DNA of 64,000 nucleotides from Alicyclobacillus shizuokensis NBRC 103103 (GTDB taxonomy: Bacteria > Bacillota > Bacilli > Alicyclobacillales > Alicyclobacillaceae). The notes below the pieces were generated by a model. The model was not told the DNA's origin, ran no database searches, and saw only the letters and a program-made list of their open reading frames with translations. How positions within the stretch are numbered: the stretch's first letter is position 1; every line of letters starts with the position of its first letter. Shown one piece after another: positions 1 through 64,000 of this stretch. The position numbers were made by a program, and so were the translations under genes. The stretch lies in NCBI RefSeq assembly GCF_001552255.1, contig NZ_BCQV01000004.1, positions 62,001 to 126,000 on the forward strand. Reading direction: 5' to 3'.

Positions 1-1
1 G

Positions 2-970
2 ATGACGCTTGCCGCGTGGGCGGAGCAGACGTACTCGGAATTTGAGGTGATTGTGGTGGACGACCGTTCGGAGGACGCCACCGGGGCCCTCGCTGACGCG
101 TTCGCGCAATCTCATCCGGGATTTCGTGTGCTGCACATCGCCCAGCTGCCGGTCGGCTGGCTGGGCAAAAACTACGCCCTGCAAAAGGGAGCCGAGGCAG
201 CGGCCGGGTCATGGTTGCTGTTTGCGGACGCGGATGTGTGCTTTGCGCCGGATGCGCTGGCACGGACCATGGAATACGTCGGCCGCCAGGCACTCGACCA
301 CCTGACCGTGGCTCCGCGTGTTGTCGCCCGCGGTTATTGGCTGCGCGCGCTGACCGCGCTGTTCGCCTACAATTTGGTCTTGTTCAAGCGTCCGCACATG
401 GCCCATCGCGCCAAGTCGCGGGCGTACGCCGGCATTGGAGCGTTCAATTTGGTGCGCAAGTCGGTCTACCAGCGCATGGGCGGCCATCGGGCGCTCGCCT
501 TGCGACCCGATGACGATATCCAGTTGGGACGCCTGGTAAAGCGGGTGCACGGCCGCCAGCAGTTTGCGCTCGCTGACCAATTCATGCAGATTGAGTGGTA
601 TCCGAGTCTGAGGGATATGGTCAAGGGCCTGGAGAAGAGTCCGTTGGCAGCTTTCCATTACTCGGTGGGAAAGCTGGTGGCCAGTCTGATCCCGCTCCTG
701 CTTCTGTACGACGGCCCTTTTGCGTGCGCGCTGCTCGCGCCCGGCTGGTGGCGCCTCGCCGGGGTGGGGGCGCTCGTTATCATGTTTCTCTTATACTTCA
801 TGGTCAACCGGTTTTTGCGTTTCCCGCTGCACCAGTTCCTCGTGCTGCCGGTCACGTTGTGCCTGTTCATCTACACGTTTGTCCGATCCGCCTGGCAGGC
901 GCTGCGTCGCGGAGGCCTCTTGTGGCGCGGCACCTTGTACCCCCTGGCGGAACTGCGTCGCGGCCTCTGA
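2..970 (+). CDS. family 2 glycosyltransferase, 5'-truncated by window edge
   Basis: This is the C-terminal part of a membrane-linked GT-A glycosyltransferase, which would transfer a sugar from a nucleotide-sugar donor to a lipid or carotenoid-like acceptor at the cytoplasmic membrane. The visible protein begins in the middle of the Rossmann-like core: QTYSEFEVIVVDDRSEDAT is the beta-strand with the DD nucleotide-binding acidic pair, and LLFADADV is the DxD metal motif. Family members normally have about 40 more residues before this point, so the ATG at base 2 is an internal Met and not the start. The last 110 residues hold about three hydrophobic segments. CrtQ-like carotenoid glycosyltransferases share this layout, but the acceptor cannot be told from sequence. 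Confidence 0.8.
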   Translation: MTLAAWAEQTYSEFEVIVVDDRSEDATGALADAFAQSHPGFRVLHIAQLPVGWLGKNYALQKGAEAAAGSWLLFADADVCFAPDALARTMEYVGRQALDHLTVAPRVVARGYWLRALTALFAYNLVLFKRPHMAHRAKSRAYAGIGAFNLVRKSVYQRMGGHRALALRPDDDIQLGRLVKRVHGRQQFALADQFMQIEWYPSLRDMVKGLEKSPLAAFHYSVGKLVASLIPLLLLYDGPFACALLAPGWWRLAGVGALVIMFLLYFMVNRFLRFPLHQFLVLPVTLCLFIYTFVRSAWQALRRGGLLWRGTLYPLAELRRGL

Positions 971-1165
971 TGCATCTCCTGCACCGCCTCAGGTGCGCCT
1001 GAGTCCGCGCCGCGCCGGAGCGGCGGGCCGAACGCCGGCCCGCTCCTCGGCCCAATCCCATTTGACAAATTGATTCACCTAATCAGATAATTGTACCGAT
1101 TGAGCCGGGCGTCCTGTCGTTAAGGGGCCCGTTGTGCCACCTGTCTGTGGAAGGGGGTGTCAGGC

Positions 1166-1372
1166 ATGAATTCACCGTCCGGTCGCCGTCGCCAAGTATG
1201 GTATTGGCTGCTCTTGCTTCCCTTCATCGGCACGCTGTTTCCGTCCTGGTATGCGTCCGATGAACCGGAGTTATGGGGATTCCCGTTCTTCTATTGGTAC
1301 CAGATTCTCTGGGTCTTCCTGAGCTCGTTCATCACGTTCTTCGTCTACAGGATGACACGTGAGCGGGAATGA
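1166..1372 (+). CDS. DUF3311 small membrane protein
   Basis: This 68-residue protein has two hydrophobic helices (WYWLLLLPFIGTLF and the FFYWYQILWVFLSSFITFFVY stretch) flanking a short loop with WYA and P residues. That is the standard layout of DUF3311 proteins, which are almost always encoded directly before a sodium:solute symporter and are thought to be accessory subunits. The ATG at 1166 is chosen over the GTG at 1157 because AAGGGGG at 1151-1157 then sits 8 bases upstream. The stop lies close to the symporter start, so the two are translationally linked. Confidence 0.8.
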   Translation: MNSPSGRRRQVWYWLLLLPFIGTLFPSWYASDEPELWGFPFFYWYQILWVFLSSFITFFVYRMTRERE

Positions 1373-1403
1373 GGAAACCGTCGGAGGGGGCATCGAAACC
1401 ATC

Positions 1404-2924
1404 ATGGTGAACTGGCCGGCACTGGTCATTTTTATCCTCTTTTTTGTCTTTGTGACCGTCTTGGGCTTTGTGGCGGCGCGCTGGCGGCGCGGCGACCTGG
1501 GCCAGCTGCACGAGTGGGGGCTGGGCGGGCGCCGGTTTGGCACGGTTATCACCTGGTTCCTTCTCGGCGGAGACCTGTACACCGCTTACACGTTCATCGC
1601 GGTGCCTGCCCTGCTCTACGGAGCGGGTGCCACCGGATTTTTCGCCGTGCCATACACCATCATCGTGTACCCGTTTGTGTTTGTCGTGATGCCGAGACTG
1701 TGGTCGGTGGCCAAAAAGCACGGGTACATCACCGGCTCCGACTTTGTCAAGGGTCGCTATGGCAGCCGTTCCCTGGCGCTGGCTGTGGCGGTGACCGGCA
1801 TTCTGGCCACGATGCCGTACATCGCCCTGCAGTTGGTTGGCATGCAGGCGGTGATTGCGGCCATGGGCATCACCGGCTCTGGATTGCTCGGCGACTTGCC
1901 GCTCATCATCGCCTTTCTGATCCTGGCTCTGTACACATACACCAGCGGCCTGCGGGCGCCGGCGATGATTGCCGTGGTCAAGGACCTGATGATCTACATC
2001 ACGGTGATCGTCGCCGTCATCGTGATACCGCTCAAGCTCGGCGGCTTCAGCAACATTTTTCACGCCTCCGAGAAAGCGATTCCATCCGTGATTCTCCCGC
2101 CGTCCGGGTACTTGGCGTACTCGACACTGGCGCTCGGGTCGGCCTTGGCGCTGTTCCTGTATCCGCACTCCATCACCGGCACGCTCAGTTCCAGCGACCG
2201 GCGCGTGATTCAACGCAACGCGGCGCTTCTGCCGGCGTATTCGCTGGTGCTCGCGTTCATCACGTTGTTCGGATACATGGCCTGGGCGGCCGGCGTGAAA
2301 ACGACGGACAACACGTCGGCGGCGGTGCCGCTTCTGTTTCTCAAGGAGTTTCCGTCCTGGTTTGCTGGCTTTGGATTTGCCGCCATCGCCATCGGCGCGT
2401 TGGTGCCGGCGGCCATCATGTCCATTGCCGCCGCCAACCTGTTCACCCGCAACATCTATAAGGAGTTTTTCCGGCCTGGCTGCAGCGGCCAGGAGGAGTC
2501 AAAGGTGGCGAAAATCGTCTCACTCATCGTCAAACTGGGTGCTCTCGTGTTCATCGTCGCGATGCCGAAGGCGTTCGCCATCAACCTGCAGCTCCTCGGT
2601 GGCGTCTGGATTCTACAGACGCTTCCCGCCATCATCCTCGGCCTGTATACCCGTTGGCTGCACCGCTGGGCGCTGTTGCTCGGGTGGGCGGTCGGCATGG
2701 TGATGGGCACCGGCATGGCGATTGCGAACCATTTCGCCAGCTCCATTTACACCGTGCACATCGGCGGTGTCGCCGTTTCCATCTACGCGGCGGTGTGGGC
2801 CCTGGCCGCCAACCTGGTGGTCGCTGTGGTCTTCACCTGGGTGTTTCGCGCCCTCGGGGCCAAAGAAGGGGAGGACGAAACGGCGCGTGCCGACTATGAG
2901 ACGGGGCTGGGAGCCACGGTTTAA
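1404..2924 (+). CDS. sodium:solute symporter, monocarboxylate-permease-like (SSS family)
   Basis: This is a polytopic Na+-coupled importer of about 506 residues and some 13 membrane helices. The family mark GDLYTAYTF in helix 2, a GADxxxF-like SDFVKGRYGS loop, and YPHSITGTLSS in the middle are shared with MctP-type monocarboxylate permeases, so lactate, pyruvate or another short-chain acid is a likely substrate; this is inference. It follows the DUF3311 gene at once. A GTG at 1359 would overlap that gene by 14 bases and add 15 polar residues; ATG 1404 with GGAGGGGG at 1383-1390 is preferred, although its 13-base spacing is long and the upstream start remains possible. Confidence 0.8.
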   Translation: MVNWPALVIFILFFVFVTVLGFVAARWRRGDLGQLHEWGLGGRRFGTVITWFLLGGDLYTAYTFIAVPALLYGAGATGFFAVPYTIIVYPFVFVVMPRLWSVAKKHGYITGSDFVKGRYGSRSLALAVAVTGILATMPYIALQLVGMQAVIAAMGITGSGLLGDLPLIIAFLILALYTYTSGLRAPAMIAVVKDLMIYITVIVAVIVIPLKLGGFSNIFHASEKAIPSVILPPSGYLAYSTLALGSALALFLYPHSITGTLSSSDRRVIQRNAALLPAYSLVLAFITLFGYMAWAAGVKTTDNTSAAVPLLFLKEFPSWFAGFGFAAIAIGALVPAAIMSIAAANLFTRNIYKEFFRPGCSGQEESKVAKIVSLIVKLGALVFIVAMPKAFAINLQLLGGVWILQTLPAIILGLYTRWLHRWALLLGWAVGMVMGTGMAIANHFASSIYTVHIGGVAVSIYAAVWALAANLVVAVVFTWVFRALGAKEGEDETARADYETGLGATV

Positions 2925-3015
2925 TCTGGGCCGGCCAGCGATGGGCGTGACGGCATGAGCGCCGGGCACCGGCAGTCTCGGTGATCTCGGTGGGTCTCAG
3001 AGGCCGGGCGGATGG

Positions 3016-3060
3016 CCGTGGCCGGCTGGCCACGGTTGCAGCCTCCACCTGCGGTATGAT
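3016..3060 (+). promoter_or_regulatory. hairpin then -10-like element before the MFS gene
   Basis: CCGTGGCC (3016-3023) pairs perfectly with GGCCACGG (3028-3035) around a GGCT loop, followed only by TTGC, so it is a weak terminator candidate for the symporter transcript. TATGAT at 3055-3060 is a good -10 match 46 bases before the next start, but no good -35 lies at the right spacing. Confidence 0.3.
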
Positions 3061-3105
3061 ATGGAAAGGTGGTGAGTCTCAGTATCGACGCAGGAGGAGT
3101 TGCCC

Positions 3106-4476
3106 ATGCAACGGCCGGTATGGTTATTGTTGGCGATTGCCCTCGGGATGTTGCTCAACCCCCTCAACTCTTCTATGATTTCGGTCGCCATCGCGCGCTT
3201 CCAACACGTATTCGGGCTCAGCTTTGCGACCGTCTCCTGGCTGATCTCGAGCTACTATCTGGCGAGCGCGATAGCCCAACCGGTCATGGGCAAGGTGGCC
3301 GATTTGTTCGGACACAAGCGCCTGTTTTTGATTGGCCTGGGGTTGGTGGCGCTCTCGTCCGTCACCGCCCCGTTTTCCCCTAGTTTCGCTTGGTTGGTGG
3401 TTTTCCGGCTGATACAGGCCGTGGGCAGCAGCGTGCTGTTTCCGGCTGGGATGGCGATTGTCCGCCACCAGGTGAGCGACCGGCAGGCGAAGGCGCTCGC
3501 CTTCCTGGCCGTGTTCTCGTCGGGGGCGGCCGCGTTCGGGCCGACCATCGGCGGGGTGTTGCTGCACAGTTTTGACTGGCCTGCGATTTTTACCATCAAC
3601 CTGCCCATCATCGCCGCGGCTTTCTGCTTGGCGTTGTGGGCATTGCCCAGAGACCCGCGGCGTTGGTCCCAAGCGGCGGATGGCGAAGGTCCGCGCTCGG
3701 TTCTCGGTGTCCTCGACTTTCCCGGCATCCTGTTGTTCGCGCTCACCATCGTCGGTATTCTGATGTTCCTACTGTCCTTCGGGCAGGGGGTGAACGTGTA
3801 CGCGGGCGTGGTCGGTGTGCTGGCGTTGGCCGGGTTTGTCTGGCGTGAGCTTGACGCTGATAGCCCCTTCATCCGTATCCGGATGTTCACTCAAAACCGC
3901 CTGTTTCTCTGGGTGCACATCCAGTTTGCTGTCGTCAATGTGATTTTCTATTCTTTCTTTTTCGGCATGCCGACATATTTGCAGGAGGTGCGCGGCTTTG
4001 ACGCGCAGCAGACCGGTCTGTTGATGCTGTGTCTGGCCGGTGTCTCTGTGTTGGTGGCGCCTCTGACCGGGGCTTGGGTCGACCGGTCAGGGTCTCGGCC
4101 CGGTCTGCTGCTGTCCGGCGTATTGATGACGCTGGGAGCACTCGGGATGACCACGTTTCATCAGGCCAGCCCGCTGGCGCTGCTGATTGCCGTCCTGCTT
4201 GTGCTGGGCGTCAGCAATGGACTGAACAACGTGGGCATGCAGGCCGCCCTGTTCGCAAGTGCGCCTAAGGAGATCATCGGGGCCGCCTCCGGCCTTTTCA
4301 TGACCGCCCGCTACATGGGCACGATTATCTCGTCCGTCCTCCTCGGCATGGTCTTCGGGTCTTCCTTGACGACCGGGCGGTTGCGCATCCTGGCGGGGAT
4401 TTTGGTTGTGTTTGCGGCGTCCGTGATCTGGATGAGTTGGCGTCTTCCCAAGGGGCGTCCGCAACAAGCGGGCTGA
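3106..4476 (+). CDS. MFS drug exporter, EmrB/QacA (DHA2)-like
   Basis: This 456-residue major facilitator protein is predicted to export small molecules against the proton gradient. Helix 1 carries LNPLNSSMISVAI, helix 2-3 the loop motif GKVADLFGHKRLF (motif A, G-x-x-x-D-x-x-G-x-K/R), and the motif C-like stretch GPTIGGVLL lies in helix 5, both typical of antiporters. Hydrophobicity suggests 12-14 helices. ATG 3106 is used because CAGGAGGAG ends six bases upstream; the in-frame TTG at 3100 would sit inside that site. It appears to be a single-gene transcript, with no regulator gene beside it. Substrate unknown. Confidence 0.8.
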   Translation: MQRPVWLLLAIALGMLLNPLNSSMISVAIARFQHVFGLSFATVSWLISSYYLASAIAQPVMGKVADLFGHKRLFLIGLGLVALSSVTAPFSPSFAWLVVFRLIQAVGSSVLFPAGMAIVRHQVSDRQAKALAFLAVFSSGAAAFGPTIGGVLLHSFDWPAIFTINLPIIAAAFCLALWALPRDPRRWSQAADGEGPRSVLGVLDFPGILLFALTIVGILMFLLSFGQGVNVYAGVVGVLALAGFVWRELDADSPFIRIRMFTQNRLFLWVHIQFAVVNVIFYSFFFGMPTYLQEVRGFDAQQTGLLMLCLAGVSVLVAPLTGAWVDRSGSRPGLLLSGVLMTLGALGMTTFHQASPLALLIAVLLVLGVSNGLNNVGMQAALFASAPKEIIGAASGLFMTARYMGTIISSVLLGMVFGSSLTTGRLRILAGILVVFAASVIWMSWRLPKGRPQQAG

Positions 4477-4563
4477 GTCGGCAGGAACAGAGAAGGGGCA
4501 TGGGCAGCGCCTCCCGCAGCCAGACGGTGGCCCGACCCGGTTGGCGCTGTCCTCCAGGCGCAT

Positions 4564-4992
4564 TCAGTGGTTCTTGGCTGCGTCGCGCTCCGCCAACACT
4601 TCGCACAGTGCGGCGACAAAGCGCAGGTTTTTTTGTACAACGGGCTCCTTGAGCAGGCGCAGAATGCCAAACAGGCCAATCTGGGCGTTGCTCGCCTCGG
4701 CCCGCTGCTTCGCCTCCCGAATGGCGGACGGCAGATCACCCAACTTCGCTTGAATCGGCTTGGTCTTCTCGCGGATCATCTCGTCGACGGCGCCCATGAA
4801 CTCGGCGTCGGTGAGGACTTCCTTGGTCAGGTCGCAGACCTTGTTCAGGACCGCCACCATGCCCGCGATGCGCGGCAGGTTCTCGACCAAGGTGGCCAGC
4901 GATTGCTGCACCTCAGGCTTGAGCAACAGATCGAACACCTCGTCCTTCGACTGCAGGGAGTTCGCCGCCTCAGGCAGGGTCGCTTGGGTCAT
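4564..4992 (-). CDS. DUF1641 family protein
   Basis: This 142-residue, helix-rich acidic protein has no membrane segment. The arrangement EVxQSLATLVENLPRIAGMVAVLNKV followed by GLFGILRLLKEPVVQKNLRFVAALCEVLAE is the conserved core of DUF1641. In other Bacilli such proteins are often encoded near formate-dehydrogenase-like genes, but none is seen here and the role is unknown. ATG 4992 is taken as start because GAGGAGG lies 8 bases before it; longer in-frame readings to 5265 look like non-coding translation. It is convergent with the MFS gene and divergent from the MATE gene. Confidence 0.75.
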   Translation of the reverse strand: MTQATLPEAANSLQSKDEVFDLLLKPEVQQSLATLVENLPRIAGMVAVLNKVCDLTKEVLTDAEFMGAVDEMIREKTKPIQAKLGDLPSAIREAKQRAEASNAQIGLFGILRLLKEPVVQKNLRFVAALCEVLAERDAAKNH

Positions 4993-5212
4993 ACCGGGTT
5001 CCTCCTCGTGTACGAATGCAATTGAATCGATATGGCGAACGCCCAAGTGGGCACCTTGTCCATTATACACCATGCGTCGATCCCTTGTTCCCCACATAGC
5101 ATACGCGCTGGCGGCAAAAATACTCCGCCCGCGACCCGGAGCGTATCGGCCACGCCGATGAAGGTGTTCGCCGGCGGTGCAAACGGGGGACTTCCCAAAG
5201 CCCGGAAAATAC

Positions 5213-5240
5213 CGTAATATCGTTACGCTTGCACACAAGC
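5213..5240 (+). promoter_or_regulatory. paired palindromes upstream of the MATE gene
   Basis: Two abutting inverted repeats lie 20-47 bases before the exporter start: CGTAA-TATCG-TTACG (5213-5227) and GCTTG-CACA-CAAGC (5227-5240). TAATAT at 5215-5220 could be the -10 element. A repressor site controlling the exporter would fit, but no regulator gene is adjacent. Confidence 0.35.
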
Positions 5241-5259
5241 GCTCTCCACAAGGATGGTG

Positions 5260-6687
5260 ATGCATGTGTCCGAAGATATCGCCCTTGAGGCGCGCAGCCC
5301 GGGTGGGCGCGGGAAGCAGACCGCTGCATCACGGCCGCTGCGCCAGGGGCCGATGTGGAAGACGCTGTTTGTCTTCCTTATCCCGCTGATGCTGAGCAAC
5401 GCCCTGCAGTCGATTGGTGGCGCCATCAGTTCGGTGCTGCTGGGCCAATTCATCGGCGTGGACGCGTTGGCGGCCGGATCGGCCGTGTTTCCGGTGGTGT
5501 TCTTCCTCATCTCGTTCATGATTGGCATCGGCAGCGGCAGCAGCGTGCTCATCGGCCAGGCCTACGGGGCGGGGCGGATGGACAGGGTGAAAGCGGTGGC
5601 CGGCACGTCGCTGACCTTCACCTTTTTGGTCGGGATTGCCCTCGCCGTGGCGGGGGGGATCTGCACGCACACGGTGCTGACGTGGATGGGGACGCCGGCC
5701 AACATCCTGGCCAGCGCGACCGGGTACGCTCGGATCTTCTTCTACGCCATGCCCATTCTGTTTGTCTACGCGGTGTACACAACCTTCATGCGCGGAATCG
5801 GGGACTCCCGGACCCCGTTTTACTTCTTGGTGGTCAGCACTGGGCTCAGCTTGCTGCTGACGCCGACGTTCATCTTCGGTTGGGTGGGGCTGCCCAGACT
5901 GGGTCTGTACGGGGCGGCCTGGTCGAATGTGCTGGCCACGCTGGTGACGTTTGTCCTGATGCTGGGCTACCTGCACGTGCGGCGGCACCCGCTGCGGCTG
6001 GACCGGGAAATTGTGGCCGGGCTGAAGATTGACGCAGGCATTCTCGGCCAGTTGTTGCGCATCGGCCTTCCGACCGGGGTGCAGATGGTCATGGTGTCTC
6101 TGTCCGAGATCGCGATTGTCACGCTGGTGAACCGCTATGGATCGGACGCGACGGCGGCCTACGGCGCCTACTATCAAGTGGCCAACTACGTGCAGATGCC
6201 GGCGGTGAGCATCGGCATCGCGGTGTCCATCTTCGGGGCGCAGGTGATTGGCGCCGGCAGGCCGGAGCAGCTGCGGCAGGTCATCCGTTCCGGGGTGCTG
6301 CTGAACTACGTGGTCGGCGGTGTGTTGGTGATTCTTTGCTACCTGTTTGCTCGCGACATTCTGAGCTGGTTCCTGACGAATGAGCACACCCTTACCATGG
6401 CCTACCAACTGTTGATGATCACGCTCTGGAGCTACCTCATCTTCGGCAACGGGCAGGTGTTTTCCGGCATCATGCGGGCCAGTGGCACGGTGGTGTGGCC
6501 GACGGTGCTGTCGGTGATTTCGATTTGGTGCGTCGAAATCCCGGTGGCGTATGTCCTGTCCGCCCACATCGGCATCGACGGCGTGTGGCTGGGCTACTGC
6601 GCCGCGTTTGTGGTGGGCCTGCTGCTCCTGTACGGGTACTATCGCTGGTTTTGGCGCCGCAAGGAGCACAAGCGGCTGATCGCCTAG
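5260..6687 (+). CDS. MATE family efflux transporter
   Basis: This 475-residue protein has 12 predicted helices in two similar halves, as in the NorM/DinF group that exports cationic drugs or metabolites using Na+ or H+. Family features are IPLMLSNALQSIGGAISSVLLGQFIG in helix 1, ARIFFYAMPILFVYAVYTTFMRGIGDSRTP in the middle of the first half, and LPTGVQMVMVSLSEIAIV at the start of the second half. ATG 5260 has AAGGA five bases upstream; ATG 5254 in the same frame is possible. It ends in a basic tail (WFWRRKEHKRL). It stands alone, and substrate cannot be assigned. Confidence 0.85.
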   Translation: MHVSEDIALEARSPGGRGKQTAASRPLRQGPMWKTLFVFLIPLMLSNALQSIGGAISSVLLGQFIGVDALAAGSAVFPVVFFLISFMIGIGSGSSVLIGQAYGAGRMDRVKAVAGTSLTFTFLVGIALAVAGGICTHTVLTWMGTPANILASATGYARIFFYAMPILFVYAVYTTFMRGIGDSRTPFYFLVVSTGLSLLLTPTFIFGWVGLPRLGLYGAAWSNVLATLVTFVLMLGYLHVRRHPLRLDREIVAGLKIDAGILGQLLRIGLPTGVQMVMVSLSEIAIVTLVNRYGSDATAAYGAYYQVANYVQMPAVSIGIAVSIFGAQVIGAGRPEQLRQVIRSGVLLNYVVGGVLVILCYLFARDILSWFLTNEHTLTMAYQLLMITLWSYLIFGNGQVFSGIMRASGTVVWPTVLSVISIWCVEIPVAYVLSAHIGIDGVWLGYCAAFVVGLLLLYGYYRWFWRRKEHKRLIA

Positions 6688-6796
6688 GTTTCTCCTGCCA
6701 CACCCGCGCGCGTCGCTTCGTCAGACTGGATAAACGGCAGCAGGGCGGCCAACGTGGCTCTACGAAGCGGCCGCCCAAAGGCGAGGCGATGCGAAC

Positions 6797-7801
6797 ATGA
6801 GAAGAGCCATGGGGCTTTCTATCAGCGCGGTGATGATGGGCGTGGTTTTGACCGTCTCCGGGTGTTCGGGGCTGTGGGGTGGCGCCGGGGATGCAGGCGG
6901 CCACGCCGCATCCCAGGGCTCCGCAGGGGACGGGCGGAAAGCGCAGAGTCAGGAGAAAGAATCTGCCCGCCCGTCGGACGGGGCCGCATCGGCCCATAGC
7001 GGTGCTGGCGGCGGTGACCGCGCAGACGCTGCCAACACAAGCGGGAACTCGACAGGGCAGGCAGGCCAGACCGCAGGCACAGGCTCCGGACGGACGGCCG
7101 GATCGAACAACGGAGTTTCTGGCGATGATTTGGCCATCCGGGCGTTTCCGAAAATCATCCGCATGGCTATGGACAATCTGCCCTCCGGGGCTCGAAACGG
7201 AGCGTGGGCGCCGACCGTGTTCCCAGTCGGGGTGGGCGGTGAGACCACCTTGTATTATCACGATGTGGTCACCGAGGGACCGGTCTCCGGGCGGCCCGGC
7301 TTGATGACCGCCTACGAGGTTCAGCTCTCCACCCCGCAGGGCCGCGTGGCCGTGTTTGGCGGGGCACGCTACGACTCGGCGGAAGAGGCGGAGCGGGGGC
7401 TGTGGAACGACATGGGCGACGCCCGCCGGGTGCCGGGGGAGGCCAGCCGGGTGTCCCTGGGCAGCGGACTCACCGGCAGAGCGGCGGTGGACCCAGACCG
7501 GCGCATCGGGCGCATCGGTTGGTCGGAGGGGCGGTGGCAGATTCTCGTGACGCGCGAGAACACGACCTCGCCTCCTACCGATACGGCCAAAAAGGTGGTC
7601 CAGCTGCTCAACCGGTACTTTTTGCCGGTGCCGCACAACGCAGGCGAGATCCTGGTCCATGAGCGCGGGAGCTCGGTGGACGTGACGGTGGCCTGGTTGG
7701 AGCAGAACCAACTGTTCGATGTCCAAACGACGGCTCTCTGCGAGCAGCCGATAACGACTTCCGTGCGCATGGCGGCAGGCACAAAGCCCTATCCGGAGTG
7801 A
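6797..7801 (+). CDS. lipoprotein with long Gly/Ser/Asn-rich linker, unknown function
   Basis: The N-terminus MRRAMGLSISAVMMGVVLTVSGC is a lipoprotein signal peptide with lipobox VSGC, so the mature protein should be attached by Cys23 to the outer face of the membrane. Residues about 24-112 form a low-complexity linker rich in G, S, A, T and N, which would push the globular part away from the membrane. The C-terminal 220 residues look folded, with alternating short strands such as GETTLYYHDVV and GRVAVFGGARYDSAEEAERGLW, but I do not recognise the family. The purine-rich AAAGGCGAGG at 6778-6787 supports ATG 6797. Confidence 0.65.
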   Translation: MRRAMGLSISAVMMGVVLTVSGCSGLWGGAGDAGGHAASQGSAGDGRKAQSQEKESARPSDGAASAHSGAGGGDRADAANTSGNSTGQAGQTAGTGSGRTAGSNNGVSGDDLAIRAFPKIIRMAMDNLPSGARNGAWAPTVFPVGVGGETTLYYHDVVTEGPVSGRPGLMTAYEVQLSTPQGRVAVFGGARYDSAEEAERGLWNDMGDARRVPGEASRVSLGSGLTGRAAVDPDRRIGRIGWSEGRWQILVTRENTTSPPTDTAKKVVQLLNRYFLPVPHNAGEILVHERGSSVDVTVAWLEQNQLFDVQTTALCEQPITTSVRMAAGTKPYPE

Positions 7802-7885
7802 GTCGGCTGGCGAACGGCGGCAGCAGGGCAGCCGCAGGTCCCGCGCATCTTTTGATAGCGTCGCCGAATGCGATCTTCCTGCGGA

Positions 7886-7914
7886 TTGCACGGTCGGATG
7901 TTGTCGCGTACACT
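7886..7914 (+). promoter_or_regulatory. sigma-A-type promoter before the methyltransferase gene
   Basis: TTGCAC (7886-7891) and TACACT (7909-7914) are separated by exactly 17 bases, a good housekeeping promoter. Transcription would start near 7921, leaving a leader of about 135 bases before the methyltransferase start at 8056. I see no clear hairpin riboswitch in that leader. Confidence 0.5.
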
Positions 7915-8055
7915 GAAGGCACAAGACTCGGCACGGAGGGAGGCAAAGCGCCTGTTCGGCTAATGGGTTCCGAATTTTCGGATAGTCAGGTGCTGCTCGG
8001 GGGCGGAGTCGGCCAAGTGAGCAGGCGGCAGGCTTGCGAACGGAGGTGTCCACAG

Positions 8056-9138
8056 ATGGCGGGACTGCAAGAATCGGATGTTCAGGGCGCGCTGTCCCAA
8101 CGGAGCGCGGAGGAGCGCTGGGAGCGGCCGCGCTACGAGCTGGGGTCCACCCGGCTGTTGGCCAACTACCGGATGGATTTGCGCCACCCGCGCGTGGCGG
8201 AGCTGGATGATTTTATCGACGACGACCTGGTGCGTGACTGGTCGCAACTGCGCTGGCAGGACATCGGACGCCCGTTTCGCGTCGAGAACTACGCCCAGGG
8301 CAGGCGCCTGTGGCAGGAGCAGAACGGCGACACGATGCCCGTCAAGCTGTCCTGGGAGATGTTCAATCGCTCGTTTCACTCTTGGTTTGTCAAGAACGTG
8401 CCGGAAGAGCGGAGGCGGACAACGCGGGACCTGATGAGGGCGCTGGGGCGCCTGGATGCCCCTCGTGCGGCGCAGGCCCTGCGCGAGTGGGAACAGCTGG
8501 CGATTTGGAACCTGGCTCACCGGGTGGAGGACGCGATTTGGGATCCGCGCGGCAAGCGCGCCTTGTTTCGCGGCCTGGATCTCACCCGCCCGCGTATCCT
8601 GTTTCTCGGGGCGGCGGACGGGTACGAGGCGATGCAGCTGTACGCCATGTATCCGGGCGGGGAGGCGGTGCTTGTCGATTACGATCCGTTCTGCGCCAGC
8701 AACCGGTTCGGCCAGTTTCCGGAGACGTATCCGTTTCTCGGCACGAACCCGAGCACCGGCGGGCCGGGCGTATGGTACCGGCCAGAGATGAACCTGTCGT
8801 TTGTGGTCAGCGACATCCGCGACCTCCCGTTCGGCCGCGAGTTCGACATCGTGCTCAGCGTCGGCCTTATCGAACACTTTCCGGACGAATACAAGCCCGA
8901 GGCGATAGAGTGGCACCGCCAGTTTCTCAAGCCGGGCGGCTACGCCATCCTGACGACTCCCCGCTGGCATTGGAAGACGCGCATGTTCTACCATGTCATG
9001 GCCGAGGCGATGAACTACACCTACCGGGAACTGATGACCGTACAGCAGATGGGCCTGTATCTGTACGAGAACGGGCTGTCCGTCGTCCGCCACGGGGTCA
9101 TCAAGGCCCACAACGGCATCATCGCGCAGATCCGGTAA
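8056..9138 (+). CDS. class I SAM-dependent methyltransferase
   Basis: This 360-residue protein has a C-terminal Rossmann-type methyltransferase domain from about residue 175. Visible parts are ILFLGAADGYEAMQLYAMYPGGEAVLVDYD (motif I with the acidic ribose contact), SDIRDLPFGREFDIVLSVGLIEHFPDE (motifs II-III around VLSVGLIEH) and FLKPGGYAILTTPRWHWKTR (motif after strand 5). The first 170 residues are mostly helical, rich in W and charged residues, and unrecognised; they may recognise the substrate. ATG 8056 follows CGGAGGTG by seven bases, and the longer reading frame back to 7798 has no support. A peptide, lipid or small molecule could be methylated; the sequence does not say. Confidence 0.75.
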   Translation: MAGLQESDVQGALSQRSAEERWERPRYELGSTRLLANYRMDLRHPRVAELDDFIDDDLVRDWSQLRWQDIGRPFRVENYAQGRRLWQEQNGDTMPVKLSWEMFNRSFHSWFVKNVPEERRRTTRDLMRALGRLDAPRAAQALREWEQLAIWNLAHRVEDAIWDPRGKRALFRGLDLTRPRILFLGAADGYEAMQLYAMYPGGEAVLVDYDPFCASNRFGQFPETYPFLGTNPSTGGPGVWYRPEMNLSFVVSDIRDLPFGREFDIVLSVGLIEHFPDEYKPEAIEWHRQFLKPGGYAILTTPRWHWKTRMFYHVMAEAMNYTYRELMTVQQMGLYLYENGLSVVRHGVIKAHNGIIAQIR

Positions 9139-9260
9139 ACGCTCGCAAGGGCGGGGCAGCGCGTCGCCCGCCCGGCTCCCCGCGCTCCCGTTCTGGTTTT
9201 TGTCCTCCAGAATGTCCCTCAAGGTTCTGCGCCAGGCAAATGGACGCCAGGAAGTCAATC

Positions 9261-9290
9261 TGATATATTTGATACATCATATATATAACA
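9261..9290 (+). promoter_or_regulatory. AT-rich inverted repeat, probable GntR operator/promoter
   Basis: An AT-rich island in GC-rich DNA lies directly before the GntR gene. TGATATAT (9261-9268) is mirrored by ATATATAA (seven of eight positions) around TTGATACATC, and the central TGATACATCA has TGAT/ATCA arms. GntR regulators of the YtrA type usually repress their own operon from such sites. Confidence 0.4.
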
Positions 9291-9306
9291 AGTGGAGGCG
9301 AACGGC

Positions 9307-9717
9307 GTGCGCATGGAGCTGGACCTGGGCGGGGAGCAGCCGCTGTATCAACAGATCCGGGACCAGGTGGTGTTGGCCATCGCCACTGGCGCCCTGCGCG
9401 AGGGCGACCATCTGCCTCCCATCCGCGAATTGGCGGCCGAGTTTGGGATTCACTTCCATACGGTGAACAAGGCGTATGACCTGCTCCGTCAGGAGGGATT
9501 CATTCGTCTCTCGCGCAAATCCGGCGCCGTGGTGCACACCAGCCGCAGCGAGGCGGACACCGAGGTATGGCAGCACAAGCTGCGCCTGGTGCTGGCGGAA
9601 GCGGTGGCCAAGGGCGTCGCGCGGGCGCAGGTGGAGGCGGCTTACCGCGCGGTGCTGGCGGAGTTTGAGCACGGGAGCAGCGAGGACGCGCCCTCGCAAT
9701 CGGGGAGGGATGCCTGA
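9307..9717 (+). CDS. GntR family transcriptional regulator, YtrA subfamily
   Basis: This short (136-residue) DNA-binding repressor has a GntR winged helix at about residues 5-75: PLYQQIRDQVVLAIATGALREGDHLPPIRELAAEFGIHFHTVNKAYDLLRQEGFI is a near-textbook match. It lacks the large effector domain of FadR/HutC types; the last 60 residues form a helical dimerisation arm as in YtrA. GTG 9307 is taken because GGAGG at 9294-9298 is eight bases upstream. It shares an ATGA junction with the next gene, so the two are coupled; in Bacilli YtrA-type regulators control membrane stress or transporter operons. Confidence 0.85.
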   Translation: MRMELDLGGEQPLYQQIRDQVVLAIATGALREGDHLPPIRELAAEFGIHFHTVNKAYDLLRQEGFIRLSRKSGAVVHTSRSEADTEVWQHKLRLVLAEAVAKGVARAQVEAAYRAVLAEFEHGSSEDAPSQSGRDA

Positions 9718-10832
9718 TGGATCCTGTATACCAAGCTGTATACCAAGCGCTGTTGGTCGTTGTGGTCTCGCTGGCAGCTTGGCTCGTGCCGAGCATGACG
9801 GTGCCCACGCTGGCCTTTGGTGTGCGTGTTCCGACAACGCACCTCGGCCATTCCGCCATCCAGCGGGCGCGCCGTGTGTACCGGCTGGGCGTCTCGCTCA
9901 TCGGGATTGTGGCGGTCGCCTGGGGGTGTCTAGCCGTGCGGCTGTGGGGCGGGTGGACATGGTTAGGCCTCTCCGGTTTGTTCCTGGCCCTGGTCGGGCA
10001 ACTGGTGATGTACCTGGTCTGCCACGATTCGGTCCGCCGGGCCAAGCGACGCGAGGGATGGTTTGCCGGACAGCGCCAGGTGATCGCGGTGGACACCGAG
10101 TGGCTGCCCTCCAGCCGTCCCAAGGTGAGCATGGTCTGGGCCTTGCCAGCGTTGGCCGTCCTGGTCGCCGGGGCGGTGCTGGCAGGGATGGCCTACCCTA
10201 GCTTGCCTGACCCGCTGCCCATCCATTTTGACCTGCAGGGCCACCCGAACGGCTGGGCGCACAAGTCGTTCCTCAGCGTTTTCTCGCCCGTGCTCATGGG
10301 GCTTGGGCTGACCTTGTTGATGGGCGTCATCATCGCCATGACGCAGCGGGCGCCGCTGCGGACCGGCTCCGACGCCCAGGCCGCCGGCCGCGAATGGGCC
10401 TTCACGTGCACGATTGTCCGCGGTCTGTGGCTGCTCGCCGCTTGCGTCAACGCCGTTTTTGTGGGCGTCGAGTGCATTCTGGTGACCGGTACCGGGCATG
10501 GGCAGGGAGTGGCCATGGCGGCCGGGGCACTGCCGCTGCTGGTGGTCGTCCTGCTGGTCGTCGTCACCTATCGCTCGGCGCGAAAGGCGCGCGGCCAGGG
10601 GTCTGTCGCCGCGTTCTCCGCTGCCGTCCCCGCGGCCCCGCACGATGATGACCGGTTCTGGCTGGCCGGGGTCATCTACTTCAACCGGGATGATCCGGCC
10701 GTGCTTGTGCCCAAACGGTTTGGCGTGGGCTGGACGCTGAACATGGCGCGCCCGGGTGCTTGGGGCTTGCTGGCGGCGATTGTAGCGGTACCGCTGCTGT
10801 TGGTGGTGTTGGGGATAGCGGGCAGCCGTTGA
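9717..10832 (+). CDS. DUF1648/DUF5808 multi-pass membrane protein
   Basis: This 371-residue integral membrane protein has about eight hydrophobic helices. Residues about 155-190 (LPDPLPIHFDLQGHPNGWAHKSFLSVFSP) are the DUF1648 signature also found in SdpI-like immunity proteins. Residues about 318-350 (DDDRFWLAGVIYFNRDDPAVLVPKRFGVGWTLNMARPGAW) match DUF5808. Its start overlaps the GntR stop by one base, so expression is probably coupled to and repressed by that regulator. SdpI relatives protect cells from a membrane-active toxin, but no toxin gene is beside this pair, and the function here is unproven. Confidence 0.75.
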   Translation: MDPVYQAVYQALLVVVVSLAAWLVPSMTVPTLAFGVRVPTTHLGHSAIQRARRVYRLGVSLIGIVAVAWGCLAVRLWGGWTWLGLSGLFLALVGQLVMYLVCHDSVRRAKRREGWFAGQRQVIAVDTEWLPSSRPKVSMVWALPALAVLVAGAVLAGMAYPSLPDPLPIHFDLQGHPNGWAHKSFLSVFSPVLMGLGLTLLMGVIIAMTQRAPLRTGSDAQAAGREWAFTCTIVRGLWLLAACVNAVFVGVECILVTGTGHGQGVAMAAGALPLLVVVLLVVVTYRSARKARGQGSVAAFSAAVPAAPHDDDRFWLAGVIYFNRDDPAVLVPKRFGVGWTLNMARPGAWGLLAAIVAVPLLLVVLGIAGSR

Positions 10833-10950
10833 CGCGTGGCCCTTGCCCGCTCCATCCGGTGTGCAGCCTGCGAAGGTTTTCAGTATAATGGAAATCGACT
10901 TGCAAGGTTTGCGGGTGCGGCCGGTGACGGCTTGGCGAGGGGGATGTGGG

Positions 10951-12000
10951 TTGGACAACATCACGCATGGCCTGTATGGACTGGGCATCTACGGGGTATG
11001 GGCGGTGGCCACCGGGCACACGGCCCTCACTGGGGATGCGGTGGGCGCGTGCTTGGCCGCGGTGATTGGGTCGGAGGCGCCCGACTTCGACTACGCCGTG
11101 CGCATCCTGCGCGGGCCGGTGGATTACCTCCGCCAGCATCGAGCCGCGTCACACAGCGTCCCAGCCTGGCTGATGTGGCCACTCCCCATTGCGCTCGTCC
11201 TGTCCCTGGTCTGGCCAGGACACTGGGGACAGTTTTACCTCCTCGCCCTGGCCGGTGTGCTGGTGCACGTGGGACTCGATATCCTGACATCGTATGGCAC
11301 CCAGGCATTGTGGCCGTTCTCTTCGCGTAGACTGGCCTTGGACTGTCTGTTCATCGTGGACATCGTCCTCATCCTGTGCGGGTTCGCGGGCATCGCGCTG
11401 ACGCTGCGCGGCTGGCCGATTGGGCACGCGGTGTTGGTGTTTGGCGGCGTGTCGTTCCTGTATATCGCGTGGCGCTGCTTGCACACCGGGTTTTTGTACG
11501 ACCGCCTGCGTCGACTGTATCCCGGCGCGCGGCGGGTGAGTGTGCTGCCGGGGCCGATGCCGTGGATGTGGAGCTACGTCGTCGAGACGGAGGTCGGCCT
11601 TGAGGCGGGCGGCCTCGGCAACACCGGCCATACCCGCCCAGAGGTGGTCTGGCAGCAGGAACCGTGGGATGAGACGGCCGCCTTCGTGTTCACCCACAGC
11701 CGCGTGGGCGTGGTCTTTCGCTGGTTTGCCCGGCACCTGATTTGGACGAAGACCGAGTTAGAATCCGGAACCTTGCTGACGATGGCGGATGCCACCTACC
11801 GCTACGGGCGTGTCTTTCCCTTCACCGCTTCCGTTCAGGTGCAGCCTGACGCGGGCGGGCACGGTCTGCGTGTGGTGGACGAACGGGTGCGGGCGCAGGA
11901 GGTGGACAGGGCTGCGCTGCAGCGCCAGCTGGCGGCTGCCAGTCGTCGCGGGGACGAAGACGGCCCACCTGCCAGCCAGGCTACGTTGCGCAAGCCCTGA
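10951..12000 (+). CDS. YfhP/YdjM-like membrane-bound metal-dependent hydrolase (DUF457)
   Basis: This 349-residue protein starts MDNITHGLYGLGIYG, the usual N-terminus of the DUF457 family, and has four or five membrane helices in the first 180 residues. Conserved His/Asp groups are visible: THGL, GSEAPDFDY, RAASHS, HVGLDILTSYGTQALWPFSSRRLALD. These are the putative metal ligands. The soluble C-terminal 170 residues (WSYVVETEVGL..., VEADATYRYGRVFPF-like region) resemble YfhP. TTG 10951 is preferred because CGAGGGGG is seven bases upstream and homologues begin here. In Bacillus YfhP has been reported as a repressor; that role is not shown here. Confidence 0.75.
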   Translation: MDNITHGLYGLGIYGVWAVATGHTALTGDAVGACLAAVIGSEAPDFDYAVRILRGPVDYLRQHRAASHSVPAWLMWPLPIALVLSLVWPGHWGQFYLLALAGVLVHVGLDILTSYGTQALWPFSSRRLALDCLFIVDIVLILCGFAGIALTLRGWPIGHAVLVFGGVSFLYIAWRCLHTGFLYDRLRRLYPGARRVSVLPGPMPWMWSYVVETEVGLEAGGLGNTGHTRPEVVWQQEPWDETAAFVFTHSRVGVVFRWFARHLIWTKTELESGTLLTMADATYRYGRVFPFTASVQVQPDAGGHGLRVVDERVRAQEVDRAALQRQLAAASRRGDEDGPPASQATLRKP

Positions 12001-12011
12001 CCGGCCGCTGT

Positions 12012-12530
12012 TCATTCAGCCGGAGGCTCGTCCGTGGGCTGCGTCGGGCTCTGGGGGGCCCGTTGTTCGCGGATAAACTCGGCGATGACCTGCAGCACCT
12101 GGGAGGTGTGGTCGGTGAGCGCGTCGGCGTCCATCAGCCGGCGGGCCAGCGCCAGGTACGGCCGGGAATGATCTGACGTGAGGAGGGCCCAGACGTCCGC
12201 ATCCAGGGCTAGGTTGCCGCTGTGCGGCGGGTCGTAGGCCGCAGCCCGCGGCGAGGGGTCGCCCCTGCCGGTAGAGGAGGGGCTCGCAGCCGTTGGCGCC
12301 GCTGGGTGGGTGTCGTCGTGGCTCGCGCAGGCGCCCTCGTCGCTGAAATAGCAGACGGGCACGTCATAGGTGTGGGCGAGTTTCAGCACGTTGCGAAACG
12401 AAGGGTTGGGGCGTGTACCGTTTTCTATCGCACTGAGATGGCTGACGGAGATGCCGGTGCGTTGGTGTACCTGTTCCAGCGTCAAGCCGTGCCGGAGACG
12501 CAGCTGGCGTGCCTTGTCGCCGATGGACAC
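12012..12530 (-). CDS. XRE-family transcriptional regulator
   Basis: This 172-residue protein has an N-terminal helix-turn-helix: SIGDKARQLRLRHGLTLEQVHQRTGISVSHLSAIENGTRPNPSFRNVLKLAHTYDVPVCYF fills residues 2-62. A Pro/Ser/Thr-rich linker (about 70-105) joins it to a helical tail of about 60 residues that could dimerise or sense something. The GTG at 12530 is used because AAGGGGGG lies nine bases upstream. The gene is divergent from ccdA, with a 93-base shared control region, so regulation of ccdA is a reasonable guess. It is convergent with the upstream hydrolase gene. Confidence 0.75.
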   Translation of the reverse strand: MSIGDKARQLRLRHGLTLEQVHQRTGISVSHLSAIENGTRPNPSFRNVLKLAHTYDVPVCYFSDEGACASHDDTHPAAPTAASPSSTGRGDPSPRAAAYDPPHSGNLALDADVWALLTSDHSRPYLALARRLMDADALTDHTSQVLQVIAEFIREQRAPQSPTQPTDEPPAE

Positions 12531-12570
12531 CGTCCATGCCCCCCTTCGGAAAACGCTGTTCTCGCTCTGA

Positions 12571-12599
12571 ATTATAGCGGGATCCACGGATGTACACAA
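12571..12599 (-). promoter_or_regulatory. promoter for the XRE regulator
   Basis: On the minus strand TTGTGT (12599-12594) and a perfect TATAAT (12576-12571) are 17 bases apart, 40 bases before the GTG start. It lies inside the divergent control region shared with ccdA; the palindrome ACAATTGT at 12596-12603 overlaps its -35 edge. Confidence 0.5.
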
Positions 12600-12623
12600 T
12601 TGTAGAATGCGGGAGGCTAGGCC

Positions 12624-13334
12624 ATGGGCATTCCACTCTGGGCAGCGTTTGCGGCCGGTGTGCTGTCGTTTCTGTCTCCCTGCACCCTGCCGCTGCTGCC
12701 GTCCTATCTGGGGTACCTGAGCGGCGTTTCGGCGGGCGGGCGGCAGCAAGCCAACCCTCCCGCGCCGGTGCGTCTGCGCATGTTGGGACACGCGGTGTGC
12801 TTCTGCGTCGGCCTGTCGGCGTTGTTCGTGGCGTTGGGGTGGGGTGCAAGCGCCATCGGATCCTTGTTCATCCAGTACCAGGCGGTCATTCGCGTCGTGG
12901 GCGGCTGGGTCATCGTGCTTCTCGGACTGTTCCTGGCCGGGGTCCTGCGCATCCCCTGGTTGATGCGCGAGCTGCGTCCGGCCCTGCCCAGCGAAAAGCC
13001 GTACGGCTACCTCTCCTCCGCCCTGGTGGGCGTGGTCTTCGCCAGCGGATGGACCCCGTGCATTGGGCCCATCCTGGCCTCTGTGCTGACCTTGGTGGTC
13101 ACGCACCCAACCCGAGGTGGGATACTGATGAGCGCCTACGCTATCGGCTTTTCGGTGCCCTTCATCCTCTGCGCCCTGCTGTTGGATTCGGTGGCCCACA
13201 TGGCCCGCATCGGACAGCGGCTGCAGCAGATTGGCGGCTGGGTGCTGGTGGCCATGGGGCTGCTTTTGGCCACCAACCAGATGCACCGCATCACCATTTG
13301 GCTGGCCCACTGGAGCGGCTCTTCGGTCGTCTAA
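12624..13334 (+). CDS. ccdA: CcdA thiol-disulfide transmembrane protein
   Basis: CcdA carries reducing equivalents from cytosolic thioredoxin across the membrane to extracytoplasmic thiol proteins needed for cytochrome c maturation and, in sporulating Bacilli, for spore envelope steps. The 236-residue protein has six hydrophobic helices, and the paired redox cysteines are visible: LSPCTLPLLPSYLGYLSG in helix 1 and GVVFASGWTPCIGPILA in helix 4. Length matches the family (about 235). GGGAGG eight bases before ATG 12624 supports the start. No ResA- or thioredoxin-like partner gene is adjacent. The 3' end overlaps the convergent GNAT gene by 44 bases. Confidence 0.9.
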   Translation: MGIPLWAAFAAGVLSFLSPCTLPLLPSYLGYLSGVSAGGRQQANPPAPVRLRMLGHAVCFCVGLSALFVALGWGASAIGSLFIQYQAVIRVVGGWVIVLLGLFLAGVLRIPWLMRELRPALPSEKPYGYLSSALVGVVFASGWTPCIGPILASVLTLVVTHPTRGGILMSAYAIGFSVPFILCALLLDSVAHMARIGQRLQQIGGWVLVAMGLLLATNQMHRITIWLAHWSGSSVV

Positions 13335-13908
13335 AGAGGGCGTATCCGGCCGCCTGGGACAGGCTGTCGCGGGAGAAGGCGACGGCCGCCAGGGGGTGTC
13401 CCTCCTCCCACTCGCGGCGGCGCAAAAGCGCTGCAAACCGGCCGTTATCCCGCGCGCTTTCCACCTGGTGTGGCCAGGGCAGGCGGGCGAAGGCCGCGAG
13501 CGCCCGCCGGTTGTCGCAGGGGACGAGAAACACACACCATGCCGCCGCAAACCTAACCCAGGCGGCCGCCAGCAAGCGCTCCTTAATCTGCGCATTCAGG
13601 CCGCGGCCGCGCGCCCAAGGCGTCAGGTAGGTCCCTCCCTCGACCACCGTTCCTTCCTCCGCCAGGGGTCCCAGGTGGGACATCGGGACTGGCTGCAGGA
13701 CGCAAAATCCGGCCAGGCGGCCATCCACCTCCACCGCTTCCAGGCAGGCTTCTCCCAGGGTGGAGGCCGACTGCAGCCCTTCGACGAGGCGGAAGAACGC
13801 GCCTCGTGTGCGGGGGCGGACCGGCCAGTCGGCGTCTTTGGCCGCCGCTTCCCAGAGATGCTCAGTATCCTCGGTTTCCAGCGGTCGAAAGACAGGTTCC
13901 ACGTTCAT
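13291..13908 (-). CDS. GNAT-fold acetyltransferase, divergent
   Basis: This 205-residue protein probably transfers an acetyl group from acetyl-CoA to an amine. The middle region (VDGRLAGFCVLQPVPMSHL..., EGGTYLTPWARGRGLNAQIKERLLAAAW) has the order of GNAT strands 3-4, and ARGRGL is an acceptable Q/R-x-x-G-x-G/A pyrophosphate loop. Beyond that, similarity is weak. Start ATG 13908 lies directly after a run of nine G, which could act as ribosome site. The end runs 44 bases into ccdA on the opposite strand, an unusual overlap, so the last 14 residues (KSRSSGPAKW) may be a recent extension. Confidence 0.6.
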   Translation of the reverse strand: MNVEPVFRPLETEDTEHLWEAAAKDADWPVRPRTRGAFFRLVEGLQSASTLGEACLEAVEVDGRLAGFCVLQPVPMSHLGPLAEEGTVVEGGTYLTPWARGRGLNAQIKERLLAAAWVRFAAAWCVFLVPCDNRRALAAFARLPWPHQVESARDNGRFAALLRRREWEEGHPLAAVAFSRDSLSQAAGYALFRRPKSRSSGPAKW

Positions 13909-13979
13909 CCCCCCCCCTGGTAGACGTGTGCCTATGGATTCAGCTGTCGGCTTCACAGTAACGAAATTCCGGCGCTAAA

Positions 13980-14004
13980 GAAAGCGGCCTGAGAAAGCGG
14001 CCTG
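13980..14004. repeat. 13-bp tandem duplication
   Basis: GAAAGCGGCCTGA is immediately followed by GAAAGCGGCCTGC. It lies in the divergent intergenic region between the GNAT gene and the HTH pair, about 70 bases before the -10 element of the latter. Function unknown. Confidence 0.6.
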
Positions 14005-14075
14005 CGCAGTTCACCATGAGTCTCGAACTGTTCTACGATCGTGCAAATCTTTCCCACAAGTCGCGTTGAATCCGG

Positions 14076-14081
14076 TATAAT
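14076..14081 (+). promoter_or_regulatory. TATAAT -10 element of the double-XRE operon
   Basis: A perfect TATAAT lies 35 bases before the first XRE start in a locally AT-richer stretch. The -35 is poor (TTCCCA at 19-base spacing), which would suit a regulated promoter. Confidence 0.5.
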
Positions 14082-14115
14082 TTCCACAATAGAGAAACAT
14101 CGTGGGGGGATTGAC

Positions 14116-14322
14116 ATGCTGGACATCGGAACCCGGGTCAAGAAACTGCGCACCGAACGGCAGCTGACCGTGCGTCAACTGGCGGCGCGGGCGGGTGTGT
14201 CGGTGAGCTACGTGTACGCGGTGGAATCGGGCAAGCGGGGGAGCAACCTGAGCAAGCTGGAGCGCATCGCCCAGGCGCTGGACGTATCCCTCACCGCACT
14301 GTGGGATGAGGGACGGGATTGA
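14116..14322 (+). CDS. small XRE-type DNA-binding protein
   Basis: This 68-residue protein is essentially one helix-turn-helix domain: IGTRVKKLRTERQLTVRQLAARAGVSVSYVYAVESGKRGSNLSKLERIAQALDVSLTALW. It resembles SinR and phage-type repressors in size and has no other domain. ATG 14116 is preceded at five bases by GGGGGGA. Its stop overlaps the next regulator's TTG start by four bases (TTGA), so both are made from one message. It may be a repressor of its own operon; partner and target are unknown. Confidence 0.8.
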   Translation: MLDIGTRVKKLRTERQLTVRQLAARAGVSVSYVYAVESGKRGSNLSKLERIAQALDVSLTALWDEGRD

Positions 14323-14912
14323 ACGTGGAGCCGTGGACGCTGTTGCGCCAGCTGCGCCGGCTGGCCGGTCTGACACAGGAACAGGCGGCCGCTGGGCTGC
14401 TCACGACAGGAGAACTGAGTCAGATTGAGAATGGCCGGGTCCTCCCTGGTCGACGCACGGTTTGCGCCTTGTGTGCCCGCTACGGTGCGGACGCGGACGA
14501 GGTGCTGAGCGGTTACGCGCCCCTGCGCCAACGGGATCGACTGCGCAATGAGATGTACAAGGCAGCCATGCGGGCGCGGGAGCCCGGCGACCTGTTGGAT
14601 CCTGGGCCTGCCCGGGGCAGGCTCAGCCGCTTCGAACGGCTGGTGTACGCTGCGCTGGCGGCGGCGTTGGCCGGACGGACGGTCGCAGCCGAGCACCTGC
14701 TGACGATGGCCTGGCAGGCCAGCCTTGACGGGGCCGGGTTGACCCGCCGGGGAGCGGATCGAATCTTGGCTGTGGAAGCGCGGGTCCACTTTTTGGTGGC
14801 CCTCGCCTGCGGCCGTCTGTCGGCGGCATTGGAGTGGCAGCAGAAGATGTGCGCCCGGGCACGGCGGCTGGGGCCGACTGCACCCGTGCAGCCAGAGCCC
14901 AAGCGGCTGTGA
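14319..14912 (+). CDS. XRE regulator with helical C-terminal domain
   Basis: The 197-residue product has a second, different helix-turn-helix at residues about 6-65 (LLRQLRRLAGLTQEQAAAGLLTTGELSQIENGRVLPGRRTVCALCARYG). A helical repeat-like region of about 130 residues follows (RFERLVYAALAAALAGRTVAAEHLLTMAWQASL...), resembling the TPR part of Rgg/PlcR-type or DUF-type XRE proteins but too short for a full set. The start TTG 14319 overlaps the upstream stop; GTG 14325 is an alternative with better spacing from GAGGGA. Two XRE genes overlapping head-to-tail is unusual. Confidence 0.7.
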   Translation: MNVEPWTLLRQLRRLAGLTQEQAAAGLLTTGELSQIENGRVLPGRRTVCALCARYGADADEVLSGYAPLRQRDRLRNEMYKAAMRAREPGDLLDPGPARGRLSRFERLVYAALAAALAGRTVAAEHLLTMAWQASLDGAGLTRRGADRILAVEARVHFLVALACGRLSAALEWQQKMCARARRLGPTAPVQPEPKRL

Positions 14913-14962
14913 TACAATCGGATCGACCAATATGGAGGCGGAGCGCGAAGGGGGAGCCCAGG

Positions 14963-15148
14963 ATGTCGACGGAAGAAGAGATCGGCTACAGGGACGCCAT
15001 GCGGCAGGTGCAGAAAAGCCTGGAGCGCCGTCACAAGGCAATCTCCGAGGAACTGGAGGTGGCGGACGAAGCGCGGCGGATGGAGTTGAAGGCGCGCCTG
15101 GCCGAGGTGCGGCACCTGATGCAGGTTATCGAGTCGCTGCACCGCTGA
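14963..15148 (+). CDS. 61-residue coiled-coil protein, unknown
   Basis: This is a very charged, helix-forming protein: QVQKSLERRHKAISEELEVADEARRMELKARLAEVRHLMQVIESLH has heptad-like spacing of hydrophobic residues and should form a coiled coil. There is no signal peptide or cysteine. AAGGGGGA at 14948-14955 supports ATG 14963; readings starting further upstream are not supported. It follows the XRE pair by 50 bases and may belong to the same operon. The Spo0E-like phosphatases have similar size, but the SQELD-type motif is absent, so no function is assigned. Confidence 0.6.
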   Translation: MSTEEEIGYRDAMRQVQKSLERRHKAISEELEVADEARRMELKARLAEVRHLMQVIESLHR

Positions 15149-15265
15149 TTTCGCGGGCCGCTCGACACCCCGGGCCGGGCCGTGCGGGCGCGAGATGACA
15201 GATTGGGACAGCCGTCGGACAGGGGCCTGTTGTCCGCAGTCCACTGGGGAGAGGATGCAGTCGTG

Positions 15266-16579
15266 ATGTTCAATGAAGCCATGGAGACGATAACCCGGCC
15301 GGAGCTGGAGCGAATTCAGCTGGAACGGTTGAAGCAAACGCTCCACCGGGTCTACGAACGCGTGCCTTTGTACCGGGAGCGGTTTGACGAGGCGGGCGTG
15401 AAGCCGGAGGACCTGCGGCGGTTGTCCGATTTGAGCCGTTTTCCCTTTACATACAAGCGCGACCTGCGGGAGACGTATCCCTTTGGCATGTTTGCCGTCC
15501 CGCGCGAGCAGGTGGCGCGGCTGCACGCGTCGTCGGGAACCAAGGGGAAGCCGACGGTGGTCGGCTACACGAAGCGGGACCTGGACGTGTGGGCCGAGGT
15601 CGTGGCCCGCTCCATCGCCTGTGCCGGCGGACGGCCGGGCGACGTTCTGCACAACGCGTACGGCTACGGCCTGTTCACCGGCGGCCTCGGTCTGCATGGC
15701 GGGGCCGAGCGCCTGGGAATGACGGTGGTCCCCGCGTCCGGGGGCCTGACCGAGCGGCAGGTGGAGCTGCTGATTGACTTTGCCGCCGACGGTCTCAGCT
15801 GCACGCCGTCGTACGCCTTGCATATGGCCGAAGTGATGCAGCGCAAAGGCATCGACAAGTCGGCCCTGTCCCTGCGCTACGGTATCTTTGGCGCCGAGCC
15901 GTGGAGCGAAGGGATGCGCCGGCAGGTCGAGGAGGCGCTGGGCATCGACGCGCTCGACATCTACGGCCTGAGCGAGGTGATGGGGCCGGGCGTCGCCATG
16001 GAGTGCCGCGAGGAGAAGAACGGCCTGCATGTTTGGGAGGATCACTTCCTGGTCGAGGTGCTCCATCCGGTCACGCACGAGCCGGTGCCGGACGGCGAGT
16101 TGGGCGAGCTGACGTTCACCTCGCTCAGCAAAGAAGCTTTCCCGATTGTTCGCTACCGCACCGGCGACCTGGCGTCCATCATCGCGGAACCTTGCAGCTG
16201 CGGCCGCACCCACCGGCGCATGACGCGCATCAAGGGCCGCGTCGACGACATGCTCATCATTCGCGGGGTCAACGTCTTCCCGCAGGAGGTGGAGGCGGAG
16301 CTGATGGAGGTCGAGGAACTGGCGCCGCACTACCAGATTGTCCTGCGCCGCGACGGAGCGCTCGATGTCATGGAGGTGCACGTGGAACTGCGGCCGCAGA
16401 CGGCGCCCGTCATCTTAGACGGCGAGGAGCGCCTGGCCGCCTTGGCCGGTCGGATTGTCGGGCGGCTGCGCCAGCGCACCGGGCTGACGGCGGCGGTCAC
16501 CATCCATCAGCCGGGTGAATTGCCGCGCAGCGAAGGCAAGGCGGTGCGCGTCATTGATGAACGGCGGCTCCGCGGCTGA
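15266..16579 (+). CDS. paaK: phenylacetate-CoA ligase
   Basis: PaaK activates phenylacetate (or a similar aryl acid) to its CoA thioester with ATP, the first step of aerobic phenylacetate breakdown in the cytosol. The 437-residue length is typical. Visible family features are HASSGTKGKPTVVGYT (phosphate-binding loop), NAYGYGLFTGGLGLHGGAERLGMTVVP, IYGLSEVMGPGVAMEC and the C-terminal RIKGRVDDMLIIRGVNVFPQEVE motif with SEGKAVRV near the end (usual catalytic-Lys context). GGGGAGAGG lies before both GTG 15263 and ATG 15266; ATG is chosen. It heads a partly decayed catabolic cluster; no PaaABCDE epoxidase is in this window. Confidence 0.9.
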   Translation: MFNEAMETITRPELERIQLERLKQTLHRVYERVPLYRERFDEAGVKPEDLRRLSDLSRFPFTYKRDLRETYPFGMFAVPREQVARLHASSGTKGKPTVVGYTKRDLDVWAEVVARSIACAGGRPGDVLHNAYGYGLFTGGLGLHGGAERLGMTVVPASGGLTERQVELLIDFAADGLSCTPSYALHMAEVMQRKGIDKSALSLRYGIFGAEPWSEGMRRQVEEALGIDALDIYGLSEVMGPGVAMECREEKNGLHVWEDHFLVEVLHPVTHEPVPDGELGELTFTSLSKEAFPIVRYRTGDLASIIAEPCSCGRTHRRMTRIKGRVDDMLIIRGVNVFPQEVEAELMEVEELAPHYQIVLRRDGALDVMEVHVELRPQTAPVILDGEERLAALAGRIVGRLRQRTGLTAAVTIHQPGELPRSEGKAVRVIDERRLRG

Positions 16580-16639
16580 CGCGTGGTTTGCGGCCGTGGG
16601 TTTGCAATCGACAACGCGGTGTTGGGAGGAGAGTCAGCG

Positions 16640-17092
16640 GTGAAGCGAGGGTTCGGCGTGGGGGTGCGGGCCGTGGTGGAGGACGTGGTTGCGGGCGACA
16701 TGCGCGCCCGCTTTGGTCCGCACGTGATTCACGAGGTGTACGGCACCGCCGCCATGGTCTATCACATGGAATGGGCCGCCCGCCGGGTCATCCTGCCGTA
16801 CCTGGAACCGGAGGAGGAGGGCATCGGCGCGGGCGTTGCCGTGCGTCACCTGCGGCCGGCTCCAGTGGGCGCCGCCATCCGGGCGGAGGCGGTGTGCACG
16901 GAGGCGGTCGGAGGCAAGGTGGTGTGTGCCGTTCGCGTGTGGCACGGAGAAACCCTCCTCGGCGACGGGACGGTGGAGCAGCGGATTGTGCCGCGCACGC
17001 TCCTGTGCGAGCGGTACCCGGACTGCTGGCCGGCGGAGCCGAGCGCGGACGGGCGCAGGCTGGCGCGCCTGGCCGGGGACCGGCGCGCGTGA
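16640..17092 (+). CDS. hot-dog fold thioesterase, FlK/PaaI-like
   Basis: This 150-residue protein probably hydrolyses an acyl-CoA, perhaps clearing dead-end CoA esters of the pathway. The arrangement HEVYGTAAMVYHMEWAARRVILPYLEPEEEGIGAGVAVRHLRPAPVGAAIRAEAVC is the central helix and following strands of the hot-dog fold; the Thr/Glu/His trio in positions like those of fluoroacetyl-CoA thioesterase (T...E...H) can be picked out (GTAAMVYHME, VRHLRPAPVG), but assignment of catalytic residues is inferred. GTG 16640 follows GGGAGGAGAG by about eight bases. It starts 60 bases after paaK in the same direction. Confidence 0.75.
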   Translation: MKRGFGVGVRAVVEDVVAGDMRARFGPHVIHEVYGTAAMVYHMEWAARRVILPYLEPEEEGIGAGVAVRHLRPAPVGAAIRAEAVCTEAVGGKVVCAVRVWHGETLLGDGTVEQRIVPRTLLCERYPDCWPAEPSADGRRLARLAGDRRA

Positions 17093-17138
17093 GCGTCTGC
17101 GGCGCGGGCGGTGCTCCGAAGGCGGCCCAGGGAGGGAT

Positions 17139-17253
17139 ATGGTGAAGATGATTGCACTGTAGCGCCGTCCCGCGGACGTGGAGGCCTTTGCAAGCGTTTG
17201 CGGGCGATTTTGTGCAGTTCTATTTTGCCGATGTGGAGAGCGAGGTGCTGTGA
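17139..17253 (+). pseudogene. EthD-family reductase remnant
   Basis: A good ribosome site (GGGAGGG) precedes ATG 17139, which reads MVKMIAL then TAG, then RRPADVEAF in the same frame. That matches the start of EthD proteins (MVKLIALYRRPADVEAF...) with the Tyr codon turned into TAG. After the junction at about 17181-17195 the frame moves by one and reads LQAFAGDFVQFYFADVESEVL up to TGA 17251-17253, resembling the EthD C-terminus. About 70 residues in the middle are therefore deleted. EthD proteins commonly sit beside paaG-like genes in Bacilli. The following gene's GTG touches this TGA. Confidence 0.55.
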
Positions 17254-18036
17254 GTGTACGAAACGATCCGCTACCAGGTGGAGGACGGTGTGGCGCTGGT
17301 GACGCTCAACCGCCCGCAGGTGATGAACGCCGTCAATCAGCAGATGGGGAAAGAATTATACGACGCCTTCAAGCGGGTGGATGCCGACGCCTCGGTGCGG
17401 GCCCTTGTCCTGACCGGAGAGGGGCGCGGCTTTTGCAGCGGACAGGACCTGTCGGAAGGGCAGTCGGTGGAGCCCGGTGCGTCGCTTGGCGATACCGTGC
17501 GCGAGCGATACAACCTGCTGATTGCGCGCCTGCACGGGCTGTCGGTGCCGACCATCGCCGCCGTCAGCGGGGCCGCCGCCGGCGCCGGGTTTTCCTTGGC
17601 CCTCGCCTGTGATCTGCGCTTCGCGGCGGTCAACGCGAAGTTCACCCTGGCCTTCAACAAGATTGGCCTCGTGCCCGATTCCGGTGCCAGCTACTTCCTG
17701 CCACGCTTGGTCGGCGTCGGCAAGGCGCTCGAATTGGCCTGGACGGGCGACGTACTGTCCGCAGAGACGGCGCGGGCGCTGGGGATTGTGAATCACGTGT
17801 ACGAACCGGATCAACTGCTGCAGGAGACGTTGGCGTTCGCCCGTCAGTTGGCGCAGGGGCCGACGTTCGCGTACCGGCTGACCAAGCAAGCCCTGTTCGC
17901 CAACGCCACCGCCAGCCTGGCGGACGCGCTGGAGGTCGAAGCGCAGCTGCAGGACGCGGCGGGGCGCAGTGAGGATTTCCGCGAAGGGGTGAGCGCGTTC
18001 CTGGAAAAGCGCCGGCCGCAGTACCGCGGCCGCTAG
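17254..18036 (+). CDS. paaG: enoyl-CoA hydratase/isomerase, PaaG-like
   Basis: This crotonase-fold enzyme of 260 residues probably acts on the ring-1,2-epoxide or an enoyl-CoA of phenylacetate breakdown. VRALVLTGEGRGFCSGQDLSEGQ (oxyanion-hole strand with GRGFCSGQDL) and PTIAAVSGAAAGAGFSLALACDLRFAAVNAKFTLAFNKIGLVPDSGASYFLPRLVG, including the isomerase-type PDSG rather than the hydratase PGxG, favour PaaG (2-(1,2-epoxyphenyl)acetyl-CoA isomerase). GTG 17254 is preceded by GAGAGCGAGG and directly abuts the EthD remnant stop. The gene appears intact although genes on both sides are decayed. Confidence 0.8.
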   Translation: MYETIRYQVEDGVALVTLNRPQVMNAVNQQMGKELYDAFKRVDADASVRALVLTGEGRGFCSGQDLSEGQSVEPGASLGDTVRERYNLLIARLHGLSVPTIAAVSGAAAGAGFSLALACDLRFAAVNAKFTLAFNKIGLVPDSGASYFLPRLVGVGKALELAWTGDVLSAETARALGIVNHVYEPDQLLQETLAFARQLAQGPTFAYRLTKQALFANATASLADALEVEAQLQDAAGRSEDFREGVSAFLEKRRPQYRGR

Positions 18037-18326
18037 ACGGCGCCCGTAGGCTGGTGCGAGGGCGGCCGGAGAGGAATTTGCGTCGGGGCTGTCGAATGTA
18101 TCGTGAGCGGGGCCGGAAAATCCGCCTGGAATCGGCGGTTGTGCGGCCAACAGACAGAGAGGACCGGAGACCGTCCGGGGTAGGGGTCAACGTGAACGAG
18201 GCGGGGCAGCTTGCCGGCTGCCTCGCGGTCGGTCTTGCACAGGCTGGGACCGCGGACAACCGAGAAGGCGGGCCTTGACGTATCGGCGTTGGAAGGTAGG
18301 TCCGGGGAGGGGCTTGCTACCTGCTC

Positions 18327-18340
18327 TGAAAGCGCTTGCA
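18327..18340. promoter_or_regulatory. catabolite-responsive-element-like sequence
   Basis: TGAAAGCGCTTGCA fits the CcpA consensus TGNAANCGNWNNCA exactly. It lies at the front of the thiolase remnant, where it may also simply be old coding sequence (Leu-Lys-Ala-Leu-Ala), so its regulatory meaning is uncertain. Confidence 0.3.
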
Positions 18341-18375
18341 ATAATCCGACGGGTAGGGAGCGTCGCCTCCGCGCG

Positions 18376-18670
18376 TCAGCCTGATGTTCAGGCGGCTCGC
18401 GCCTCGGCGGTGGCCGGGGTGAATCCGGCCCACATGGGCCTGGGCCCGGTGCCCGACACAAAAAGGCGTTGGCCAGGGCGCGAATCTCCCCGGACGACCT
18501 GGACGTGGTGAAACTGAACGAGGCATTCGCCGCCCAGTTGCTGGCCTGTATGCAGTGTGGAAGAACCTGGGCGCGCTAAATCTCCCTTGGCGCGCGGGCA
18601 GCGGGCGAGAGAACGGCGAGCGACCGCTTGTTACCTTGCGAATTGGCGTCGGCTTGTTCATCATATCAAC
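18376..18670 (+). pseudogene. thiolase (acetyl-CoA acyltransferase) remnant
   Basis: Two frames together recall a thiolase C-terminal half. ASAVAGVNPAHMGLGPVPDTK (to about 18463) shifts frame after a run of five A into ARISPDDLDVVKLNEAFAAQLLACMQ (to about 18555), which is the conserved GxGPxPAxKxAL...DDxDxxExNEAFAAQ region. The Cys/His segment (GGAIALGHPxGASG) is missing. A further piece, PLVTLRIGVGLFI near 18625-18665, resembles the final thiolase motif GLATLCIGVGQGI, but with the catalytic Cys replaced by Arg. LAQAGTADNREGG near 18233-18275 may be an N-terminal fragment. At least one frameshift and large deletions make it non-functional. Confidence 0.7.
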
Positions 18671-18770
18671 ATGTGCCATCGGTCCCAGGAGTGGGTGTAC
18701 GCGGGCGGACCGGTGGGTACGGGTGCGGACTCACCGGGTTTGACCGCCCGCCTATGGAGGAGAGTAGAAC

Positions 18771-18981
18771 GTGGGCATTTTTGCGGAAATTCAACCGTAC
18801 GGTCACTAGCAGGTGATCTGCTCTCGGCATCAGTCGCTTCGTCACTGCCGACCTTGTTTGGCGTGATGCAGGGAATTCGCGCCACGGCGTGGAATTCTGA
18901 GGAAGCACGGGACTGAGCGGCCGCACGTTTGCGGTTCAGGGGCTGGGCAAGGTCCACGGCCCCAAGACCATCTACTCCTGA
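18771..18981 (+). pseudogene. leucine/branched-chain amino acid dehydrogenase remnant
   Basis: GGAGGAGAG at 18756-18764 serves GTG 18771, which reads VGIFAEIQPYGH then TAG, then QVICS; intact enzymes read ...IFxEIQxYGHEQVxFC, so a Glu codon became TAG. After an internal deletion FGVMQGIRATAWNSEEARD (18857-18915) matches the helix before the NAD domain. A frame change then gives LSGRTFAVQGLGKV (about 18912-18955), the glycine-rich NAD loop, before TGA 18979-18981. About three quarters of the roughly 365-residue protein is gone. It lies 56 bases before the intact E1-alpha gene, the place a bcd gene would hold in a keto-acid dehydrogenase operon. Confidence 0.75.
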
Positions 18982-19036
18982 CGCCGACGCAAGCGCCCGA
19001 GGGGGATACCCCTGCCTCGGACAACCTCGAGAAGGG

Positions 19037-20101
19037 ATGATGGACGTGTCGTACGTGATTCATCCGGCCCCAGCTGCCGACGAGCCGAAGCCAAGCGGGA
19101 TGGACGACGCCCTCTTGGTGCACATGTACGAGCAAATGGTGTGGGTACGTCAGTTTGACCGCCGCCTGGTGGCGCTCCAGCGCAGCGGGCGCATCGGCAC
19201 CTATCCGCCGGTGGAAGGCCACGAGGCGTGCCAGGTGGCCAGCGCTTTGGCGCTGCGCCAGCAGGACTGGGTGTTCCCCACCTACCGGGACACCGGGGCG
19301 ATGCTCGTACGCGGGGTGCCGATGGAACGGCTGCTCCTGTATTGGAACGGCCGGGCCGAGGGACTGTACATCCCGGAGGGGGTGAAGGTGTTCCCGATTG
19401 CCGTGCCGATTGCCACACAGCTCCCGCACGCAGCGGGGGTGGCCTGGGCGGCCCGCCTGCGCGGGTTGGACGAGGTGGCGTTGGCGTTCTTCGGAGACGG
19501 CGCCAGTTCGGAAGGCGACTTCCACGAGGCGCTCAACTTCGCCGGGGTGTTTCGATTGCCGATCATCTTTTTCTGCGAAAACAACCAATATGCCATCAGC
19601 GTGCCATATGCCCGCCAGACGGCGAGCGAGACGATTGCGCAAAAGGCTCAGGCATACGGTCTCGTCGGCAAGCGGGTGGACGGCAGTGACGCCATCGCCG
19701 TCTACCAGGCGGTGCGGGAGGCGCTGGCAGAGGCCCGGCAGGGCGGCGGCGCGACGTTGATTGAGGCGCTGACCTATCGCTATGGACCGCATACAACCTC
19801 GGACGACCCGTCCAAGTACCGCCCGAAAGAGGAGGCCGAGGCCTGGCGCGAGCGCGATCCGCTGCTCCGCCACCGCCGCCGCCTGGAAGGCTGGGGCCTA
19901 TGGGACGAAGAGCGGCAGCAGGCGTTGGAGCGGCGGGTGAACGAGGGTATTGTGGCGGCCATCCGAGCCATGGAGGCGGCACCGCCTCCGAACCCGGACG
20001 ACCTGTTTGACCACGTCTATGCCGAACTTCCTCCGCGGTTGGTGCGCCAGCGCGATGAGCTGCGGGCGCGGTTGGCGCAACGAGAGGGGGCGGAGCGATG
20101 A
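19037..20101 (+). CDS. pdhA: 2-oxoacid dehydrogenase E1 component, alpha subunit (PdhA-like)
   Basis: With the beta subunit it decarboxylates a 2-oxoacid using thiamine diphosphate and passes the acyl group to the E2 lipoyl arm. The 354 residues contain the TPP motif GDGASSEGDFHEALNFAGVFRLPIIFFCENN and the E1-alpha hallmark GRIGTYPPVEGHEACQVASALALRQQDWVFPTYRD. The stretch LYIPEGVKVFPIAVPIATQLPHAAGVAWAARLRG is closer to Bacillus PdhA than to BkdAA. The leucine-dehydrogenase remnant just upstream hints at branched-chain keto acids instead, so substrate is open. ATG 19037 (or 19040) follows GAAGGG. It overlaps the beta gene by four bases (ATGA). Confidence 0.85.
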   Translation: MMDVSYVIHPAPAADEPKPSGMDDALLVHMYEQMVWVRQFDRRLVALQRSGRIGTYPPVEGHEACQVASALALRQQDWVFPTYRDTGAMLVRGVPMERLLLYWNGRAEGLYIPEGVKVFPIAVPIATQLPHAAGVAWAARLRGLDEVALAFFGDGASSEGDFHEALNFAGVFRLPIIFFCENNQYAISVPYARQTASETIAQKAQAYGLVGKRVDGSDAIAVYQAVREALAEARQGGGATLIEALTYRYGPHTTSDDPSKYRPKEEAEAWRERDPLLRHRRRLEGWGLWDEERQQALERRVNEGIVAAIRAMEAAPPPNPDDLFDHVYAELPPRLVRQRDELRARLAQREGAER

Positions 20102-21084
20102 GCGGCCGGGAACTGACTCTGATACAGGCTATCAACGCGGGCCTGCGTGAAGCCATGCGGCGCGACGAGCGGGTCATGTTGCTGGGCGAGGACATCGGCA
20201 AGAACGGGGGAGTCTTTCGTGCCACCGAAGGGCTCCTCGAGGAATTCGGCGAGGACCGAGTGGTCGACACGCCGCTGGCGGAGTCGGGGATTTTGGGCAC
20301 CTCGCTGGGCCTGGCCGCCAACGGCATGCGGCCGGTGCCGGAGATTCAGTTCATGGCCTTCATCTACCCGGGATTTGAGCAGGTGGTCTCACACATCGCC
20401 CGCATCCGCATGCGCTCGCGTGGCCGCTACACGGCGCCGCTGGTGGTGCGCGTGCCGTACGGGGGCCGCAACCGGGCGCCGGAGCTGCATTCGGACAGTA
20501 CCGAGACGTTTTTTGCGCACACCCCCGGGTTGGTGGTGGTCAGCCCCTCGCGGCCGTACGATGGCAAGGGGTTGCTGCTGTCGGCCATTGAGTCGGAAGA
20601 CCCGGTTATCTTCCTCGAGCCGATGCGCCTCTACCGCGCTTACCGGGAGGAGGTGCCGGACGACTACTACACCGTTCCCCTCGGCCGGGCCGAAGTCGTC
20701 CGAGCTGGCCACGACGTGACGCTCATCAGCTGGGGAAGCACCATGCGCGACGCCCTCAAGGCGGCGGAGCAGGCGGAGCAGGAGCATGGATGGAGCGTCG
20801 AAGTCATTGATCTGCGCACTCTTTCGCCGTGGGACGAGGAGACGGTGTTTGCCTCGGTCATCCGCACCGGCCGGGCCGTCATCGCCCACGAAGCGTTTGG
20901 CCACTTGGGGCTTGGAGCGGAGTTGGCGGCGCGCATCGGCGAAGAGTGCATCCTCGACCTGGAAGCGCCGGTGGCGCGGGTGGCCAGCTACGACGTGCCA
21001 GCCCCGTTGTTTCAATTGGAGGACTGGTACGCGCCGGACGCCGGGCGTATCGTTGAAGGCATTCACAAGGTCATGACGTTTTGA
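20098..21084 (+). CDS. pdhB: 2-oxoacid dehydrogenase E1 component, beta subunit (PdhB-like)
   Basis: The beta subunit completes the E1 heterotetramer. The 328 residues match the family: MLLGEDIGKNGGVFRATEGLLEEFGEDRVVDTPLAESGILGTSLGLAANGMRPVPEIQFMAFIYPGFEQ is the N-terminal TPP-contacting part. VVRVPYGG and ELHSDSTETFFAHTPGLVVVSPSRPYDGKGLLLSAI form the middle, and EVIDLRTLSPWDEETV leads to the C-terminal transketolase domain. The start codon overlaps the alpha stop as ATGA, and the E2 gene begins 14 bases downstream, so all three are one operon. Confidence 0.9.
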   Translation: MSGRELTLIQAINAGLREAMRRDERVMLLGEDIGKNGGVFRATEGLLEEFGEDRVVDTPLAESGILGTSLGLAANGMRPVPEIQFMAFIYPGFEQVVSHIARIRMRSRGRYTAPLVVRVPYGGRNRAPELHSDSTETFFAHTPGLVVVSPSRPYDGKGLLLSAIESEDPVIFLEPMRLYRAYREEVPDDYYTVPLGRAEVVRAGHDVTLISWGSTMRDALKAAEQAEQEHGWSVEVIDLRTLSPWDEETVFASVIRTGRAVIAHEAFGHLGLGAELAARIGEECILDLEAPVARVASYDVPAPLFQLEDWYAPDAGRIVEGIHKVMTF

Positions 21085-21098
21085 AAGGGGGTTGACGC

Positions 21099-22727
21099 AT
21101 GGCGGTCGAGTTTCGCTTGCCCGACGTGGGGGAAGGCATCCACGAGGCGGAGATTGTGCGCTGGCTGGTGCACGAGGGAGACCGCGTGGAGGAGTTTGAC
21201 CCGATGGTAGAGGTGCAGACGGACAAAGCGATTGTCGAGTTGCCGGCGCCCGCATCCGGGGTGATCACGCACATCCACGCACCCACTGGCAGCATCGCCC
21301 ACGTCGGCGACGTGCTGGTCGAGATTGAGCCGGAGAGTGTGATTGGCGATCCGGTCGTCGTCCGCGCCCCAGATCCGTCCCCGTTGGCTGCGGCGCGAGG
21401 CGGTTTGTCCGGCCCGGCGCCTGCCGATGCGGCCGGAGCGGACAAAGGCCGGCAGCGCGAGCACAGGGCGGTCGACGACGGTGTGCGGACGGTCGAGACC
21501 ACCCCGTCGCAGCGGCGGCAGGGCCACGCCGCCGGACACAATCTGGACTCCGCGGCCGCAGGCCGCGCCGACACGGCGGGTGGCTCAGCGGGCGGCCCGG
21601 AGGCGGGTGCCCGGCGTCCCAAGGCGACGCCCGGTGTCCGCCACTTTGCACGCCAGCACGGGGTCTCCCTGTGGGACGTAAAAGGCACCGGCCCGGGCGG
21701 GCGCATCCTCAAGTCGGATGTCGAGCGGTATCTCCAGGAGCGTACAGCGCCGACTACCTCCGGCCCGGCCAAGAGCATGAGTGAACATGGGACATCTTTG
21801 CTCTGGTCGCTCGCCCAGCGACCGGTTCGCGGCGAGCGCGACTTGCGTCAGGGCGGCTATCCCACGCCGGTCCCGCGGTCCGCGCGACACGGGTTTGCGG
21901 TGGAAGACGGGCCTTACAGCCCTTCCCGGCCCGCTCGCGCGGATTCTTCCCCCGCAGGCGAGGGGGACGATGCGGTGCGGCGGCCCCTCGGTGCCGCTTC
22001 CCGCGCCGCCACTGGTGATGCGCGGACGCCGACGCGGGTGCCGTTCCGTGGCATCCGCCGGGCCACGGCTGAACACGTCAAGCGATCCGTCTTCACGGCC
22101 CCGCACGTGACGGCCTTTGACGAATGCGACGCCACTGCGCTGGTGGCGCTGCGGCAGCGTTGGAACGAGCGCCTGGAGTCGGAGGGCCGGCGCATCAGTT
22201 ACCTTCCGTTTATCGTCAAGGCGGTGGTGTCTGCGCTGCGCGCCTTCCCGTACTTCAACGCGAGACTCGACGAAGAGGCGGAGGAGATTTTGCTGCTGCC
22301 TGAGTACCACATCGGCATCGCCGTCGACACGCCCGACGGTTTGTTTGTCCCGGTGGTCCGGGACGCCGACCAATTGACGTTGCGCGAGATCGGCGAGGAG
22401 ATCTACCGTCTCTCCACCGGTGCGAGGAACCGGACCCTGACGCCGCAGGACCTGCGCGGGAGCACGTTCACCATCACCAACATGGGGCCGATTGGCGGCC
22501 TGTTTGCCACGCCGATTCTCAATTATCCAGAGGTGGGCATCCTCGGCATCCACCAGATTCAAAAGAAACCGGTGGTTATCGAGGACGAGATCCGGATTCG
22601 TCAGGTGATGACCGTCACCCTGTCCTTCGACCACCGCGTCATTGACGGGGCCATGTCGGTGCGTTTCCTGAACCATCTGAAGCGGTTGATTGAACACCCT
22701 GAGGAACTGATGCTCGAACTGCGATAA
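21099..22727 (+). CDS. pdhC: 2-oxoacid dehydrogenase E2, dihydrolipoamide acyltransferase
   Basis: E2 forms the core of the complex and moves the acyl group from lipoyl-lysine to CoA. In order: one lipoyl domain (residues 1-80, lipoyl Lys43 in EVQTDKAIVELPAP), a 95-residue charged linker, the E1/E3-binding domain (about 177-215, ATPGVRHFARQHGVSLWDVKGTGPGGRILKSDV), a second linker of nearly 100 residues, and the catalytic domain (about 308-542) with DHRVIDG (His512, Asp516). Total length 542 exceeds the usual 410-440 for single-lipoyl E2, all in the linkers. No lipoamide dehydrogenase gene follows, so E3 must come from elsewhere. Confidence 0.9.
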   Translation: MAVEFRLPDVGEGIHEAEIVRWLVHEGDRVEEFDPMVEVQTDKAIVELPAPASGVITHIHAPTGSIAHVGDVLVEIEPESVIGDPVVVRAPDPSPLAAARGGLSGPAPADAAGADKGRQREHRAVDDGVRTVETTPSQRRQGHAAGHNLDSAAAGRADTAGGSAGGPEAGARRPKATPGVRHFARQHGVSLWDVKGTGPGGRILKSDVERYLQERTAPTTSGPAKSMSEHGTSLLWSLAQRPVRGERDLRQGGYPTPVPRSARHGFAVEDGPYSPSRPARADSSPAGEGDDAVRRPLGAASRAATGDARTPTRVPFRGIRRATAEHVKRSVFTAPHVTAFDECDATALVALRQRWNERLESEGRRISYLPFIVKAVVSALRAFPYFNARLDEEAEEILLLPEYHIGIAVDTPDGLFVPVVRDADQLTLREIGEEIYRLSTGARNRTLTPQDLRGSTFTITNMGPIGGLFATPILNYPEVGILGIHQIQKKPVVIEDEIRIRQVMTVTLSFDHRVIDGAMSVRFLNHLKRLIEHPEELMLELR

Positions 22728-22736
22728 GTTGTGCGG

Positions 22737-22766
22737 GCGGGCCGCGCCGGTTGCCGGGCGGCCCGC
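22737..22766 (+). terminator. GC-rich hairpin after the E2 gene
   Basis: GCGGGCCGC (22737-22745) pairs perfectly with GCGGCCCGC (22758-22766), with an inner GCCGG/CCGG-like loop. There is no T-tract, so it may be a weak or Rho-assisted stop, or an mRNA-stabilising stem, ten bases after the operon's last stop codon. Confidence 0.35.
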
Positions 22767-22871
22767 TGGCGCGCCCGCGGGATGCGGCGTTTCCCTGGGG
22801 GCTGGGCGGTGCCGGCAGCGTGTGCTACCATAGACGGGAAATGGATTCAACACTGTAAAGGGTGAAAGTGC

Positions 22872-23171
22872 ATGCCCATCGATAGGATTCGCGATCCGAT
22901 GGTGACCCGTCTGTTTGAAGCGGTCCTGACCCTGCAGTCGGTCGAGGAGTGCTACCGATTTTTCGACGACCTGTGCACCATTGGCGAGATCAGGTCGTTG
23001 GCGCAGCGCCTGGAAGTGGCGCGCATGCTCCAGGCTGGTCAAACGTACCACCAGATCGAAACGGAGACGGGCGCCAGCACGGCCACTATCAGCCGTGTGA
23101 AGCGCTGTTTGAACTACGGATCGGATGGATATACGCTGGTGCTCGGGCGTCTCAAGGAAGCCGGCGGGTGA
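22872..23171 (+). CDS. YerC/YecD family TrpR-related regulator
   Basis: This 99-residue helical protein has the TrpR-like fold: EECYRFFDDLCTIGEIRSLAQRLEVARMLQAGQTYHQIETETGASTATISRVKRCLNYGSDGY, with the helix-turn-helix at about residues 58-80. YerC-type proteins are common in Firmicutes and lack the Trp-binding residues of TrpR; their targets are not well known. AAAGGGTGAAAG precedes ATG 22872, and TGCTACCAT near 22821 is an extended -10-like element. It is a single gene, convergent with the antiporter gene. Confidence 0.85.
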   Translation: MPIDRIRDPMVTRLFEAVLTLQSVEECYRFFDDLCTIGEIRSLAQRLEVARMLQAGQTYHQIETETGASTATISRVKRCLNYGSDGYTLVLGRLKEAGG

Positions 23172-23204
23172 CGCGGCAGCGCCCCCTGGAACGCTGGCGT
23201 GGAT

Positions 23205-24374
23205 TTATCCCAGGAGGCTCAAAAACGCCACCGGCGACACGATACAAGTGATGACCGCGACGAGGATGACCGATTGCCCCACGACCTCGGGCAGAAGCCC
23301 CAGTTTCACCCCAATTTCGGCCGCGGCGATAATCAGGCTCAGGCGGGCGGAGAGCAAAAATCCACCCGCTGCGGCCGCCCGCCGGCCGAAGCTGCGGCGC
23401 AGTTGCCAGGCCGGCGCCAGCTTGACCACAAACGCGGCGGCCAGCAGCGCCAGCACTCCTGTCCAAGAAGCCGACTGATAAAAGCGGACGAAGTCAAACT
23501 GTAGGCCGACCGACAGAAAGAATACGGGGATGAGCAAGCCGTAGCCGATGCCGTGGCTGTACTCCTTGATGCGCTGCTTGTGGGCAAACGGCAGCGCGGA
23601 GACCAGCATGCCGACGAGGAAGCTGCCCAGAATCGGTTCTGAACCGGTGAATTCGGCGACCGCGCAAAAGCCGGCCAGCAGTGCCACCACCGCCCGCATG
23701 CGCGCCTGGGCGTCGCCGGCCAGTCGGCGCAGCGCTGGCACCCGCTGCCCCCAGGCAAGAGCCCGGTAGAGAATAAACGCCAACGGGAAGACGGAGAGCG
23801 TGAGCAAAAAGTCGTCCAGCTGACCGGAGGAGTGAACGCTGACGAACAGCGAGAGCAAGAACATCGTGGCCACGTCCGCAATCAGGGCGCACAGCAGCAG
23901 GGTCTGACCGTAGAGGGCCAAGAGTTGCCTTGACTCCTCCAGCACCGGCAGGATGATGCCCATGGACGTGGTCGCCAAGAGCAGGGTCAACATCCACGGG
24001 TGAGCGCCGGGAAACGTCAATCGGGTCAGGGCCAAGGCCGCCCCGAGGCTGACGACGAGCGACGTGCAGAAGAGGGAGATGGCCAGAAACAGCGGATTCG
24101 TCGGCTGCCCCTTCCACAGGTGCGGTTTGAGCAAGGTCATGTCCACTTCCAGGCCGGACAGGTACATTAAAAACAGCATCCCGAGCTCACCCAGTTGTTG
24201 TATCCACGCAGCCTCCTCCGGGCCGACACGGACCAGGTGGCCCGCCAACAGCATCCCAAAGCCGAGGTACCCCAGCGCCGCCGGAATGCGCAGCCACGGC
24301 AGGCGGCCGAGCAGTGTGCTGAACACAAACGACGCGCACAGGATGAGCAAGAAGAAGCGGAGCGTATCTGTCAC
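23205..24374 (-). CDS. CPA2-type cation:proton antiporter
   Basis: This 389-residue protein has about 12 helices in the fold of KefB/GerN/NapA. It probably exchanges Na+ or K+ for H+ and so affects cytoplasmic pH. Markers are ALGYLGFGMLLAGHLV in helix 2, GELGMLFLMYLSGLEVDMTLL in the extracellular-to-helix-3 segment and EFTGSEPILGSFLVGMLVSALPF in helix 7. No cytosolic RCK/TrkA domain is attached. Start GTG 24374 is supported by GGAGGGGA six bases upstream on the minus strand. Confidence 0.85.
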   Translation of the reverse strand: MTDTLRFFLLILCASFVFSTLLGRLPWLRIPAALGYLGFGMLLAGHLVRVGPEEAAWIQQLGELGMLFLMYLSGLEVDMTLLKPHLWKGQPTNPLFLAISLFCTSLVVSLGAALALTRLTFPGAHPWMLTLLLATTSMGIILPVLEESRQLLALYGQTLLLCALIADVATMFLLSLFVSVHSSGQLDDFLLTLSVFPLAFILYRALAWGQRVPALRRLAGDAQARMRAVVALLAGFCAVAEFTGSEPILGSFLVGMLVSALPFAHKQRIKEYSHGIGYGLLIPVFFLSVGLQFDFVRFYQSASWTGVLALLAAAFVVKLAPAWQLRRSFGRRAAAAGGFLLSARLSLIIAAAEIGVKLGLLPEVVGQSVILVAVITCIVSPVAFLSLLG

Positions 24375-24697
24375 GTCACATCCCCTCCCGGCGCACAGAT
24401 GGACACTGGATGTGTATGTGCGGAGCGGACAACCCTATGCCTGGTCGACAAAATATGACACGGATGTAGACGAAATGTGAACATTTGTCGAATCCGGGCT
24501 AAAATCGTGCCACGGCCCGGGACAAATCTGAATGTTACGTGGTACAGTAATGCATGGTGCTGTTCGGGGCTGGTTCCGCCTCCCGGGCAGCATTACCGGA
24601 CCGAAAGTTGGACATGCTGTGGACAGTGAGGGCGGGCGGCTTGGTCTGTCGGTTCGGAAGGCGGAACAAATACTTCGGATTGTTAGGAGAATGAGCG
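24375..24697. other. divergent control region of the antiporter and codY genes
   Basis: This 323-base gap holds no gene. For the antiporter a minus-strand TTCACA / CATATT pair (18-base spacing, about 24475-24446) is the best promoter. For codY a GGGACA (24519-24524) / TACAGT (24543-24548) pair, spacing 18, would give a leader of roughly 145 bases. No hairpin with a T-run is seen in that leader. Confidence 0.35.
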
Positions 24698-25483
24698 TTG
24701 AAACTGTTGGAGAAGGTTCAGGAACTTGGCCAATTGTTGCGGTCATCCAGTGACCAGGTGAATTTCAGCGACGTCGCCGAATTTCTTAGCCGCGTGATGT
24801 CCTGCAATGTATACATCGTCGGCCGCAAGGGCAAGATTCTCGGCTACGGCGTGATTGACGAGGCGCTCACCGAAGAGTGGCTGAAAATCATGACAGAAGA
24901 CGGCCGCTTCCCGGAGGAGTTCAACAAGCATCTGCTGCGCGTGGAGACGGCCACGCCCAACCTGCAGAACAAAGAACCGTTTTACGTGTTCTCGACGGAG
25001 GAGGAAAACGCCTCGTTCCAGTCGAAGTACATCGCGGTGGCGCCGGTCATCGGCGCGCGGGAACGTCAAGGCACGCTTGTGTTCGCGCGTTCGGAGCGCC
25101 CGTTTGACGATGACGACATGATTCTCATTGAGTACAGCGCGACGGTTGTGGCGTTGGAGGTTGTGCACTCCCGTCAGCAGCACAAGGAAGAAGAGGGTCG
25201 CCAGCGCTCGCTCGCGCGTTTGGCGGTGGACTCCCTCAGCTTCTCGGAACTGCAGGCTGCCAAGTACCTTATCGACGCGGTCAAGGAGTCACCGGACGGC
25301 ATCGTGGTCAGCAGCCAGATTGCCGACGAGCACGGTGTCACTCGTTCCGTCATCGTCAACAGCATTCGCAAGCTGGAGAGCGCCGGCACACTGGAGAGCC
25401 GCTCTCTCGGCATGAAGGGTACCCACCTGCGGATTCTCAACCCGTACGTCGAAGAGGAAATCGCGCGCCAGTTCGACCGCTGA
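24698..25483 (+). CDS. codY: GTP-sensing transcriptional regulator CodY
   Basis: CodY represses nutrient-scavenging and stationary-phase genes when GTP and branched-chain amino acids are plentiful. The 261-residue product has the GAF-type effector domain (residues 1-155; LSRVMSCNVYIVGRKGKILGYG and RLETATPNL-like segments) and a C-terminal winged helix: ESPDGIVVSSQIADEHGVTRSVIVNSIRKLESAGTLESRSLGMKGTHLRILN carries the highly conserved recognition helix. The TTG start at 24698 follows TAGGAGA by seven bases. It stands alone here, away from the clpYQ/xerC context seen in Bacillus subtilis, and has its own terminator. Confidence 0.95.
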   Translation: MKLLEKVQELGQLLRSSSDQVNFSDVAEFLSRVMSCNVYIVGRKGKILGYGVIDEALTEEWLKIMTEDGRFPEEFNKHLLRVETATPNLQNKEPFYVFSTEEENASFQSKYIAVAPVIGARERQGTLVFARSERPFDDDDMILIEYSATVVALEVVHSRQQHKEEEGRQRSLARLAVDSLSFSELQAAKYLIDAVKESPDGIVVSSQIADEHGVTRSVIVNSIRKLESAGTLESRSLGMKGTHLRILNPYVEEEIARQFDR

Positions 25484-25521
25484 CGCAGGGATATAGGCCC
25501 GCACCGGGCCGCCAGAAAACC

Positions 25522-25559
25522 AAGGGACCCCCTGGGCCGTCTCCCCAGAGGGTCCCTTT
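25522..25559 (+). terminator. intrinsic terminator of codY
   Basis: GGGACCC...CTGGG (25524-25536) pairs with CCCAG..GGGTCCC (25544-25556), a strong stem followed by TTTC. It begins about 40 bases after the codY stop and also lies 60 bases past the end of the convergent dipeptidase gene. Confidence 0.75.
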
Positions 25560-25615
25560 CGCATACCCTTTGCACACCTTTGGCCAAACCGGTAAATCCT
25601 CGATTTGGCTGGAGC

Positions 25616-26998
25616 CTACTTTCCGCGCAGCGCGTCCTCCAGACCTAGCCAGTACCAGCACAGGGTCTCCAACCCTTTTTCCAGGTTCGCCAAGCGGAAG
25701 AACTCGTTCGGCGCGTGGAAGTTTTCATCGCTGGAGGCAAACCCCATCATGACAATCGGGGCTCCCAGCAGGCGCGCGAACGTGTCCACGACTCCTATGG
25801 ATCCGCCCATGCGCGTGAACGCGGCCGGCTTACCGTAGGCCTTCTCATAGGCGCGTGCAGCCTGCTGGATGGCCGGATGGTCAAACGGGGCTACATAGGC
25901 GCGGCCGGCGTCAAACCGCTGTACGCTAGCTGTCACCCCTGGCGGTGCGTGGCGGCGCACGTGCGCTTCAATCGCCTCGAACACCCGCTCCGGGTCCTGG
26001 TCGGGGACCAGGCGGCAGGTGACCTTGGCGTGCGCCTCGTTGGGGATGACCGTCTTGGTGCCTGACCCCTGATAACCGCCATAGATGCCGTTGAACTCCA
26101 GGGTCGGCCGTACCCACAGCCGTTCCAGGGTCGTGTACCCGGCTTCGCCGTAGAGGGCAGGCACCTCCAATTCGGCGGCCAGTTGAGCGTCGTCAAACGG
26201 CAGCGCCGTTATCGACCGGCGTTCTTCTTCGCTCAGGGGCTGCACACCGTCATAAAACCCGTCCACCGTGATTCGGCCGGAATCGTCGTGCATCGAGTCC
26301 AGGATGTGCACCAGCGCCCGAATCGGGTTCTGCACGGCTCCTCCGTACAGCCCGGAGTGCAGGTCGCCCTTCGCCCCGCGCACATCAATCTGCAGCGCCG
26401 CCAGGCCGCGCAGGCCGTAACAGACCGACGGCTGGTCGGGCGCTAGCATGGTCGTGTCGGAAATGACGACGACATCCGCCTGCAGCAGGTCTCGGTGCTG
26501 CTCCACAAACCCTTCCAGGTGCCGGCTGCCAATCTCCTCCTCGCCCTCTATCAGCAGTTTGACATTGACCGGCAGCTCTCCCTCGGTTGCCAGCAACGCC
26601 TCGAGCGTCTTCAGGTGCATGAACACCTGTCCCTTGTCGTCGCTCGATCCGCGCGCATACAGCCGCCCGTCGCGCACGGTCGGTTCAAACGGCGGTGTCT
26701 GCCAGAGCTCGAGCGGATCGACCGGCTGCACGTCGTAGTGTCCGTAGATCAGGACCGTCGGCTTGCCGGGCGCCGCCAGGCGCTCTCCATAAACCACCGG
26801 GTGGCCGGGCGTCTCCATCACGGCGATGCCGTCGAGGCCAATCTCGCGCATGGCCTGCGCCAGATACTCCGCGCAGGCGCGGACATCCTGAGCGTACTCC
26901 GGTTGCGTGCTGATGCTCGGAAAACGCAGGAATTGCTTCAACTGTTCCAGGTGCTGCTCGCGATGGGACGCCAGGTAAGCAGCGAATGTGTGGCTCAC
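25616..26998 (-). CDS. M20 family dipeptidase
   Basis: This cytosolic zinc peptidase of 460 residues would release amino acids from dipeptides. Metal-site motifs are visible in order: VLIYGHYDVQPVDP (His and Asp), GSSDDKGQVFMHL (bridging Asp), LIEGEEEIGSRHLEGF (catalytic Glu and metal Glu), ADVVVISDTTML (Asp) and a C-terminal SSDENFHAPNEFF (His). A bacterial-exopeptidase dimerisation domain sits at about 190-350. GTG 26998 follows AAGGGGG by nine bases; readings extending to 27307 are unsupported. It lies downstream of the PAP2 gene but is separated by a terminator. Confidence 0.85.
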   Translation of the reverse strand: MSHTFAAYLASHREQHLEQLKQFLRFPSISTQPEYAQDVRACAEYLAQAMREIGLDGIAVMETPGHPVVYGERLAAPGKPTVLIYGHYDVQPVDPLELWQTPPFEPTVRDGRLYARGSSDDKGQVFMHLKTLEALLATEGELPVNVKLLIEGEEEIGSRHLEGFVEQHRDLLQADVVVISDTTMLAPDQPSVCYGLRGLAALQIDVRGAKGDLHSGLYGGAVQNPIRALVHILDSMHDDSGRITVDGFYDGVQPLSEEERRSITALPFDDAQLAAELEVPALYGEAGYTTLERLWVRPTLEFNGIYGGYQGSGTKTVIPNEAHAKVTCRLVPDQDPERVFEAIEAHVRRHAPPGVTASVQRFDAGRAYVAPFDHPAIQQAARAYEKAYGKPAAFTRMGGSIGVVDTFARLLGAPIVMMGFASSDENFHAPNEFFRLANLEKGLETLCWYWLGLEDALRGK

Positions 26999-27071
26999 GT
27001 TTCCATTGCCCCCTTTCCAGGTCACCCCTTCATTATAGCCTGGCGCCGGGAGCGGTTTACCAGACACTGGG

Positions 27072-27101
27072 CAAAACAAAGCGCGCCCTATGGGCGCGCT
27101 C
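27072..27101 (-). terminator. intrinsic terminator of the PAP2 phosphatase gene
   Basis: Reading leftward, AGCGCGCCC (27100-27092) and GGGCGCGCT (27088-27080) form a perfect nine-pair stem with a three-base loop, followed by TTGTTTTG. Confidence 0.7.
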
Positions 27102-27113
27102 CGCAGATGGGCA

Positions 27114-27728
27114 TCAGTAACGGTTGGAGTAGTGAAGAGAACGGCCGGATCGGGAAAACCGCCCCTGCCGGAAGATGCGCATGAGCAGGCGGCTGACCAC
27201 GGCCAGCGGCCGGTCAAACAGCCAGGCGACGCGGCCGGACACCGTACCGACGACGACGCTGGCCAACACGTCGGTCGGCCAGTGGTCACCGACGTAGACA
27301 CGGGCAATCATCACGAGAATGGCCAGAATCAAAAACGTCCAGCTTACCCAACGGGACGCTTTGCCGAACGATCCGCTGGTGAACCCGAACGCGCCGGAGG
27401 TGTGGTCGCTGGGGAACGAGGCGTCATCCGCGTGCGGCGCAATGTGGTTGACCTGGTGCGGCATCGCGACGAATGGACGGGGCCGGTACCAAATGGTTCC
27501 GATGATCAGGTTGATGATGAGCGCAATCACGCCGCCGGCCACGGAGACGACCAAAGCGTGCCGCCTGGCTTCTTCGCGCCGCGGCAGGGCGAACCAGGCG
27601 ATGATGAACAGGAGGGCGTACAGTTCCAACGAATACTGGGCGATGAAATACATAAACTGGTCGAGGCCGGGCGTATGGCCGGCATACTGGTTGATCGCGT
27701 GAAAGACCTCGTCGTCAAACGGATTCAT
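27114..27728 (-). CDS. PAP2 family undecaprenyl-diphosphatase, BcrC-like
   Basis: This membrane phosphatase probably recycles undecaprenyl pyrophosphate, the lipid carrier of wall synthesis, at the outer face of the membrane. All three PAP2 motifs are visible in 204 residues: IGTIWYRPRPF, FPSDHTSGAFG and ARVYVGDHWPTDVLAS. MNPFDDEVFHAINQYAGHTPGLDQFMYFIAQYS matches the BcrC N-terminus (helix 1 onset), and five to six helices are predicted. AAGGAGAG shortly before ATG 27728 supports the start. Bacitracin resistance is a known side effect of this family. Confidence 0.85.
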   Translation of the reverse strand: MNPFDDEVFHAINQYAGHTPGLDQFMYFIAQYSLELYALLFIIAWFALPRREEARRHALVVSVAGGVIALIINLIIGTIWYRPRPFVAMPHQVNHIAPHADDASFPSDHTSGAFGFTSGSFGKASRWVSWTFLILAILVMIARVYVGDHWPTDVLASVVVGTVSGRVAWLFDRPLAVVSRLLMRIFRQGRFSRSGRSLHYSNRY

Positions 27729-27912
27729 ATGGCTCTCCTTATCCTGCGAATGTGCCAGGGCGTGCAGGGACTGTCTGTCCGGTATGATACGCCAGCCCGG
27801 TGCGCCTGACAAGCGATTTTTTGTCAGCCTGCGTCGAAGACTGTGGCCGCGCCTATGTCGCAACCGGCGCGGGGGTTCACATCCAGCCGCATTTGTCATA
27901 TAATGGCCTCAG

Positions 27913-27953
27913 AAAGTTTCCTTAGGGAAAAATATTGTCCTTGGTGAAACTTT
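27913..27953 (+). promoter_or_regulatory. manganese-box-like inverted repeat before mntH
   Basis: AAAGTTTC (27913-27920) and GAAACTTT (27946-27953) are perfect inverted arms 25 bases apart. The left arm continues as AAAGTTTCCTTAGGGAAAA, itself near-palindromic and resembling the MntR operator of Bacilli; the right half TTGTCCTTGGTGAAACTTT reads as a second, weaker copy in opposite orientation. Two sites would suit cooperative binding by MntR dimers, 32-72 bases before the GTG start. Confidence 0.55.
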
Positions 27954-27984
27954 GTGTCTTGAAGCGAAAAAGGAGACCGATACC

Positions 27985-29331
<1,347 letters not shown>

Positions 29332-29448
29332 GGCATCGCCAGAGCCCGCCCCGGCTCGCCGCCGGTCCCCCAGGGCCAAAATTGAAACTCATCATCCAAT
29401 CGCCGTATCCCCAACCTCCTGGCGGACACATTCTGTGGAGCCAGGGGG

Positions 29449-29886
29449 TTATGGCGCCACGCCCGTTCCGGCCGCGTCCGGCGTGGTCGACTGGCAATGG
29501 GGGCAGGTGCCAAACAGGTCGGCGCGGTGAGATTCGACCTGAAACTCCCGCGGCACGTGCAGGAAGGACGGGCACTCGCGGATCTCATGCACACGGTGGC
29601 AGGAGAGGCACACGAAATGGTGATGGTGGCCGTCACTGCAAAACGCGTAGTAGACGTTGCCGTCCACCAAAAACGGCATTGCCGCGCCGACCTTTGTCAG
29701 GACCTCCAAGAGTCGGTATACTGTGGTTAATCCGACGCGCGCGCCGTGTTCCTGCGCCCACTCGTGCAGTTGCGCCGGGGTCAACATGCGCTCGGACTGC
29801 ACGAACAGTTCCAGCAGGGATTGCCGTTCGCGCGTCAGGCGAAAGTTTTGTTCGTGCAGCAGTTGCCGCAACCGTTCTTGATTCAT
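29449..29886 (-). CDS. Fur-family metalloregulator, Zur-like
   Basis: This 145-residue repressor has a winged helix (residues about 10-80: RLTRERQSLLELFVQSERMLTPAQLHEWAQEHGARVGLTTVYRLLEVLTKVGAA). The C-terminal metal and dimer domain carries GHHHHFVCLSCHRVHEI and FGTCPHC, the two CxxC pairs that hold structural zinc. The HHHH cluster and short length suit Zur or Fur; which metal is sensed cannot be fixed. The start is ATG 29886 with only a weak GAGAG site. It is divergent from the serine acetyltransferase gene and convergent with mntH. Confidence 0.8.
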   Translation of the reverse strand: MNQERLRQLLHEQNFRLTRERQSLLELFVQSERMLTPAQLHEWAQEHGARVGLTTVYRLLEVLTKVGAAMPFLVDGNVYYAFCSDGHHHHFVCLSCHRVHEIRECPSFLHVPREFQVESHRADLFGTCPHCQSTTPDAAGTGVAP

Positions 29887-29917
29887 TATCTCTCACTCTC
29901 GCGGGTTTATCGAAAAT

Positions 29918-29940
29918 CGTTTTGCATACGCAATGTAACG
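29918..29940. promoter_or_regulatory. near-palindromic site in the fur-like/cysE divergent region
   Basis: CGTTTTGCATACGCAATGTAACG contains perfect TTGC/GCAA arms around ATAC, with outer CGTT and AACG arms that match with a shift. It lies 32 bases before the Fur-family start and could be its autoregulatory operator, also affecting the divergent acetyltransferase. Confidence 0.4.
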
Positions 29941-30023
29941 CGGTGGCACCTATCTGTCAATCCGCGTCTGTGTTTTATCACTTCAGGTCTGGTCCTGATC
30001 TTGCGCCATGAGGAGGTTTTCCG

Positions 30024-30887
30024 GTGAGTTCGCGACACGACATCGCCCAACAGATGAAAAGGCAATGCTGCCAATGGTTTGAAGGTCGCGCCTGCCATCC
30101 CGAGCCGGATGGGATTCGGCAGATTGTCCAACTGGTCAGGCAGTTGATGGCGTGCAACTATTTTCCTCCCGAGAGCGGCCGCAGCCTCGGCGATGTCGTC
30201 GATGACCTGCACGTGACCCTGGCTCGACAAATCCATCGAGCCCTGTTCCGACGCTGCTACGACCAAGATGCCACACCCGAGTCGCGGGCGGAAGCCGACG
30301 CGAAGGCGGATCTCTTGATTGCTAGGCTGCCCGACCTGCAGGCCATGCTCTACGACGATGTGTTGGAGACCTATAACAACGATCCGGCTGCAACCGGTTA
30401 CGACGAGATCATCCTGACCTACCCAGGTCTGCAGGCGCTGCTCATCTATCGGGTCGCCAATGCCCTATATCACCTGGACGTGCCGTTGCTGCCGCGCATG
30501 ATGACCGAATACGGCCACCGCCTGACCGGAGTGGACATCCACCCAGGGGCCACCATCGGTCGTGGCATCATGATTGACCACGCCACCGGGATTGTCATCG
30601 GCGAGACGGCGGTGGTCGGAGACCACGTCAAGATCTACCAAGGAGTCACGATTGGTGCACTGCACCTGCCGCGCGACGAGGCGGGCCTGATGGTGCGGCG
30701 GACGAAGCGCCACCCGACGATTGAAGACGGCGTTGTGCTGTATGCCAACGCCACCGTGCTCGGCGGTGACACCGTCATCGGGCACCATTCGGTCATCGGC
30801 AGCAGTGCCTGGGTGACCGAGAGCGTCCCGCCATACTCCAAGGTGTTTTATCAGGCTGAGACCGTGGTCCGATTGCGCCGCGGCTGA
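30024..30887 (+). CDS. serine O-acetyltransferase, EpsC-type
   Basis: This enzyme probably makes O-acetylserine from serine and acetyl-CoA for cysteine synthesis. The 287-residue protein is longer than short CysE forms and has the EpsC layout: a helical N-terminal half (FFPPESGRSLGDVVDDLHVTLARQIHRALFRRC) then LTYPGLQALLIYRVANALY, and a left-handed beta-helix with hexapeptide repeats: GVDIHPGATIGRGIMIDHATGIVIGETAVVGDHVKIYQGVTIGAL and TIEDGVVLYANATVLGGDTVIGHHSVIGSSAWV. His in the DIHPGA and DHATG positions are the usual catalytic residues. GTG 30024 follows AGGAGG by eight bases. No cysteine synthase gene is adjacent. Confidence 0.85.
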   Translation: MSSRHDIAQQMKRQCCQWFEGRACHPEPDGIRQIVQLVRQLMACNYFPPESGRSLGDVVDDLHVTLARQIHRALFRRCYDQDATPESRAEADAKADLLIARLPDLQAMLYDDVLETYNNDPAATGYDEIILTYPGLQALLIYRVANALYHLDVPLLPRMMTEYGHRLTGVDIHPGATIGRGIMIDHATGIVIGETAVVGDHVKIYQGVTIGALHLPRDEAGLMVRRTKRHPTIEDGVVLYANATVLGGDTVIGHHSVIGSSAWVTESVPPYSKVFYQAETVVRLRRG

Positions 30888-30920
30888 GGGATTGCGGTGC
30901 CCACGGCAGGGGGTGAAGGT

Positions 30921-31937
30921 ATGGCCACACGTCGAGACGTTGCCCGGCTGGCCGGGGTTTCTCCATCCACCGTATCGCGCGTTCTCAACGATAACGGGTA
31001 TGTGGCCGATGACGTGCGTAAGCGGGTGCACCGGGCCATTGAGGAATTGAACTATGTTCCCAATCGGCTGGCGCGCAGTCTGAGGATGCAGCAGTCCCGG
31101 CAGGTGGCCTGCATCACGCCCTCCATCAGCAACTCCTTTTATCTGGAGATCGTCGCCGGCATCGAGGAGACGGCGCTGGCCCACGATTACACCTTTTCTC
31201 TATACAGTCTGACGTACGAGAAGCGTGAGTACTTGGATGTCGTCCTGTCCGGGTTTTACGATGGGATGATCTTGCTGGCTCCGTACGAAATGGAAAAGAT
31301 TGTGGCATTATCCGAACTGGCTGGGCGGCTCCCGGTCAGTCTGTACTGCGACCGTGAGCGCCACCCCGACTTGCCGCACGTCTATGTGGACCTGCGCCGG
31401 GCGATGCGGGAGTGCACGGAGCACCTGATCTCGCTCGGGCACAGGCGAATTGTCTTCATGGGCTACCAGTTCTCCAGGCCGACTCAAAACCCACGCTACC
31501 TGGGATATCGAGACGCGCTGGAGAGCAACGGCATCCCATTGGACGAGTCCTTGACCCGGCTCTTTCCCGATTACCAGGATACCCTCACCTGCGGTTACCA
31601 GACGGTGTGCGACCTGTTGGACCGAGGGTGCTCCTTCACCGCCATCTGCGCGACCAACGACCTGATTGCAGTGGGGGCCATGCGCGCATTGGTCGAACAC
31701 GGCCTGAAGGTCCCCGACGACGTGTCCCTGACCGGAGTGGATGATTTGGAGATCGCCAGTTTGGTCACACCAACCCTCTCCACCATTCGCATCCCCAAGC
31801 GCCAAATTGGGAATGTCCTCATGGAGCAGATGCTGGCGCAAATCCATGGGGACGCCGCCGCGCCGCGCGCGGTGGAGGTTTCGACTACCCTGGTGTTGCG
31901 CGAATCCGTGAAAGCCCCGGCAAGCCCTGCGCCCTAG
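30921..31937 (+). CDS. LacI-family transcriptional regulator
   Basis: This 338-residue repressor has a perfect LacI headpiece (TRRDVARLAGVSPSTVSRVLNDNGYVADDVRKRVHRAIEELNYVPNRLARSL) and a periplasmic-binding-protein-like sugar domain (QVACITPSISNSFYLEIVAGIEE..., FTAICATNDLIAVGAMRALVEHGLKVPDDVSLTGVDD). ATG 30921 follows AGGGGGTGAAGG. The next gene is the GH42 beta-galactosidase, whose promoter carries a 17-bp palindrome, so it is the probable galactoside-responsive repressor of that gene and perhaps of the gal genes 10 kb away. Confidence 0.9.
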   Translation: MATRRDVARLAGVSPSTVSRVLNDNGYVADDVRKRVHRAIEELNYVPNRLARSLRMQQSRQVACITPSISNSFYLEIVAGIEETALAHDYTFSLYSLTYEKREYLDVVLSGFYDGMILLAPYEMEKIVALSELAGRLPVSLYCDRERHPDLPHVYVDLRRAMRECTEHLISLGHRRIVFMGYQFSRPTQNPRYLGYRDALESNGIPLDESLTRLFPDYQDTLTCGYQTVCDLLDRGCSFTAICATNDLIAVGAMRALVEHGLKVPDDVSLTGVDDLEIASLVTPTLSTIRIPKRQIGNVLMEQMLAQIHGDAAAPRAVEVSTTLVLRESVKAPASPAP

Positions 31938-31980
31938 GCCGGCGGCCTGCGGAGTCGGCCTCCTCCGTATTTTCATCCGT

Positions 31981-32015
31981 TTCGTTTGACAAGCGAATGG
32001 CCATCGAAATAACAT
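31981..32015 (+). promoter_or_regulatory. beta-galactosidase promoter overlapped by a palindromic operator
   Basis: TTGACA (31986-31991) and TAACAT (32010-32015) at 18-base spacing form the promoter. The palindrome TTCGTTTGACAAGCGAA (31981-31997; seven of eight arm pairs match around a central A) covers the whole -35 box, a position where repressor binding would block RNA polymerase. The LacI-type product of the upstream gene is the obvious candidate. Confidence 0.6.
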
Positions 32016-32027
32016 GGACTCATGCGG

Positions 32028-32041
32028 AGTAACCGTTTTCA
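32028..32041 (+). promoter_or_regulatory. possible CcpA (cre) site
   Basis: AGTAACCGTTTTCA differs at the first position from the core TGNAANCGNWNNCA pattern (A for T). It lies just past the predicted transcription start of the beta-galactosidase gene, a usual roadblock position for glucose repression. Confidence 0.35.
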
Positions 32042-32084
32042 GGTGTCGTAGGTCGAATGTGGTCACGAAACCACAGGCGGAAGG

Positions 32085-34190
32085 ATGGGGAGAACTTTGC
32101 CATTTGCACAAAACACCCGACACATCTTTTACGGAGGCGACTACAACCCTGAGCAGTGGCCAAAGGAGGTGTGGCAGGAAGACGTCAGGCTGATGCGCGA
32201 AGCGGGTGTCAACATGGTGAGTCTGGCGATTTTCGCCTGGGCCAAGCTGGAGCCGTCGCCTGGGCAGTTCGATTTTTCCTGGTTGGACGAAGTGGTGAAC
32301 TTGCTGTGGCAGAACGGCATCGCGGTCAATCTGGCGACGGCCACGGCGTCGCCGCCGGCGTGGCTGGTGGTGCGCCATCCCGAAGTGTTGCCGGTGGATG
32401 AAAACGGGGTGCGCTACTCGCACGGATCGCGTCAGCACTATTGCCCCAACAGTCCGGAATATGGGGAATACAGTCGGCGGTTGGTGCGCGCGCTGGCAGA
32501 GCACTACAAAGACCATCCCGCGCTGGCGATGTGGCACGTCAACAACGAGTACGGCTGCCACGTGTCGCGCTGCTTTTGTCCGCGCTGCGAGGCCGCCTTT
32601 CGCGGCTGGTTGAAGGCGCGCTACGGGAGCCTGGAGGAGCTGAACGACCGCTGGGGCACCGCGTTTTGGAGTCAAACCTACTATGACTGGAGTGAAATTC
32701 CGCTCCCGCGCAAGACGCCGACGTACGCCAACCCGGCGCAGCAGCTGGACTACGCGCGCTTCATGTCGGACAGCCTGATTGAGTTATACGTGGCAGAGAG
32801 CGACGTTCTGAAGCAGGTCACGCCCCACGTCCCGGTGATGACCAACCTGATGGGCTTCTTCAAACCGATTGACTACTTCAAGTTGGCCCAGCACATGGAC
32901 CTGGTGACCTGGGACAGCTATCCCGAGCCGACCGCCGGCATCCCTGTGCTGGCCGCGATGTCGCACGACCTGATGCGCAGCCTGAAGCAGGGGCAGCCGT
33001 TCCTCTTGATGGAACAGACGGCCAGCCAGGTCAACTGGCGACCGCAGAATCCCCTTAAGCGCCCGGGTGTGACGCGGCTGTGGAGCTACCAGACGATAGC
33101 GCGAGGCGGCGACGGCATCCTGTTCTTCCAGTGGCGCGCTTCCCGCGCCGGAGCCGAAAAGTTCCATGGCGCCATGCTGCCGCACGCAGGCAGCAACACC
33201 CGTGTGTTTCGCGAGGTTGTACAGCTGGGGCAGGAGCTGCCAGGGCTTGCCGAGGTTGTAGGCAGCCGCGTCCGGGCGCAGGTGGCCATCCTGTTCGACT
33301 GGGCCAACTGGTGGGCGTTGGAGCTGGGTTCAAAGCCGAGCCAGGACATCCGCTACCTGGATGAACTGCTGCGCTGGTACCGGCCTTTATTCGAGCAGAA
33401 CGTCGCCGTCGACTTTGTCCCCCCGGAGGCGGACCTGTCCAAATACAAACTGGTGTTGGCGCCGCACCTGTACCTGCTGACCGAGCGCGCGGCCAGCGGC
33501 ATCGCCGACTATGTGCGCCGGGGCGGAGTGTTCTTGACGACATTCTTCTCGGGCATCGTCGACGAAAACGAGCGTGTGCACCTGGGCGGATACCCGGCGC
33601 CGCTCAGGAAGGTGCTGGGCATGTACGTGGAAGAGTTCGATCCGTTCCTCCCGCGTCAACAGGTTCCCTGCCGGTACACCGGTACAGCTTTGCCCGTTCC
33701 CGGAACCGGCGGGCTTGGTGCAGAGACATCCGGGGCCATAGACGCAGGGGGCCTACGGGACGTGCTGCCCGAGACGTTCTCCGGCGATCTGTGGGCGGAT
33801 GTCATTGTGCTGGAGGGGGCGCAGCCGCTGGCCGAGTTTGGTGCCGACTTTTACGCCGGTCGGGCGGCTGTGACGGCGCACAGTTTTGGTCAGGGTCTCG
33901 CCGTCTATGTGGGCACGCGGCCGGATGCGGACGCCATCAGGCGGCTGCTGTTCTCTATTGCCGATGTGGCCGGAGTGGAGCCCGCCTTGGTGACACCTGA
34001 GGGTGTAGAGGCAGTATGGCGGCAGCAGCCGGGCGGATCGCGCTTCTTGTTCCTGCTCAATCACACAGACGAGGAGCAGTCCATCGCGTTGGAGGACGTG
34101 CCTGGCCCCTTGAGGGATGTCTGGACCGGGGATGCGGTGGGGACAGTCCTGCGGTTGCAGGCACGGGGGGTGCGGGTGCTGAAACAATAG
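32085..34190 (+). CDS. GH42 beta-galactosidase
   Basis: This cytosolic enzyme removes terminal beta-galactose from lactose or galacto-oligosaccharides. The 701 residues cover the whole family: a TIM barrel (1-390) with acid/base Glu155 in WHVNNEYG and nucleophile Glu310 in FLLMEQT; a trimerisation domain (about 395-610); and a small C-terminal beta domain ending in VRVLKQ. Cys120, Cys163, Cys165 and Cys168 fit the zinc cluster known from thermophilic GH42 enzymes. There is no signal peptide. ATG 32085 sits very near its purine tract; TTG 32097 behind GGGGAG is an alternative. Expression is probably controlled by the adjacent LacI regulator. Confidence 0.92.
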   Translation: MGRTLPFAQNTRHIFYGGDYNPEQWPKEVWQEDVRLMREAGVNMVSLAIFAWAKLEPSPGQFDFSWLDEVVNLLWQNGIAVNLATATASPPAWLVVRHPEVLPVDENGVRYSHGSRQHYCPNSPEYGEYSRRLVRALAEHYKDHPALAMWHVNNEYGCHVSRCFCPRCEAAFRGWLKARYGSLEELNDRWGTAFWSQTYYDWSEIPLPRKTPTYANPAQQLDYARFMSDSLIELYVAESDVLKQVTPHVPVMTNLMGFFKPIDYFKLAQHMDLVTWDSYPEPTAGIPVLAAMSHDLMRSLKQGQPFLLMEQTASQVNWRPQNPLKRPGVTRLWSYQTIARGGDGILFFQWRASRAGAEKFHGAMLPHAGSNTRVFREVVQLGQELPGLAEVVGSRVRAQVAILFDWANWWALELGSKPSQDIRYLDELLRWYRPLFEQNVAVDFVPPEADLSKYKLVLAPHLYLLTERAASGIADYVRRGGVFLTTFFSGIVDENERVHLGGYPAPLRKVLGMYVEEFDPFLPRQQVPCRYTGTALPVPGTGGLGAETSGAIDAGGLRDVLPETFSGDLWADVIVLEGAQPLAEFGADFYAGRAAVTAHSFGQGLAVYVGTRPDADAIRRLLFSIADVAGVEPALVTPEGVEAVWRQQPGGSRFLFLLNHTDEEQSIALEDVPGPLRDVWTGDAVGTVLRLQARGVRVLKQ

Positions 34191-34249
34191 CCGCCATGGC
34201 GCGGGTTCGGCGTCCTGATGATGATCAGGGCCATCTGTCGGATCGGCCT

Positions 34250-34289
34250 GGTTAGCCGTAACATGGTTAGCCGTAACTATGTTACCTGG
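34250..34289. repeat. tandem palindromic repeat downstream of the beta-galactosidase gene
   Basis: GGTTAGCCGTAAC occurs at 34250-34262 and again at 34265-34277, period 15. Each copy has GTTA/TAAC arms around GCCG, and the second continues into GTAAC-TAT-GTTAC. The set lies in the convergent gap between the GH42 and kimA genes, where a promoter operator is not expected. Confidence 0.6.
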
Positions 34290-34378
34290 ACAAAAGTTCG
34301 ATATCAATTCGGGCAAAAGTCCGATGGATTGTCGATGTGGCAAGTGTTATATTGTAGACAACCCTTTTCCCCTAGGAA

Positions 34379-34410
34379 GGCGCAACCGCTCGGATGCGCC
34401 GATTTTTTTT
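34379..34410 (+). terminator. intrinsic terminator between GH42 and kimA
   Basis: GGCGCA (34379-34384) pairs with TGCGCC (34395-34400), followed by GA and eight T residues. It is about 190 bases beyond the GH42 stop. An extended -10-like TGTTATATT (34346-34353, with TG) lies only 26 bases upstream, so a very short independent transcript is also conceivable. Confidence 0.7.
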
Positions 34411-34451
34411 GTCTTGTGTAGCCGGCGTGGCGGCCGTGCCTTGATCATTCA

Positions 34452-36332
34452 TCACCGGGACAACCGGTAGGGCACCGACACCACCTTCACGGATTTGCCG
34501 AGCACCAGCCAGGCCATCAGCAGTCCGCCCGTCTTGTTGTGCAGGAGTGTATGCCACCAGCGGGTGGTGATGAACTGCGGGATGACCACGGTGATGTTGT
34601 CGGGGTCATACTTGTGCAGCTCAAACTCGACAAACCGCTGCAGTCGCTTCGCCACGTTGCGGTACTGGGAGTGGATGACGACCAGCGGTACCCCGCTTTG
34701 CAGGCGGTCCCAGTCGCGCTGAATCTTTTCGGTGGCCCGGCGCATCTCTTCCTCCGACTCATTGGCGATGACCGTCACGGCGATCACATGCTTGAAGTTG
34801 TCCACCGCGTAGCGCAAGGCCTGTACCGATGCCTTGTTGACGGAGGCAATCGGGACGATGGTGATGCTGTCCCCCTTTGACGTGAACGGTTGGGAGAAGT
34901 CGTAGCGCAGGTCAGCCTTGACCTGCTCGTAATGCGCTTTGATCTTGGAAAACATCACCACCAACAACGGTACGCACACCAGAACCAGCCAAGCTCCGTC
35001 GAAAAAGCGCGTGATGGCGAACACCAGGCAGGCGGCGACGGTCATGATGAAGCCAAAGCCGGTGCCGATAGTCGGCCACAGCCAGTTCTTTTGGCGCTCG
35101 CGCAGCTGTCGCACCAGCATGCCCAACTGCGATACGGAGAACGTGTAGAACACGCTCACCGCGTACAGGGGAATCAATCGCTCCACACGGGCGTCAAAGA
35201 CGAGCGTCAAGGCGAGCGAGATGATGGTCAGGAACACGATGCCGTTGCTGTAAACCAGTCGATCCCCCTTATGCTGCATCCAGCGGGGCATGAATCCGTC
35301 GCGGGCCATCGACGACCACAGCGCCGGACAGCCGGCGAAGGCAGTGTTGGCCGCGATGACCAGGATGCACATGGTCGCCAGTGAGACGATGACGGCGGCG
35401 ATGCGGCCGGCCAGGGAGGGACCGAAGACCACGTGCGCCTCCTGGTTGATCAGCGGGACGTTTGGGTTGTATTGTAGGCCGTGCAGCGTGGCGACACCGG
35501 ATACGATGAGAAACAGCATCGACAGCGTGATGATCAGCGACAGCAGCGTGCGGGTGGCGCGTTTGGCGGACGGATCGCGGAAAACCGGGACGGAATTGGA
35601 GACCGCCTCGACGCCGGTCAGTGCGCTGCAGCCGCTGGCAAACATCTTGAGAAAGAGAAACAGGCTCATACCGCCGAGGGCGTGCATGCCGGCGGGTGTC
35701 GGCACGGTGATGGCGTCCGGGTGGCGGATGGCCCCGACGACGGCGGCGGCGCCGACCGCGCCGATGCAGCCGATGAACAGGTAGGTGAAGGGCACCAGCA
35801 CCGTGGCCGATTCGCCGACTCCGCGCAGGTTGAGCAGCATGATGAGCAGGGTCAGCAGCACGTTGCACAGCAGTTTGTGGTCGTTCACCCACGGAATCTC
35901 GGGCCCGACCGCGTCGACCCCGGCGGCGATGGAGACGGCGACCGTGAGCGTATAGCCGATGATCAACGTGGCGGCGGCGGAGAGGCCCCAGTATCGTCCC
36001 AGGTCGTTGAGGCCGATGGCGTAGGCGCCTCCGCCCAACGGGTAGTGGCGGATGATGTTTCGATAGGCCAAATACAAGAGAAACGCCAGGATGACGATGA
36101 GGCCGGTACCAAGCATGGAAAACCCAAGCACATCGGAGACGGTCGCTTGGGCGGCGCCGGCGGCGATGAGGACCGCTAGCACGGATTCCATCTGGTCCGT
36201 CGCGTAGGCGACGCTGGACAGCGCGTCGGGGGTCAACAGCGCCATGCCCTGCAGGGCGCCGATGCGGGCCTGCTGGCTCTCCCTCGTCTTGAGTGGCCGG
36301 CCGACAACCAAGCGTTTCAAACTCGCCATCAT
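34452..36332 (-). CDS. kimA: KimA/YdaO-type potassium (amino-acid-permease fold) transporter
   Basis: KimA imports K+ with protons with high affinity and in Bacilli is shut off by cyclic di-AMP. The 626-residue protein aligns throughout with KimA: FLVGRPL-like RLVVGRPLKTRESQ, LTPDALSSVAYATDQME in helix 1, YPLGGGAYAIGLNDLG, FASGCSALTGVEAVSNSVPVFRDP, and a C-terminal universal-stress-like cytosolic domain (about 450-626) ending TRWWHTLLHNKTGGLLMAWLVLGKSVKVVSVPYRLSR. GGAGA six bases before ATG 36332 sets the start. I cannot find the c-di-AMP riboswitch that often precedes this gene. Confidence 0.88.
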   Translation of the reverse strand: MMASLKRLVVGRPLKTRESQQARIGALQGMALLTPDALSSVAYATDQMESVLAVLIAAGAAQATVSDVLGFSMLGTGLIVILAFLLYLAYRNIIRHYPLGGGAYAIGLNDLGRYWGLSAAATLIIGYTLTVAVSIAAGVDAVGPEIPWVNDHKLLCNVLLTLLIMLLNLRGVGESATVLVPFTYLFIGCIGAVGAAAVVGAIRHPDAITVPTPAGMHALGGMSLFLFLKMFASGCSALTGVEAVSNSVPVFRDPSAKRATRTLLSLIITLSMLFLIVSGVATLHGLQYNPNVPLINQEAHVVFGPSLAGRIAAVIVSLATMCILVIAANTAFAGCPALWSSMARDGFMPRWMQHKGDRLVYSNGIVFLTIISLALTLVFDARVERLIPLYAVSVFYTFSVSQLGMLVRQLRERQKNWLWPTIGTGFGFIMTVAACLVFAITRFFDGAWLVLVCVPLLVVMFSKIKAHYEQVKADLRYDFSQPFTSKGDSITIVPIASVNKASVQALRYAVDNFKHVIAVTVIANESEEEMRRATEKIQRDWDRLQSGVPLVVIHSQYRNVAKRLQRFVEFELHKYDPDNITVVIPQFITTRWWHTLLHNKTGGLLMAWLVLGKSVKVVSVPYRLSR

Positions 36333-36566
36333 GTCACGTCTCCAGTCGTAACGTCGAAAATTTGCCGTTACGCGCGTGCGCAGGGAGGCGTGCGCAGCGC
36401 GCGCAGATGTCGCTTGACGCCAAGACTCTACAGGATGCAAGGGCGCGTCCGCAAACCGCAAAACGGCTGATGAAAGCGAATTCATATGCCGTCCTTGCGG
36501 GCTTTTGCGAGGCGGCACGGGACGCGCGAATGGAATCGTGAAAATACGCGAGAAATCGCGGCTATG
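36333..36566. other. kimA upstream region without recognised riboswitch
   Basis: About 230 bases between kimA and the rib promoter contain no gene. On the minus strand a TTGCGG / TAGAGT pair with 18-base spacing (about 36457-36428) is a possible kimA promoter. A GC-rich stretch (36370-36405) can fold into GTGCGC/GCGCAC-type stems before the start codon, but the conserved blocks of the c-di-AMP (ydaO) aptamer are not visible. Confidence 0.35.
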
Positions 36567-36595
36567 TTGCGATTCTTGGCCGCTTGTTCTATGAT
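36567..36595 (+). promoter_or_regulatory. promoter of the riboflavin operon
   Basis: TTGCGA (36567-36572) and TATGAT (36590-36595) are 17 bases apart, placing the transcript start near 36602, just before the FMN riboswitch. Confidence 0.65.
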
Positions 36596-36629
36596 AAGTG
36601 TGCGACAATTGGATACCGAGTACACGGCA

Positions 36630-36812
36630 ATCCTTCGGGGCAGGGTGAGGCGAAGGCCGATGGCCGCGCCAATTCCCGATCGGTGGTGAAGCGCACGGCG
36701 ATGCGCGAAGTCCACGAGCGCCAATGCGTCGGCCGCGACGGCGGCGGCACGTCTTGGCGCAGGAACTGGTGAGACTCCAGTACCGACGGTATAGTCCGGA
36801 TGAAAGAAGGAT
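36630..36812 (+). ncRNA. FMN riboswitch (RFN element)
   Basis: The aptamer opens with ATCCTTCGGGGCAGGGTG and closes with GAAGGAT, which pair as helix P1. Conserved inner blocks follow in the right order: AATTCCCGATCGGTGGT, GAACTGGTGAGACTCCAGTA and CCGACGGTATAGTCCGGATG. At about 183 bases it is longer than most RFN elements because two of the variable stems are extended by GC-rich sequence. Binding of FMN is expected to favour the terminator downstream and cut off ribD-ribE-ribBA-ribH expression. Confidence 0.92.
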
Positions 36813-36966
36813 GGCGGTGGCAACGTCTGTTTGTGCGGTCGTGTCCCGGCAGACCGGTCTCCTGTTCCACTGGGGAAGCAGATTCCGCCGGTGCGGATTG
36901 GAGGAACGGGTCTGTACGGTGCGGACGCAGTCCTGTTGGACGTCAACCATCGTTCATCAATCGGTC

Positions 36967-37003
36967 AGGCCCCCTGGATGGATTCCAGGGGGCCTGCTTT
37001 GTG
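36967..37003 (+). terminator. riboswitch-controlled terminator in the rib leader
   Basis: AGGCCCCCTGGA (36967-36978) and TCCAGGGGGCCT (36984-36995) make a perfect 12-pair stem with a five-base loop, followed by GCTTTGTG. It lies 155 bases after the FMN aptamer and about 45 bases before ribD, the usual place for FMN-dependent attenuation. The T-tract is short. Confidence 0.75.
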
Positions 37004-37047
37004 ATCCGCTATGCTCCGCAAGGCAGAGGTCGCAGGGAGGGCAGATG

Positions 37048-38223
37048 ATGACCGGCCTACAAGCTGCAGCAGGGAACGTTGATCTGGACGCTCACTTCAT
37101 GCGCCTGGCCATCTCGCTCGGAGAGTTGGGGCTGGCGCAGGCGAGTCCGAATCCGGCTGTGGGCGCCCTCATCGTCCGCGACGGCGAAGTGGTGGGCCAG
37201 GGAGCGCACCTGAAGGCTGGCGGCCCCCACGCGGAGGTGCACGCGCTCCGCATGGCGGGCGAAGCCGCCCGCGGCGCCACCGCCTACGTCACCCTCGAGC
37301 CGTGCAGCCACTTTGGCCGCACGCCGCCATGCGCGGACGCATTGATTGCCGCCGGCGTGCGCAGGGTGGTCGTCGCCTGCACGGACCCGAATCCGCAGGT
37401 GGCGGGGCGAGGCCTGGCGCGCTTGCGCGAGGCGGGCATCGAGGTGGTCGTCGGCGTCGAGGCAGAAGCGGCCAAGCGGCTGCACGAGGCGTTCTTTCAC
37501 ATGATGGCGACAGGCAGGCCGCTGGTTGTCTGGAAGGCCGCCGCCACGCTGGATGGTTACATCGCAGCCGCGTCCGGGCACAGCCGCTACGTGACCGGCG
37601 CGGCCGCGCGGCAGGAGGTGCAGTGGCTGCGTTGGCGGATTCCGGCCATCGCCGTTGGGGTGCAGACCGTCCTGGCGGACGATCCGCAGCTCACCATGCG
37701 CCTCCATTCGCAGTCGGGGGCGCGGCAGCCGCTGCGGGTGGTGTTTGATTCGAGGTTGCGGACGCCGCACAGCGCCAGGCTGCTGCGGGAGCCGGGGCAA
37801 ACCTTGATTTACACGACGGAGGCGGTTGCCGACGAGCGAGCGCAGCGGTTGACGGAGGCGGGCAAGGGGCGGATCGACATCGTGCGTCTGCCGCCTCGGG
37901 CGGATGGCCGAGTGCCGTTGGCTGACGCCCTGGCCGACCTCGCCCGGCGCGGGTGCGACAGCGTCCTCGTCGAGGGCGGGCGCACCTTGGTGAGCGCGCT
38001 GCTCCGCGAGCGGCTGATAGACCGGGTGGTGTACTACCTGGCGCCCAAGCTCCTGGGCGGGGGCATACCGGCCCTCGACGGCCTCGCGCCTGTGCGGATG
38101 GAGGAGGCGGTGACGCTTGCCGACGTCCGCACAGAGGTGGTGGGCGGTGACATTCGCGTGGAAGGGCGTCTCGTTTATCCTGCGCGAGAGGAGGAGAAAC
38201 ACGGTGTTCACCGGGTTGGTTGA
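37048..38223 (+). CDS. ribD: bifunctional riboflavin biosynthesis deaminase/reductase RibD
   Basis: RibD deaminates the pyrimidine formed from GTP and reduces its ribose side chain. The deaminase domain (residues about 12-150) shows HAEVHAL and EPCSHFGRTPPC, the His and two Cys zinc ligands with catalytic Glu. The reductase domain (about 155-385) shows PLVVWKAAATLDGYIA, DPQLTMR and DSVLVEGGRTLVSALLRERLIDRVVYYLAPKLLGG. ATG 37048 has GGAGG seven bases upstream; ATG 37045 is adjacent. The last 20 bases overlap ribE, so translation is coupled. Confidence 0.95.
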   Translation: MTGLQAAAGNVDLDAHFMRLAISLGELGLAQASPNPAVGALIVRDGEVVGQGAHLKAGGPHAEVHALRMAGEAARGATAYVTLEPCSHFGRTPPCADALIAAGVRRVVVACTDPNPQVAGRGLARLREAGIEVVVGVEAEAAKRLHEAFFHMMATGRPLVVWKAAATLDGYIAAASGHSRYVTGAAARQEVQWLRWRIPAIAVGVQTVLADDPQLTMRLHSQSGARQPLRVVFDSRLRTPHSARLLREPGQTLIYTTEAVADERAQRLTEAGKGRIDIVRLPPRADGRVPLADALADLARRGCDSVLVEGGRTLVSALLRERLIDRVVYYLAPKLLGGGIPALDGLAPVRMEEAVTLADVRTEVVGGDIRVEGRLVYPAREEEKHGVHRVG

Positions 38224-38887
38224 AGAGGTGGCGCGCGTGGTGGACATGGAGCCGCGGGCCGAGAGTGTGCGCATCCGGCTGGCGGCGGAACGGGTGTTGG
38301 AGGACGTGCGGCTGGGCGACAGCATCGCGGTCAACGGCGTCTGTCTGACGGTGGTGGCGTTTGACAGCCGCACGTTCACCGCGGACGCAGTGAAGGAGAC
38401 CCTGCGCCGCTCCAACCTGGGCCGCCTGCGCCCGGGCAGCCGCGTCAACGTGGAGCGGGCGCTGCGCGTGGGGGATCGCCTTGGCGGGCACATCGTCGCC
38501 GGCCATGTCGACGCGGTCGGCATCCTTGCCGCACGTGCGCGGGAGGGCGTGGCGACGGTGCTCACCATCTCCGCTCCACTGTCCGTCCTGCGTTATGTCG
38601 TGGAGAAGGGTTCCATCTGCGTCGACGGCGTCAGCCTGACGGTGATGGACGTGGACGACAAGGGGTTCCGCGTCTCCATCATCCCGCATACGGGTGCCCA
38701 CACGACGCTCTTGGATGCCAAGGTGGGCCAGGAGGTCAACCTGGAGGTGGACGTTCTGGCCAAGTACCTGGAAAAGCTGGCCGCCCCCCGCTTGGGCACT
38801 CCGTTGGCTGTGGGCGCCGAGACGGACGGATTGTCAGGAGACGCCGCTTTGGATTTGGGCTTCCTGCGTCAGCACGGGTACGCCTGA
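38204..38887 (+). CDS. ribE: riboflavin synthase alpha chain
   Basis: The enzyme dismutates two 6,7-dimethyl-8-ribityllumazines to riboflavin. The 227 residues form two similar lumazine-binding barrels: the first contains MFTGLVEEVARV and GDSIAVNGVCLTVVAF, the second GHIVAGHVDAVG and KGSICVDGVSLTVMDVDD. The C-terminal trimerisation helix LAKYLEKL is present, with a 25-residue tail. The start is GTG 38204 (GTGTTCACC), with GAGGAGGAG seven bases upstream, within the end of ribD. Confidence 0.95.
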   Translation: MFTGLVEEVARVVDMEPRAESVRIRLAAERVLEDVRLGDSIAVNGVCLTVVAFDSRTFTADAVKETLRRSNLGRLRPGSRVNVERALRVGDRLGGHIVAGHVDAVGILAARAREGVATVLTISAPLSVLRYVVEKGSICVDGVSLTVMDVDDKGFRVSIIPHTGAHTTLLDAKVGQEVNLEVDVLAKYLEKLAAPRLGTPLAVGAETDGLSGDAALDLGFLRQHGYA

Positions 38888-38925
38888 GGGCGTTGACCGG
38901 AACCTAGGGAAGGAAGGCGAACGCG

Positions 38926-40116
38926 ATGTTGAACTCGATTGAGGAGGCTGTCGCGGACCTGCGCGCCGGCCGCGTGGTCATCGTGGTCGATGACGAGGAC
39001 AGGGAGAACGAGGGCGATTTTGTGGCGCTCGGCGAGAAGGCCACGCCAGAGGTCATCAATTTCATGATCACGCACGGGCGCGGGCTCGTGTGTGTCCCAA
39101 TAACCGCAGACCGGGCCCAACGGCTGGGGTTCCGCTCGATGGTGGAAGAGAACACCGACGCTTACGGCACCGCCTTCACCGTCTCCGTCGACGAGGCGCG
39201 GACACACACCGGCATCTCCGCCTTCGAGCGGGCCCAGACGGTGGCGGCGCTGGTGCGCGCGGACGCGCGGCCCCAGGATTTTCGTCGCCCGGGGCACATC
39301 TTCCCGCTGATTGCCAAGGAGGGCGGCGTGCTGCGCCGCGCCGGGCACACCGAAGCCGCGGTCGATCTCGCCCGACTCGCCGGGGCGGAGCCGGTGGGCG
39401 TGATCTGCGAGATCCTGAACGAGGACGGTACCATGGCGCGCCTGCCGCAGCTGTTGGAACTGGCCGCCCGTCACGGTCTGAAGGTCATTTCGATTGCCGA
39501 TTTGATAGCCTACCGCAAGCGGTCGGAAAAGCTCGTCGAGCGCCGCGCCAGCGCGAAACTGCCGACGGCTTACGGTGAGTTCCAAGCCGTGGTCTACACC
39601 AATCAACTGGACGACAAGGAGCACATCGCCTTGGTGATGGGCGAGATGGACGGGGAGCCGACGCTCGTGCGCGTGCACTCGGAGTGTCTGACCGGCGACG
39701 CCTTTGCCTCGCTCAGGTGCGACTGCGGGCCGCAGCTGCACGCGGCCATGCAGCAGATTGCGGAGGAGGGCAAAGGGGTGCTCCTGTACCTGCGCCAGGA
39801 AGGCCGCGGGATTGGCCTGTTGAACAAGATCCGCGCCTACGCGCTGCAGGACGAGGGGGCGGACACGGTGGAGGCCAACCACCGCCTGGGTTTCGCCGAC
39901 GACCTGCGCGATTACGGCATCGGGGCGCAGATTCTGCATGACCTGGGAGTGCGCCGGATGCGGCTTTTGACCAACAATCCGCGCAAGATCCGGGGCATTG
40001 AGGGTCACGGTCTGACGGTGGTGGAGCGGGTTCCGCTGGAAGTGGACCGCAACCCTTACAATGAACACTATCTGCAGACAAAACGCGAAAAGCTGGGGCA
40101 TTTGTTGCACCTGTGA
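38926..40116 (+). CDS. ribBA: bifunctional DHBP synthase / GTP cyclohydrolase II
   Basis: This fused enzyme makes both riboflavin precursors: 3,4-dihydroxy-2-butanone 4-phosphate from ribulose 5-phosphate (N-terminal, residues 1-200; [22 protein letters not shown] and [28 protein letters not shown]) and the pyrimidine from GTP (C-terminal, about 205-396). The zinc triad of cyclohydrolase II is visible in [18 protein letters not shown], followed by [11 protein letters not shown] and LLTNNPRKI. Total length of 396 is standard for Bacilli. It is the third gene of the rib operon, 38 bases after ribE. Confidence 0.96.
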
Positions 40117-40132
40117 GACGGGAGGAGCCAAC

Positions 40133-40606
40133 ATGAACATCCGCACGTACGAAGGTCACCTGACTGGAGAAGGACTGAAGTTTGGCGTTGTCATCAGCCG
40201 TTTCAACGAGTTTATCACAGAGCGCCTGCTCGGCGGCGCCCTTGATGCCTGGAAGCGGCACGGTGTGGGCGAGGAGGACGTGGAGGTGGCCTGGGTGCCG
40301 GGCGCCTTCGAGATCCCGTTCATCGCCAAGCAGCTCGCCCAGTCGGGACGCTACGACGCGGTTGTGGCCCTGGGTGCGGTTATCCGCGGGGCCACGCCGC
40401 ACTTTGACTACGTGGCGGGAGAGGTGGCCAAGGGAGTGGCCCAGGTGTCGCTGCAGTCCGAGTGCCCGGTCATCTTTGGGGTGCTCACCACCGACACGAT
40501 TGAACAAGCGATTGAGCGAGCCGGCACCAAGGCCGGAAATAAAGGCTGGGACGCGGCCGTGTCGGCCATAGAAATGGCCAACCTGACCCGCACCCTGCGT
40601 GGTTGA
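40133..40606 (+). CDS. ribH: 6,7-dimethyl-8-ribityllumazine synthase
   Basis: RibH joins the butanone phosphate to the pyrimidine, forming the substrate of riboflavin synthase; in Bacilli it builds a 60-subunit capsid. The 157 residues include [59 protein letters not shown] (catalytic His) and [31 protein letters not shown] 40133 is 16 bases after ribBA with GGGAGGAG at good distance. No clear T-rich terminator follows. Confidence 0.96.
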
Positions 40607-40657
40607 TGGTGCTGGCAACCGGAGTTCTGCGATGGGTCAAAACAAAATGGAAAGTGA

Positions 40658-40686
40658 TTGATACTATTCCTCTCATAGTCTAAACT
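40658..40686 (+). promoter_or_regulatory. promoter of the soluble chemoreceptor gene
   Basis: TTGATA (40658-40663) and TAAACT (40681-40686) are 17 bases apart and resemble a sigma-A promoter. A sigma-D motif (TAAA ... GCCGATAT) is not convincing. Confidence 0.45.
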
Positions 40687-40726
40687 ACATACTAGTCGCA
40701 CTCATAAGAGTTCGGGAGGAACGCGG

Positions 40727-41545
40727 ATGTCAGCGAAACTGGACGCGATTGTGGCGTGTCTGGATGTGATTCGGCAGACGTACCCGGAGGACGCCAGTCT
40801 CATTGTGTTTGACACTGAAAAGGTGGTCACGCAGATCCCTGGGGAACATATTAAACCGGAGTTCGACGTTGGCACTCCCATTACGGAGATGGAGAATACG
40901 GTGACGGCGAAGGCGATGCGCTTGGGACAGACGCTGTGTGAGGAGCGGGACGCCATCATGGTCACCGGTGTTCCGTACGTAGCTACGGCCGTGCCCATCT
41001 TTGAGGACGGTCAAGTGGTCGGCTGCGTCACCGCCCTCGTCAGCCAGGGACGGTTGGCCGCACTGCGCGATGGTGCCAGTGAGCTCTCGGCATTGGTGCA
41101 AGAAATGTCCGCGAACGCCGATGAAATCGCCCAGGCTTCGGCCCGGATGGCGGAGTTTGTGCAAGGCATGGCGGCCCATGCCGGCACCGTGTCGGAGAAC
41201 ATCGACAAAATCCACTCCGTGCTCGACTTCGTCAAGAGCGTGGCGACGCAGTCACATATGCTTGGGCTCAACGCCGCGATTGAAGCGGCACGAGCGGGAG
41301 AAGCCGGGCGGGGGTTCTCGGTGGTGGCGGGGGAAATCCGCAAGATGGCGGAACAGAGTAAGCAGGCGGTGCAGGACATCCAGCAGCAGCTTGAGGTCGT
41401 CCTGGAAGCGGTGAGCCGCATGGACGAGGCCATTCGCACGATGAGCGGGGCCACCCAGGAGCATAACGCCAACATTGAAGAGTTGAACTCGGAGTTCGCC
41501 CATGTCGCGGCGACGGCCGAAAAACTGGCCAAGGCAGCAGGTTGA
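40727..41545 (+). CDS. soluble methyl-accepting chemotaxis protein
   Basis: This 272-residue cytosolic receptor has no membrane helix. The first 110 residues form a sensor-like domain (DASLIVFDTEKVVTQIPGEHIKPEFDVGTPI..., VPIFEDGQVVGCVTALVSQ) as in YfmS-type proteins. Residues about 120-272 are a short signalling hairpin with SVATQSHMLGLNAAIEAARAGEAGRGFSVVAGEIRKMAEQSKQAVQDIQQQL, the conserved receptor tip that docks CheA/CheW. No che gene is adjacent, and the ligand or internal signal (perhaps redox or metabolic state) is unknown. ATG 40727 follows GGGAGGAA. Confidence 0.85.
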   Translation: MSAKLDAIVACLDVIRQTYPEDASLIVFDTEKVVTQIPGEHIKPEFDVGTPITEMENTVTAKAMRLGQTLCEERDAIMVTGVPYVATAVPIFEDGQVVGCVTALVSQGRLAALRDGASELSALVQEMSANADEIAQASARMAEFVQGMAAHAGTVSENIDKIHSVLDFVKSVATQSHMLGLNAAIEAARAGEAGRGFSVVAGEIRKMAEQSKQAVQDIQQQLEVVLEAVSRMDEAIRTMSGATQEHNANIEELNSEFAHVAATAEKLAKAAG

Positions 41546-41917
41546 CCAACTAACCGTTTACCTGAACTGGCCCGAATGAGGCGCGGGAGCGTTATTGTGT
41601 TCCGCGCATCCGCCGCACGGGACAAGGTGGCACCGGGGAGGCTCCCGCATCAGGAAAGAAGACACCCAGCCCGCGTCCGCTGTTGGTCGACAGCGGGGTG
41701 CCACCATAAATCAGGAAAAGAGCCTGGAGGTTTTCCGTCTCGCCCTCTGGCTGGAGTGGCGGATTTGTTATACTGGTCTCGTGGCCCGAGGTGAGGGTCA
41801 TGCCACAGGGGGGGCGGTACCTGTCCAACAGGGATCGGTGGGCCCCATAGGGACTCGAGACCACATGGCAGAATTATCAGTAATTTATTGCATCCTGACA
41901 GCGATGAGGTGAGACGG
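41546..41917 (+). promoter_or_regulatory. structured leader and promoter upstream of galT
   Basis: This 372-base gap contains no gene. TGTTATACT (41766-41774) is a strong extended -10 element giving a leader of about 135 bases before galT, in which GTGGC/GCCAC (about 41782-41807) can pair. Further upstream, GGTGGCACC (about 41627-41635) and GGTGCCACC (about 41696-41704) are perfect long-range complements around smaller hairpins (for example GCTGT/ACAGC near 41680-41695). They resemble a T-box antiterminator sequence, but no specifier stem or T-run is visible. Confidence 0.4.
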
Positions 41918-42895
41918 TTGGCTGAATTGAGGTACAATCCGCTTCTCGGCGACTGGACGATGGTCGCTTCCAATCGCCAGAAGCGGCCCGACATGCCGAA
42001 GGACTACTGCCCCTTTTGCCCCGGATCTGGCAAGGTTCCCGAGCACTACGAGGTGCTTGTCTACGACAACGATTTTCCCGCCCTGTCGCCCAATCCTCCG
42101 CATCCCGACGACGTGGCGACGCCGTTGTACCAGGTGGCTGAAGCCTACGGCAAGTGCGAGGTGGTGCTGTATTCGCCAGAGCACACGACCACCCTGCCGC
42201 AGTTGTCCATCCCCCACATCCGCAAACTGGTGGATTTGTGGATTGACCGCTTCTCGGTGTTGGGTGAAGATCCGCGCCACCAATACGTGCTCATCTTCGA
42301 GAACCGCGGCCCCGAGGTGGGCGTGACGATGCCGCACCCACACGGCCAGATCTACGCCTATCCCTACGTGCCGCAGAAACTGCGCGTCGAACTGGAATCC
42401 TGCCGCAACCATCACGCTGCCACGGGCCATTGCTTGATCTGCGATATCAACCAGGAGGAGCTTCGCTTCGAGCAGCGCGTCGTCGCGGAGAACGATTCGT
42501 TCGTCGCCTTCATTCCGTTTTTTACCGATTATCCATATGGGGTGTTCATCAGCAGCCGTGCCCACAAATCGGCGATCACCGATTTGGACGACGCGGAACG
42601 AGACGATTTGGCCGCCATCCTGAAACGGGTGACAGCCGGCATGGACGCGTTGTTTGATCGAGAATTTCCGTACATGATGGTGATGCACCAGCGCCCGGTC
42701 CATGACCGGGACGCGGTGGCCTATTACCACTTCCACATTGAGTTCTACCCGCCGCTCAGGGACCGGAACAAGATCAAGTATTTGGCGTCCTCCGAAACCG
42801 GGGCGTGGGCGCCCTGCAACCCGACCGCGGTCGAAGAGACGGCGCCCAGATTGCGGGCGGCCATCGAGCAGGCGCGAAGGGGGAGTCGTGCATGA
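41918..42895 (+). CDS. galT: galactose-1-phosphate uridylyltransferase
   Basis: GalT exchanges UMP between UDP-glucose and galactose-1-phosphate in the Leloir pathway. The 325 residues match the HIT-superfamily GalT of the E. coli type (class 1): RYNPLLGDWTMVASNRQKRP at the start, CPFCPGSG zinc cysteines, FENRGPEVGVTMPHPHGQIYAYPYVP with the active HPH triad, and YYHFHIEFYPP with the second His pair. TTG 41918 follows GAGGTGAG by five bases and gives the usual N-terminus MAELRYNPL; GTG 41909 and TTG 41888 are possible. The stop overlaps galK by four bases. Confidence 0.92.
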   Translation: MAELRYNPLLGDWTMVASNRQKRPDMPKDYCPFCPGSGKVPEHYEVLVYDNDFPALSPNPPHPDDVATPLYQVAEAYGKCEVVLYSPEHTTTLPQLSIPHIRKLVDLWIDRFSVLGEDPRHQYVLIFENRGPEVGVTMPHPHGQIYAYPYVPQKLRVELESCRNHHAATGHCLICDINQEELRFEQRVVAENDSFVAFIPFFTDYPYGVFISSRAHKSAITDLDDAERDDLAAILKRVTAGMDALFDREFPYMMVMHQRPVHDRDAVAYYHFHIEFYPPLRDRNKIKYLASSETGAWAPCNPTAVEETAPRLRAAIEQARRGSRA

Positions 42896-44112
42896 CGGAT
42901 CTGCGCGAGGCTTATCGGGCGTTTCTGAGCTTTTCTCCGGGGGCGGAGGGGTCATCCGCCCGTGCGGGTGTGCGCGTCTTCTTTGCGCCCGGTCGGGTCA
43001 ATCTCATCGGCGAGCACATTGACTACAACGGCGGCCGGGTCTTTCCGGCGGCGCTGACGATGGGCACATGGCTGTTCGTGCGCCAGCGCGACGACGGGGT
43101 ATTCCGGTTTGCCTCCAGTGCCTTTCCGAACACCGTGGAGCTCCGCGGCAGCGCGAAAGACTGGGTGTACCGCCCGGAGGACGACTTTGCCAACTACCCC
43201 AAGGGTGTATTATGGGTGATGGCTCAGCGGGGGCTCGCTCTGGCGGGCGGGGACTTCTACCTGCACGGCAATCTGCCGTACGGGGCCGGGTTGTCCAGCT
43301 CCGCTTCGGTCGAGGTGGCGACGGCGGTGGCCGTGCGCGATCTGCTGCAGGCGCAGCTTCCGGTCACGGATATCGCGAAACTGACGCAGCGGGCGGAGAA
43401 CGAGTTCGTCGGCGTCAACTGCGGCATCATGGATCAGTTTGCCGTCGCGGCCGGTGAGGCGGACACCGCAATTGCGCTCAACTGCGCCACCCTCGATTAT
43501 GAGTTGGTCCCGGCGCGGATGGAGGGGTGCCGCTTGGTCATCGCCAATACCAACCAGCGACGCGGGCTGGCCGACTCCAAGTACAACGAACGCCGTGCCG
43601 AGTGTGAGCGGGCGCTGGCCCAGGTGCAGGCGGTGCACCCGCTGGTCCGGCATTTGGCCGACATCCCGGCCGACCGCTGGGACGAGTTCGCCCCGCTCAT
43701 CCAGGACGCCACGCTGCTGCGCCGGGCGCGCCACGTGGTGAGCGAGAACGGGCGCGTGAGCGCGGCCATCGCGGCGCTGCGCGGCGGCCGCTTGACCGAG
43801 TTCGGCCGCCTGCTCAACGCGTCGCACGAATCCCTGCGCGATGACTACGAGGTGACCGGTCAGGCGCTCGACGCGCTGGCGGAAGCCGCCTGGTCCGCCC
43901 CTGGCTGCCTGGGATCCCGGATGACCGGGGCCGGCTTCGGCGGCTGTACGGTCAGCTTGGTCGCGGACGACCAAGTCGAGGCGTTCCAGGCGCACGTGCG
44001 AGCGCGATACACAGAGGCGACCGGGCTCACCCCGTCGTTTTACGTGACGGACATCGGGCCTGGCGCCCGCGAGGTCACCGAGGAGGTAGAAGCCGCATGT
44101 CCATCTTGGTAA
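42892..44112 (+). CDS. galK: galactokinase
   Basis: GalK phosphorylates galactose at C1. The 406-residue GHMP kinase shows the galactokinase signature FFAPGRVNLIGEHIDYNGG, the ATP loop LPYGAGLSSSASVEVA, and the third GHMP motif GSRMTGAGFGGCTVSLV; CGIMDQF holds the catalytic Asp. GAAGGGGGAG precedes ATG 42892, which overlaps galT as ATGA. The 3' end overlaps galE by 16 bases, so galT-galK-galE is a tightly coupled operon. Confidence 0.95.
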   Translation: MTDLREAYRAFLSFSPGAEGSSARAGVRVFFAPGRVNLIGEHIDYNGGRVFPAALTMGTWLFVRQRDDGVFRFASSAFPNTVELRGSAKDWVYRPEDDFANYPKGVLWVMAQRGLALAGGDFYLHGNLPYGAGLSSSASVEVATAVAVRDLLQAQLPVTDIAKLTQRAENEFVGVNCGIMDQFAVAAGEADTAIALNCATLDYELVPARMEGCRLVIANTNQRRGLADSKYNERRAECERALAQVQAVHPLVRHLADIPADRWDEFAPLIQDATLLRRARHVVSENGRVSAAIAALRGGRLTEFGRLLNASHESLRDDYEVTGQALDALAEAAWSAPGCLGSRMTGAGFGGCTVSLVADDQVEAFQAHVRARYTEATGLTPSFYVTDIGPGAREVTEEVEAACPSW

Positions 44113-45098
44113 CGGGGGGCGCCGGGTATATCGGCAGTCATACGGTGGCCGAGTTGTTGGCGCACGGGGAAGAGGTCGTGGTCGTGGACAACCTGGGCAC
44201 AGGCCACGCGGCATCGGTGCTCGGGGCGCCCTTCTATGAGGCCGACATTCGCGATCACGACCGGATCGTCCACATTCTGCGCGAGCACGCGGTCGACACG
44301 GTGGTCCACTTCGCCGCCAACTCGCTGGTCGGCGAGAGCGTCAAAAATCCACTCAAGTACTATGAGAACAACGTGGCGGCGACGGCTCGGTTGTTGGGCG
44401 CCATGCTGGACGCCAACGTCAAGCGTATCGTCTTCTCGTCGACCGCCGCGGTCTACGGGGAGCCCGAGCGAACGCCCATCCGCGAAGACGACGCCACCGT
44501 CCCGACCAACCCCTACGGGGAGACGAAGTTGGCGATTGAGCGGATGTTCCATTGGTGCCGGGAGGCGTACGGGCTGTCGTCCATCAGCCTGCGCTACTTC
44601 AACGCCGCCGGGGCCCACCCGACGCTGCCGATTGGTGAGCATCACAATCCGGAAACACACTTGATTCCTATCATCCTGCAGGCGGCCCTCGGTCAGCGTC
44701 CGGAAGTGTCCATCTTCGGGGACGATTACCCGACGGTGGACGGGACTTGCGTTCGCGACTACATCCACGTGATGGACCTGGCCTCGGCCCATCGTCTGGC
44801 CGTGGAGCGGCTGCGTCGGTTGGAAAAGTCTGGGGAGACCGCGGCGGAGGCGTTCAACCTGGGCAACGGCGAGGGCTTTTCCGTGAAACAGGTGATTGAC
44901 GTGGCCCGCGAGGTGACCGGGTGCGCCATCCCGGCTGTGGTCGGCCCGCGCCGCGCGGGCGATCCGGCCGTCCTTGTGGCCTCCTCCGACAAAGCGCGCG
45001 AGGTGTTGGGATGGCGACCCGAGCGGGCGGACCTGCGCGAGATTGTGGATTCGGCCTGGCGCTGGCACCGTTCCCATCCCCATGGCTATGAGCGGTGA
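44097..45098 (+). CDS. galE: UDP-glucose 4-epimerase
   Basis: GalE interconverts UDP-galactose and UDP-glucose, closing the Leloir cycle and supplying UDP-galactose for surface glycans. The 333 residues show the NAD loop VTGGAGYIGSHT, catalytic Ser in VFSSTAAVYG, and the Tyr/Lys pair in NPYGETKLAIE, followed by LRYFNAAGA and DGTCVRDYIHVMDLASAH. GGAGG lies about ten bases before ATG 44097 within galK. A strong terminator follows. Confidence 0.95.
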   Translation: MSILVTGGAGYIGSHTVAELLAHGEEVVVVDNLGTGHAASVLGAPFYEADIRDHDRIVHILREHAVDTVVHFAANSLVGESVKNPLKYYENNVAATARLLGAMLDANVKRIVFSSTAAVYGEPERTPIREDDATVPTNPYGETKLAIERMFHWCREAYGLSSISLRYFNAAGAHPTLPIGEHHNPETHLIPIILQAALGQRPEVSIFGDDYPTVDGTCVRDYIHVMDLASAHRLAVERLRRLEKSGETAAEAFNLGNGEGFSVKQVIDVAREVTGCAIPAVVGPRRAGDPAVLVASSDKAREVLGWRPERADLREIVDSAWRWHRSHPHGYER

Positions 45099-45132
45099 AA
45101 ATCGTGATTCAGCAACAAAGGGTTGTAGTGTG

Positions 45133-45165
45133 CGGGAGCCGAGTCGGCTCCCGTAGTTGTTTGGA
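45133..45165 (+). terminator. intrinsic terminator of the gal operon
   Basis: CGGGAGCCG (45133-45141) and CGGCTCCCG (45145-45153) form a perfect nine-pair stem with a three-base loop, then TAGTTGTTTGG. It lies 35 bases after galE. Confidence 0.75.
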
Positions 45166-45349
45166 TCGGAAATAATACAATCTTTTTTCATTGGCACAAA
45201 AATTGCGTGACTCGCAAATCGTTTAGAGAAGGCCTAAGATAGATTTCAACAGGGGAGAAACGGGTACTCTGACGTGACTTACCACTGTCTCGTAATGAAT
45301 GTTCAAGATCGGCATCTCTTGAAGTAAGCAAGGAAGAGGAGGGACGTTC

Positions 45350-47218
45350 TTGCGACGCACGTTCAAGGGAATCGCGGCAGCGTCTGCGGTTGTCGGGACC
45401 ATGACTGTACCCACGTCGGTATGGGCGGCATCCACGCATTACAATACGACCAAAGTCGCACACGAATCTATAACCAAACTTCATAGCCTTTTAGTCAATC
45501 AGAAGGAATCATTCACAGTGACCATCAAGGACGCGCACAACAAGGCCATCAGCGGGGCACTGGTGTACTTTCACAGCTACGACCGGAGTGTGGCCACGGC
45601 TTCTGCGGGCCATGTGGTGACCAACAAGAGCGGTCAGGCCAAGGTGACCATCAGCGGCCACAAGGCTGGGTCCACCTGGTTGAAGGTAACGGTGAACGGC
45701 CTGTCGCACTGGTATAAGGTGACGGTGACCGCTCCGGCGGCGCCGACGGTGAGCATCAGCGGTCTGAGCAATGGGCAAGTTGTCACATTGGCCTCGCAAA
45801 AGGTCACCGTGAACAGCAATGAGAAGTCCGTCAAGCTGTATCTGAACGGTAAGCCGCAGAGCGGCAGTAAGTTGCAGAACGGTCGTTTCGCCTTTTCCCT
45901 GAAACTGCGCGATGGCAAGAACACCATCACCGCTGTCGCCACCAATGGTCTCCAGACCAAGAAACAGAGTATCGACGTAACCTATTCGTTTTTCAGCAAT
46001 GTGGATTTGCGCTATCCGGCACCGGCTTCGGTCACCGCCAGTCAAATGGACAAGTGGATTGCCGCCAATCATAAGGGAGACATGGAGGGGTTGGGTTCAT
46101 ACTTTGTCAATGCCCAAAATCAGTATGGAGCCAATGCCACGTATTTGCTGGCCCATGCGGCTTTAGAGACAGGGTGGGGAACCAGTGACTTGGCATTGAA
46201 GAAGAATAACTGGTTTGGCTACGGGGCTTACGGCGACGACGCCTACGGTTACGGCGGTATGTTTCCTTCCAGCGAATATGCCATTATGTTTGAGGCATGG
46301 GAGGTCCGACAAAATTACTTAACGCCTGGGGCCACCCATGACGGCGGCTCTCCGACATTAACCGGAATGAGCAAGGCAAATTACGCCTCGGATCCAGAAT
46401 GGGCCACTAGCATCGGGGAGATCATGAACGAATATGTGTCTCAAACTGGCGGTTCGAAGAGTGATTATGTACAATATCAGTCTTCCAACAAAGCGCCGGC
46501 GCCTTTATCGAGCACCGAGCCCGTGTACAAAGTCGGCACGGATGCCATGGCAGAGGTGGCTCCCACATCGCCGTACAGCTCCCTGCCTGTCTTTCCGAGC
46601 CTGAGCGCGGATGCTGAGGACGATTTCTTGTACGGTACCTTATCCCAGACGACGTCAGCGACGTCATTCCCTGCAGTGAAGCAACTCCAACAGGCATTGA
46701 ATCAGGATCCGTACGTCTATCCCAAATTGACGGTGGACGGATTGTTCGGCCCCCAAACCGCTCAGGCGGTGGAACAGTACCAGCAGGCACACGGACTGTC
46801 TGTGACCGGAGTTTGTGATGACGCGACATGGGCGCAGCTATTCCCAGCCACCGGAACATCCTTACACAAGGGGCAAGTGTACCATATTGACGAAATGGCG
46901 GAATTCCTGACCACAGGCATGTCAGGCGGAAATAAAGAGTTTGCCACATTGTGGTATCACATCGTTAACCTCGGGTGGGTGCCTTCAACGGAAGTCCAGC
47001 TGGATAACGTGTACCAGGTCATCCCGTCCACAGGATACTCGGTGAAACTGACGGGCACCAGCGGTTCGGTCACATTGCATCGTGGCGACTTTGCTGTGCA
47101 GAACTCCAAGGGACAGTTGGAGGTGTACAATCAGCAGACGGGAAAACTTATCGTTGGATTGCCCAGTGCGCCCGTCAATCTTGAGAAATTCACCATGCCC
47201 GAAGTACACGGTAGTTGA
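45350..47218 (+). CDS. secreted GH73 N-acetylglucosaminidase with wall-binding domains
   Basis: This exported wall hydrolase would cleave the glycan strands of peptidoglycan. The 622 residues begin with a signal peptide (MRRTFKGIAAASAVVGTMTVPTSVWA). An Ig-like bacterial domain (about 40-125) is followed by a second beta domain (about 130-215). The GH73 domain (about 220-385) has catalytic Glu273 in LAHAALETGWGTS and KKNNWFGYGAYGDDAYGYGG. A peptidoglycan-binding fold follows (about 440-505, VKQLQQALNQDPYVYPKLTVDGLFGPQTAQAVEQYQQAHGLSVTG), and a 100-residue tail. The TTG start follows a long AGGAAGAGGAGGGA site. It is lower in GC and richer in Ser/Thr/Asn than neighbours. Confidence 0.85.
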   Translation: MRRTFKGIAAASAVVGTMTVPTSVWAASTHYNTTKVAHESITKLHSLLVNQKESFTVTIKDAHNKAISGALVYFHSYDRSVATASAGHVVTNKSGQAKVTISGHKAGSTWLKVTVNGLSHWYKVTVTAPAAPTVSISGLSNGQVVTLASQKVTVNSNEKSVKLYLNGKPQSGSKLQNGRFAFSLKLRDGKNTITAVATNGLQTKKQSIDVTYSFFSNVDLRYPAPASVTASQMDKWIAANHKGDMEGLGSYFVNAQNQYGANATYLLAHAALETGWGTSDLALKKNNWFGYGAYGDDAYGYGGMFPSSEYAIMFEAWEVRQNYLTPGATHDGGSPTLTGMSKANYASDPEWATSIGEIMNEYVSQTGGSKSDYVQYQSSNKAPAPLSSTEPVYKVGTDAMAEVAPTSPYSSLPVFPSLSADAEDDFLYGTLSQTTSATSFPAVKQLQQALNQDPYVYPKLTVDGLFGPQTAQAVEQYQQAHGLSVTGVCDDATWAQLFPATGTSLHKGQVYHIDEMAEFLTTGMSGGNKEFATLWYHIVNLGWVPSTEVQLDNVYQVIPSTGYSVKLTGTSGSVTLHRGDFAVQNSKGQLEVYNQQTGKLIVGLPSAPVNLEKFTMPEVHGS

Positions 47219-47315
47219 GGTTCGTACCGATTCATGGCGATACCGTTGCAAGCGCGGCCGCCGCTGGTGTCACAGATCTGATGTCTTACGCGGCCTGTGC
47301 CTCGGTGGCGCCCGT

Positions 47316-48185
47316 TCACCCGTTGACCACGGTGCCGCCGTTGACATGCAGAACCTGGCCGGACACGTAGGACGAATCGTCCGTCGCCAGGTATACATAA
47401 GCAGGGGCGAGTTCGCAGGGCTGCCCGGCCCGCTTCAGCGGCGTGTTGGAGCCAAAGTGGGTCACCTGTTCCGCGGGGCTGGTGGAGGGGATGAGCGGCG
47501 TCCAGATAGGGCCCGGAGCTACGCCGTTGACTCGGATGCCGCGCCCGGCCAGGGACAACGACAGGGAGCGGGTGAAGGTGACGATGGCCCCTTTCGTCGC
47601 CGAATAGTCGATGAGGCCCGCATTCCCCTCATAGGCAGTGACCGACGCGGTATTGATGATGGCGGCCCCAGATTGGAGGTATGGGAGCGCCGCCTTGACC
47701 ATATAAAAATAGGAAAAGACGTTGGTGCGAAACGTGCGCTCCAGCTGTTCCGCAGAGATCTTCTCGACGCTGTCCTGCGGGTGTTGCTCGGCCGCATTGT
47801 TGACGAGAACATCCAAGCGTCCCATGGCCTTGACGAGGCGACGGACTGCATCGCGGCAAAAGGCCTCGTCTCCCACGTCGCCCGCTTCGAGTACGCAGCG
47901 CCGCCCCAACTGCTCGACGCGCGCCTTCGTGGCCTCGGCGTCTTCATGTTCGTCGAGGTACACGATGCCCACATCCGCCCCTTCCTTCGCAAACACGATG
48001 GCAACGGCGCGGCCTATACCGCTGTCTCCGCCGGTGATGATGGCGGCTCGCCCGGCCAGCTTTCCGGCCGCCTTGTAGTTTGGGTCTTCCGCCGTGGGCA
48101 GTGGGTTCATCACCGATTCAAGCCCCGGTTGACGATCCTGATGTTGGGCGGGAAAGAACTGTGGAAAGGATGTTTGGACGGTCAT
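47316..48185 (-). CDS. short-chain dehydrogenase/reductase, general-stress type
   Basis: This NAD(P)-dependent oxidoreductase of 289 residues has an N-terminal extension of about 40 residues (MTVQTSFPQFFPAQHQDRQPGLESVM...) typical of the YhxC/GSP39 group. The cofactor loop IITGGDSGIGRAVA, NNAAEQ, the active Ser in NTASVTAYEG, and YSATKGA with Tyr/Lys are all present; the C-terminus ends SGQVLHVNGGTVVNG. The physiological substrate is not known for this group, although some members are induced by stress. ATG 48185 follows GGAGG by six bases. Confidence 0.88.
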   Translation of the reverse strand: MTVQTSFPQFFPAQHQDRQPGLESVMNPLPTAEDPNYKAAGKLAGRAAIITGGDSGIGRAVAIVFAKEGADVGIVYLDEHEDAEATKARVEQLGRRCVLEAGDVGDEAFCRDAVRRLVKAMGRLDVLVNNAAEQHPQDSVEKISAEQLERTFRTNVFSYFYMVKAALPYLQSGAAIINTASVTAYEGNAGLIDYSATKGAIVTFTRSLSLSLAGRGIRVNGVAPGPIWTPLIPSTSPAEQVTHFGSNTPLKRAGQPCELAPAYVYLATDDSSYVSGQVLHVNGGTVVNG

Positions 48186-48370
48186 GCTGCGCCTCCATTG
48201 AACTGGGTTGGTGACTTAGTTGCATCTTTCCCCATTTTGCGTGATGTCATGTTGGCTGGGAGCCGCCGTTGTCCGCACTCGCGTGGTTCGATTCAAGGCT
48301 TGTGGTGGGGGTTCCTGTATCCCAAGACGGGGGCGCCGTCCTACACACATCGGACAGGCGCGTCCTTGGC

Positions 48371-48406
48371 AAAAACCCGTCCCGAGCCTCACCGGCCCGG
48401 GACGGG
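48371..48406 (-). terminator. intrinsic terminator of ileS
   Basis: Reading leftward, CCCGTCCCG (48406-48398) and CGGGACGGG (48384-48376) form a perfect nine-pair stem, followed by TTTTTGCC. It starts 17 bases after the ileS stop. Confidence 0.8.
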
Positions 48407-48422
48407 CGAATGAACACTGTCT

Positions 48423-51400
48423 TCAGCCTTTAACCGTCAGCGTCAGCGGTTTTCCGTTGATGTCCCACTCCTTGGTCAGATCGCCTTCCATGCTGCCAAA
48501 ATGGACATCGCGAATCAGGACAGTCCGGGCAATCCGCTCCTGATGGCGGCGCAGAATGGCCAGCACCTCCTCGTCCCCGTAGGCGGCGAACACAACCTTG
48601 GCCGTCACCTCATAGTCGACCTCTTTGCGCATCATCTGCATTTTGGAGATGATTTCCCGGACAAACCCTTCCTCAATGAGTTCTGGCGTCAACTGGGTGT
48701 TGAGGCCGACGAATCCACGGCCGGAGACGTCGATAAGACCCGGAAATGCCGCGTGGTAGCGGATTTCCGCCATGTCGCGGGTGATAACGCGCCCGGCCAA
48801 CTCCACCCTGCCCTCGGCCGCAAACGCAGCCATCACCTGCGGAGCCGCCTGCTTGGCCGCCTGGTTGATGGCCGGCACTTCTTTTCCGTAGGCCCGGCCG
48901 ACTTCTTTCAGGTTGAGGAACAGCTCCGGACGGGCAATCTCCTCCAGCTGCACAAAGGCAACCTCCTTGACGTTCAACTCCTCGGCCAGGATGTCGGTGA
49001 ACTTGCTCAGCACATCCTGCAGGTTTCGCGGCAGATAGAGCGTGGAGAGCGGTTGCCTTATTTTCAGCTTGCTTTCGTTGCGCAGGTGCCGCGCGGATTC
49101 CACCGCCCAGAGAACCCAGTCCATCTCATCCAAGAGGCGTTCGTCCGCGAGGTCCACGTCCGCGACTGGGAAGTCGCACAGGTGGACGCTGACGGGAGCG
49201 GTCTCGTCCCAACTGCGCACGACATTTTGGTACAGTTCCTCCGCGATGAACGGGGTCAGGGGCGCAATCAGCTTGGCCACAGTCGCCAGGACTTCGTACA
49301 GGGTCAAGAACGCCGCTGCCTTGTCCGCCTCCATGCCGCCCGCCCAGAACCGCTCGCGGTTGCGGCGCACGTACCAGGTCGACAAGTCGTTGACCAAACC
49401 CTGGATCTGGCGCGCTGCCGTGGTCGCGTCGAACGCCGCCAGGGCCTCGTCCGCGCGCCGGATGGTATCGTGCAGGCGGGCCAGAATCCAGCGGTCCATG
49501 AGCGGCCGCTCGGCCACCGGCACGTGATGCTCGGCCGGGCAGAAGCCGTCGATGCCAGCGTACAGCGCGTAGAAGGCGTGCACGTTCTGCAGAAGGTCGA
49601 TAAACTTCGCCTTGGCCTCCGCCACCGCTCGGTGGTAGAAGCGCTGCGAGTTCCACGGCTGGGTGTTGACCAGGAAATAGAAGCGCAGCGCGTCCGCACC
49701 GTGCAGGTCGAAAGCCTCAAACGGATCGATCACGTTGCCTTTCGACTTGGACATCTTCTTGCCGTCCTCGTCCACCACGTGGCCCAGCACCAGCACGTTT
49801 TTATACGGGGCCATTCCCTTGACCAGCGACGAAATGGCCAACAGGCTGTAGAACCAGCCGCGTGTCTGATCAATCGCCTCGCAGACGTAATCGGCCGGGT
49901 ACAGCCGGTGGAATTGCTCCTGGTTCTCAAATGGGTAGTGCCACTGGGCAAACGGCATGCTGCCGGAGTCAAACCAGACGTCGATGACCTCGGGCACCCG
50001 CTCCATCCGGCCGCCGCACGCGCAGGTCCAGCGGACATCGTCGATGTACGGCTTGTGCAGCTCCTGCGGCAACCGGCCGGCCCGCTCCTTCAGCTCGGCC
50101 TTCGATCCGATGCACTCGGTGCGCCCGCAGCGGTCGCACACCCAAATCGGCAGTGGAGTGCCCCAATAGCGGCTGCGCGACAGGTTCCAATCGACCAGGT
50201 TTTCCAGAAAATTTCCCATGCGGCCGTCGCGGATGTGCTCCGGGATCCAATGGACGCCGCGCGAGTTTTGGATGACCTCGGCCTTGATGGCGGTCATGCG
50301 GATGAACCAGCTGTCAATCGCGTAATACAACAAGGGCGTGTCGCAGCGCCAGCAGTGGGGGTACGCGTGTTCGTGCTTGCCCTTGTCATAGACCAGACCG
50401 CGCGCCGCCAGGTGCTTGACGATATCCACGTTGACTTGTTCATCCTTGACGAAGCGGCCGGCGAAGTCGCTGACGGTGTCGGTGAAGTGGCCGGAAAGGT
50501 CAACAAAATTGACAAACACCACGCCGTTTTCCTGACAGACGCGGTAGTCGTCCTCGCCGAAGGCCGGCGCCATGTGCACGACGCCGGTGCCGGATTCGTC
50601 GGTCACGTGGTTGGAGGTGACGACGACGTGTTTTTGCCCGTCGACGGTCACGTACGGAAACACCGGTTGATAGCGCAGGCCGGCCAACTCCGCGCCGGTG
50701 CAGGCGGTGATGACGCGTCGCTCCTCCGTCAGGTAGTGCTCTTTGCGGCCCTCCGCGACAACGTAGTTCTCCTTGGCCGCCGCGTCATGAATCAGCACGT
50801 ACGTAAACTCCGGGTTGACCGCCAGCGCCACATTGCTCGGCAGCGTCCAGGGGGTGGTTGTCCAGGCCAGGATGTATGTCGGGGTGTCATCCGGCAACTG
50901 TCCCTGCGCGAACACCCGCGCGACCTCCGATGGGTCAAGCAGGCGGAACTTGGCCGTCACCGATAAGTCCTTGACATTCTTGTAGCCCTGCGCCACCTCA
51001 TGGCTAGACAGCGTGGTTTCGCAGTGTGGGCAGTAAGGGCTCACCCGGTGGCCTTTGTACAGCAGGCCTTTGTCGTAGATGGTTTTCAACAGGTGCCAGA
51101 CCGATTCAATATAATCGTCTGTCAGCGTCATGTACGGGTTATCCAGGTCCACCCAATAGCCCAGCCGCTCAGACAGTTCCCGCCACGTCTGTTCGTAAGT
51201 GAAGACACTGTTCTTGCACTCTTGGACAAAGCGTTCAATCCCGAACTCCTGAATCTGCTTCTTGCCGCTGATGCCAAACTTTTTTTCCACTTCAATCTCG
51301 ACGGGCAGGCCGTGTGTGTCCCAGCCCGCCTTGCGCGTGACGTGAAACCCCTTCATCGTCCGGTAGCGCGGGTAGACATCCTTCATCACCCGGGTCAGCA

Positions 51401-51575
51401 CGTGGCCGGGGTGGGGCCGCCCGTTTGCGGTCGGGGGACCTTCGTAGAACACGAACTCCGGGCTGCCCTCGCGCATCCGCTCGCTCTCCCGGAACACGTC
51501 GTGCTCCCGCCAAAACGAGAGCACGCGCTGCTCGCGCGCTTTGGCCGGTTCCTTGGCGTCCACTTTTCGGTACAT
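48423..51575 (-). CDS. ileS: isoleucyl-tRNA synthetase, IleS2 (eukaryote-like) type
   Basis: This class I enzyme loads isoleucine on its tRNA. The 1050-residue length, GRPHPGHVLTRVMKDVYPRY around the HIGH motif (residues 55-58) and KMSKSKGN (607-611) are those of the IleS2 group shared with eukaryotes and archaea, rather than the roughly 920-residue IleS1 of Bacillus subtilis. IleS2 enzymes are commonly resistant to mupirocin; that is family knowledge, not shown here. The editing domain lies at about 190-390, and the C-terminal anticodon domain after 650. AGGAGG before ATG 51575 sets the start. Expression is controlled by the T-box leader. Confidence 0.95.
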   Translation of the reverse strand: MYRKVDAKEPAKAREQRVLSFWREHDVFRESERMREGSPEFVFYEGPPTANGRPHPGHVLTRVMKDVYPRYRTMKGFHVTRKAGWDTHGLPVEIEVEKKFGISGKKQIQEFGIERFVQECKNSVFTYEQTWRELSERLGYWVDLDNPYMTLTDDYIESVWHLLKTIYDKGLLYKGHRVSPYCPHCETTLSSHEVAQGYKNVKDLSVTAKFRLLDPSEVARVFAQGQLPDDTPTYILAWTTTPWTLPSNVALAVNPEFTYVLIHDAAAKENYVVAEGRKEHYLTEERRVITACTGAELAGLRYQPVFPYVTVDGQKHVVVTSNHVTDESGTGVVHMAPAFGEDDYRVCQENGVVFVNFVDLSGHFTDTVSDFAGRFVKDEQVNVDIVKHLAARGLVYDKGKHEHAYPHCWRCDTPLLYYAIDSWFIRMTAIKAEVIQNSRGVHWIPEHIRDGRMGNFLENLVDWNLSRSRYWGTPLPIWVCDRCGRTECIGSKAELKERAGRLPQELHKPYIDDVRWTCACGGRMERVPEVIDVWFDSGSMPFAQWHYPFENQEQFHRLYPADYVCEAIDQTRGWFYSLLAISSLVKGMAPYKNVLVLGHVVDEDGKKMSKSKGNVIDPFEAFDLHGADALRFYFLVNTQPWNSQRFYHRAVAEAKAKFIDLLQNVHAFYALYAGIDGFCPAEHHVPVAERPLMDRWILARLHDTIRRADEALAAFDATTAARQIQGLVNDLSTWYVRRNRERFWAGGMEADKAAAFLTLYEVLATVAKLIAPLTPFIAEELYQNVVRSWDETAPVSVHLCDFPVADVDLADERLLDEMDWVLWAVESARHLRNESKLKIRQPLSTLYLPRNLQDVLSKFTDILAEELNVKEVAFVQLEEIARPELFLNLKEVGRAYGKEVPAINQAAKQAAPQVMAAFAAEGRVELAGRVITRDMAEIRYHAAFPGLIDVSGRGFVGLNTQLTPELIEEGFVREIISKMQMMRKEVDYEVTAKVVFAAYGDEEVLAILRRHQERIARTVLIRDVHFGSMEGDLTKEWDINGKPLTLTVKG

Positions 51576-51635
51576 GGTTCATCCTCCTGCAGCGTCAATG
51601 GCGGAATGTGTCGGGGTGCGGCGGGGCTCTATAAC

Positions 51636-51666
51636 AAAAACCTCTCGCCCCGTTTGGGGCGAGAGG
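51636..51666 (-). terminator. T-box-controlled terminator before ileS
   Basis: CCTCTCGCCCC (51666-51656 on the minus strand) and its complement (51651-51641) make an eleven-pair stem with an AAAC loop and a TTTTTGTT tail. It overlaps the antiterminator region of the leader. Confidence 0.85.
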
Positions 51667-52057
51667 ACCTCCCGCTGTACCACCCAAGTTAGCCGCACAT
51701 GGCCTGGCGCTGAGCCGGGGGTGCCTATGCGCACCCGGTCTTCACCATCGGCCATGAAAAAACTCTGCACCTGCCTGGCCGGCATGCCGCGATGCGGCGG
51801 GGCCGGATGGGTGCCGAGCTTGCCGCTCCATCTGCTCTCGATAACGGGAGAAACCGTCTGGGCCTACTGCCAACCCTCTGCAACCTGCTCGCCGGCGGGG
51901 CCGGGTTCAGCCAGCACCTCAAAGGGGATGTTCACCAGCCTGGGCGCGTGGGCTTTCACCTGCCCCCCACTCTCTGTGGCGTCCAAATGCTGGGTACTCG
52001 TCCTTCTCATCGGCCTTTGCTCATCGTTCCATCCGGCCGCGACACGGCCGGAAATTC
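51640..52057 (-). ncRNA. T-box riboswitch, isoleucine-specific, leader of ileS
   Basis: On the minus strand the roughly 415-base leader has the Stem I blocks GATGAGAAGGACGAGTACC, AGAGAGTGGGG and CAGGTGAAAGCCC. The specifier loop GGTGAACATCCCC follows, in which ATC (51929-51927) is an Ile codon, then CTTTGAGGTGCTGG. Near the 3' end GGGTGGTACAGCGGG is the T-box that pairs with the uncharged tRNA acceptor end. The terminator stem CCTCTCGCCCC/GGGGCGAGAGG with TTTTTG follows. Uncharged tRNA-Ile should prevent termination and raise ileS expression. Confidence 0.92.
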
Positions 52058-52064
52058 ACGCGTA

Positions 52065-52093
52065 ATTGTAGCATAAATCGACGCCACGGCAAA
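52065..52093 (-). promoter_or_regulatory. promoter of the ileS T-box leader
   Basis: TTTGCC (52093-52088) and TACAAT (52070-52065) are 17 bases apart on the minus strand; transcription would start near 52058, just before Stem I. Confidence 0.5.
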
Positions 52094-52186
52094 GTTCCAT
52101 CACCCAGTCCAGGCATAAATTGGGCTCGCGGGGGTTGGGCGGCCGTAGTACAATGACAACACCATCAAAGTGGGAGGTTGCAGACC

Positions 52187-53173
52187 TTGACTTCGAACAA
52201 GATAGGGTTCCCACTGGGGCCGTTTACAAAATACGAACTCAATCCTATCTTGGGACCGCAGGGGAATGGCTGGGAGGCCAAGGATCTGTTCAATCCGACC
52301 GCGGTCGCCAAGGACGGGAAGATATACATGCTGTACCGTGCCGAGGACCACAGCGGCAGCGGCCGTTGGAACGGCACCTCGCGCATCGGGCTTGCGTTCA
52401 GCGAGGATGGAATCCGCTTTCAACGCCATCCCCAGCCCGTGCTCGTGCCGACGGAGGGGTATGAGCTTCCGGGGGGGTGTGAGGATCCGCGTGTCACCCA
52501 GGTGGGGGCCACGTACTACATGACCTACACGGCGTTTGACGGCCGGAGCGCGTACCTGTGCCTGGCCACTTCGAAGGACCTGTTCACCTGGGAGAAACAC
52601 GGGATATTGTTCCCTGAGTGGCGGGGCGGATCGGACAAGGTGTGGTCCAAGTCGGGAGCCATCCTGTCGACGCCGATAGACGGACGGTACGTCATGTACT
52701 TCGGCGACACCAGCATCTGGATGGCTCACTCGAAGGACCTCATCCACTGGACGCCGGTGGCGGAGCCGGTGCTACGTCCGTCCACCAATCCAGACGCCTT
52801 CGACAGCGCGCTCATCGAGCCCGGTCCGCAGCCAGTATTGACCGACCAGGGCATCCTCCTCATCTACAATGCCGCCCGGCGGATTGACAATCCGTCCAGT
52901 CCGCAGCATGGCCAGCTGCACTATGCGAGCGGCCAGGCGCTCTTGGCCAAGGAAGACCCGTTGCGAGTGCTCAAACGCACAACGGTTCCCTTCCTCACCC
53001 CGGGAACTCTGGACGAGCGGGTGGGCCAGGTGGACAATGTCGTGTTCGTCGAAGGGCTGGTGGAGCACAACGGTTTCTGGTACCTCTATTATGGCATGGC
53101 CGACTCGAAGATAGGGGTCGCGACGGCACCCGCTTCGGCGCGGGCTGAGGATGGGGAAGCGATGGCTTCCTGA
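52187..53173 (+). CDS. GH130 family glycoside phosphorylase/hydrolase
   Basis: This five-bladed beta-propeller enzyme of 328 residues is related to beta-mannoside phosphorylases. Motifs are FTKYELNPIL and WEAKDLFNPTAVAKDGKIYMLYRAED (catalytic Asp region), LPGGCEDPRVTQVGATYYMTYTAFDG, GSDKVWSKSGAIL, and a final VDNVVFVEGLVEHNGFWYLYYGMADSKIGVAT. The phosphate-binding residues that separate phosphorylases from hydrolases cannot be judged by eye. There is no signal peptide, so it acts in the cytosol. TTG 52187 has GGGAGG nine bases upstream; TTG 52178 is inside that site. No mannose-uptake genes are adjacent. Confidence 0.85.
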   Translation: MTSNKIGFPLGPFTKYELNPILGPQGNGWEAKDLFNPTAVAKDGKIYMLYRAEDHSGSGRWNGTSRIGLAFSEDGIRFQRHPQPVLVPTEGYELPGGCEDPRVTQVGATYYMTYTAFDGRSAYLCLATSKDLFTWEKHGILFPEWRGGSDKVWSKSGAILSTPIDGRYVMYFGDTSIWMAHSKDLIHWTPVAEPVLRPSTNPDAFDSALIEPGPQPVLTDQGILLIYNAARRIDNPSSPQHGQLHYASGQALLAKEDPLRVLKRTTVPFLTPGTLDERVGQVDNVVFVEGLVEHNGFWYLYYGMADSKIGVATAPASARAEDGEAMAS

Positions 53174-53192
53174 TCCAGCGGCTGGGCACTTC

Positions 53193-53888
53193 TTATTGCA
53201 GTGTCAGCAGCCGTTCGGCCAGCGCGAGGTCGGCGGGGTATGTGACTTTCAGGTTTCGCACGTCGCCTTCGACCACATGCACCGGAGCCAGTTGGAAGCG
53301 CAGAACCAGGCTGCAGTCGTCGCTGGCCAGCACAGGGGCCTGAGTGGCCATGGCCAATTGATGGGCGCGGCGGAGCACCTGCAGATGAAACGCCTGCGGG
53401 GTCTGCGCCCTCCACAGCCGGGCCCGGTCCGGTATGGCGTCGATGCGGCCCGAGTCGTTCACTTCAAACACGGTGTCGGTGGCCGGAATGGCGGCCGACA
53501 CCGCCTTGTGTTGGTGCAGTGCGGACACGCACCGGGCTATCACCGCCTCGCTCACCAGCGGCCGGGCTGCGTCGTGGATCAAAACCCAGGCGTCCTCCTC
53601 CGCGATGGCGTCGATGCCGGCTTTGCTGCTTTGTTGACGGGTCTCGCCGCCGGGAACCACGCGTCGGAGCTTGGTGTAGCGATTGCGTCTCACGATGTGC
53701 CGGGTTCGTTCCTCTGTGTCCGGGTGTGCGACGAGAATCATCTCGTCGACGTGCGCGCTGGCTTCAAACGCGTCCAGGGCGTGCTCGAGAATCGTGCGCC
53801 CGGCGAGCGACAGAAACTGTTTGGGGACGCCGGCGCCCATGCGCTGTCCGGTCCCGGAGGCCAAAATCACCGCAAAAACCTTTCGCAA
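53193..53888 (-). CDS. ispD: 2-C-methyl-D-erythritol 4-phosphate cytidylyltransferase
   Basis: IspD adds CMP to methylerythritol phosphate in the MEP route to isoprenoids. The 231-residue protein shows ILASGTGQRMGAGVPKQFLSLAGRTILEHALDAF (glycine-rich CTP loop with Lys), DAARPLVS, PATDTVFE and TPQAFHLQVLRRAHQLA, the standard order. The TTG at 53888 follows AAGGGG by ten bases; a perfect TATAAT lies at 53940-53935 on the minus strand. No ispF is adjacent. The divergent neighbour is a fosmidomycin-resistance-type exporter. Confidence 0.92.
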   Translation of the reverse strand: MRKVFAVILASGTGQRMGAGVPKQFLSLAGRTILEHALDAFEASAHVDEMILVAHPDTEERTRHIVRRNRYTKLRRVVPGGETRQQSSKAGIDAIAEEDAWVLIHDAARPLVSEAVIARCVSALHQHKAVSAAIPATDTVFEVNDSGRIDAIPDRARLWRAQTPQAFHLQVLRRAHQLAMATQAPVLASDDCSLVLRFQLAPVHVVEGDVRNLKVTYPADLALAERLLTLQ

Positions 53889-53934
53889 CTCGAACAAACC
53901 CCTTACAATGGTCACGTACTGGATTTCGACACCG

Positions 53935-53940
53935 ATTATA
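53935..53940 (-). promoter_or_regulatory. TATAAT -10 element for ispD
   Basis: A perfect TATAAT on the minus strand lies 47 bases before the TTG start in the 150-base region shared with the divergent MFS gene. Its -35 (TACCAG) is weak. Confidence 0.4.
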
Positions 53941-54038
53941 CAAGTTTGTCTCGAATTCTGGTAGAAACCTGGTGGTGGCCTGTCCTCGTCCACACGCCCT
54001 GTCGTGGGACGAATCGGCGGCCGCTGAGGAGGGGAACG

Positions 54039-55241
54039 ATGATGTCCACACCTTTGGCTGCACTGTCGTCCGCCCCTCTGCAGAAGGGGCGCGTATGGAC
54101 GCTCAGCGGTGCTCACTTGATGAACGACCTGATGACCAGCGGTATCGTGCCGGCCCTGATGCCCCTGTACAAGTCGGCGTTCCATCTGAGCTACACCCAA
54201 GCCGGACTGGTTGTGCTGGTCTCGTACCTCACGTCTTCGGTATCGCAGCCGCTGTTCGGCATCCTGTCCGACCGGCGCCCGCAGGCTTGGCTCTTGCCGT
54301 TTGGCCTGCTGCTGGTCGGCGTGGGGCTGTCCTTGTCCGGGGTCGCCCCATCCTATCCTCTGTTGCTCCTGGCGGTGGCGGTGTCCGGGCTCGGTTCCGG
54401 CGTGTTTCACCCAGAGGCTTCGCGCGGTGCCCACTTGGCGGCGGGAAGCGCCAAGGGCACGGCCCAGTCCATCTTCCAGGTGGGCGGCAACGCCGGGCAG
54501 GCGCTCGGTCCGCTGGCCGTGCCGCTTCTGCGCGCCTACACCGGCATCCACGGGCTGCTGTGGTTTCTGGTAATCGGCGTGCTGGCGTTCTTGTTGACGA
54601 TCCGGTTGGTGCCTTGGTACAAGGCCAACGCGCGCGGGCAGGCGGGCGCGCGTGCCTCACGGGCGGGGCAAGACCGGCCGTGGGCGATGGCGCTGCTGAC
54701 CGTTGCCATCATCGCGCGCGCCTGGGCCCAGGTGGGGATTCCCGCGTTTCTGCCGTTTTTCTACGAGGAGCAGCACATGTCCCTCGACCAGGGCGAAATC
54801 TACAGCTTTTTGTTCTTGGGCGCCGGTGCGGTGGCGACGCTGTGCGGCGGCCCTCTGTCCGACCGGTTTGGCCGCAAGTGGCTGATGGTTGGGACGACAC
54901 TCTTGGCGGTACCGTTTGCCTGGCTGCTGCCGCACACCCACGGCATCTGGGCGGCAGTGGACCTGGCGCTGCTCGGTTTTTGTATGCTCGCCACGTTCGC
55001 CGTCACGGTGGTCTACGGGCAGATGCTGCTGCCCGGGCGCATCGGGTTGGCGTCGGGACTGGTGATTGGCCTTGGCATCGGGGCCGCCGGCGTGGGCGCC
55101 GCGTTCATGGGCGGGCTGGCGGACCATTTTGGGGTGCAGTTCATCATCCATCTGTACGTCATCCTTCCGGCGCTGGCGGCGGTGTTGTTTGCGCTTCTGC
55201 CCAGCGATCGGGCCTTGGCGGCCGGCTCGGCGCGCTCCTGA
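54039..55241 (+). CDS. MFS exporter, fosmidomycin-resistance (Fsr) family
   Basis: This 400-residue, 12-helix major facilitator protein has the opening LSGAHLMNDLMTSGIVPALMPLYKSAFHLSYTQAGLVVLVSYLTSSVSQPLFGILSDRRPQ, typical of Fsr proteins. GLGSGVFHPEASRGAHLAAGSAKGTAQSIFQVGGNAGQALGPL is the highly conserved FHPE/A-N/G-Q-GxxxGP segment. The second half has GGPLSDRFGRKWLMV (motif A). Relatives export fosmidomycin, an inhibitor of the MEP enzyme Dxr, or other compounds. It is divergent from ispD of the same pathway. GGAGG is six bases before ATG 54039. Confidence 0.85.
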   Translation: MMSTPLAALSSAPLQKGRVWTLSGAHLMNDLMTSGIVPALMPLYKSAFHLSYTQAGLVVLVSYLTSSVSQPLFGILSDRRPQAWLLPFGLLLVGVGLSLSGVAPSYPLLLLAVAVSGLGSGVFHPEASRGAHLAAGSAKGTAQSIFQVGGNAGQALGPLAVPLLRAYTGIHGLLWFLVIGVLAFLLTIRLVPWYKANARGQAGARASRAGQDRPWAMALLTVAIIARAWAQVGIPAFLPFFYEEQHMSLDQGEIYSFLFLGAGAVATLCGGPLSDRFGRKWLMVGTTLLAVPFAWLLPHTHGIWAAVDLALLGFCMLATFAVTVVYGQMLLPGRIGLASGLVIGLGIGAAGVGAAFMGGLADHFGVQFIIHLYVILPALAAVLFALLPSDRALAAGSARS

Positions 55242-55298
55242 GCGGCACCGGGCTGGAAGTGGGTGGCCGCTCCGCCCGTGCGGAGGGGTGAGGGTGCC

Positions 55299-56717
55299 TT
55301 ACCAGAGGATAAGACCCACCACCGTGCTGACCACCAAACCCGCCAGCACGGGAACCAGGTTGCGTTTGGCGAGTTCGGTGACGTTCACACCCGCCATGGC
55401 AGCCACCGCGATGAGCGACGACCAGGCGATGAGCGTGCCGCCCCCGGACCAGACCGAGCCCATCTGCCCAATCGCTCCCAGCAGCGACGCGGTCTGCGGC
55501 TGGCCGGGGGCCAGCGCGCCGGCAACCGAGCCGACCAACGGCAACCCTGCAAAGCCAGATCCGTCCAGCCCTGTGACAAGCCCCAGAATGAGCACGCCGA
55601 ATGCGGCTACCGCGCTGCCAGGCGGGAGAGCGTGGCTGACGTGCACCGCCGCGTCAAACAAAAACCCGGGCGCTCCTTGGCCGAGAATCCCCTTTGCTCC
55701 GTCGGGGCTGCCCAGGTAGAAGAAGCCAGCAATGGGGATGACCGGCCCCATGGCCCGGAACGAGAACGTGAATCCTTCCACCAGGTGATGGCTCACCCGC
55801 TCCAGTCCCCCCATACCGCGCCCTCCTCCGGCCAGTCCGAGGATGACCAACAAAAGCGCTCCCACTCCCCCAAGCAGGGCGGTGGCATCACTGCCCTTGA
55901 GCTGAAACACGTACAAGGCGGCCATCACGGCGACCAGAAACACCGGCACGACAACGGCGAACACCAAAGCCCGGCAGCTGGCGAGCGGTGGGCTTGGGCC
56001 TCCCTGGGAGGTCGCGGCCATCTCCAATTGGCTGTCGCCGAGCATGCCGGCTACCTGCATCCGGTCTTCGGCAGACTGTCGGCGGAACTGTCTGATTTCC
56101 TGGCGCTGCATCAGGTAGGCCAGCGGGATCGCCACGGCGCCTGTGACCCCGGTGAGGATACCGCCCTTGACCAGTACCAGGGTCAGCGGAACGCCGGCGG
56201 CGCCGGCCGTGATGCTCGGTGCCCCCTGAATCACCACGTCGCCGGCGAGGGCCATGCCCTGGCCAGCCAGGGCCACCGCCGCGGCTGCCGCCAGCGGGCT
56301 GAGGCCGGCCCGCACTGCCGCCGGGATGAGCAATGCGCCGACCAGTGGGATGGCCGGGGTTGGCCAAAAGAACAAAGAGATGGCCGCTGTCGCGAGGACC
56401 AACACGATGTAGGCGACCAGAGGGTTTCGCATCAGCTTCTGAATCGGCCGCACCATGTACACGTCGGCGCCGATGTGGTGGGCCGCCCGCAGCATGGCGA
56501 CCATAATGGAGATGATCAAGAAGACGTTGAACAGCTGCGTCGCCGCATACAAGTCGGCGTTGAATATCGATTCCATGGCGGCAATCAGAGAGCCCTGATA
56601 GGCCCACGCGGCCAAGAACGTGAAGATGAGGCTGGGCACCACCAGGTTCTTGCGGAAAACCATGGTCAGCACGACAGCCAGCGCCCCCAACAGGTAGACC
56701 CAGTGTGCGAGCGTCAT
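55299..56717 (-). CDS. uncharacterised multi-pass permease
   Basis: This 472-residue membrane protein has 10-12 hydrophobic helices. Repeated patterns suggest an inverted-repeat carrier fold such as those of C4-dicarboxylate or gluconate permeases: ATAAISLFFWPTPAIPLVGALLIPAAVRAGLSPLAAAAAVALAGQGMALAGD in the first half, and GLVTGLDGSGFAGLPLVGSVAGAL...GGGTLIAWSSLIAVAAMAGV in the second. I do not recognise a named family. An Asp-containing membrane segment (GLDGSGF) could be part of the transport site. ATG 56717 is preferred because GGGGGTGAT lies just upstream; ATG 56723 is also in frame. It is convergent with the Fsr gene. Confidence 0.6.
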   Translation of the reverse strand: MTLAHWVYLLGALAVVLTMVFRKNLVVPSLIFTFLAAWAYQGSLIAAMESIFNADLYAATQLFNVFLIISIMVAMLRAAHHIGADVYMVRPIQKLMRNPLVAYIVLVLATAAISLFFWPTPAIPLVGALLIPAAVRAGLSPLAAAAAVALAGQGMALAGDVVIQGAPSITAGAAGVPLTLVLVKGGILTGVTGAVAIPLAYLMQRQEIRQFRRQSAEDRMQVAGMLGDSQLEMAATSQGGPSPPLASCRALVFAVVVPVFLVAVMAALYVFQLKGSDATALLGGVGALLLVILGLAGGGRGMGGLERVSHHLVEGFTFSFRAMGPVIPIAGFFYLGSPDGAKGILGQGAPGFLFDAAVHVSHALPPGSAVAAFGVLILGLVTGLDGSGFAGLPLVGSVAGALAPGQPQTASLLGAIGQMGSVWSGGGTLIAWSSLIAVAAMAGVNVTELAKRNLVPVLAGLVVSTVVGLILW

Positions 56718-56920
56718 ATCCATCACCCCCAGCAGCCTATGTGCGCGCCCACGGCCGGGTGAGGCCCGGTTTGTCGTCAAACCGTCGCTTTTTCTCGCCA
56801 GGACCCCTCGATTTTGACGCCCAATCCACGTACTCTATCCTTGAGTCCTTACGCCATCTGTCAGGGAAAGGGAATCTTCGCCGCAGGATCAGACCTGGCC
56901 GGGAAGGAGACGGAGGACCC

Positions 56921-59467
56921 ATGAAAAGGAAGTATATCGCACGCATCGTGATCGCCTTTGCGGCGATCGTTGTCATCTTTGTCGGCGTGTTTGTGGCTTT
57001 GGTGGAACTGATGCCGTTTGACGCATCGAAACTGGAACTGAATACCACCCCAACGGTGGTCTACGACAAGGACGGGCATCAGCTGGCCACCATCAGCGCG
57101 CCGGGGAGCAACGATATCTCCTATCAGGACATCCCGCAAAATCTCCAGGAAGCCGTGGTGGCGACCGAGGACCGCAACTATTGGCAGGGGTCCAGTATCG
57201 ATGTCCGGGGCCTGTTGCGGGCGGTGTTTGTGGACCTGTGGACAGGGAGTTTGTCCCAGGGCGGCAGCACGATTCAAGAACAATTGGCGAAAATCGTGTA
57301 TCTGACGGATAAGAAGACGTTCTCACGCAAGTTTCAGCAGATTGTCCTGGGTGTCCAGATTGACCGCCACTTCAGCAAGCAAGAGATTCTGGCCATGTAC
57401 CTCAACCGGGCGTACTTCGGCGAGGGAGCCACCGGCATTCGCGAGGCGGCCATCCGTTACTTTGGGGTGGACCTGGCCAAGCACCCGGATCAACTGACGC
57501 TCAACCAGGCGGCGACCTTGGCCGGGCTGTTGCAGGCGCCCAGCGCCTACGATCCGATTGCGCACGAGGCGGCGGCCGAAAAGCGGCGCAACCAGGTGCT
57601 GGAGAACATGGTCAAGTACGGGAATCTCAGCGAGGCCGAGGCCAAGCGGGTCGAGGCCCAGAAGATCAATGCCTCGTTCCACAACCTGCCTGGCGACATC
57701 TGGGACAAAAACCCGATGTTGGCCCGGTTCTTGTTTGATTACGCGGAGCAAAACGGCATCGACAAAGACCTGTTGTCGCAGGGCGGGTTGAAGGTCTATA
57801 CGACCATCGATCCGCAGGTGCAATCGGCTTTGAACACTGTGTTCTATAAGAGCAACAACTACAACAACCACTTTGAACCGGCTGTCCATGGCCAACCGGT
57901 ACCCGCCGCCGCCGTGTTTGTGGACCCGAAGACGGGCGGCATCCTGGGCGCCGCGACGGGGCATGGGGCCAATGCGGTGAACGGGATCGACCGGGTGTAC
58001 GAGTATGGCTCGCCCGGCTCTTCCATCAAGCCGGTGCTCGACTACGGCCCGGCACTGGAAGAGGGCAAAATCACCCCGAACACGGTGCTGGACAACCAGC
58101 CGCACGACTTTGGCCACGGGTTTTACCCGCGAAACGACGAGCCGATGCCATCCCGTGTGACCGTGCGCTGGGCGCTGGCCCACTCGGCCAACGTGGCGGC
58201 CTGCACGGTGCTGCAGATGATTGGCATCGACAACGGAATCCAGTTTGCGGAGAACATGGGCCTGCAGTTTACGCAGAGCGACCATCAACACCTGGGCATC
58301 GCCATCGGCGGTATGCAGAAGGGTGTGACGCCGATGCAGATGGCCCAGGCCTATTCGGCGTTTGACAACGGCGGCGTCATGGAGCAGGCGCACCTGATCC
58401 GGCGCATTGTCAACCAATCCGGGGACGAAATCTACAATTTTGCCCCGGCCGCCAAGCGGGTGATGAGTGAGCGCACCGCGCAAGTCATGACCGACCTTTT
58501 GACCGACGTGGTCAGCTACGGCACCGGCACCGGCGCCCAGCTTCCCGGCTGGGGAGTGGCCGGTAAGACCGGAACGGTGCAGTACGACTCGTCGCAAAAC
58601 GGGGGCCACCAGGATTGGGTGCGCCTGGCCTGGTTTGATGGCTACACACCAAACATGGTCGGCAGCATCTACATGGGATGGAACTACGACGGCCCAGGGC
58701 CGGAATATCACATGCTCAGCAGCGACCAGCCGTCTTATATGTGTTCGCAGATCTTCGGCGATGTGATTCGTCTGGCCGAGCAGGGACGCACGCCCGAGCA
58801 GTTTGACCTGTCGCAGGCCGGCAGCGAATCGACGCAGCCCTCCACTCAGACCAAAACGGCCGTGAAGGGGTTGCACGCGTCCTGGGACGCCACGCGCGGC
58901 AGCGTCGAGCTGTCTTGGCAGTCCGACCTGACCGGAGATGTGAACTTCATCATCTCGCGTTCGGGCGGCGGCACCAGCTCCACCCAGATTGGCGAGACGG
59001 CGAGCCTCAACTTCTACGATGCCAACGTCAGCGAAGGGCAGACGTACACCTACACCGTCCAGGCGGTCGATCCGGCCAGCGGATCGAAGGTGGGCAGCCC
59101 GGCTTCCCTCACGGTCAGGGTGGAGGCGCCGGCATCGCCGCCGGAGAACTCGACAAACAACGGGGTTGGTGAGGGAAATTCCATGGCCCCCGGTACTCCG
59201 GGGGCGCCGGAGAACGGCACGGGCAGCACGACCGCCAACAACTCCGTCAACAACACCACGGGCGCGGTCCCGCCCACCAATTCCACGGGCAACAACACGG
59301 TCCCCACGGGCCCGGTCGGGACGGGTAACGAAGGAGCGACGGGAGGCCCGGTGCCGCCGGTCCAGGGCGGCGGAAGCAATACCGGCAGCGGCGTCGGTAA
59401 CACTCAGCCGAGCAGCGGTGCGAACAGCGAGGCCAAGACGGGCGGGACCAACTCCACAAAAGGATGA
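56921..59467 (+). CDS. class A penicillin-binding protein with FN3 and low-complexity tail
   Basis: This bifunctional enzyme polymerises and cross-links peptidoglycan outside the membrane. Of 848 residues, about 8-30 form the membrane anchor. The glycosyltransferase (GT51) domain runs to about 240, with catalytic Glu83 in ATEDRNYW, then QGGSTIQEQLAKIVYL and RKFQQIVLGVQIDRHFSKQEILAMYLNRAYFGEGATGI. The transpeptidase has Ser367-x-x-Lys370 (GSSIKP), Ser422-Ala-Asn424 and Lys549-Thr-Gly-Thr. A fibronectin type III-like domain (about 650-735) precedes a 110-residue tail of N, T, G, P and S. ATG 56921 follows GGAGACGGAGGA. queC begins just behind. Confidence 0.93.
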   Translation: MKRKYIARIVIAFAAIVVIFVGVFVALVELMPFDASKLELNTTPTVVYDKDGHQLATISAPGSNDISYQDIPQNLQEAVVATEDRNYWQGSSIDVRGLLRAVFVDLWTGSLSQGGSTIQEQLAKIVYLTDKKTFSRKFQQIVLGVQIDRHFSKQEILAMYLNRAYFGEGATGIREAAIRYFGVDLAKHPDQLTLNQAATLAGLLQAPSAYDPIAHEAAAEKRRNQVLENMVKYGNLSEAEAKRVEAQKINASFHNLPGDIWDKNPMLARFLFDYAEQNGIDKDLLSQGGLKVYTTIDPQVQSALNTVFYKSNNYNNHFEPAVHGQPVPAAAVFVDPKTGGILGAATGHGANAVNGIDRVYEYGSPGSSIKPVLDYGPALEEGKITPNTVLDNQPHDFGHGFYPRNDEPMPSRVTVRWALAHSANVAACTVLQMIGIDNGIQFAENMGLQFTQSDHQHLGIAIGGMQKGVTPMQMAQAYSAFDNGGVMEQAHLIRRIVNQSGDEIYNFAPAAKRVMSERTAQVMTDLLTDVVSYGTGTGAQLPGWGVAGKTGTVQYDSSQNGGHQDWVRLAWFDGYTPNMVGSIYMGWNYDGPGPEYHMLSSDQPSYMCSQIFGDVIRLAEQGRTPEQFDLSQAGSESTQPSTQTKTAVKGLHASWDATRGSVELSWQSDLTGDVNFIISRSGGGTSSTQIGETASLNFYDANVSEGQTYTYTVQAVDPASGSKVGSPASLTVRVEAPASPPENSTNNGVGEGNSMAPGTPGAPENGTGSTTANNSVNNTTGAVPPTNSTGNNTVPTGPVGTGNEGATGGPVPPVQGGGSNTGSGVGNTQPSSGANSEAKTGGTNSTKG

Positions 59468-59490
59468 AACCGAGGAGAGGGGGCGCGAGC

Positions 59491-60171
59491 TTGCGCGCAG
59501 TTGTGATTTTGAGCGGCGGTCTGGACAGCACGACCTGCATGGGCATCGCGCAGGACGCCGGGTACGAGTTGTTTCCCATTACCTTCGACTATGGGCAGCG
59601 CCACCGGATTGAGTTGGAGAAGGCGCAGGCGGTGGCGCGCCACTACCGCGTGGCGGAGCACCGGGTGGTCCAGCTTGATTTTCTCTCCCAGTTCGGCGGC
59701 AGCGCCTTGACCGACCGGTCGCTGGCGGTGCCGACAGGAGGCGTGAGCCCGGAGAACGAGATCCCCATCACGTACGTTCCGGGGCGCAACCTCATCTTTT
59801 TGTCCATTGCCGCCTCGTACGCGGAGGTCAAGGGAGCAGAGGCGCTATACATCGGCGTCAACGCTCTCGACTACAGCGGCTATCCGGATTGTCGCCCAGC
59901 CTTCATCTCGGCTGTGCAAGAGGTGCTCCGTGTGGGCACCAAGGCGGGCGTCGAGGGTCGGCCCATACGCATCGAGACGCCGCTTTTGCACTTGACCAAG
60001 GCCGAGATCATCCGCTTGGGTATGCGCCTTGGCGTGCCCTACGAGCTCACCACTTCCTGCTACAACGGTCAGGAGGTGGCGTGTGGCGAGTGCGACAGCT
60101 GCCGGCTGCGCTTGAAAGGGTTCGCGGAGGCGGGGGTTGAAGATCCGATTCCGTATCGGGTGCGGGCCTGA
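59491..60171 (+). CDS. queC: 7-cyano-7-deazaguanine synthase
   Basis: QueC converts 7-carboxy-7-deazaguanine to preQ0 with ATP and ammonia, a step to queuosine in tRNA. The 226-residue protein has the N-type ATP pyrophosphatase loop VVILSGGLDSTTCMGIA, PITFDYGQRHRIELEKA, TYVPGRNLIFLS, GVNALDYSGYPDCRPAF, and the zinc cluster TSCYNGQEVACGECDSCRLRLKGF. TTG 59491 with GAGGAGAGGGGG eight bases upstream is chosen; ATG 59464 overlaps the PBP stop but lacks a spaced ribosome site. queD, queE and queF are not in the window. Confidence 0.92.
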   Translation: MRAVVILSGGLDSTTCMGIAQDAGYELFPITFDYGQRHRIELEKAQAVARHYRVAEHRVVQLDFLSQFGGSALTDRSLAVPTGGVSPENEIPITYVPGRNLIFLSIAASYAEVKGAEALYIGVNALDYSGYPDCRPAFISAVQEVLRVGTKAGVEGRPIRIETPLLHLTKAEIIRLGMRLGVPYELTTSCYNGQEVACGECDSCRLRLKGFAEAGVEDPIPYRVRA

Positions 60172-60346
60172 AACCCCGCTCGGATTCGTCGGACCGGTGG
60201 CTCCTTTTTCCCAGGGTCCGCATGCGGACAGTCCAAATCCGGCAACACTATGCTGCAAACGAGAGCGGGCGGACGCCGCAGGTTTCGGCACGCGGCAGGC
60301 TGCCTGCCATCGCCGCTCCGAGCGGCGACGTGGAGGTGGAGGTCCG

Positions 60347-60823
60347 GTGGACTATCGCATCGCGGACCTTGTCTTTTTGCGTGGGGTGCACCTGTTTGAC
60401 CGGGTCATTCAGCGTGTGACCCACAGCCCGTACAGCCACGTGGCAGGCGTTGTGCTCCCGGGCCAATTGATGGAGGTCCGTGCCTCGCGGCGCGTCGGGT
60501 ATCTGCCGCTGTCTGCGTATAAGGGTCTGGCCGACCTGTACACCTGTGACGAATTGAACGAGGATCAACGTGCGGGCATCCGGGACTACGTGCTGCGGGA
60601 GTACGGCTATGATTATGATTATTGGTTGATTGCCTGGGAAGGGGTACGCTACCTATTGCACCTGGTGCTGCCGTTCCAGGAGCCGCCGCGCACACGCATC
60701 TGTTCGACGCTTTGGTGCGAGGCGTACCGCTCCGTCGGGGTGGACCTGTGCCCGCAGGTCCGTTTTCCGGCTCCGGCCGATCTCGCCCGTTCCTTACGCC
60801 TGCGCAAAGTGCGCGCACTGTAA
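60347..60823 (+). CDS. YiiX/YebB-like permuted papain-fold amidase
   Basis: This 158-residue protein has the conserved His region SPYSHVAGVVLPGQLMEVRASRRVGYLPLSAY and the nucleophile region RTRICSTLWCEAYRSVGVDL in the permuted His-before-Cys order of the YiiX/NlpC-P60-like superfamily. Such enzymes cleave amide or ester bonds; the target is not known. GYDYDYWLIAW is likely the middle helix. There is no signal peptide. GTG 60347 is preceded by two GGAGG copies (60332-60336 and 60338-60342). It starts 175 bases after queC; that gap holds no recognisable element. Confidence 0.7.
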   Translation: MDYRIADLVFLRGVHLFDRVIQRVTHSPYSHVAGVVLPGQLMEVRASRRVGYLPLSAYKGLADLYTCDELNEDQRAGIRDYVLREYGYDYDYWLIAWEGVRYLLHLVLPFQEPPRTRICSTLWCEAYRSVGVDLCPQVRFPAPADLARSLRLRKVRAL

Positions 60824-60856
60824 GGCGGCGGCCCATGGGAGGACAGCCCCGCAAGG

Positions 60857-61324
60857 TCAGATGGGGAAGTTTCGAATCAACTGCCAGGTTTTCTCCAGTT
60901 GTTGCCTACGCTCCTCGGGCGCGCTCACATATTCGACGAGAAACGGCACCGCCTCCGGGTGCAGGCGCAGGAAGAGAACGATGCGTGCCTCCTCGCCCGA
61001 CAGCGGGATGGCAGTGGTCGGCGACCAAGCGCCGGGCGGCGCCTCCGCAGCCGTCGACGCGTGGGATGTGGCCGGCGGCGCATCCGCCGTGGGTCCCGCG
61101 GCCGGGACGCCGTCCTTCTTGGCCGCCGCGTCCGCCCCAGCATCGGTGAGGTCGGAGATGGACACGCCCAAGGCCGCGGCCAAGCGGGCCAACGCGCCCG
61201 CATCCGGTGTGCGGCGGCCGGTTTCGTACATCGCCACGGCGCTCGCCGACAGTCCCGTTTCCTTGGCCAGACGGGCCTGTGTCCAGCCTTTCTGCTTGCG
61301 CCACTCGGCCAGTCTCAGCGGCAT
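60857..61324 (-). CDS. XRE-family regulator with Ala/Pro linker
   Basis: This 155-residue protein has an N-terminal helix-turn-helix (LRLAEWRKQKGWTQARLAKETGLSASAVAMYETGRRTPDAGALARLAAALGVSISDLT). A low-complexity Ala/Pro/Thr linker (about 62-105) joins it to a helical C-terminal segment (SGEEARIVLFLRLHPEAVPFLVEYVSAPEERRQQLEKTWQLI). Relatives in Bacilli are small regulators of unknown target. AAGGAGG lies six bases before ATG 61324. It is located 30 bases after the truncated haemoglobin gene in the same direction, so both may be co-transcribed. Confidence 0.8.
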   Translation of the reverse strand: MPLRLAEWRKQKGWTQARLAKETGLSASAVAMYETGRRTPDAGALARLAAALGVSISDLTDAGADAAAKKDGVPAAGPTADAPPATSHASTAAEAPPGAWSPTTAIPLSGEEARIVLFLRLHPEAVPFLVEYVSAPEERRQQLEKTWQLIRNFPI

Positions 61325-61354
61325 GGTTTTCCTCCTTCGCGAGTGGGTTTGCCT

Positions 61355-61756
61355 CTATTCGGCGTCATCATCCGGGGTATTGACCATATGGTGGGCAGTC
61401 AGTGTGAGCCTCTGCAGCATGAACTGGCGGGCATCCCCGGTAATCCCTGTGTCATCCATGGCTCGCTCCATGCAGCTCAGCCACGCCTTCGCGCGGCGCG
61501 GCGTAACCGGGTGGGGCAGGTGCCGGGCGCGCATCATCGGCGGGCCATAGGTTTCGCTGTACAGTTGCGGGCCGCCGAAAAACTGGGTCAAGAATGCGTA
61601 TTGTTTCTCCCGAATCTCGGTAAAATCCTCTGGGAAAATCGGGCGTAAATCCGGGTCTTGCGCCACGTAATCGTAAAAATGCGTGACCAACTCGCGAATC
61701 GTGTCCGCCCCGCCAATCATCTCGTAGATGGTGGCTGGACTGGGAATCCCTCGCAT
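61355..61756 (-). CDS. truncated haemoglobin, group II (YjbI/GlbO-like)
   Basis: This haem protein of 133 residues may bind oxygen or handle nitric oxide or peroxide in the cytosol. The signature ETYGPPMMRARHLPHPVTPRRAKAWLSCMERAM contains the proximal His of helix F and the group II Trp of helix G; EKQYAFLTQFFGGPQLYSE is the helix E region. AAGGAGTG before ATG 61756 sets the start; longer readings into 61864 run through its promoter. In other Bacilli YjbI is linked with thiol/bacillithiol-type redox proteins, none of which are nearby. Confidence 0.88.
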   Translation of the reverse strand: MRGIPSPATIYEMIGGADTIRELVTHFYDYVAQDPDLRPIFPEDFTEIREKQYAFLTQFFGGPQLYSETYGPPMMRARHLPHPVTPRRAKAWLSCMERAMDDTGITGDARQFMLQRLTLTAHHMVNTPDDDAE

Positions 61757-61838
61757 GTGGCACACTCCTTTTCTGCGGATAAGCCCTTCAGGGTGGAGCC
61801 GTTTTTTCGCAAACCGGTAAAGCCGGCTCACACTCCAT

Positions 61839-61878
61839 AGTATAGCGAATGGTTCGGTCCTCACAAATTCGCTATACT
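61839..61878. promoter_or_regulatory. divergent promoters in a perfect 12-bp inverted repeat
   Basis: AGTATAGCGAAT (61839-61850) and ATTCGCTATACT (61867-61878) are perfect inverted copies with 16 bases between. Each arm carries a TATACT -10 element pointing outward: minus strand toward the haemoglobin gene, plus strand toward ylbF. The two promoters are therefore nearly identical around -10 and could share one regulator or compete for polymerase. Confidence 0.65.
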
Positions 61879-61936
61879 GGAACTAGATGCGTCGGATCTG
61901 CAAGGTGCAGCCGACGAGTCAGATGGGAGGTCGGCC

Positions 61937-62308
61937 ATGAATCCGTACGACAGGGCGCATGAATTAGCCAAGGAAATCCGCAACTCCGAGGTATTTCGAA
62001 GGCTCAAGGACGCCCGTGAGCGTATCGAGCAGGACCCATCGACTTTACATATGCTGCAGGACTTTCGATTGCGCGAGTGGGAGCTGCAGACCAAAATCAT
62101 CGACGGCCAGGAGCTTTCCCAGGAGGAGAAAGACAACCTCGCGAGGCTGGCGGAGATTGTCCGCCTCAACCGCGATGTCAGCGAGTACCTGGAGGCGGAG
62201 CGGCAATTGACCGTCATGTTGATGGATATTCAGGACATTTTGTCCAAAGTGGTCGAGGATGCGCTCCTGCCGCACCCAGGGCTTGGGGATACCAAAGAAA
62301 ACGAGTGA
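61937..62308 (+). CDS. ylbF: YlbF/YmcA family protein
   Basis: This 123-residue all-helical protein belongs to the family of YlbF, YmcA and YheA. In Bacillus subtilis YlbF joins YmcA and YaaT in a complex affecting mRNA processing by RNase Y, competence and sporulation. NPYDRAHELAKEIRNSEVFRRLKDARERIEQDPSTLHMLQDFRLREWELQTKIIDGQELSQEEKDNLARLAEIVRLNRDVSEYLEAE covers the conserved core. Whether this copy is YlbF or a paralogue cannot be settled by eye. ATG 61937 follows GGGAGG, and the next gene begins 16 bases after its stop, so the two form an operon. Confidence 0.8.
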   Translation: MNPYDRAHELAKEIRNSEVFRRLKDARERIEQDPSTLHMLQDFRLREWELQTKIIDGQELSQEEKDNLARLAEIVRLNRDVSEYLEAERQLTVMLMDIQDILSKVVEDALLPHPGLGDTKENE

Positions 62309-62324
62309 AGCGGGAGGGATTGAT

Positions 62325-63008
62325 GTGAAACTGACCTTTCATGGACAGGCGTGTTTTGTCGTTGAAGCGGACGGGCACACCGTTGTGATCGATCCGTTCC
62401 TGTCCGGCAACCCGACGGCGGTGGCGAAACCGGAGGACATCCGTGCCGAGGCGGTCCTGCTCACGCACGGCCATGCTGACCACGTGGCCGACGCGGAGGC
62501 TATCGCGAAAGCCAACGACGCTCTCATTGTGGCTCCCAATGAGTTGGCCATCCTGTACGGACGGCGGGGCTGCCGGGTGCACCCGATGCATTTGGGCGGG
62601 GCGCACGCCTTCGACTTCGGCCGCGTGAAACTGACCCTGGCCTTCCACGGTTCTGCCCTGGAGGACGGGGACCAGCTGCTGTATGCGGGCAATCCCTGCG
62701 GATTCTTGCTCACGATGGGCGAAAAGACGTTGTATCATGCCGGAGACACCGCCTTGTTCGGCGACATGCGGCTGCTGGGAGAACTCAACCGCATTGATGT
62801 GGCTGCGCTGCCCATTGGCGACAACTTCACGATGGGGCCACAGGACGCCCTCATCGCGGCGGAATGGCTCCAAGCCGGACTGGTGATCCCGATGCACTAC
62901 AACACGTTTGACCTGATTCGCCAGGATGCGCAGGCATACGTGCGCTCGCTGGCGGAGAAGGGGTTGAACGGGGCGGTTCTCAAGCCTGGTGAGAGCATCG
63001 AGGTCTAA
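62325..63008 (+). CDS. UPF0173 metal-dependent hydrolase (metallo-beta-lactamase fold)
   Basis: This 227-residue protein is a small MBL-fold enzyme of the YtkL type. KLTFHGQACFVVEADGHTVVIDPFLSGNP is the conserved start, LLTHGHADHVADAEAI the HxHxDH metal motif, and TLYHAGDTALFGDM supplies the bridging Asp; MHYNTFD gives the last His. Its natural substrate is not known. GTG 62325 follows GGGAGGGAT and matches the family N-terminus. It is co-directional with ylbF at 16 bases. Confidence 0.88.
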   Translation: MKLTFHGQACFVVEADGHTVVIDPFLSGNPTAVAKPEDIRAEAVLLTHGHADHVADAEAIAKANDALIVAPNELAILYGRRGCRVHPMHLGGAHAFDFGRVKLTLAFHGSALEDGDQLLYAGNPCGFLLTMGEKTLYHAGDTALFGDMRLLGELNRIDVAALPIGDNFTMGPQDALIAAEWLQAGLVIPMHYNTFDLIRQDAQAYVRSLAEKGLNGAVLKPGESIEV

Positions 63009-63066
63009 TTCACAAGGGTACAGCATGCTGCCCATTCGCACTGAACTTCACACCTGCAGCAAGGAC

Positions 63067-63100
63067 GGCGGCCGCTGGGATTCTTCCGACGGCCGCCGAT
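63067..63100 (+). terminator. hairpin between the UPF0173 and DUF3243 genes
   Basis: GGCGGCCG (63067-63074) and CGGCCGCC (63090-63097) form a perfect eight-pair stem with a 15-base loop followed by GATTTGC. The T content is low, so termination is only probable. Confidence 0.4.
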
Positions 63101-63117
63101 TTGCACCATCGCGCGGG

Positions 63118-63372
63118 TCAGTGGACTTTGTGCTCGGACATCCGGATCATCATTCGCGCCAGAGCCTGTCGGTCCTGGTCGTCTCCCACATCCCATAAGT
63201 CCTTGAGCAGGCGCTCCTGCTCGTTCTTAGGGTCCACCTTGTTGGCCAGGTAGTCTCCCATTTTCTTGGCGACCGCGGTCACCTGGTCTTCGGACATGCC
63301 CATCGTGTGCGCCTTGTTCACCTGATCGCCGAGAAACTCTTGCCACCGGTCGAAATTCTCGAGAACGCTCAT
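63118..63372 (-). CDS. DUF3243 family small protein
   Basis: This 84-residue soluble helical protein begins MSVLENFDRWQEFLGDQVNKAHTMGMSEDQVTAVAKKMGDYLANKVDPKNEQERLLKDLWDVGDDQDRQALARMMIRM, which matches the DUF3243 family of spore-forming Bacilli from end to end. Its function is unknown. CAGGAGGGA precedes ATG 63372. It is convergent with the UPF0173 gene. Confidence 0.85.
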   Translation of the reverse strand: MSVLENFDRWQEFLGDQVNKAHTMGMSEDQVTAVAKKMGDYLANKVDPKNEQERLLKDLWDVGDDQDRQALARMMIRMSEHKVH

Positions 63373-63553
63373 GCGTTTTCCCTCCTGCCTCTGACGTCGT
63401 TCGCTTCATTGACAGCGTGCCGCAATCCCGACCGGAGTATACGCGCTGCCCCTGCAGGCGTGCTGGCTGGTACTCGGCGCGTCAGGCGGGCATACCGGAG
63501 GGCGATGCGGCATAGGAATATAGCGCTGGACAAAGACGTGAGGAGGGATGAGG

Positions 63554-63844
63554 ATGCGCAGGCATACACGCCCCGACGCCAGCAGCCGCAGGCGGGCGAT
63601 GGTTTACGCGGGTGCCCTGGTTGCCTTAGGCGTCTATGGGATTCCTCGGCTGCCGGGGTTGCACCCGGGGCTGGCGGGGACGTTCGCCTTGGTGTGGATC
63701 TTGTTTTTGGGGCTGGGCATCGCGGCCAACCTGTACTTCGTGTTTGGCGCCGACCGGGAGCGCGTCCGCATGTTGGAAGAGATGGACATCTATCCCGAAA
63801 GGGAGCGGACAAGGTCGGGCTCGCTTGAGCGTGGGTCCCTTTGA
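63554..63844 (+). CDS. small membrane protein, two helices, unknown
   Basis: This 96-residue protein has a basic N-terminus (MRRHTRPDASSRRR), two hydrophobic segments (VYAGALVALGVYGIP and GTFALVWILFLGLGIAANLYFVFG), then an acidic/basic tail (RERVRMLEEMDIYPERER). ATG 63554 is used because AGGAGGG at 63541-63547 is properly spaced; ATG 63548 touches that site. I do not recognise a family. Confidence 0.6.
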   Translation: MRRHTRPDASSRRRAMVYAGALVALGVYGIPRLPGLHPGLAGTFALVWILFLGLGIAANLYFVFGADRERVRMLEEMDIYPERERTRSGSLERGSL

Positions 63845-63899
63845 GCGGTCGGCCGGTCGATCATTGTCGGCTGCCCCACGCGCACGACGGATGACGGCG

Positions 63900-64000
63900 C
63901 TACAGCCGGCGTGAGCAGACCATGACCACGGCTGCCAGCAGGCAGGCGAGAATCGTCAGTATCGGGGCCAGCGCCCCTCCCAGCAGCGGCACGTTCACTC
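63900..64000 (-). CDS. C-terminal end of a membrane protein, cut by window edge
   Basis: The minus-strand frame ends with TAG at 63902-63900 and reads VNVPLLGGALAPILTILACLLAAVVMVCSRRL before it. That is a final membrane helix with a Cys and a short Arg-rich cytosolic end, which fits the tail of a polytopic or anchored protein whose main part lies beyond 64000. Family cannot be judged from 32 residues. Confidence 0.45.
   Translation of the reverse strand, partial: VNVPLLGGALAPILTILACLLAAVVMVCSRRL

Follow-up and report, generated by a model that had tools for sequence, protein, structure and literature searches.

A dead phenylalanine dehydrogenase (PheDH)-like gene stands in a phenylacetyl-CoA operon whose 2-oxoacid dehydrogenase complex has been kept; this is the safest statement of what we found at positions 18771-18967 of the window, i.e., the 64,000-nucleotide stretch of the Alicyclobacillus shizuokensis NBRC 103103 genome that was analyzed. 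Judged from sequence and gene context, and with a probability of about 0.75, the remnant represents a pseudogene of a PheDH-like enzyme that formerly catalyzed the first step of a route, encoded in the operon, from Phe through phenylpyruvate and phenylacetyl-CoA to the Paa pathway. The pseudogene itself is ordinary and its context mildly interesting; the losses that surround it form a pattern suggestive of a rewired aromatic and branched-chain metabolism.

The remnant consists of two pieces, together about 190 of the 1071 nt (~18%) of a Glu/Leu/Phe/Val-dehydrogenase (ELFV) gene. In the three frames of 18681-19060 that were read, a GTG start at 18771, preceded by a GGAGG-type sequence, is followed by VGIFAEIQPYGH and then by a TAG stop at 18807-18809. 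Downstream of this stop, FGVMQGIRATAW is found in a second frame and LSGRTFAVQGLGKV in yet another. These peptides are fragments of one gene. The syntenic place in Alicyclobacillus herbarius DSM 13609 (G001) holds an intact gene of 356 codons that begins VGIFEEMAKYGHEQVIF and includes TALGVMQGIRATAWKLWGSTGLAGRTFAIQGLGKVG, and its protein matches PF02812 and PF00208. When the remnant was compared with intact orthologues by DNA alignment, the 5' piece (18771-18833, + strand; codons 1-21) had 74.6% nucleotide identity to positions 1-63 of the A. herbarius gene (E 3.7e-8). The middle piece (18834-18967, + strand; codons ~146-187) carries a -1 frameshift and a TGA, and its positions 18838-18966 are 80.8% identical to the same gene over 130 nt (E 4.8e-30). 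The match is far beyond chance. Approximately 370 nt are absent between the two pieces, and nothing is left of the gene past codon ~187. The G+C content of the window stretches read is 59-64%, and no Rfam family was found in 14000-24000. An earlier note on this DNA had described the remnant, its start, frames, and peptides in the same way, and both the frames and the alignment bear it out.

The sister genome G002 retains the middle piece only, the 5' piece being gone. It agrees with the window in the loss of one base (AATT in place of AAATT), in the TGA, and in the junction of the 3' deletion, which leads into the start of the E1 alpha gene; the stretch that contains this junction and a short E1 alpha leader (18968-19036, + strand) is conserved there. 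Because these lesions are common to both, the dehydrogenase was dead before the two lineages split. The TAG at 18807 was seen in the window only. The lesions shared with G002 cannot stem from sequencing or assembly error, which the earlier note had already considered unlikely. The pseudogene combines disrupting lesions found in an independent genome with homology to an intact syntenic ELFV member (E 5e-30 and 4e-8 to the A. herbarius gene).

The lost enzyme had been taken for a leucine dehydrogenase that fed branched-chain keto acids to the complex, and this is where we depart from that proposal. Intact orthologues lie directly upstream of the orthologous E1 alpha gene in five genomes (G001, G004, G006, G019, and G024). 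These proteins are 75-80% alike but only ~52% identical to canonical leucine dehydrogenases (Bcd), with which they have the superfamily in common. The remnant matches this operon paralog (E 5e-30), not bcd; neither piece matches the bcd of the window genome (G000) or of G001 significantly in DNA comparison. The pocket residues of Bacillus badius PheDH are Phe86, Gly123, Val144, and Leu306 (PMC8543943). In B. badius numbering, which we anchored on motifs from PMC8543943 and in which the D125-N276 spacing differs by 4, Gly123, Val144, and Leu306 are present in all five orthologues, whereas Ala, Thr, and Val/Leu occupy these diagnostic positions in the bcd proteins. Three of the four PheDH pocket residues are thus present, Leu306 alone being weak evidence, as Leu is also found there in several bcd proteins. 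Val309 and the catalytic Lys/Lys/Asp/Asn are likewise the same as in the PheDHs of B. badius and Thermoactinomyces intermedius, enzymes from which the dead window copy differs in what is left of it. At position 86, all five orthologues have Asn, a residue seen in neither PheDH nor the bcd proteins, in place of the Phe of B. badius PheDH, and PheDH specificity is therefore not certain. PheDH-like is the best reading of these orthologues, whose substrate may instead be Tyr or span a wider range.

The shared superfamily and the closest solved structures, which are leucine dehydrogenases, speak for a lost leucine dehydrogenase. The structural likeness is tempered because the solved entries that were found consist of Rhodococcus PheDH and leucine dehydrogenases and include no Bacillus-type PheDH. 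The NCBIfam models do not tell Leu from Phe dehydrogenases, and all of these proteins match Trp_DH_ScyB below its cut-off. The missing bcd match of the scrap, the pocket residues, and the operon context, which are mostly of the PheDH kind, argue the other way. Furthermore, an intact bcd is found as a separate gene on contig 14 of the window genome (L010, 9060-10160), which answers the earlier question of whether another copy exists. The proposed comparison with relatives did reveal intact dehydrogenases at this locus, in A. herbarius and four other genomes, but these are PheDH-like rather than bcd. The remnant is thus, to judge by its matches and by the pockets of its orthologues, not that of a leucine dehydrogenase, and we regard the opposite reading as very improbable. 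Two more ELFV paralogs were observed in G009 (loci L083 and L084); their pocket positions (Thr/Ser, Thr/Ala, and Asp) are unlike those of Leu or Phe dehydrogenases.

Among relatives, the order of the operon is paaK, a FlK-type thioesterase gene (in some), EthD, PaaG-like, PaaH-like, thiolase (in some), PheDH-like, E1 alpha, E1 beta, and E2. The PaaH-like 3-hydroxyacyl-CoA dehydrogenase gene is present in the operon outside the window genus only, and the PheDH-like gene is present at five of the 11 loci. In addition, G017 has a related PheDH-like gene beside paaABCD and paaK. Since the operon of relatives joins a PheDH-like gene, E1/E2, and paa genes, a route from Phe through phenylpyruvate to phenylacetyl-CoA is likely. 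In the window, the intact members, all on the + strand, are a PaaK-type phenylacetate-CoA ligase (15182-16579; TIGR02155, E 7e-189, 628 bits, slightly below the cut-off of 646; dN/dS 0.07), a FlK/hotdog-family acyl-CoA thioesterase (16583-17092; PF22636, E 1e-29), and a PaaG-like crotonase (17254-18036; TIGR02280 PaaG, E 2e-82, 277 bits, below the cut-off of 345; dN/dS 0.05), together with the complex itself. The ATG of E1 alpha at 19037 lies 56 bases past 18981, so that an intact E1/E2 does follow the degraded Leu/Phe/Val-type dehydrogenase closely, as had been noted. The complex comprises E1 alpha (19037-20101; TIGR03181 above cut-off; 96 and 86% amino acid identity to G002 and G001, respectively; dN/dS 0.06), E1 beta (20098-21084; dN/dS 0.05), and E2 acyltransferase (21099-22727; lipoyl, E3-binding, and catalytic domains, PF00364, PF02817, and PF00198; dN/dS 0.16). 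These dN/dS values were computed between the window genome and G002, the two genomes that share the dehydrogenase loss; at 0.05-0.16, E1 alpha, E1 beta, E2, PaaK, and PaaG are still under purifying selection.

The decay of the operon goes beyond the dehydrogenase. At 17139-17253 (+ strand), only a scrap remains of an EthD-family gene that encodes 110 aa in G001 and 105 aa in G002; it lacks ~195 bp and is interrupted by an in-frame stop. A 3-oxoadipyl-CoA-type (PaaJ-like) thiolase gene (402 aa in G001) is reduced to scraps at 18402-18575 (+ strand) by deletions of ~917 and ~178 bp. Both genes are intact in G002, and their loss in the window lineage is later than that of the dehydrogenase. A second PaaJ-type thiolase, 68% identical to the operon thiolase, is encoded on contig 13 of the window genome (L108:8903-10147, - strand) and at that similarity is absent from G001 and G002; its presence may explain why the operon thiolase could go. 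This gene lies near gentisate-dioxygenase-like and fumarylpyruvate-hydrolase-like genes, both named by eye only. A plasmid search returned only distant, generically named homologues.

One alternative is that a redundant gene decayed neutrally, with phenylpyruvate supplied by aminotransferases and the role of the complex unchanged. Two genomes (G008 and G021) lack an adjacent dehydrogenase and keep the rest of the operon as well as an E1 alpha gene close to bcd, and because they keep the operon without one, the adjacent dehydrogenase was never obligatory. We put this explanation at a little under even odds, as it explains neither why the thiolase and EthD genes subsequently disappeared from the window genome nor a further deletion in the window genome and G002, which concerns the bkd complex beside bcd.

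Downstream of bcd, A. herbarius has a dihydrolipoamide-dehydrogenase (lpd)-like gene (named by eye), E1 alpha, E1 beta, E2, lipA, and lipB. In the window genome and G002, the lpd-like gene, E1 alpha, E1 beta, and most of E2 are deleted between bcd and lipA, and bcd is intact and constrained. What follows bcd in both is an ORF of 88 aa that corresponds to the E2 lipoyl domain only, and then lipA and lipB. Possibly this shortened E2 persists as a lipoyl protein in its own right; the ORF (L010:8574-8840, - strand, on contig 14 of the window genome; L100:8682-8948, - strand, in G002) is of equal length in the two genomes, with a dN/dS of 0.20. The window complex is not linked to bcd or lpd, the bcd-linked complex being this separate and deleted one, and such linkage is only indirect evidence of function. 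There are three E1 alpha genes in the window genome: that of the window and two that are not linked to bcd and match pyruvate-dehydrogenase models. The other genomes with the operon have a second E1 alpha close to bcd. Thus, ferredoxin-type 2-oxoacid oxidoreductases (PF01558; two loci in the window genome) aside, the window E1/E2 is the only candidate left for a complex of the bkd/aryl type.

These observations make it conceivable that the window E1/E2 took over the branched-chain 2-oxoacid dehydrogenase role, such that a bcd/lpd-bkd module and a PheDH/E1/E2 module merged, with leucine dehydrogenase coming from the first and the complex from the second. In the two genomes that carry the PheDH scrap, lpd, E1 alpha, E1 beta, and most of E2 are likewise missing beside a constrained bcd, and the two remaining E1 alpha genes of the window genome are the pyruvate-dehydrogenase-type matches without linkage to bcd. 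However, this is one co-occurrence in one lineage, the constraint on PaaK and PaaG argues for an aryl role, and the ferredoxin-type oxidoreductases could cover branched-chain acids. We therefore hold this merger as a tentative possibility, somewhat short of an even chance. The earlier suggestion that the complex had changed its substrate or source of keto acids survives in this altered form and in part, with the deletion of the bkd complex as indirect support.

The fate of phenylacetyl-CoA bears on a further reading. Intact PaaA, PaaC, and PaaD genes are located on contig 5 of the window genome, and a dedicated PaaH is absent from all three same-genus genomes. Across the 12 genomes searched, no model of PaaZ or of alternative oxepin-CoA hydrolases reached its cut-off, and the ring-hydrolysis step therefore could not be placed. 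On contig 6 of A. herbarius (L106:3646-9309, - strand), a crotonase accompanies another PaaA/PaaC/PaaD-like set, which is divergent (~30% identical); extra PaaA-type matches occur in G015 and G024 and not in the window genome or G002. Omega-cycloheptane fatty acids have been reported in A. herbarius, A. kakegawensis, and A. shizuokensis (PMC5023266), and omega-cycloheptyl fatty acids are believed to originate in a paa-pathway shunt (PMC7497051). A catabolic Phe/phenylacetate operon might have been pared down to a biosynthetic feeder that supplies phenylacetyl-CoA for the seven-membered ring starter of these lipids. In that case, neither the deamination of Phe nor the tail end of beta-oxidation (PaaH and thiolase) would be of any use, and both would decay; the rival branched-chain complex would be lost, and PaaK, PaaG, and E1/E2 would be kept. 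The missing PaaH fits, as does a window genome that has lost PheDH and the operon thiolase yet retains PaaABCD, PaaG, PaaK, and E1/E2. Nevertheless, beta-oxidation may continue with the contig 13 thiolase, A. herbarius itself keeps both PheDH and thiolase, and no oxepin-CoA hydrolase reached a family cut-off, all of which makes such a conversion rather unlikely in our judgment.

Returning to the PheDH-like route that we favor, the ancestral operon enzyme would have converted Phe to phenylpyruvate, the E1/E2 complex would have turned phenylpyruvate into phenylacetyl-CoA, and PaaABC and PaaG would have carried out ring epoxidation and isomerization. The dehydrogenase may have become dispensable because phenylpyruvate is available by transamination or from prephenate. 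The surviving E1/E2 presumably still makes phenylacetyl-CoA and may also take branched-chain 2-oxoacids derived from the surviving leucine dehydrogenase. Retention of the complex could accordingly reflect phenylacetyl-CoA formation, a branched-chain take-over, or supply of the omega-cycloheptyl ring; as these readings are not mutually exclusive, our confidences in them do not sum to one. A similar step has been proposed for phenylglycine biosynthesis in Streptomyces pristinaespiralis, where the pyruvate-dehydrogenase-like PglB/C would turn phenylpyruvate into phenylacetyl-CoA (PMC7089894). Here, by contrast, E1 alpha, E1 beta, and E2 sit with PaaK and PaaG in an operon of Bacilli, and gene context points to a putative role in phenylpyruvate conversion. 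Compared with the Paa catabolic pathway, the operon of relatives shares PaaK, PaaG-, PaaH-, and PaaJ-like genes and EthD and adds PheDH and the E1/E2 complex; in the window genome it is partly dismantled, with PaaABCD encoded elsewhere.

The relatives suggest that Alicyclobacillaceae possess an operon in which the phenylacetyl-CoA pathway is coupled with a dedicated 2-oxoacid dehydrogenase complex and a PheDH-like enzyme. The reciprocal losses in the window genome, bcd without bkd and E1/E2 without its dehydrogenase, provide a testable case of complex replacement. Should phenylacetyl-CoA be its product, the window complex would become a candidate enzyme for an early stage in the formation of omega-cycloheptyl fatty acids.

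Follow-up and report, generated by a model that had tools for sequence, protein, structure and literature searches.

Overlapping divergent housekeeping promoters are a general arrangement in bacteria, in which two transcription units are read away from each other. In the bidirectional promoters described by Warman, Grainger and colleagues, a single -10 element serves both directions and the start sites commonly lie 10, 18 or 23 bp apart; that class excludes divergent promoters with elements of their own, which are held to escape such direct clashes (PMC12825309). The basal activity of the five E. coli bidirectional promoters tested did not suffice for competition, which emerged upon strong activation (PMC12825309). 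As to the bases preceding the hexamer, the extended -10 consensus given for Gram-positive bacteria is TRTG at positions -17 to -14, and having one of the two TG pairs may be of help at certain promoters (PMC2613000). In our literature searches no paper was found in which 'truncated hemoglobin' occurs together with either 'YlbF' or 'Alicyclobacillus', and nothing of use, by title, was present among the matches listed for Alicyclobacillus transcription starts.

The locus analysed here lies in a window of 64,000 nt (the whole stretch of DNA considered, to which all positions refer) from an Alicyclobacillus genome (G000) close to A. kakegawensis, and consists of a perfect inverted repeat placed between a truncated globin gene and a YlbF-family gene. 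We consider it probable that the repeat is formed by two ordinary housekeeping (sigma-A-type) promoters, arranged back to back, overlapping and sharing a -10 extension.

Flanking genes and the inverted repeat

The truncated globin (133 aa, Bac_globin PF01152) is encoded on the minus strand at 61355-61756, with the gene for an XRE-type HTH protein downstream of it on the same strand (60857-61324); the two are possibly carried on one transcript. The plus strand codes for a 123 aa Com_YlbF-family protein (61937-62308, PF06133) and for a UPF0173-type metal-dependent hydrolase (62325-63008; NCBIfam 'metal-dependent hydrolase', PRK00685), the name UPF0173 being carried over from the preliminary description. 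That description also called the first of these genes ylbF, a name which is loose, as the Com_YlbF-family protein scores below every NCBIfam YlbF/YmcA equivalog cut-off (best model 53 bits, cut-off 130). Three Com_YlbF-family matches are present in the same genome (G000). By the YlbF-family protein, the nearest named relatives found were A. kakegawensis (98%) and A. herbarius (96%).

The neighbourhood at 59464-63372, comprising QueC, XRE, globin, Com_YlbF, UPF0173 and DUF3243 genes, recurs at many loci of the family. The XRE gene is present at the corresponding place in 28 compared loci and was not found at those of G008, G021 and G027; no UPF0173 gene was found at the loci of G011, G022 and G028. 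In G004 and G025 the place lacks globin, in G016, G021 and G027 it lacks YlbF, and in G015 both.

The left arm of the repeat, AGTATAGCGAAT, occupies 61839-61850 and reads ATTCGCTATACT on the minus strand; the right arm, ATTCGCTATACT, occupies 61867-61878 on the plus strand. Separated by a spacer of 16 bp (61851-61866), the arms are complementary at 12 of 12 positions, with a mismatched pair directly beyond them on both the outer and the inner side, and each contains TATACT oriented outward. The 12-bp perfect inverted repeat with arms 16 bases apart had therefore been reported with correct letters and coordinates. An imperfect inverted repeat (11 nt arms, 82%) was also observed at 61796-61829, within the predicted globin leader.

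The repeat is locally unusual, as judged from shuffle counts and from the flanks of comparable hexamer pairs. A perfect 12-bp inverted repeat with a spacer of 0-40 arose in 7 of 20,000 dinucleotide shuffles of the 177 bp at 61760-61936, and five outward TATAMT pairs with hexamers no more than 100 bp apart were counted in a 464 kb sample of the same genome (window included), with flank identities of 1, 2, 2, 3 and, for the dyad pair, the only one having identical flanks, 6 of 6. At the scale of the whole window, at least one perfect 12-bp repeat was obtained in 14 of 100 shuffles, and three entries at two places were observed, the other place being 36966. A bacterial genome is estimated to hold hundreds of divergent gene pairs, and one such repeat among them is not astonishing.

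Predicted promoter elements and their conservation in relatives

On the globin side, the predicted -10 (TATACT, 61844-61839, minus strand, within the left arm) matches TATAAT at 5 of 6 positions and is preceded, across a 16 bp spacer, by a predicted -35, TTGTGA (61861-61866, minus strand, 4/6), identical in the three genus genomes out of three. This side has both features of a housekeeping promoter, namely a -10 close to TATAAT and a TTGACA-like -35 at 16-18 bp, and it is the sole promoter-like match in 61300-63300, a match that is weak when taken alone because shuffles of the interval average 0.6. On the YlbF-family/UPF0173 side the predicted -10 (TATACT, 61873-61878, plus strand) lies within the right arm, and no recognisable -35 was found in the genus: the best hexamer at 16-18 bp is TGGTTC (61850-61855, plus strand), with 2 of 6 matches and a 17 bp spacer. 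Since a -35 of the required kind is absent here, we call this side promoter-like solely for its conserved -10. Start sites, placed 7 nt past each hexamer, are predicted near 61832 (minus strand) for the globin side and near 61885 (plus strand) for the YlbF side, approximately 53 bp apart. A transcribed hairpin was considered and discarded, as these predicted starts would leave the dyad outside both transcripts.

The family set comprised 41 genomes, with a globin match in 38 and a YlbF-family match in 28. Judged from match coordinates, the two genes are adjacent and divergent in 25 genomes, the exceptions among the 28 being G004, G006 and G025. Gaps were extracted from these 25 regions and hexamers at least 5/6 like TATAAT were accepted as -10 elements; where several candidates occurred, one nearest the gene was retained, except in G036 and G035, where TATAGT was chosen although TAGAAT was nearer. 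The two outward-facing -10 elements that had been proposed for the globin and ylbF-UPF0173 sides were found again throughout the family, an outward -10 facing globin in 24 of the 25 regions (all but G008) and one facing the YlbF gene likewise in 24 (all but G009).

Spacing and symmetry vary. Among the 23 genomes having both -10s, the hexamers are 28 bp apart in the three genus genomes only, the distance outside the genus being -2 in G022 and 33-94 bp elsewhere; the flanks of the arms agree at 6, 6 and 4 of 6 positions in the genus and at a mean of 1.75 (0-4) in the other 20 pairs. Out of all 25 regions, the perfect dyad was found in the present genome and in A. kakegawensis only, the latter being identical in both arms and in the spacer (16/16). 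The conserved -10s, together with the variable spacing and flanks, indicate that the putative promoters are common to the family and that perfect symmetry is confined to few of its members.

Compared with the present genome, A. herbarius is identical at 22 of 24 arm positions and 14 of 16 spacer positions, so that the arms, with 2/24 changes versus 2/16, are not clearly better conserved than the spacer. Its two arm changes fall outside both hexamers, at non-corresponding positions, and are uncompensated; alignment of the relatives hence gave no sign of the covariation between arms that had been envisaged. An imperfect dyad outside the genus was found only in G012, a distant relative, among the 10 loci scanned: CAGTATAGCGCA and TGGGCTATACTG, complementary at 11 of 12 positions, in a shifted register and with a spacer of 23.

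Words recurring in 15 representative gaps were compared with 200 single-base shuffles. The only 6-mers above the largest shuffle maximum (8) were AGTATA, CCTCCC, ATTATA and AGGAGG, that is -10 and Shine-Dalgarno words; CATTCG, present in 7 of the 15 gaps, was inside the shuffle range. At 7 and 8 letters, the -10 words that stood out include flanking bases, such as CGCTATAC in 5 of 15 gaps (shuffle maximum 4).

The 12-mer elsewhere and the bases before the hexamer

The exact word TTCGCTATACT occurs three times in the genome, as the two arms and at C26:38797, this last copy having TTGTCT 17 bp upstream and its hexamer 26 bp from an ATG. When up to one mismatch was allowed, 26 sites were retrieved, with no excess over the 26 of the reversed control. 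The search for further genomic sites proposed in the preliminary description thus yielded that one additional exact copy, the near-matches equalling the control.

Across the 41 genomes, ATTCGCTATACT gave 32 matches in 20 genomes, versus 5 for the reversed control; base composition alone would predict approximately 18 at 50% G+C and 4-11 at 55-63%. Thirty of the 32 places were inspected; they are not independent of each other, as several represent the same promoter in orthologous loci. In 12 of them a TTG-type -35 is present at 17-18 bp, and the 18 without one, some of which are probably inside coding sequence, include the four locus copies in G000 and A. kakegawensis. The eight proteins scanned downstream fall into unrelated families or into none, being two semialdehyde dehydrogenases (which we take to be argC), a short-chain dehydrogenase, a bacilliredoxin, an EamA transporter, an XRE protein and, twice, a small ORF having no Pfam match.

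This small ORF (MRLGL.IEYEGKNYDILELP...) follows ATTCGCTATACT in G000 and A. herbarius (L003:1501-1511, L207:1598-1900) and a search of Pfam retrieved no match for it; its homologue in G061 is also preceded by ATTCGCTATACT, and in A. kakegawensis the 12-mer is found at the corresponding place. The promoter before XRE in G015, where globin and YlbF are missing, still reads ATTCGCTATACT. The YlbF-side -10 is ACG[CT]TATACT in G004 and G025, in which globin is missing.

On the globin side, TTCGn stands before the hexamer in 14 of 24 genomes, compared with 2 of 24 on the YlbF side, where, among the 24 regions scored, the two are the present genome and A. kakegawensis. The G two bases before the hexamer is found in 21 of 24 and 13 of 24, respectively. 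The preference was evaluated over the 41 genomes against two control words, TTCGNNNNTATAMT, in which TTCGN is moved upstream by three bases, and GTTCN put in the position of TTCGN. TTCGNTATAMT was counted 420 times, TTCGNNNNTATAMT 226, GTTCNTATAMT 196 and TATGNTATAMT 338; the TTCGN word was higher than its shifted counterpart in 34 genomes, lower in 6 and equal in 1, and higher than GTTCN in 36, lower in 4 and equal in 1. Codon use may contribute to this excess.

In the 464 kb sample of the present genome, with genes called by a crude longest-ORF rule, TTCGn was found before 3 of 48 TATAMT lying between genes, the arms themselves accounting for two of these, and before 0 of 79 lying within genes (Fisher p 0.052). 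CG just before n was found at 2 of 19 intergenic -10s with a start downstream, both of them at this locus, and at 10 of 79 in-gene -10s; it is thus no commoner at intergenic -10s, which argues against a general preference. Since TTCGn keeps the G, a -10 extension preferred in this lineage is conceivable, and the family counts would give a weak hint of it, to which the sample from the present genome lends little support.

Explanations for the symmetry and comparison with known systems

If two ordinary promoters stand back to back, the leftward one would drive globin, and probably XRE too, and the rightward one the YlbF-family and UPF0173 genes. The perfect symmetry would follow from both hexamers being TATACT and both having ATTCGC upstream. 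Because each -35 region lies between the hexamers and the predicted starts are so close, the two promoters would not be expected to hold polymerase at the same time. Some observations point away from this reading, namely the YlbF side lacking a -35, the globin -35 matching at only 4 of 6 positions, and the 18 of 30 12-mer places devoid of a TTG-type -35 at 17-18 bp; a bound protein or an extended element is still conceivable in view of these, of the G012 dyad, of the flank-bearing 7- and 8-mers and of the enrichment of the 12-mer.

The best rival is a shared operator, as put forward in the preliminary description. Here a regulator acting as a dimer or tetramer, for which the XRE protein is the most obvious candidate, would bind the dyad and repress both units. 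It would suit the perfect dyad of two species and the imperfect one of G012, the XRE gene kept in place at 28 loci, and the G015 promoter retaining ATTCGCTATACT in front of XRE even though globin and YlbF are missing. An operator would be expected to keep its symmetry in relatives or to show compensating changes, and neither was found: the arms diverge in most relatives, the geometry is not kept and the changes in A. herbarius do not correspond and are uncompensated. Moreover, the recognition region of the XRE protein, S-x-S-x-x-AMYET-x-RR, is the same in 28 of 28 loci, whereas arms and spacing vary outside the genus, and the conserved words of the 15 gaps are of the -10 and Shine-Dalgarno types only. 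We hence regard this operator as quite unlikely, one specific to the genus being what might still lie at the dyad. The alternative sigma factor sequence that had also been suggested, common to both genes and defining a small regulon, would explain the same 12-mer at both promoters and the third exact copy before a small ORF, shared with A. kakegawensis, A. herbarius and the G061 homologue. That third copy, in the present genome as in A. kakegawensis, is nonetheless accompanied by TTGTCT 17 bp upstream, TATACT is itself 5/6 of a housekeeping -10, and no excess of sites before related genes was found, the near-matches in the genome equalling the reversed control and the 12-mer preceding unrelated genes, in 12 of 30 places with a TTG-type -35; this explanation appears scarcely credible.

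Chance convergence of the spacer bases, with ATTCGC having no role, agrees with the free divergence of the arms in relatives and with odds of approximately 1 in 4096 per pair at equal bases, over the estimated hundreds of divergent pairs in a genome. It is at odds with TTCGn on the globin side of 14 of 24 genomes and with TTCGNTATAMT exceeding two control words across the family, and for the repeat as a whole we judge it highly unlikely; for the YlbF arm by itself a coincidence is possible, whereas TTCGn in the globin arm looks kept. It is also unlikely, though worth stating, that ATTCGC/TTCGn is a lineage-specific extended -10 replacing TRTGn and letting promoters with a poor -35 work, the mirrored pair being two such promoters competing for polymerase.

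With two back-to-back promoters as the preferred reading, comparison with relatives makes a striking palindrome between divergent genes explicable with no need for a regulator, since the -10s are kept and the symmetry is mostly not. Should the TTCGn extension be functional, knowledge of the housekeeping promoters of Alicyclobacillus and its relatives would be slightly enlarged. The globin/YlbF pair also offers a natural series of promoter spacings, from -2 to 94 bp, in which competition for polymerase could be studied.

In G022 the gap is short (ATTATATACT at L092:625-634, G022:C141:9624-9633), TATAAT for globin and TATACT for YlbF overlap by 2 bp, and the predicted starts are approximately 23 bp apart, as is also the case in bidirectional promoters published as sharing a -10; in G011 and G028, which belong to the genus of G022, the -10s are separate and 44-45 bp apart. 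By its sequence, the G022 region fits the shared-(-10) class as outlined in the cited description (PMC12825309). The locus of the present genus resembles that class, so outlined, in divergent transcription, pseudo-symmetry and the expected exclusion of polymerase, and differs from it in having two -10s and predicted starts approximately 53 bp apart; with hexamers 28 bp apart, too far for a common element, its assignment to the class was rejected, and a clash would still be expected here, the hexamers being close enough. Compared with the Gram-positive TRTGn element, as presented in PMC2613000, the bases concerned likewise occupy -17 to -14, directly before the hexamer, with G at -14, but they read TTCGn, here a candidate element. 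The arrangement is closest to that of overlapping divergent housekeeping promoters, with which it shares two outward -10s, overlapping polymerase regions and two divergent units; unlike in ordinary promoters of this kind, the arms complement each other letter for letter over 12 bp, and do so in two species.
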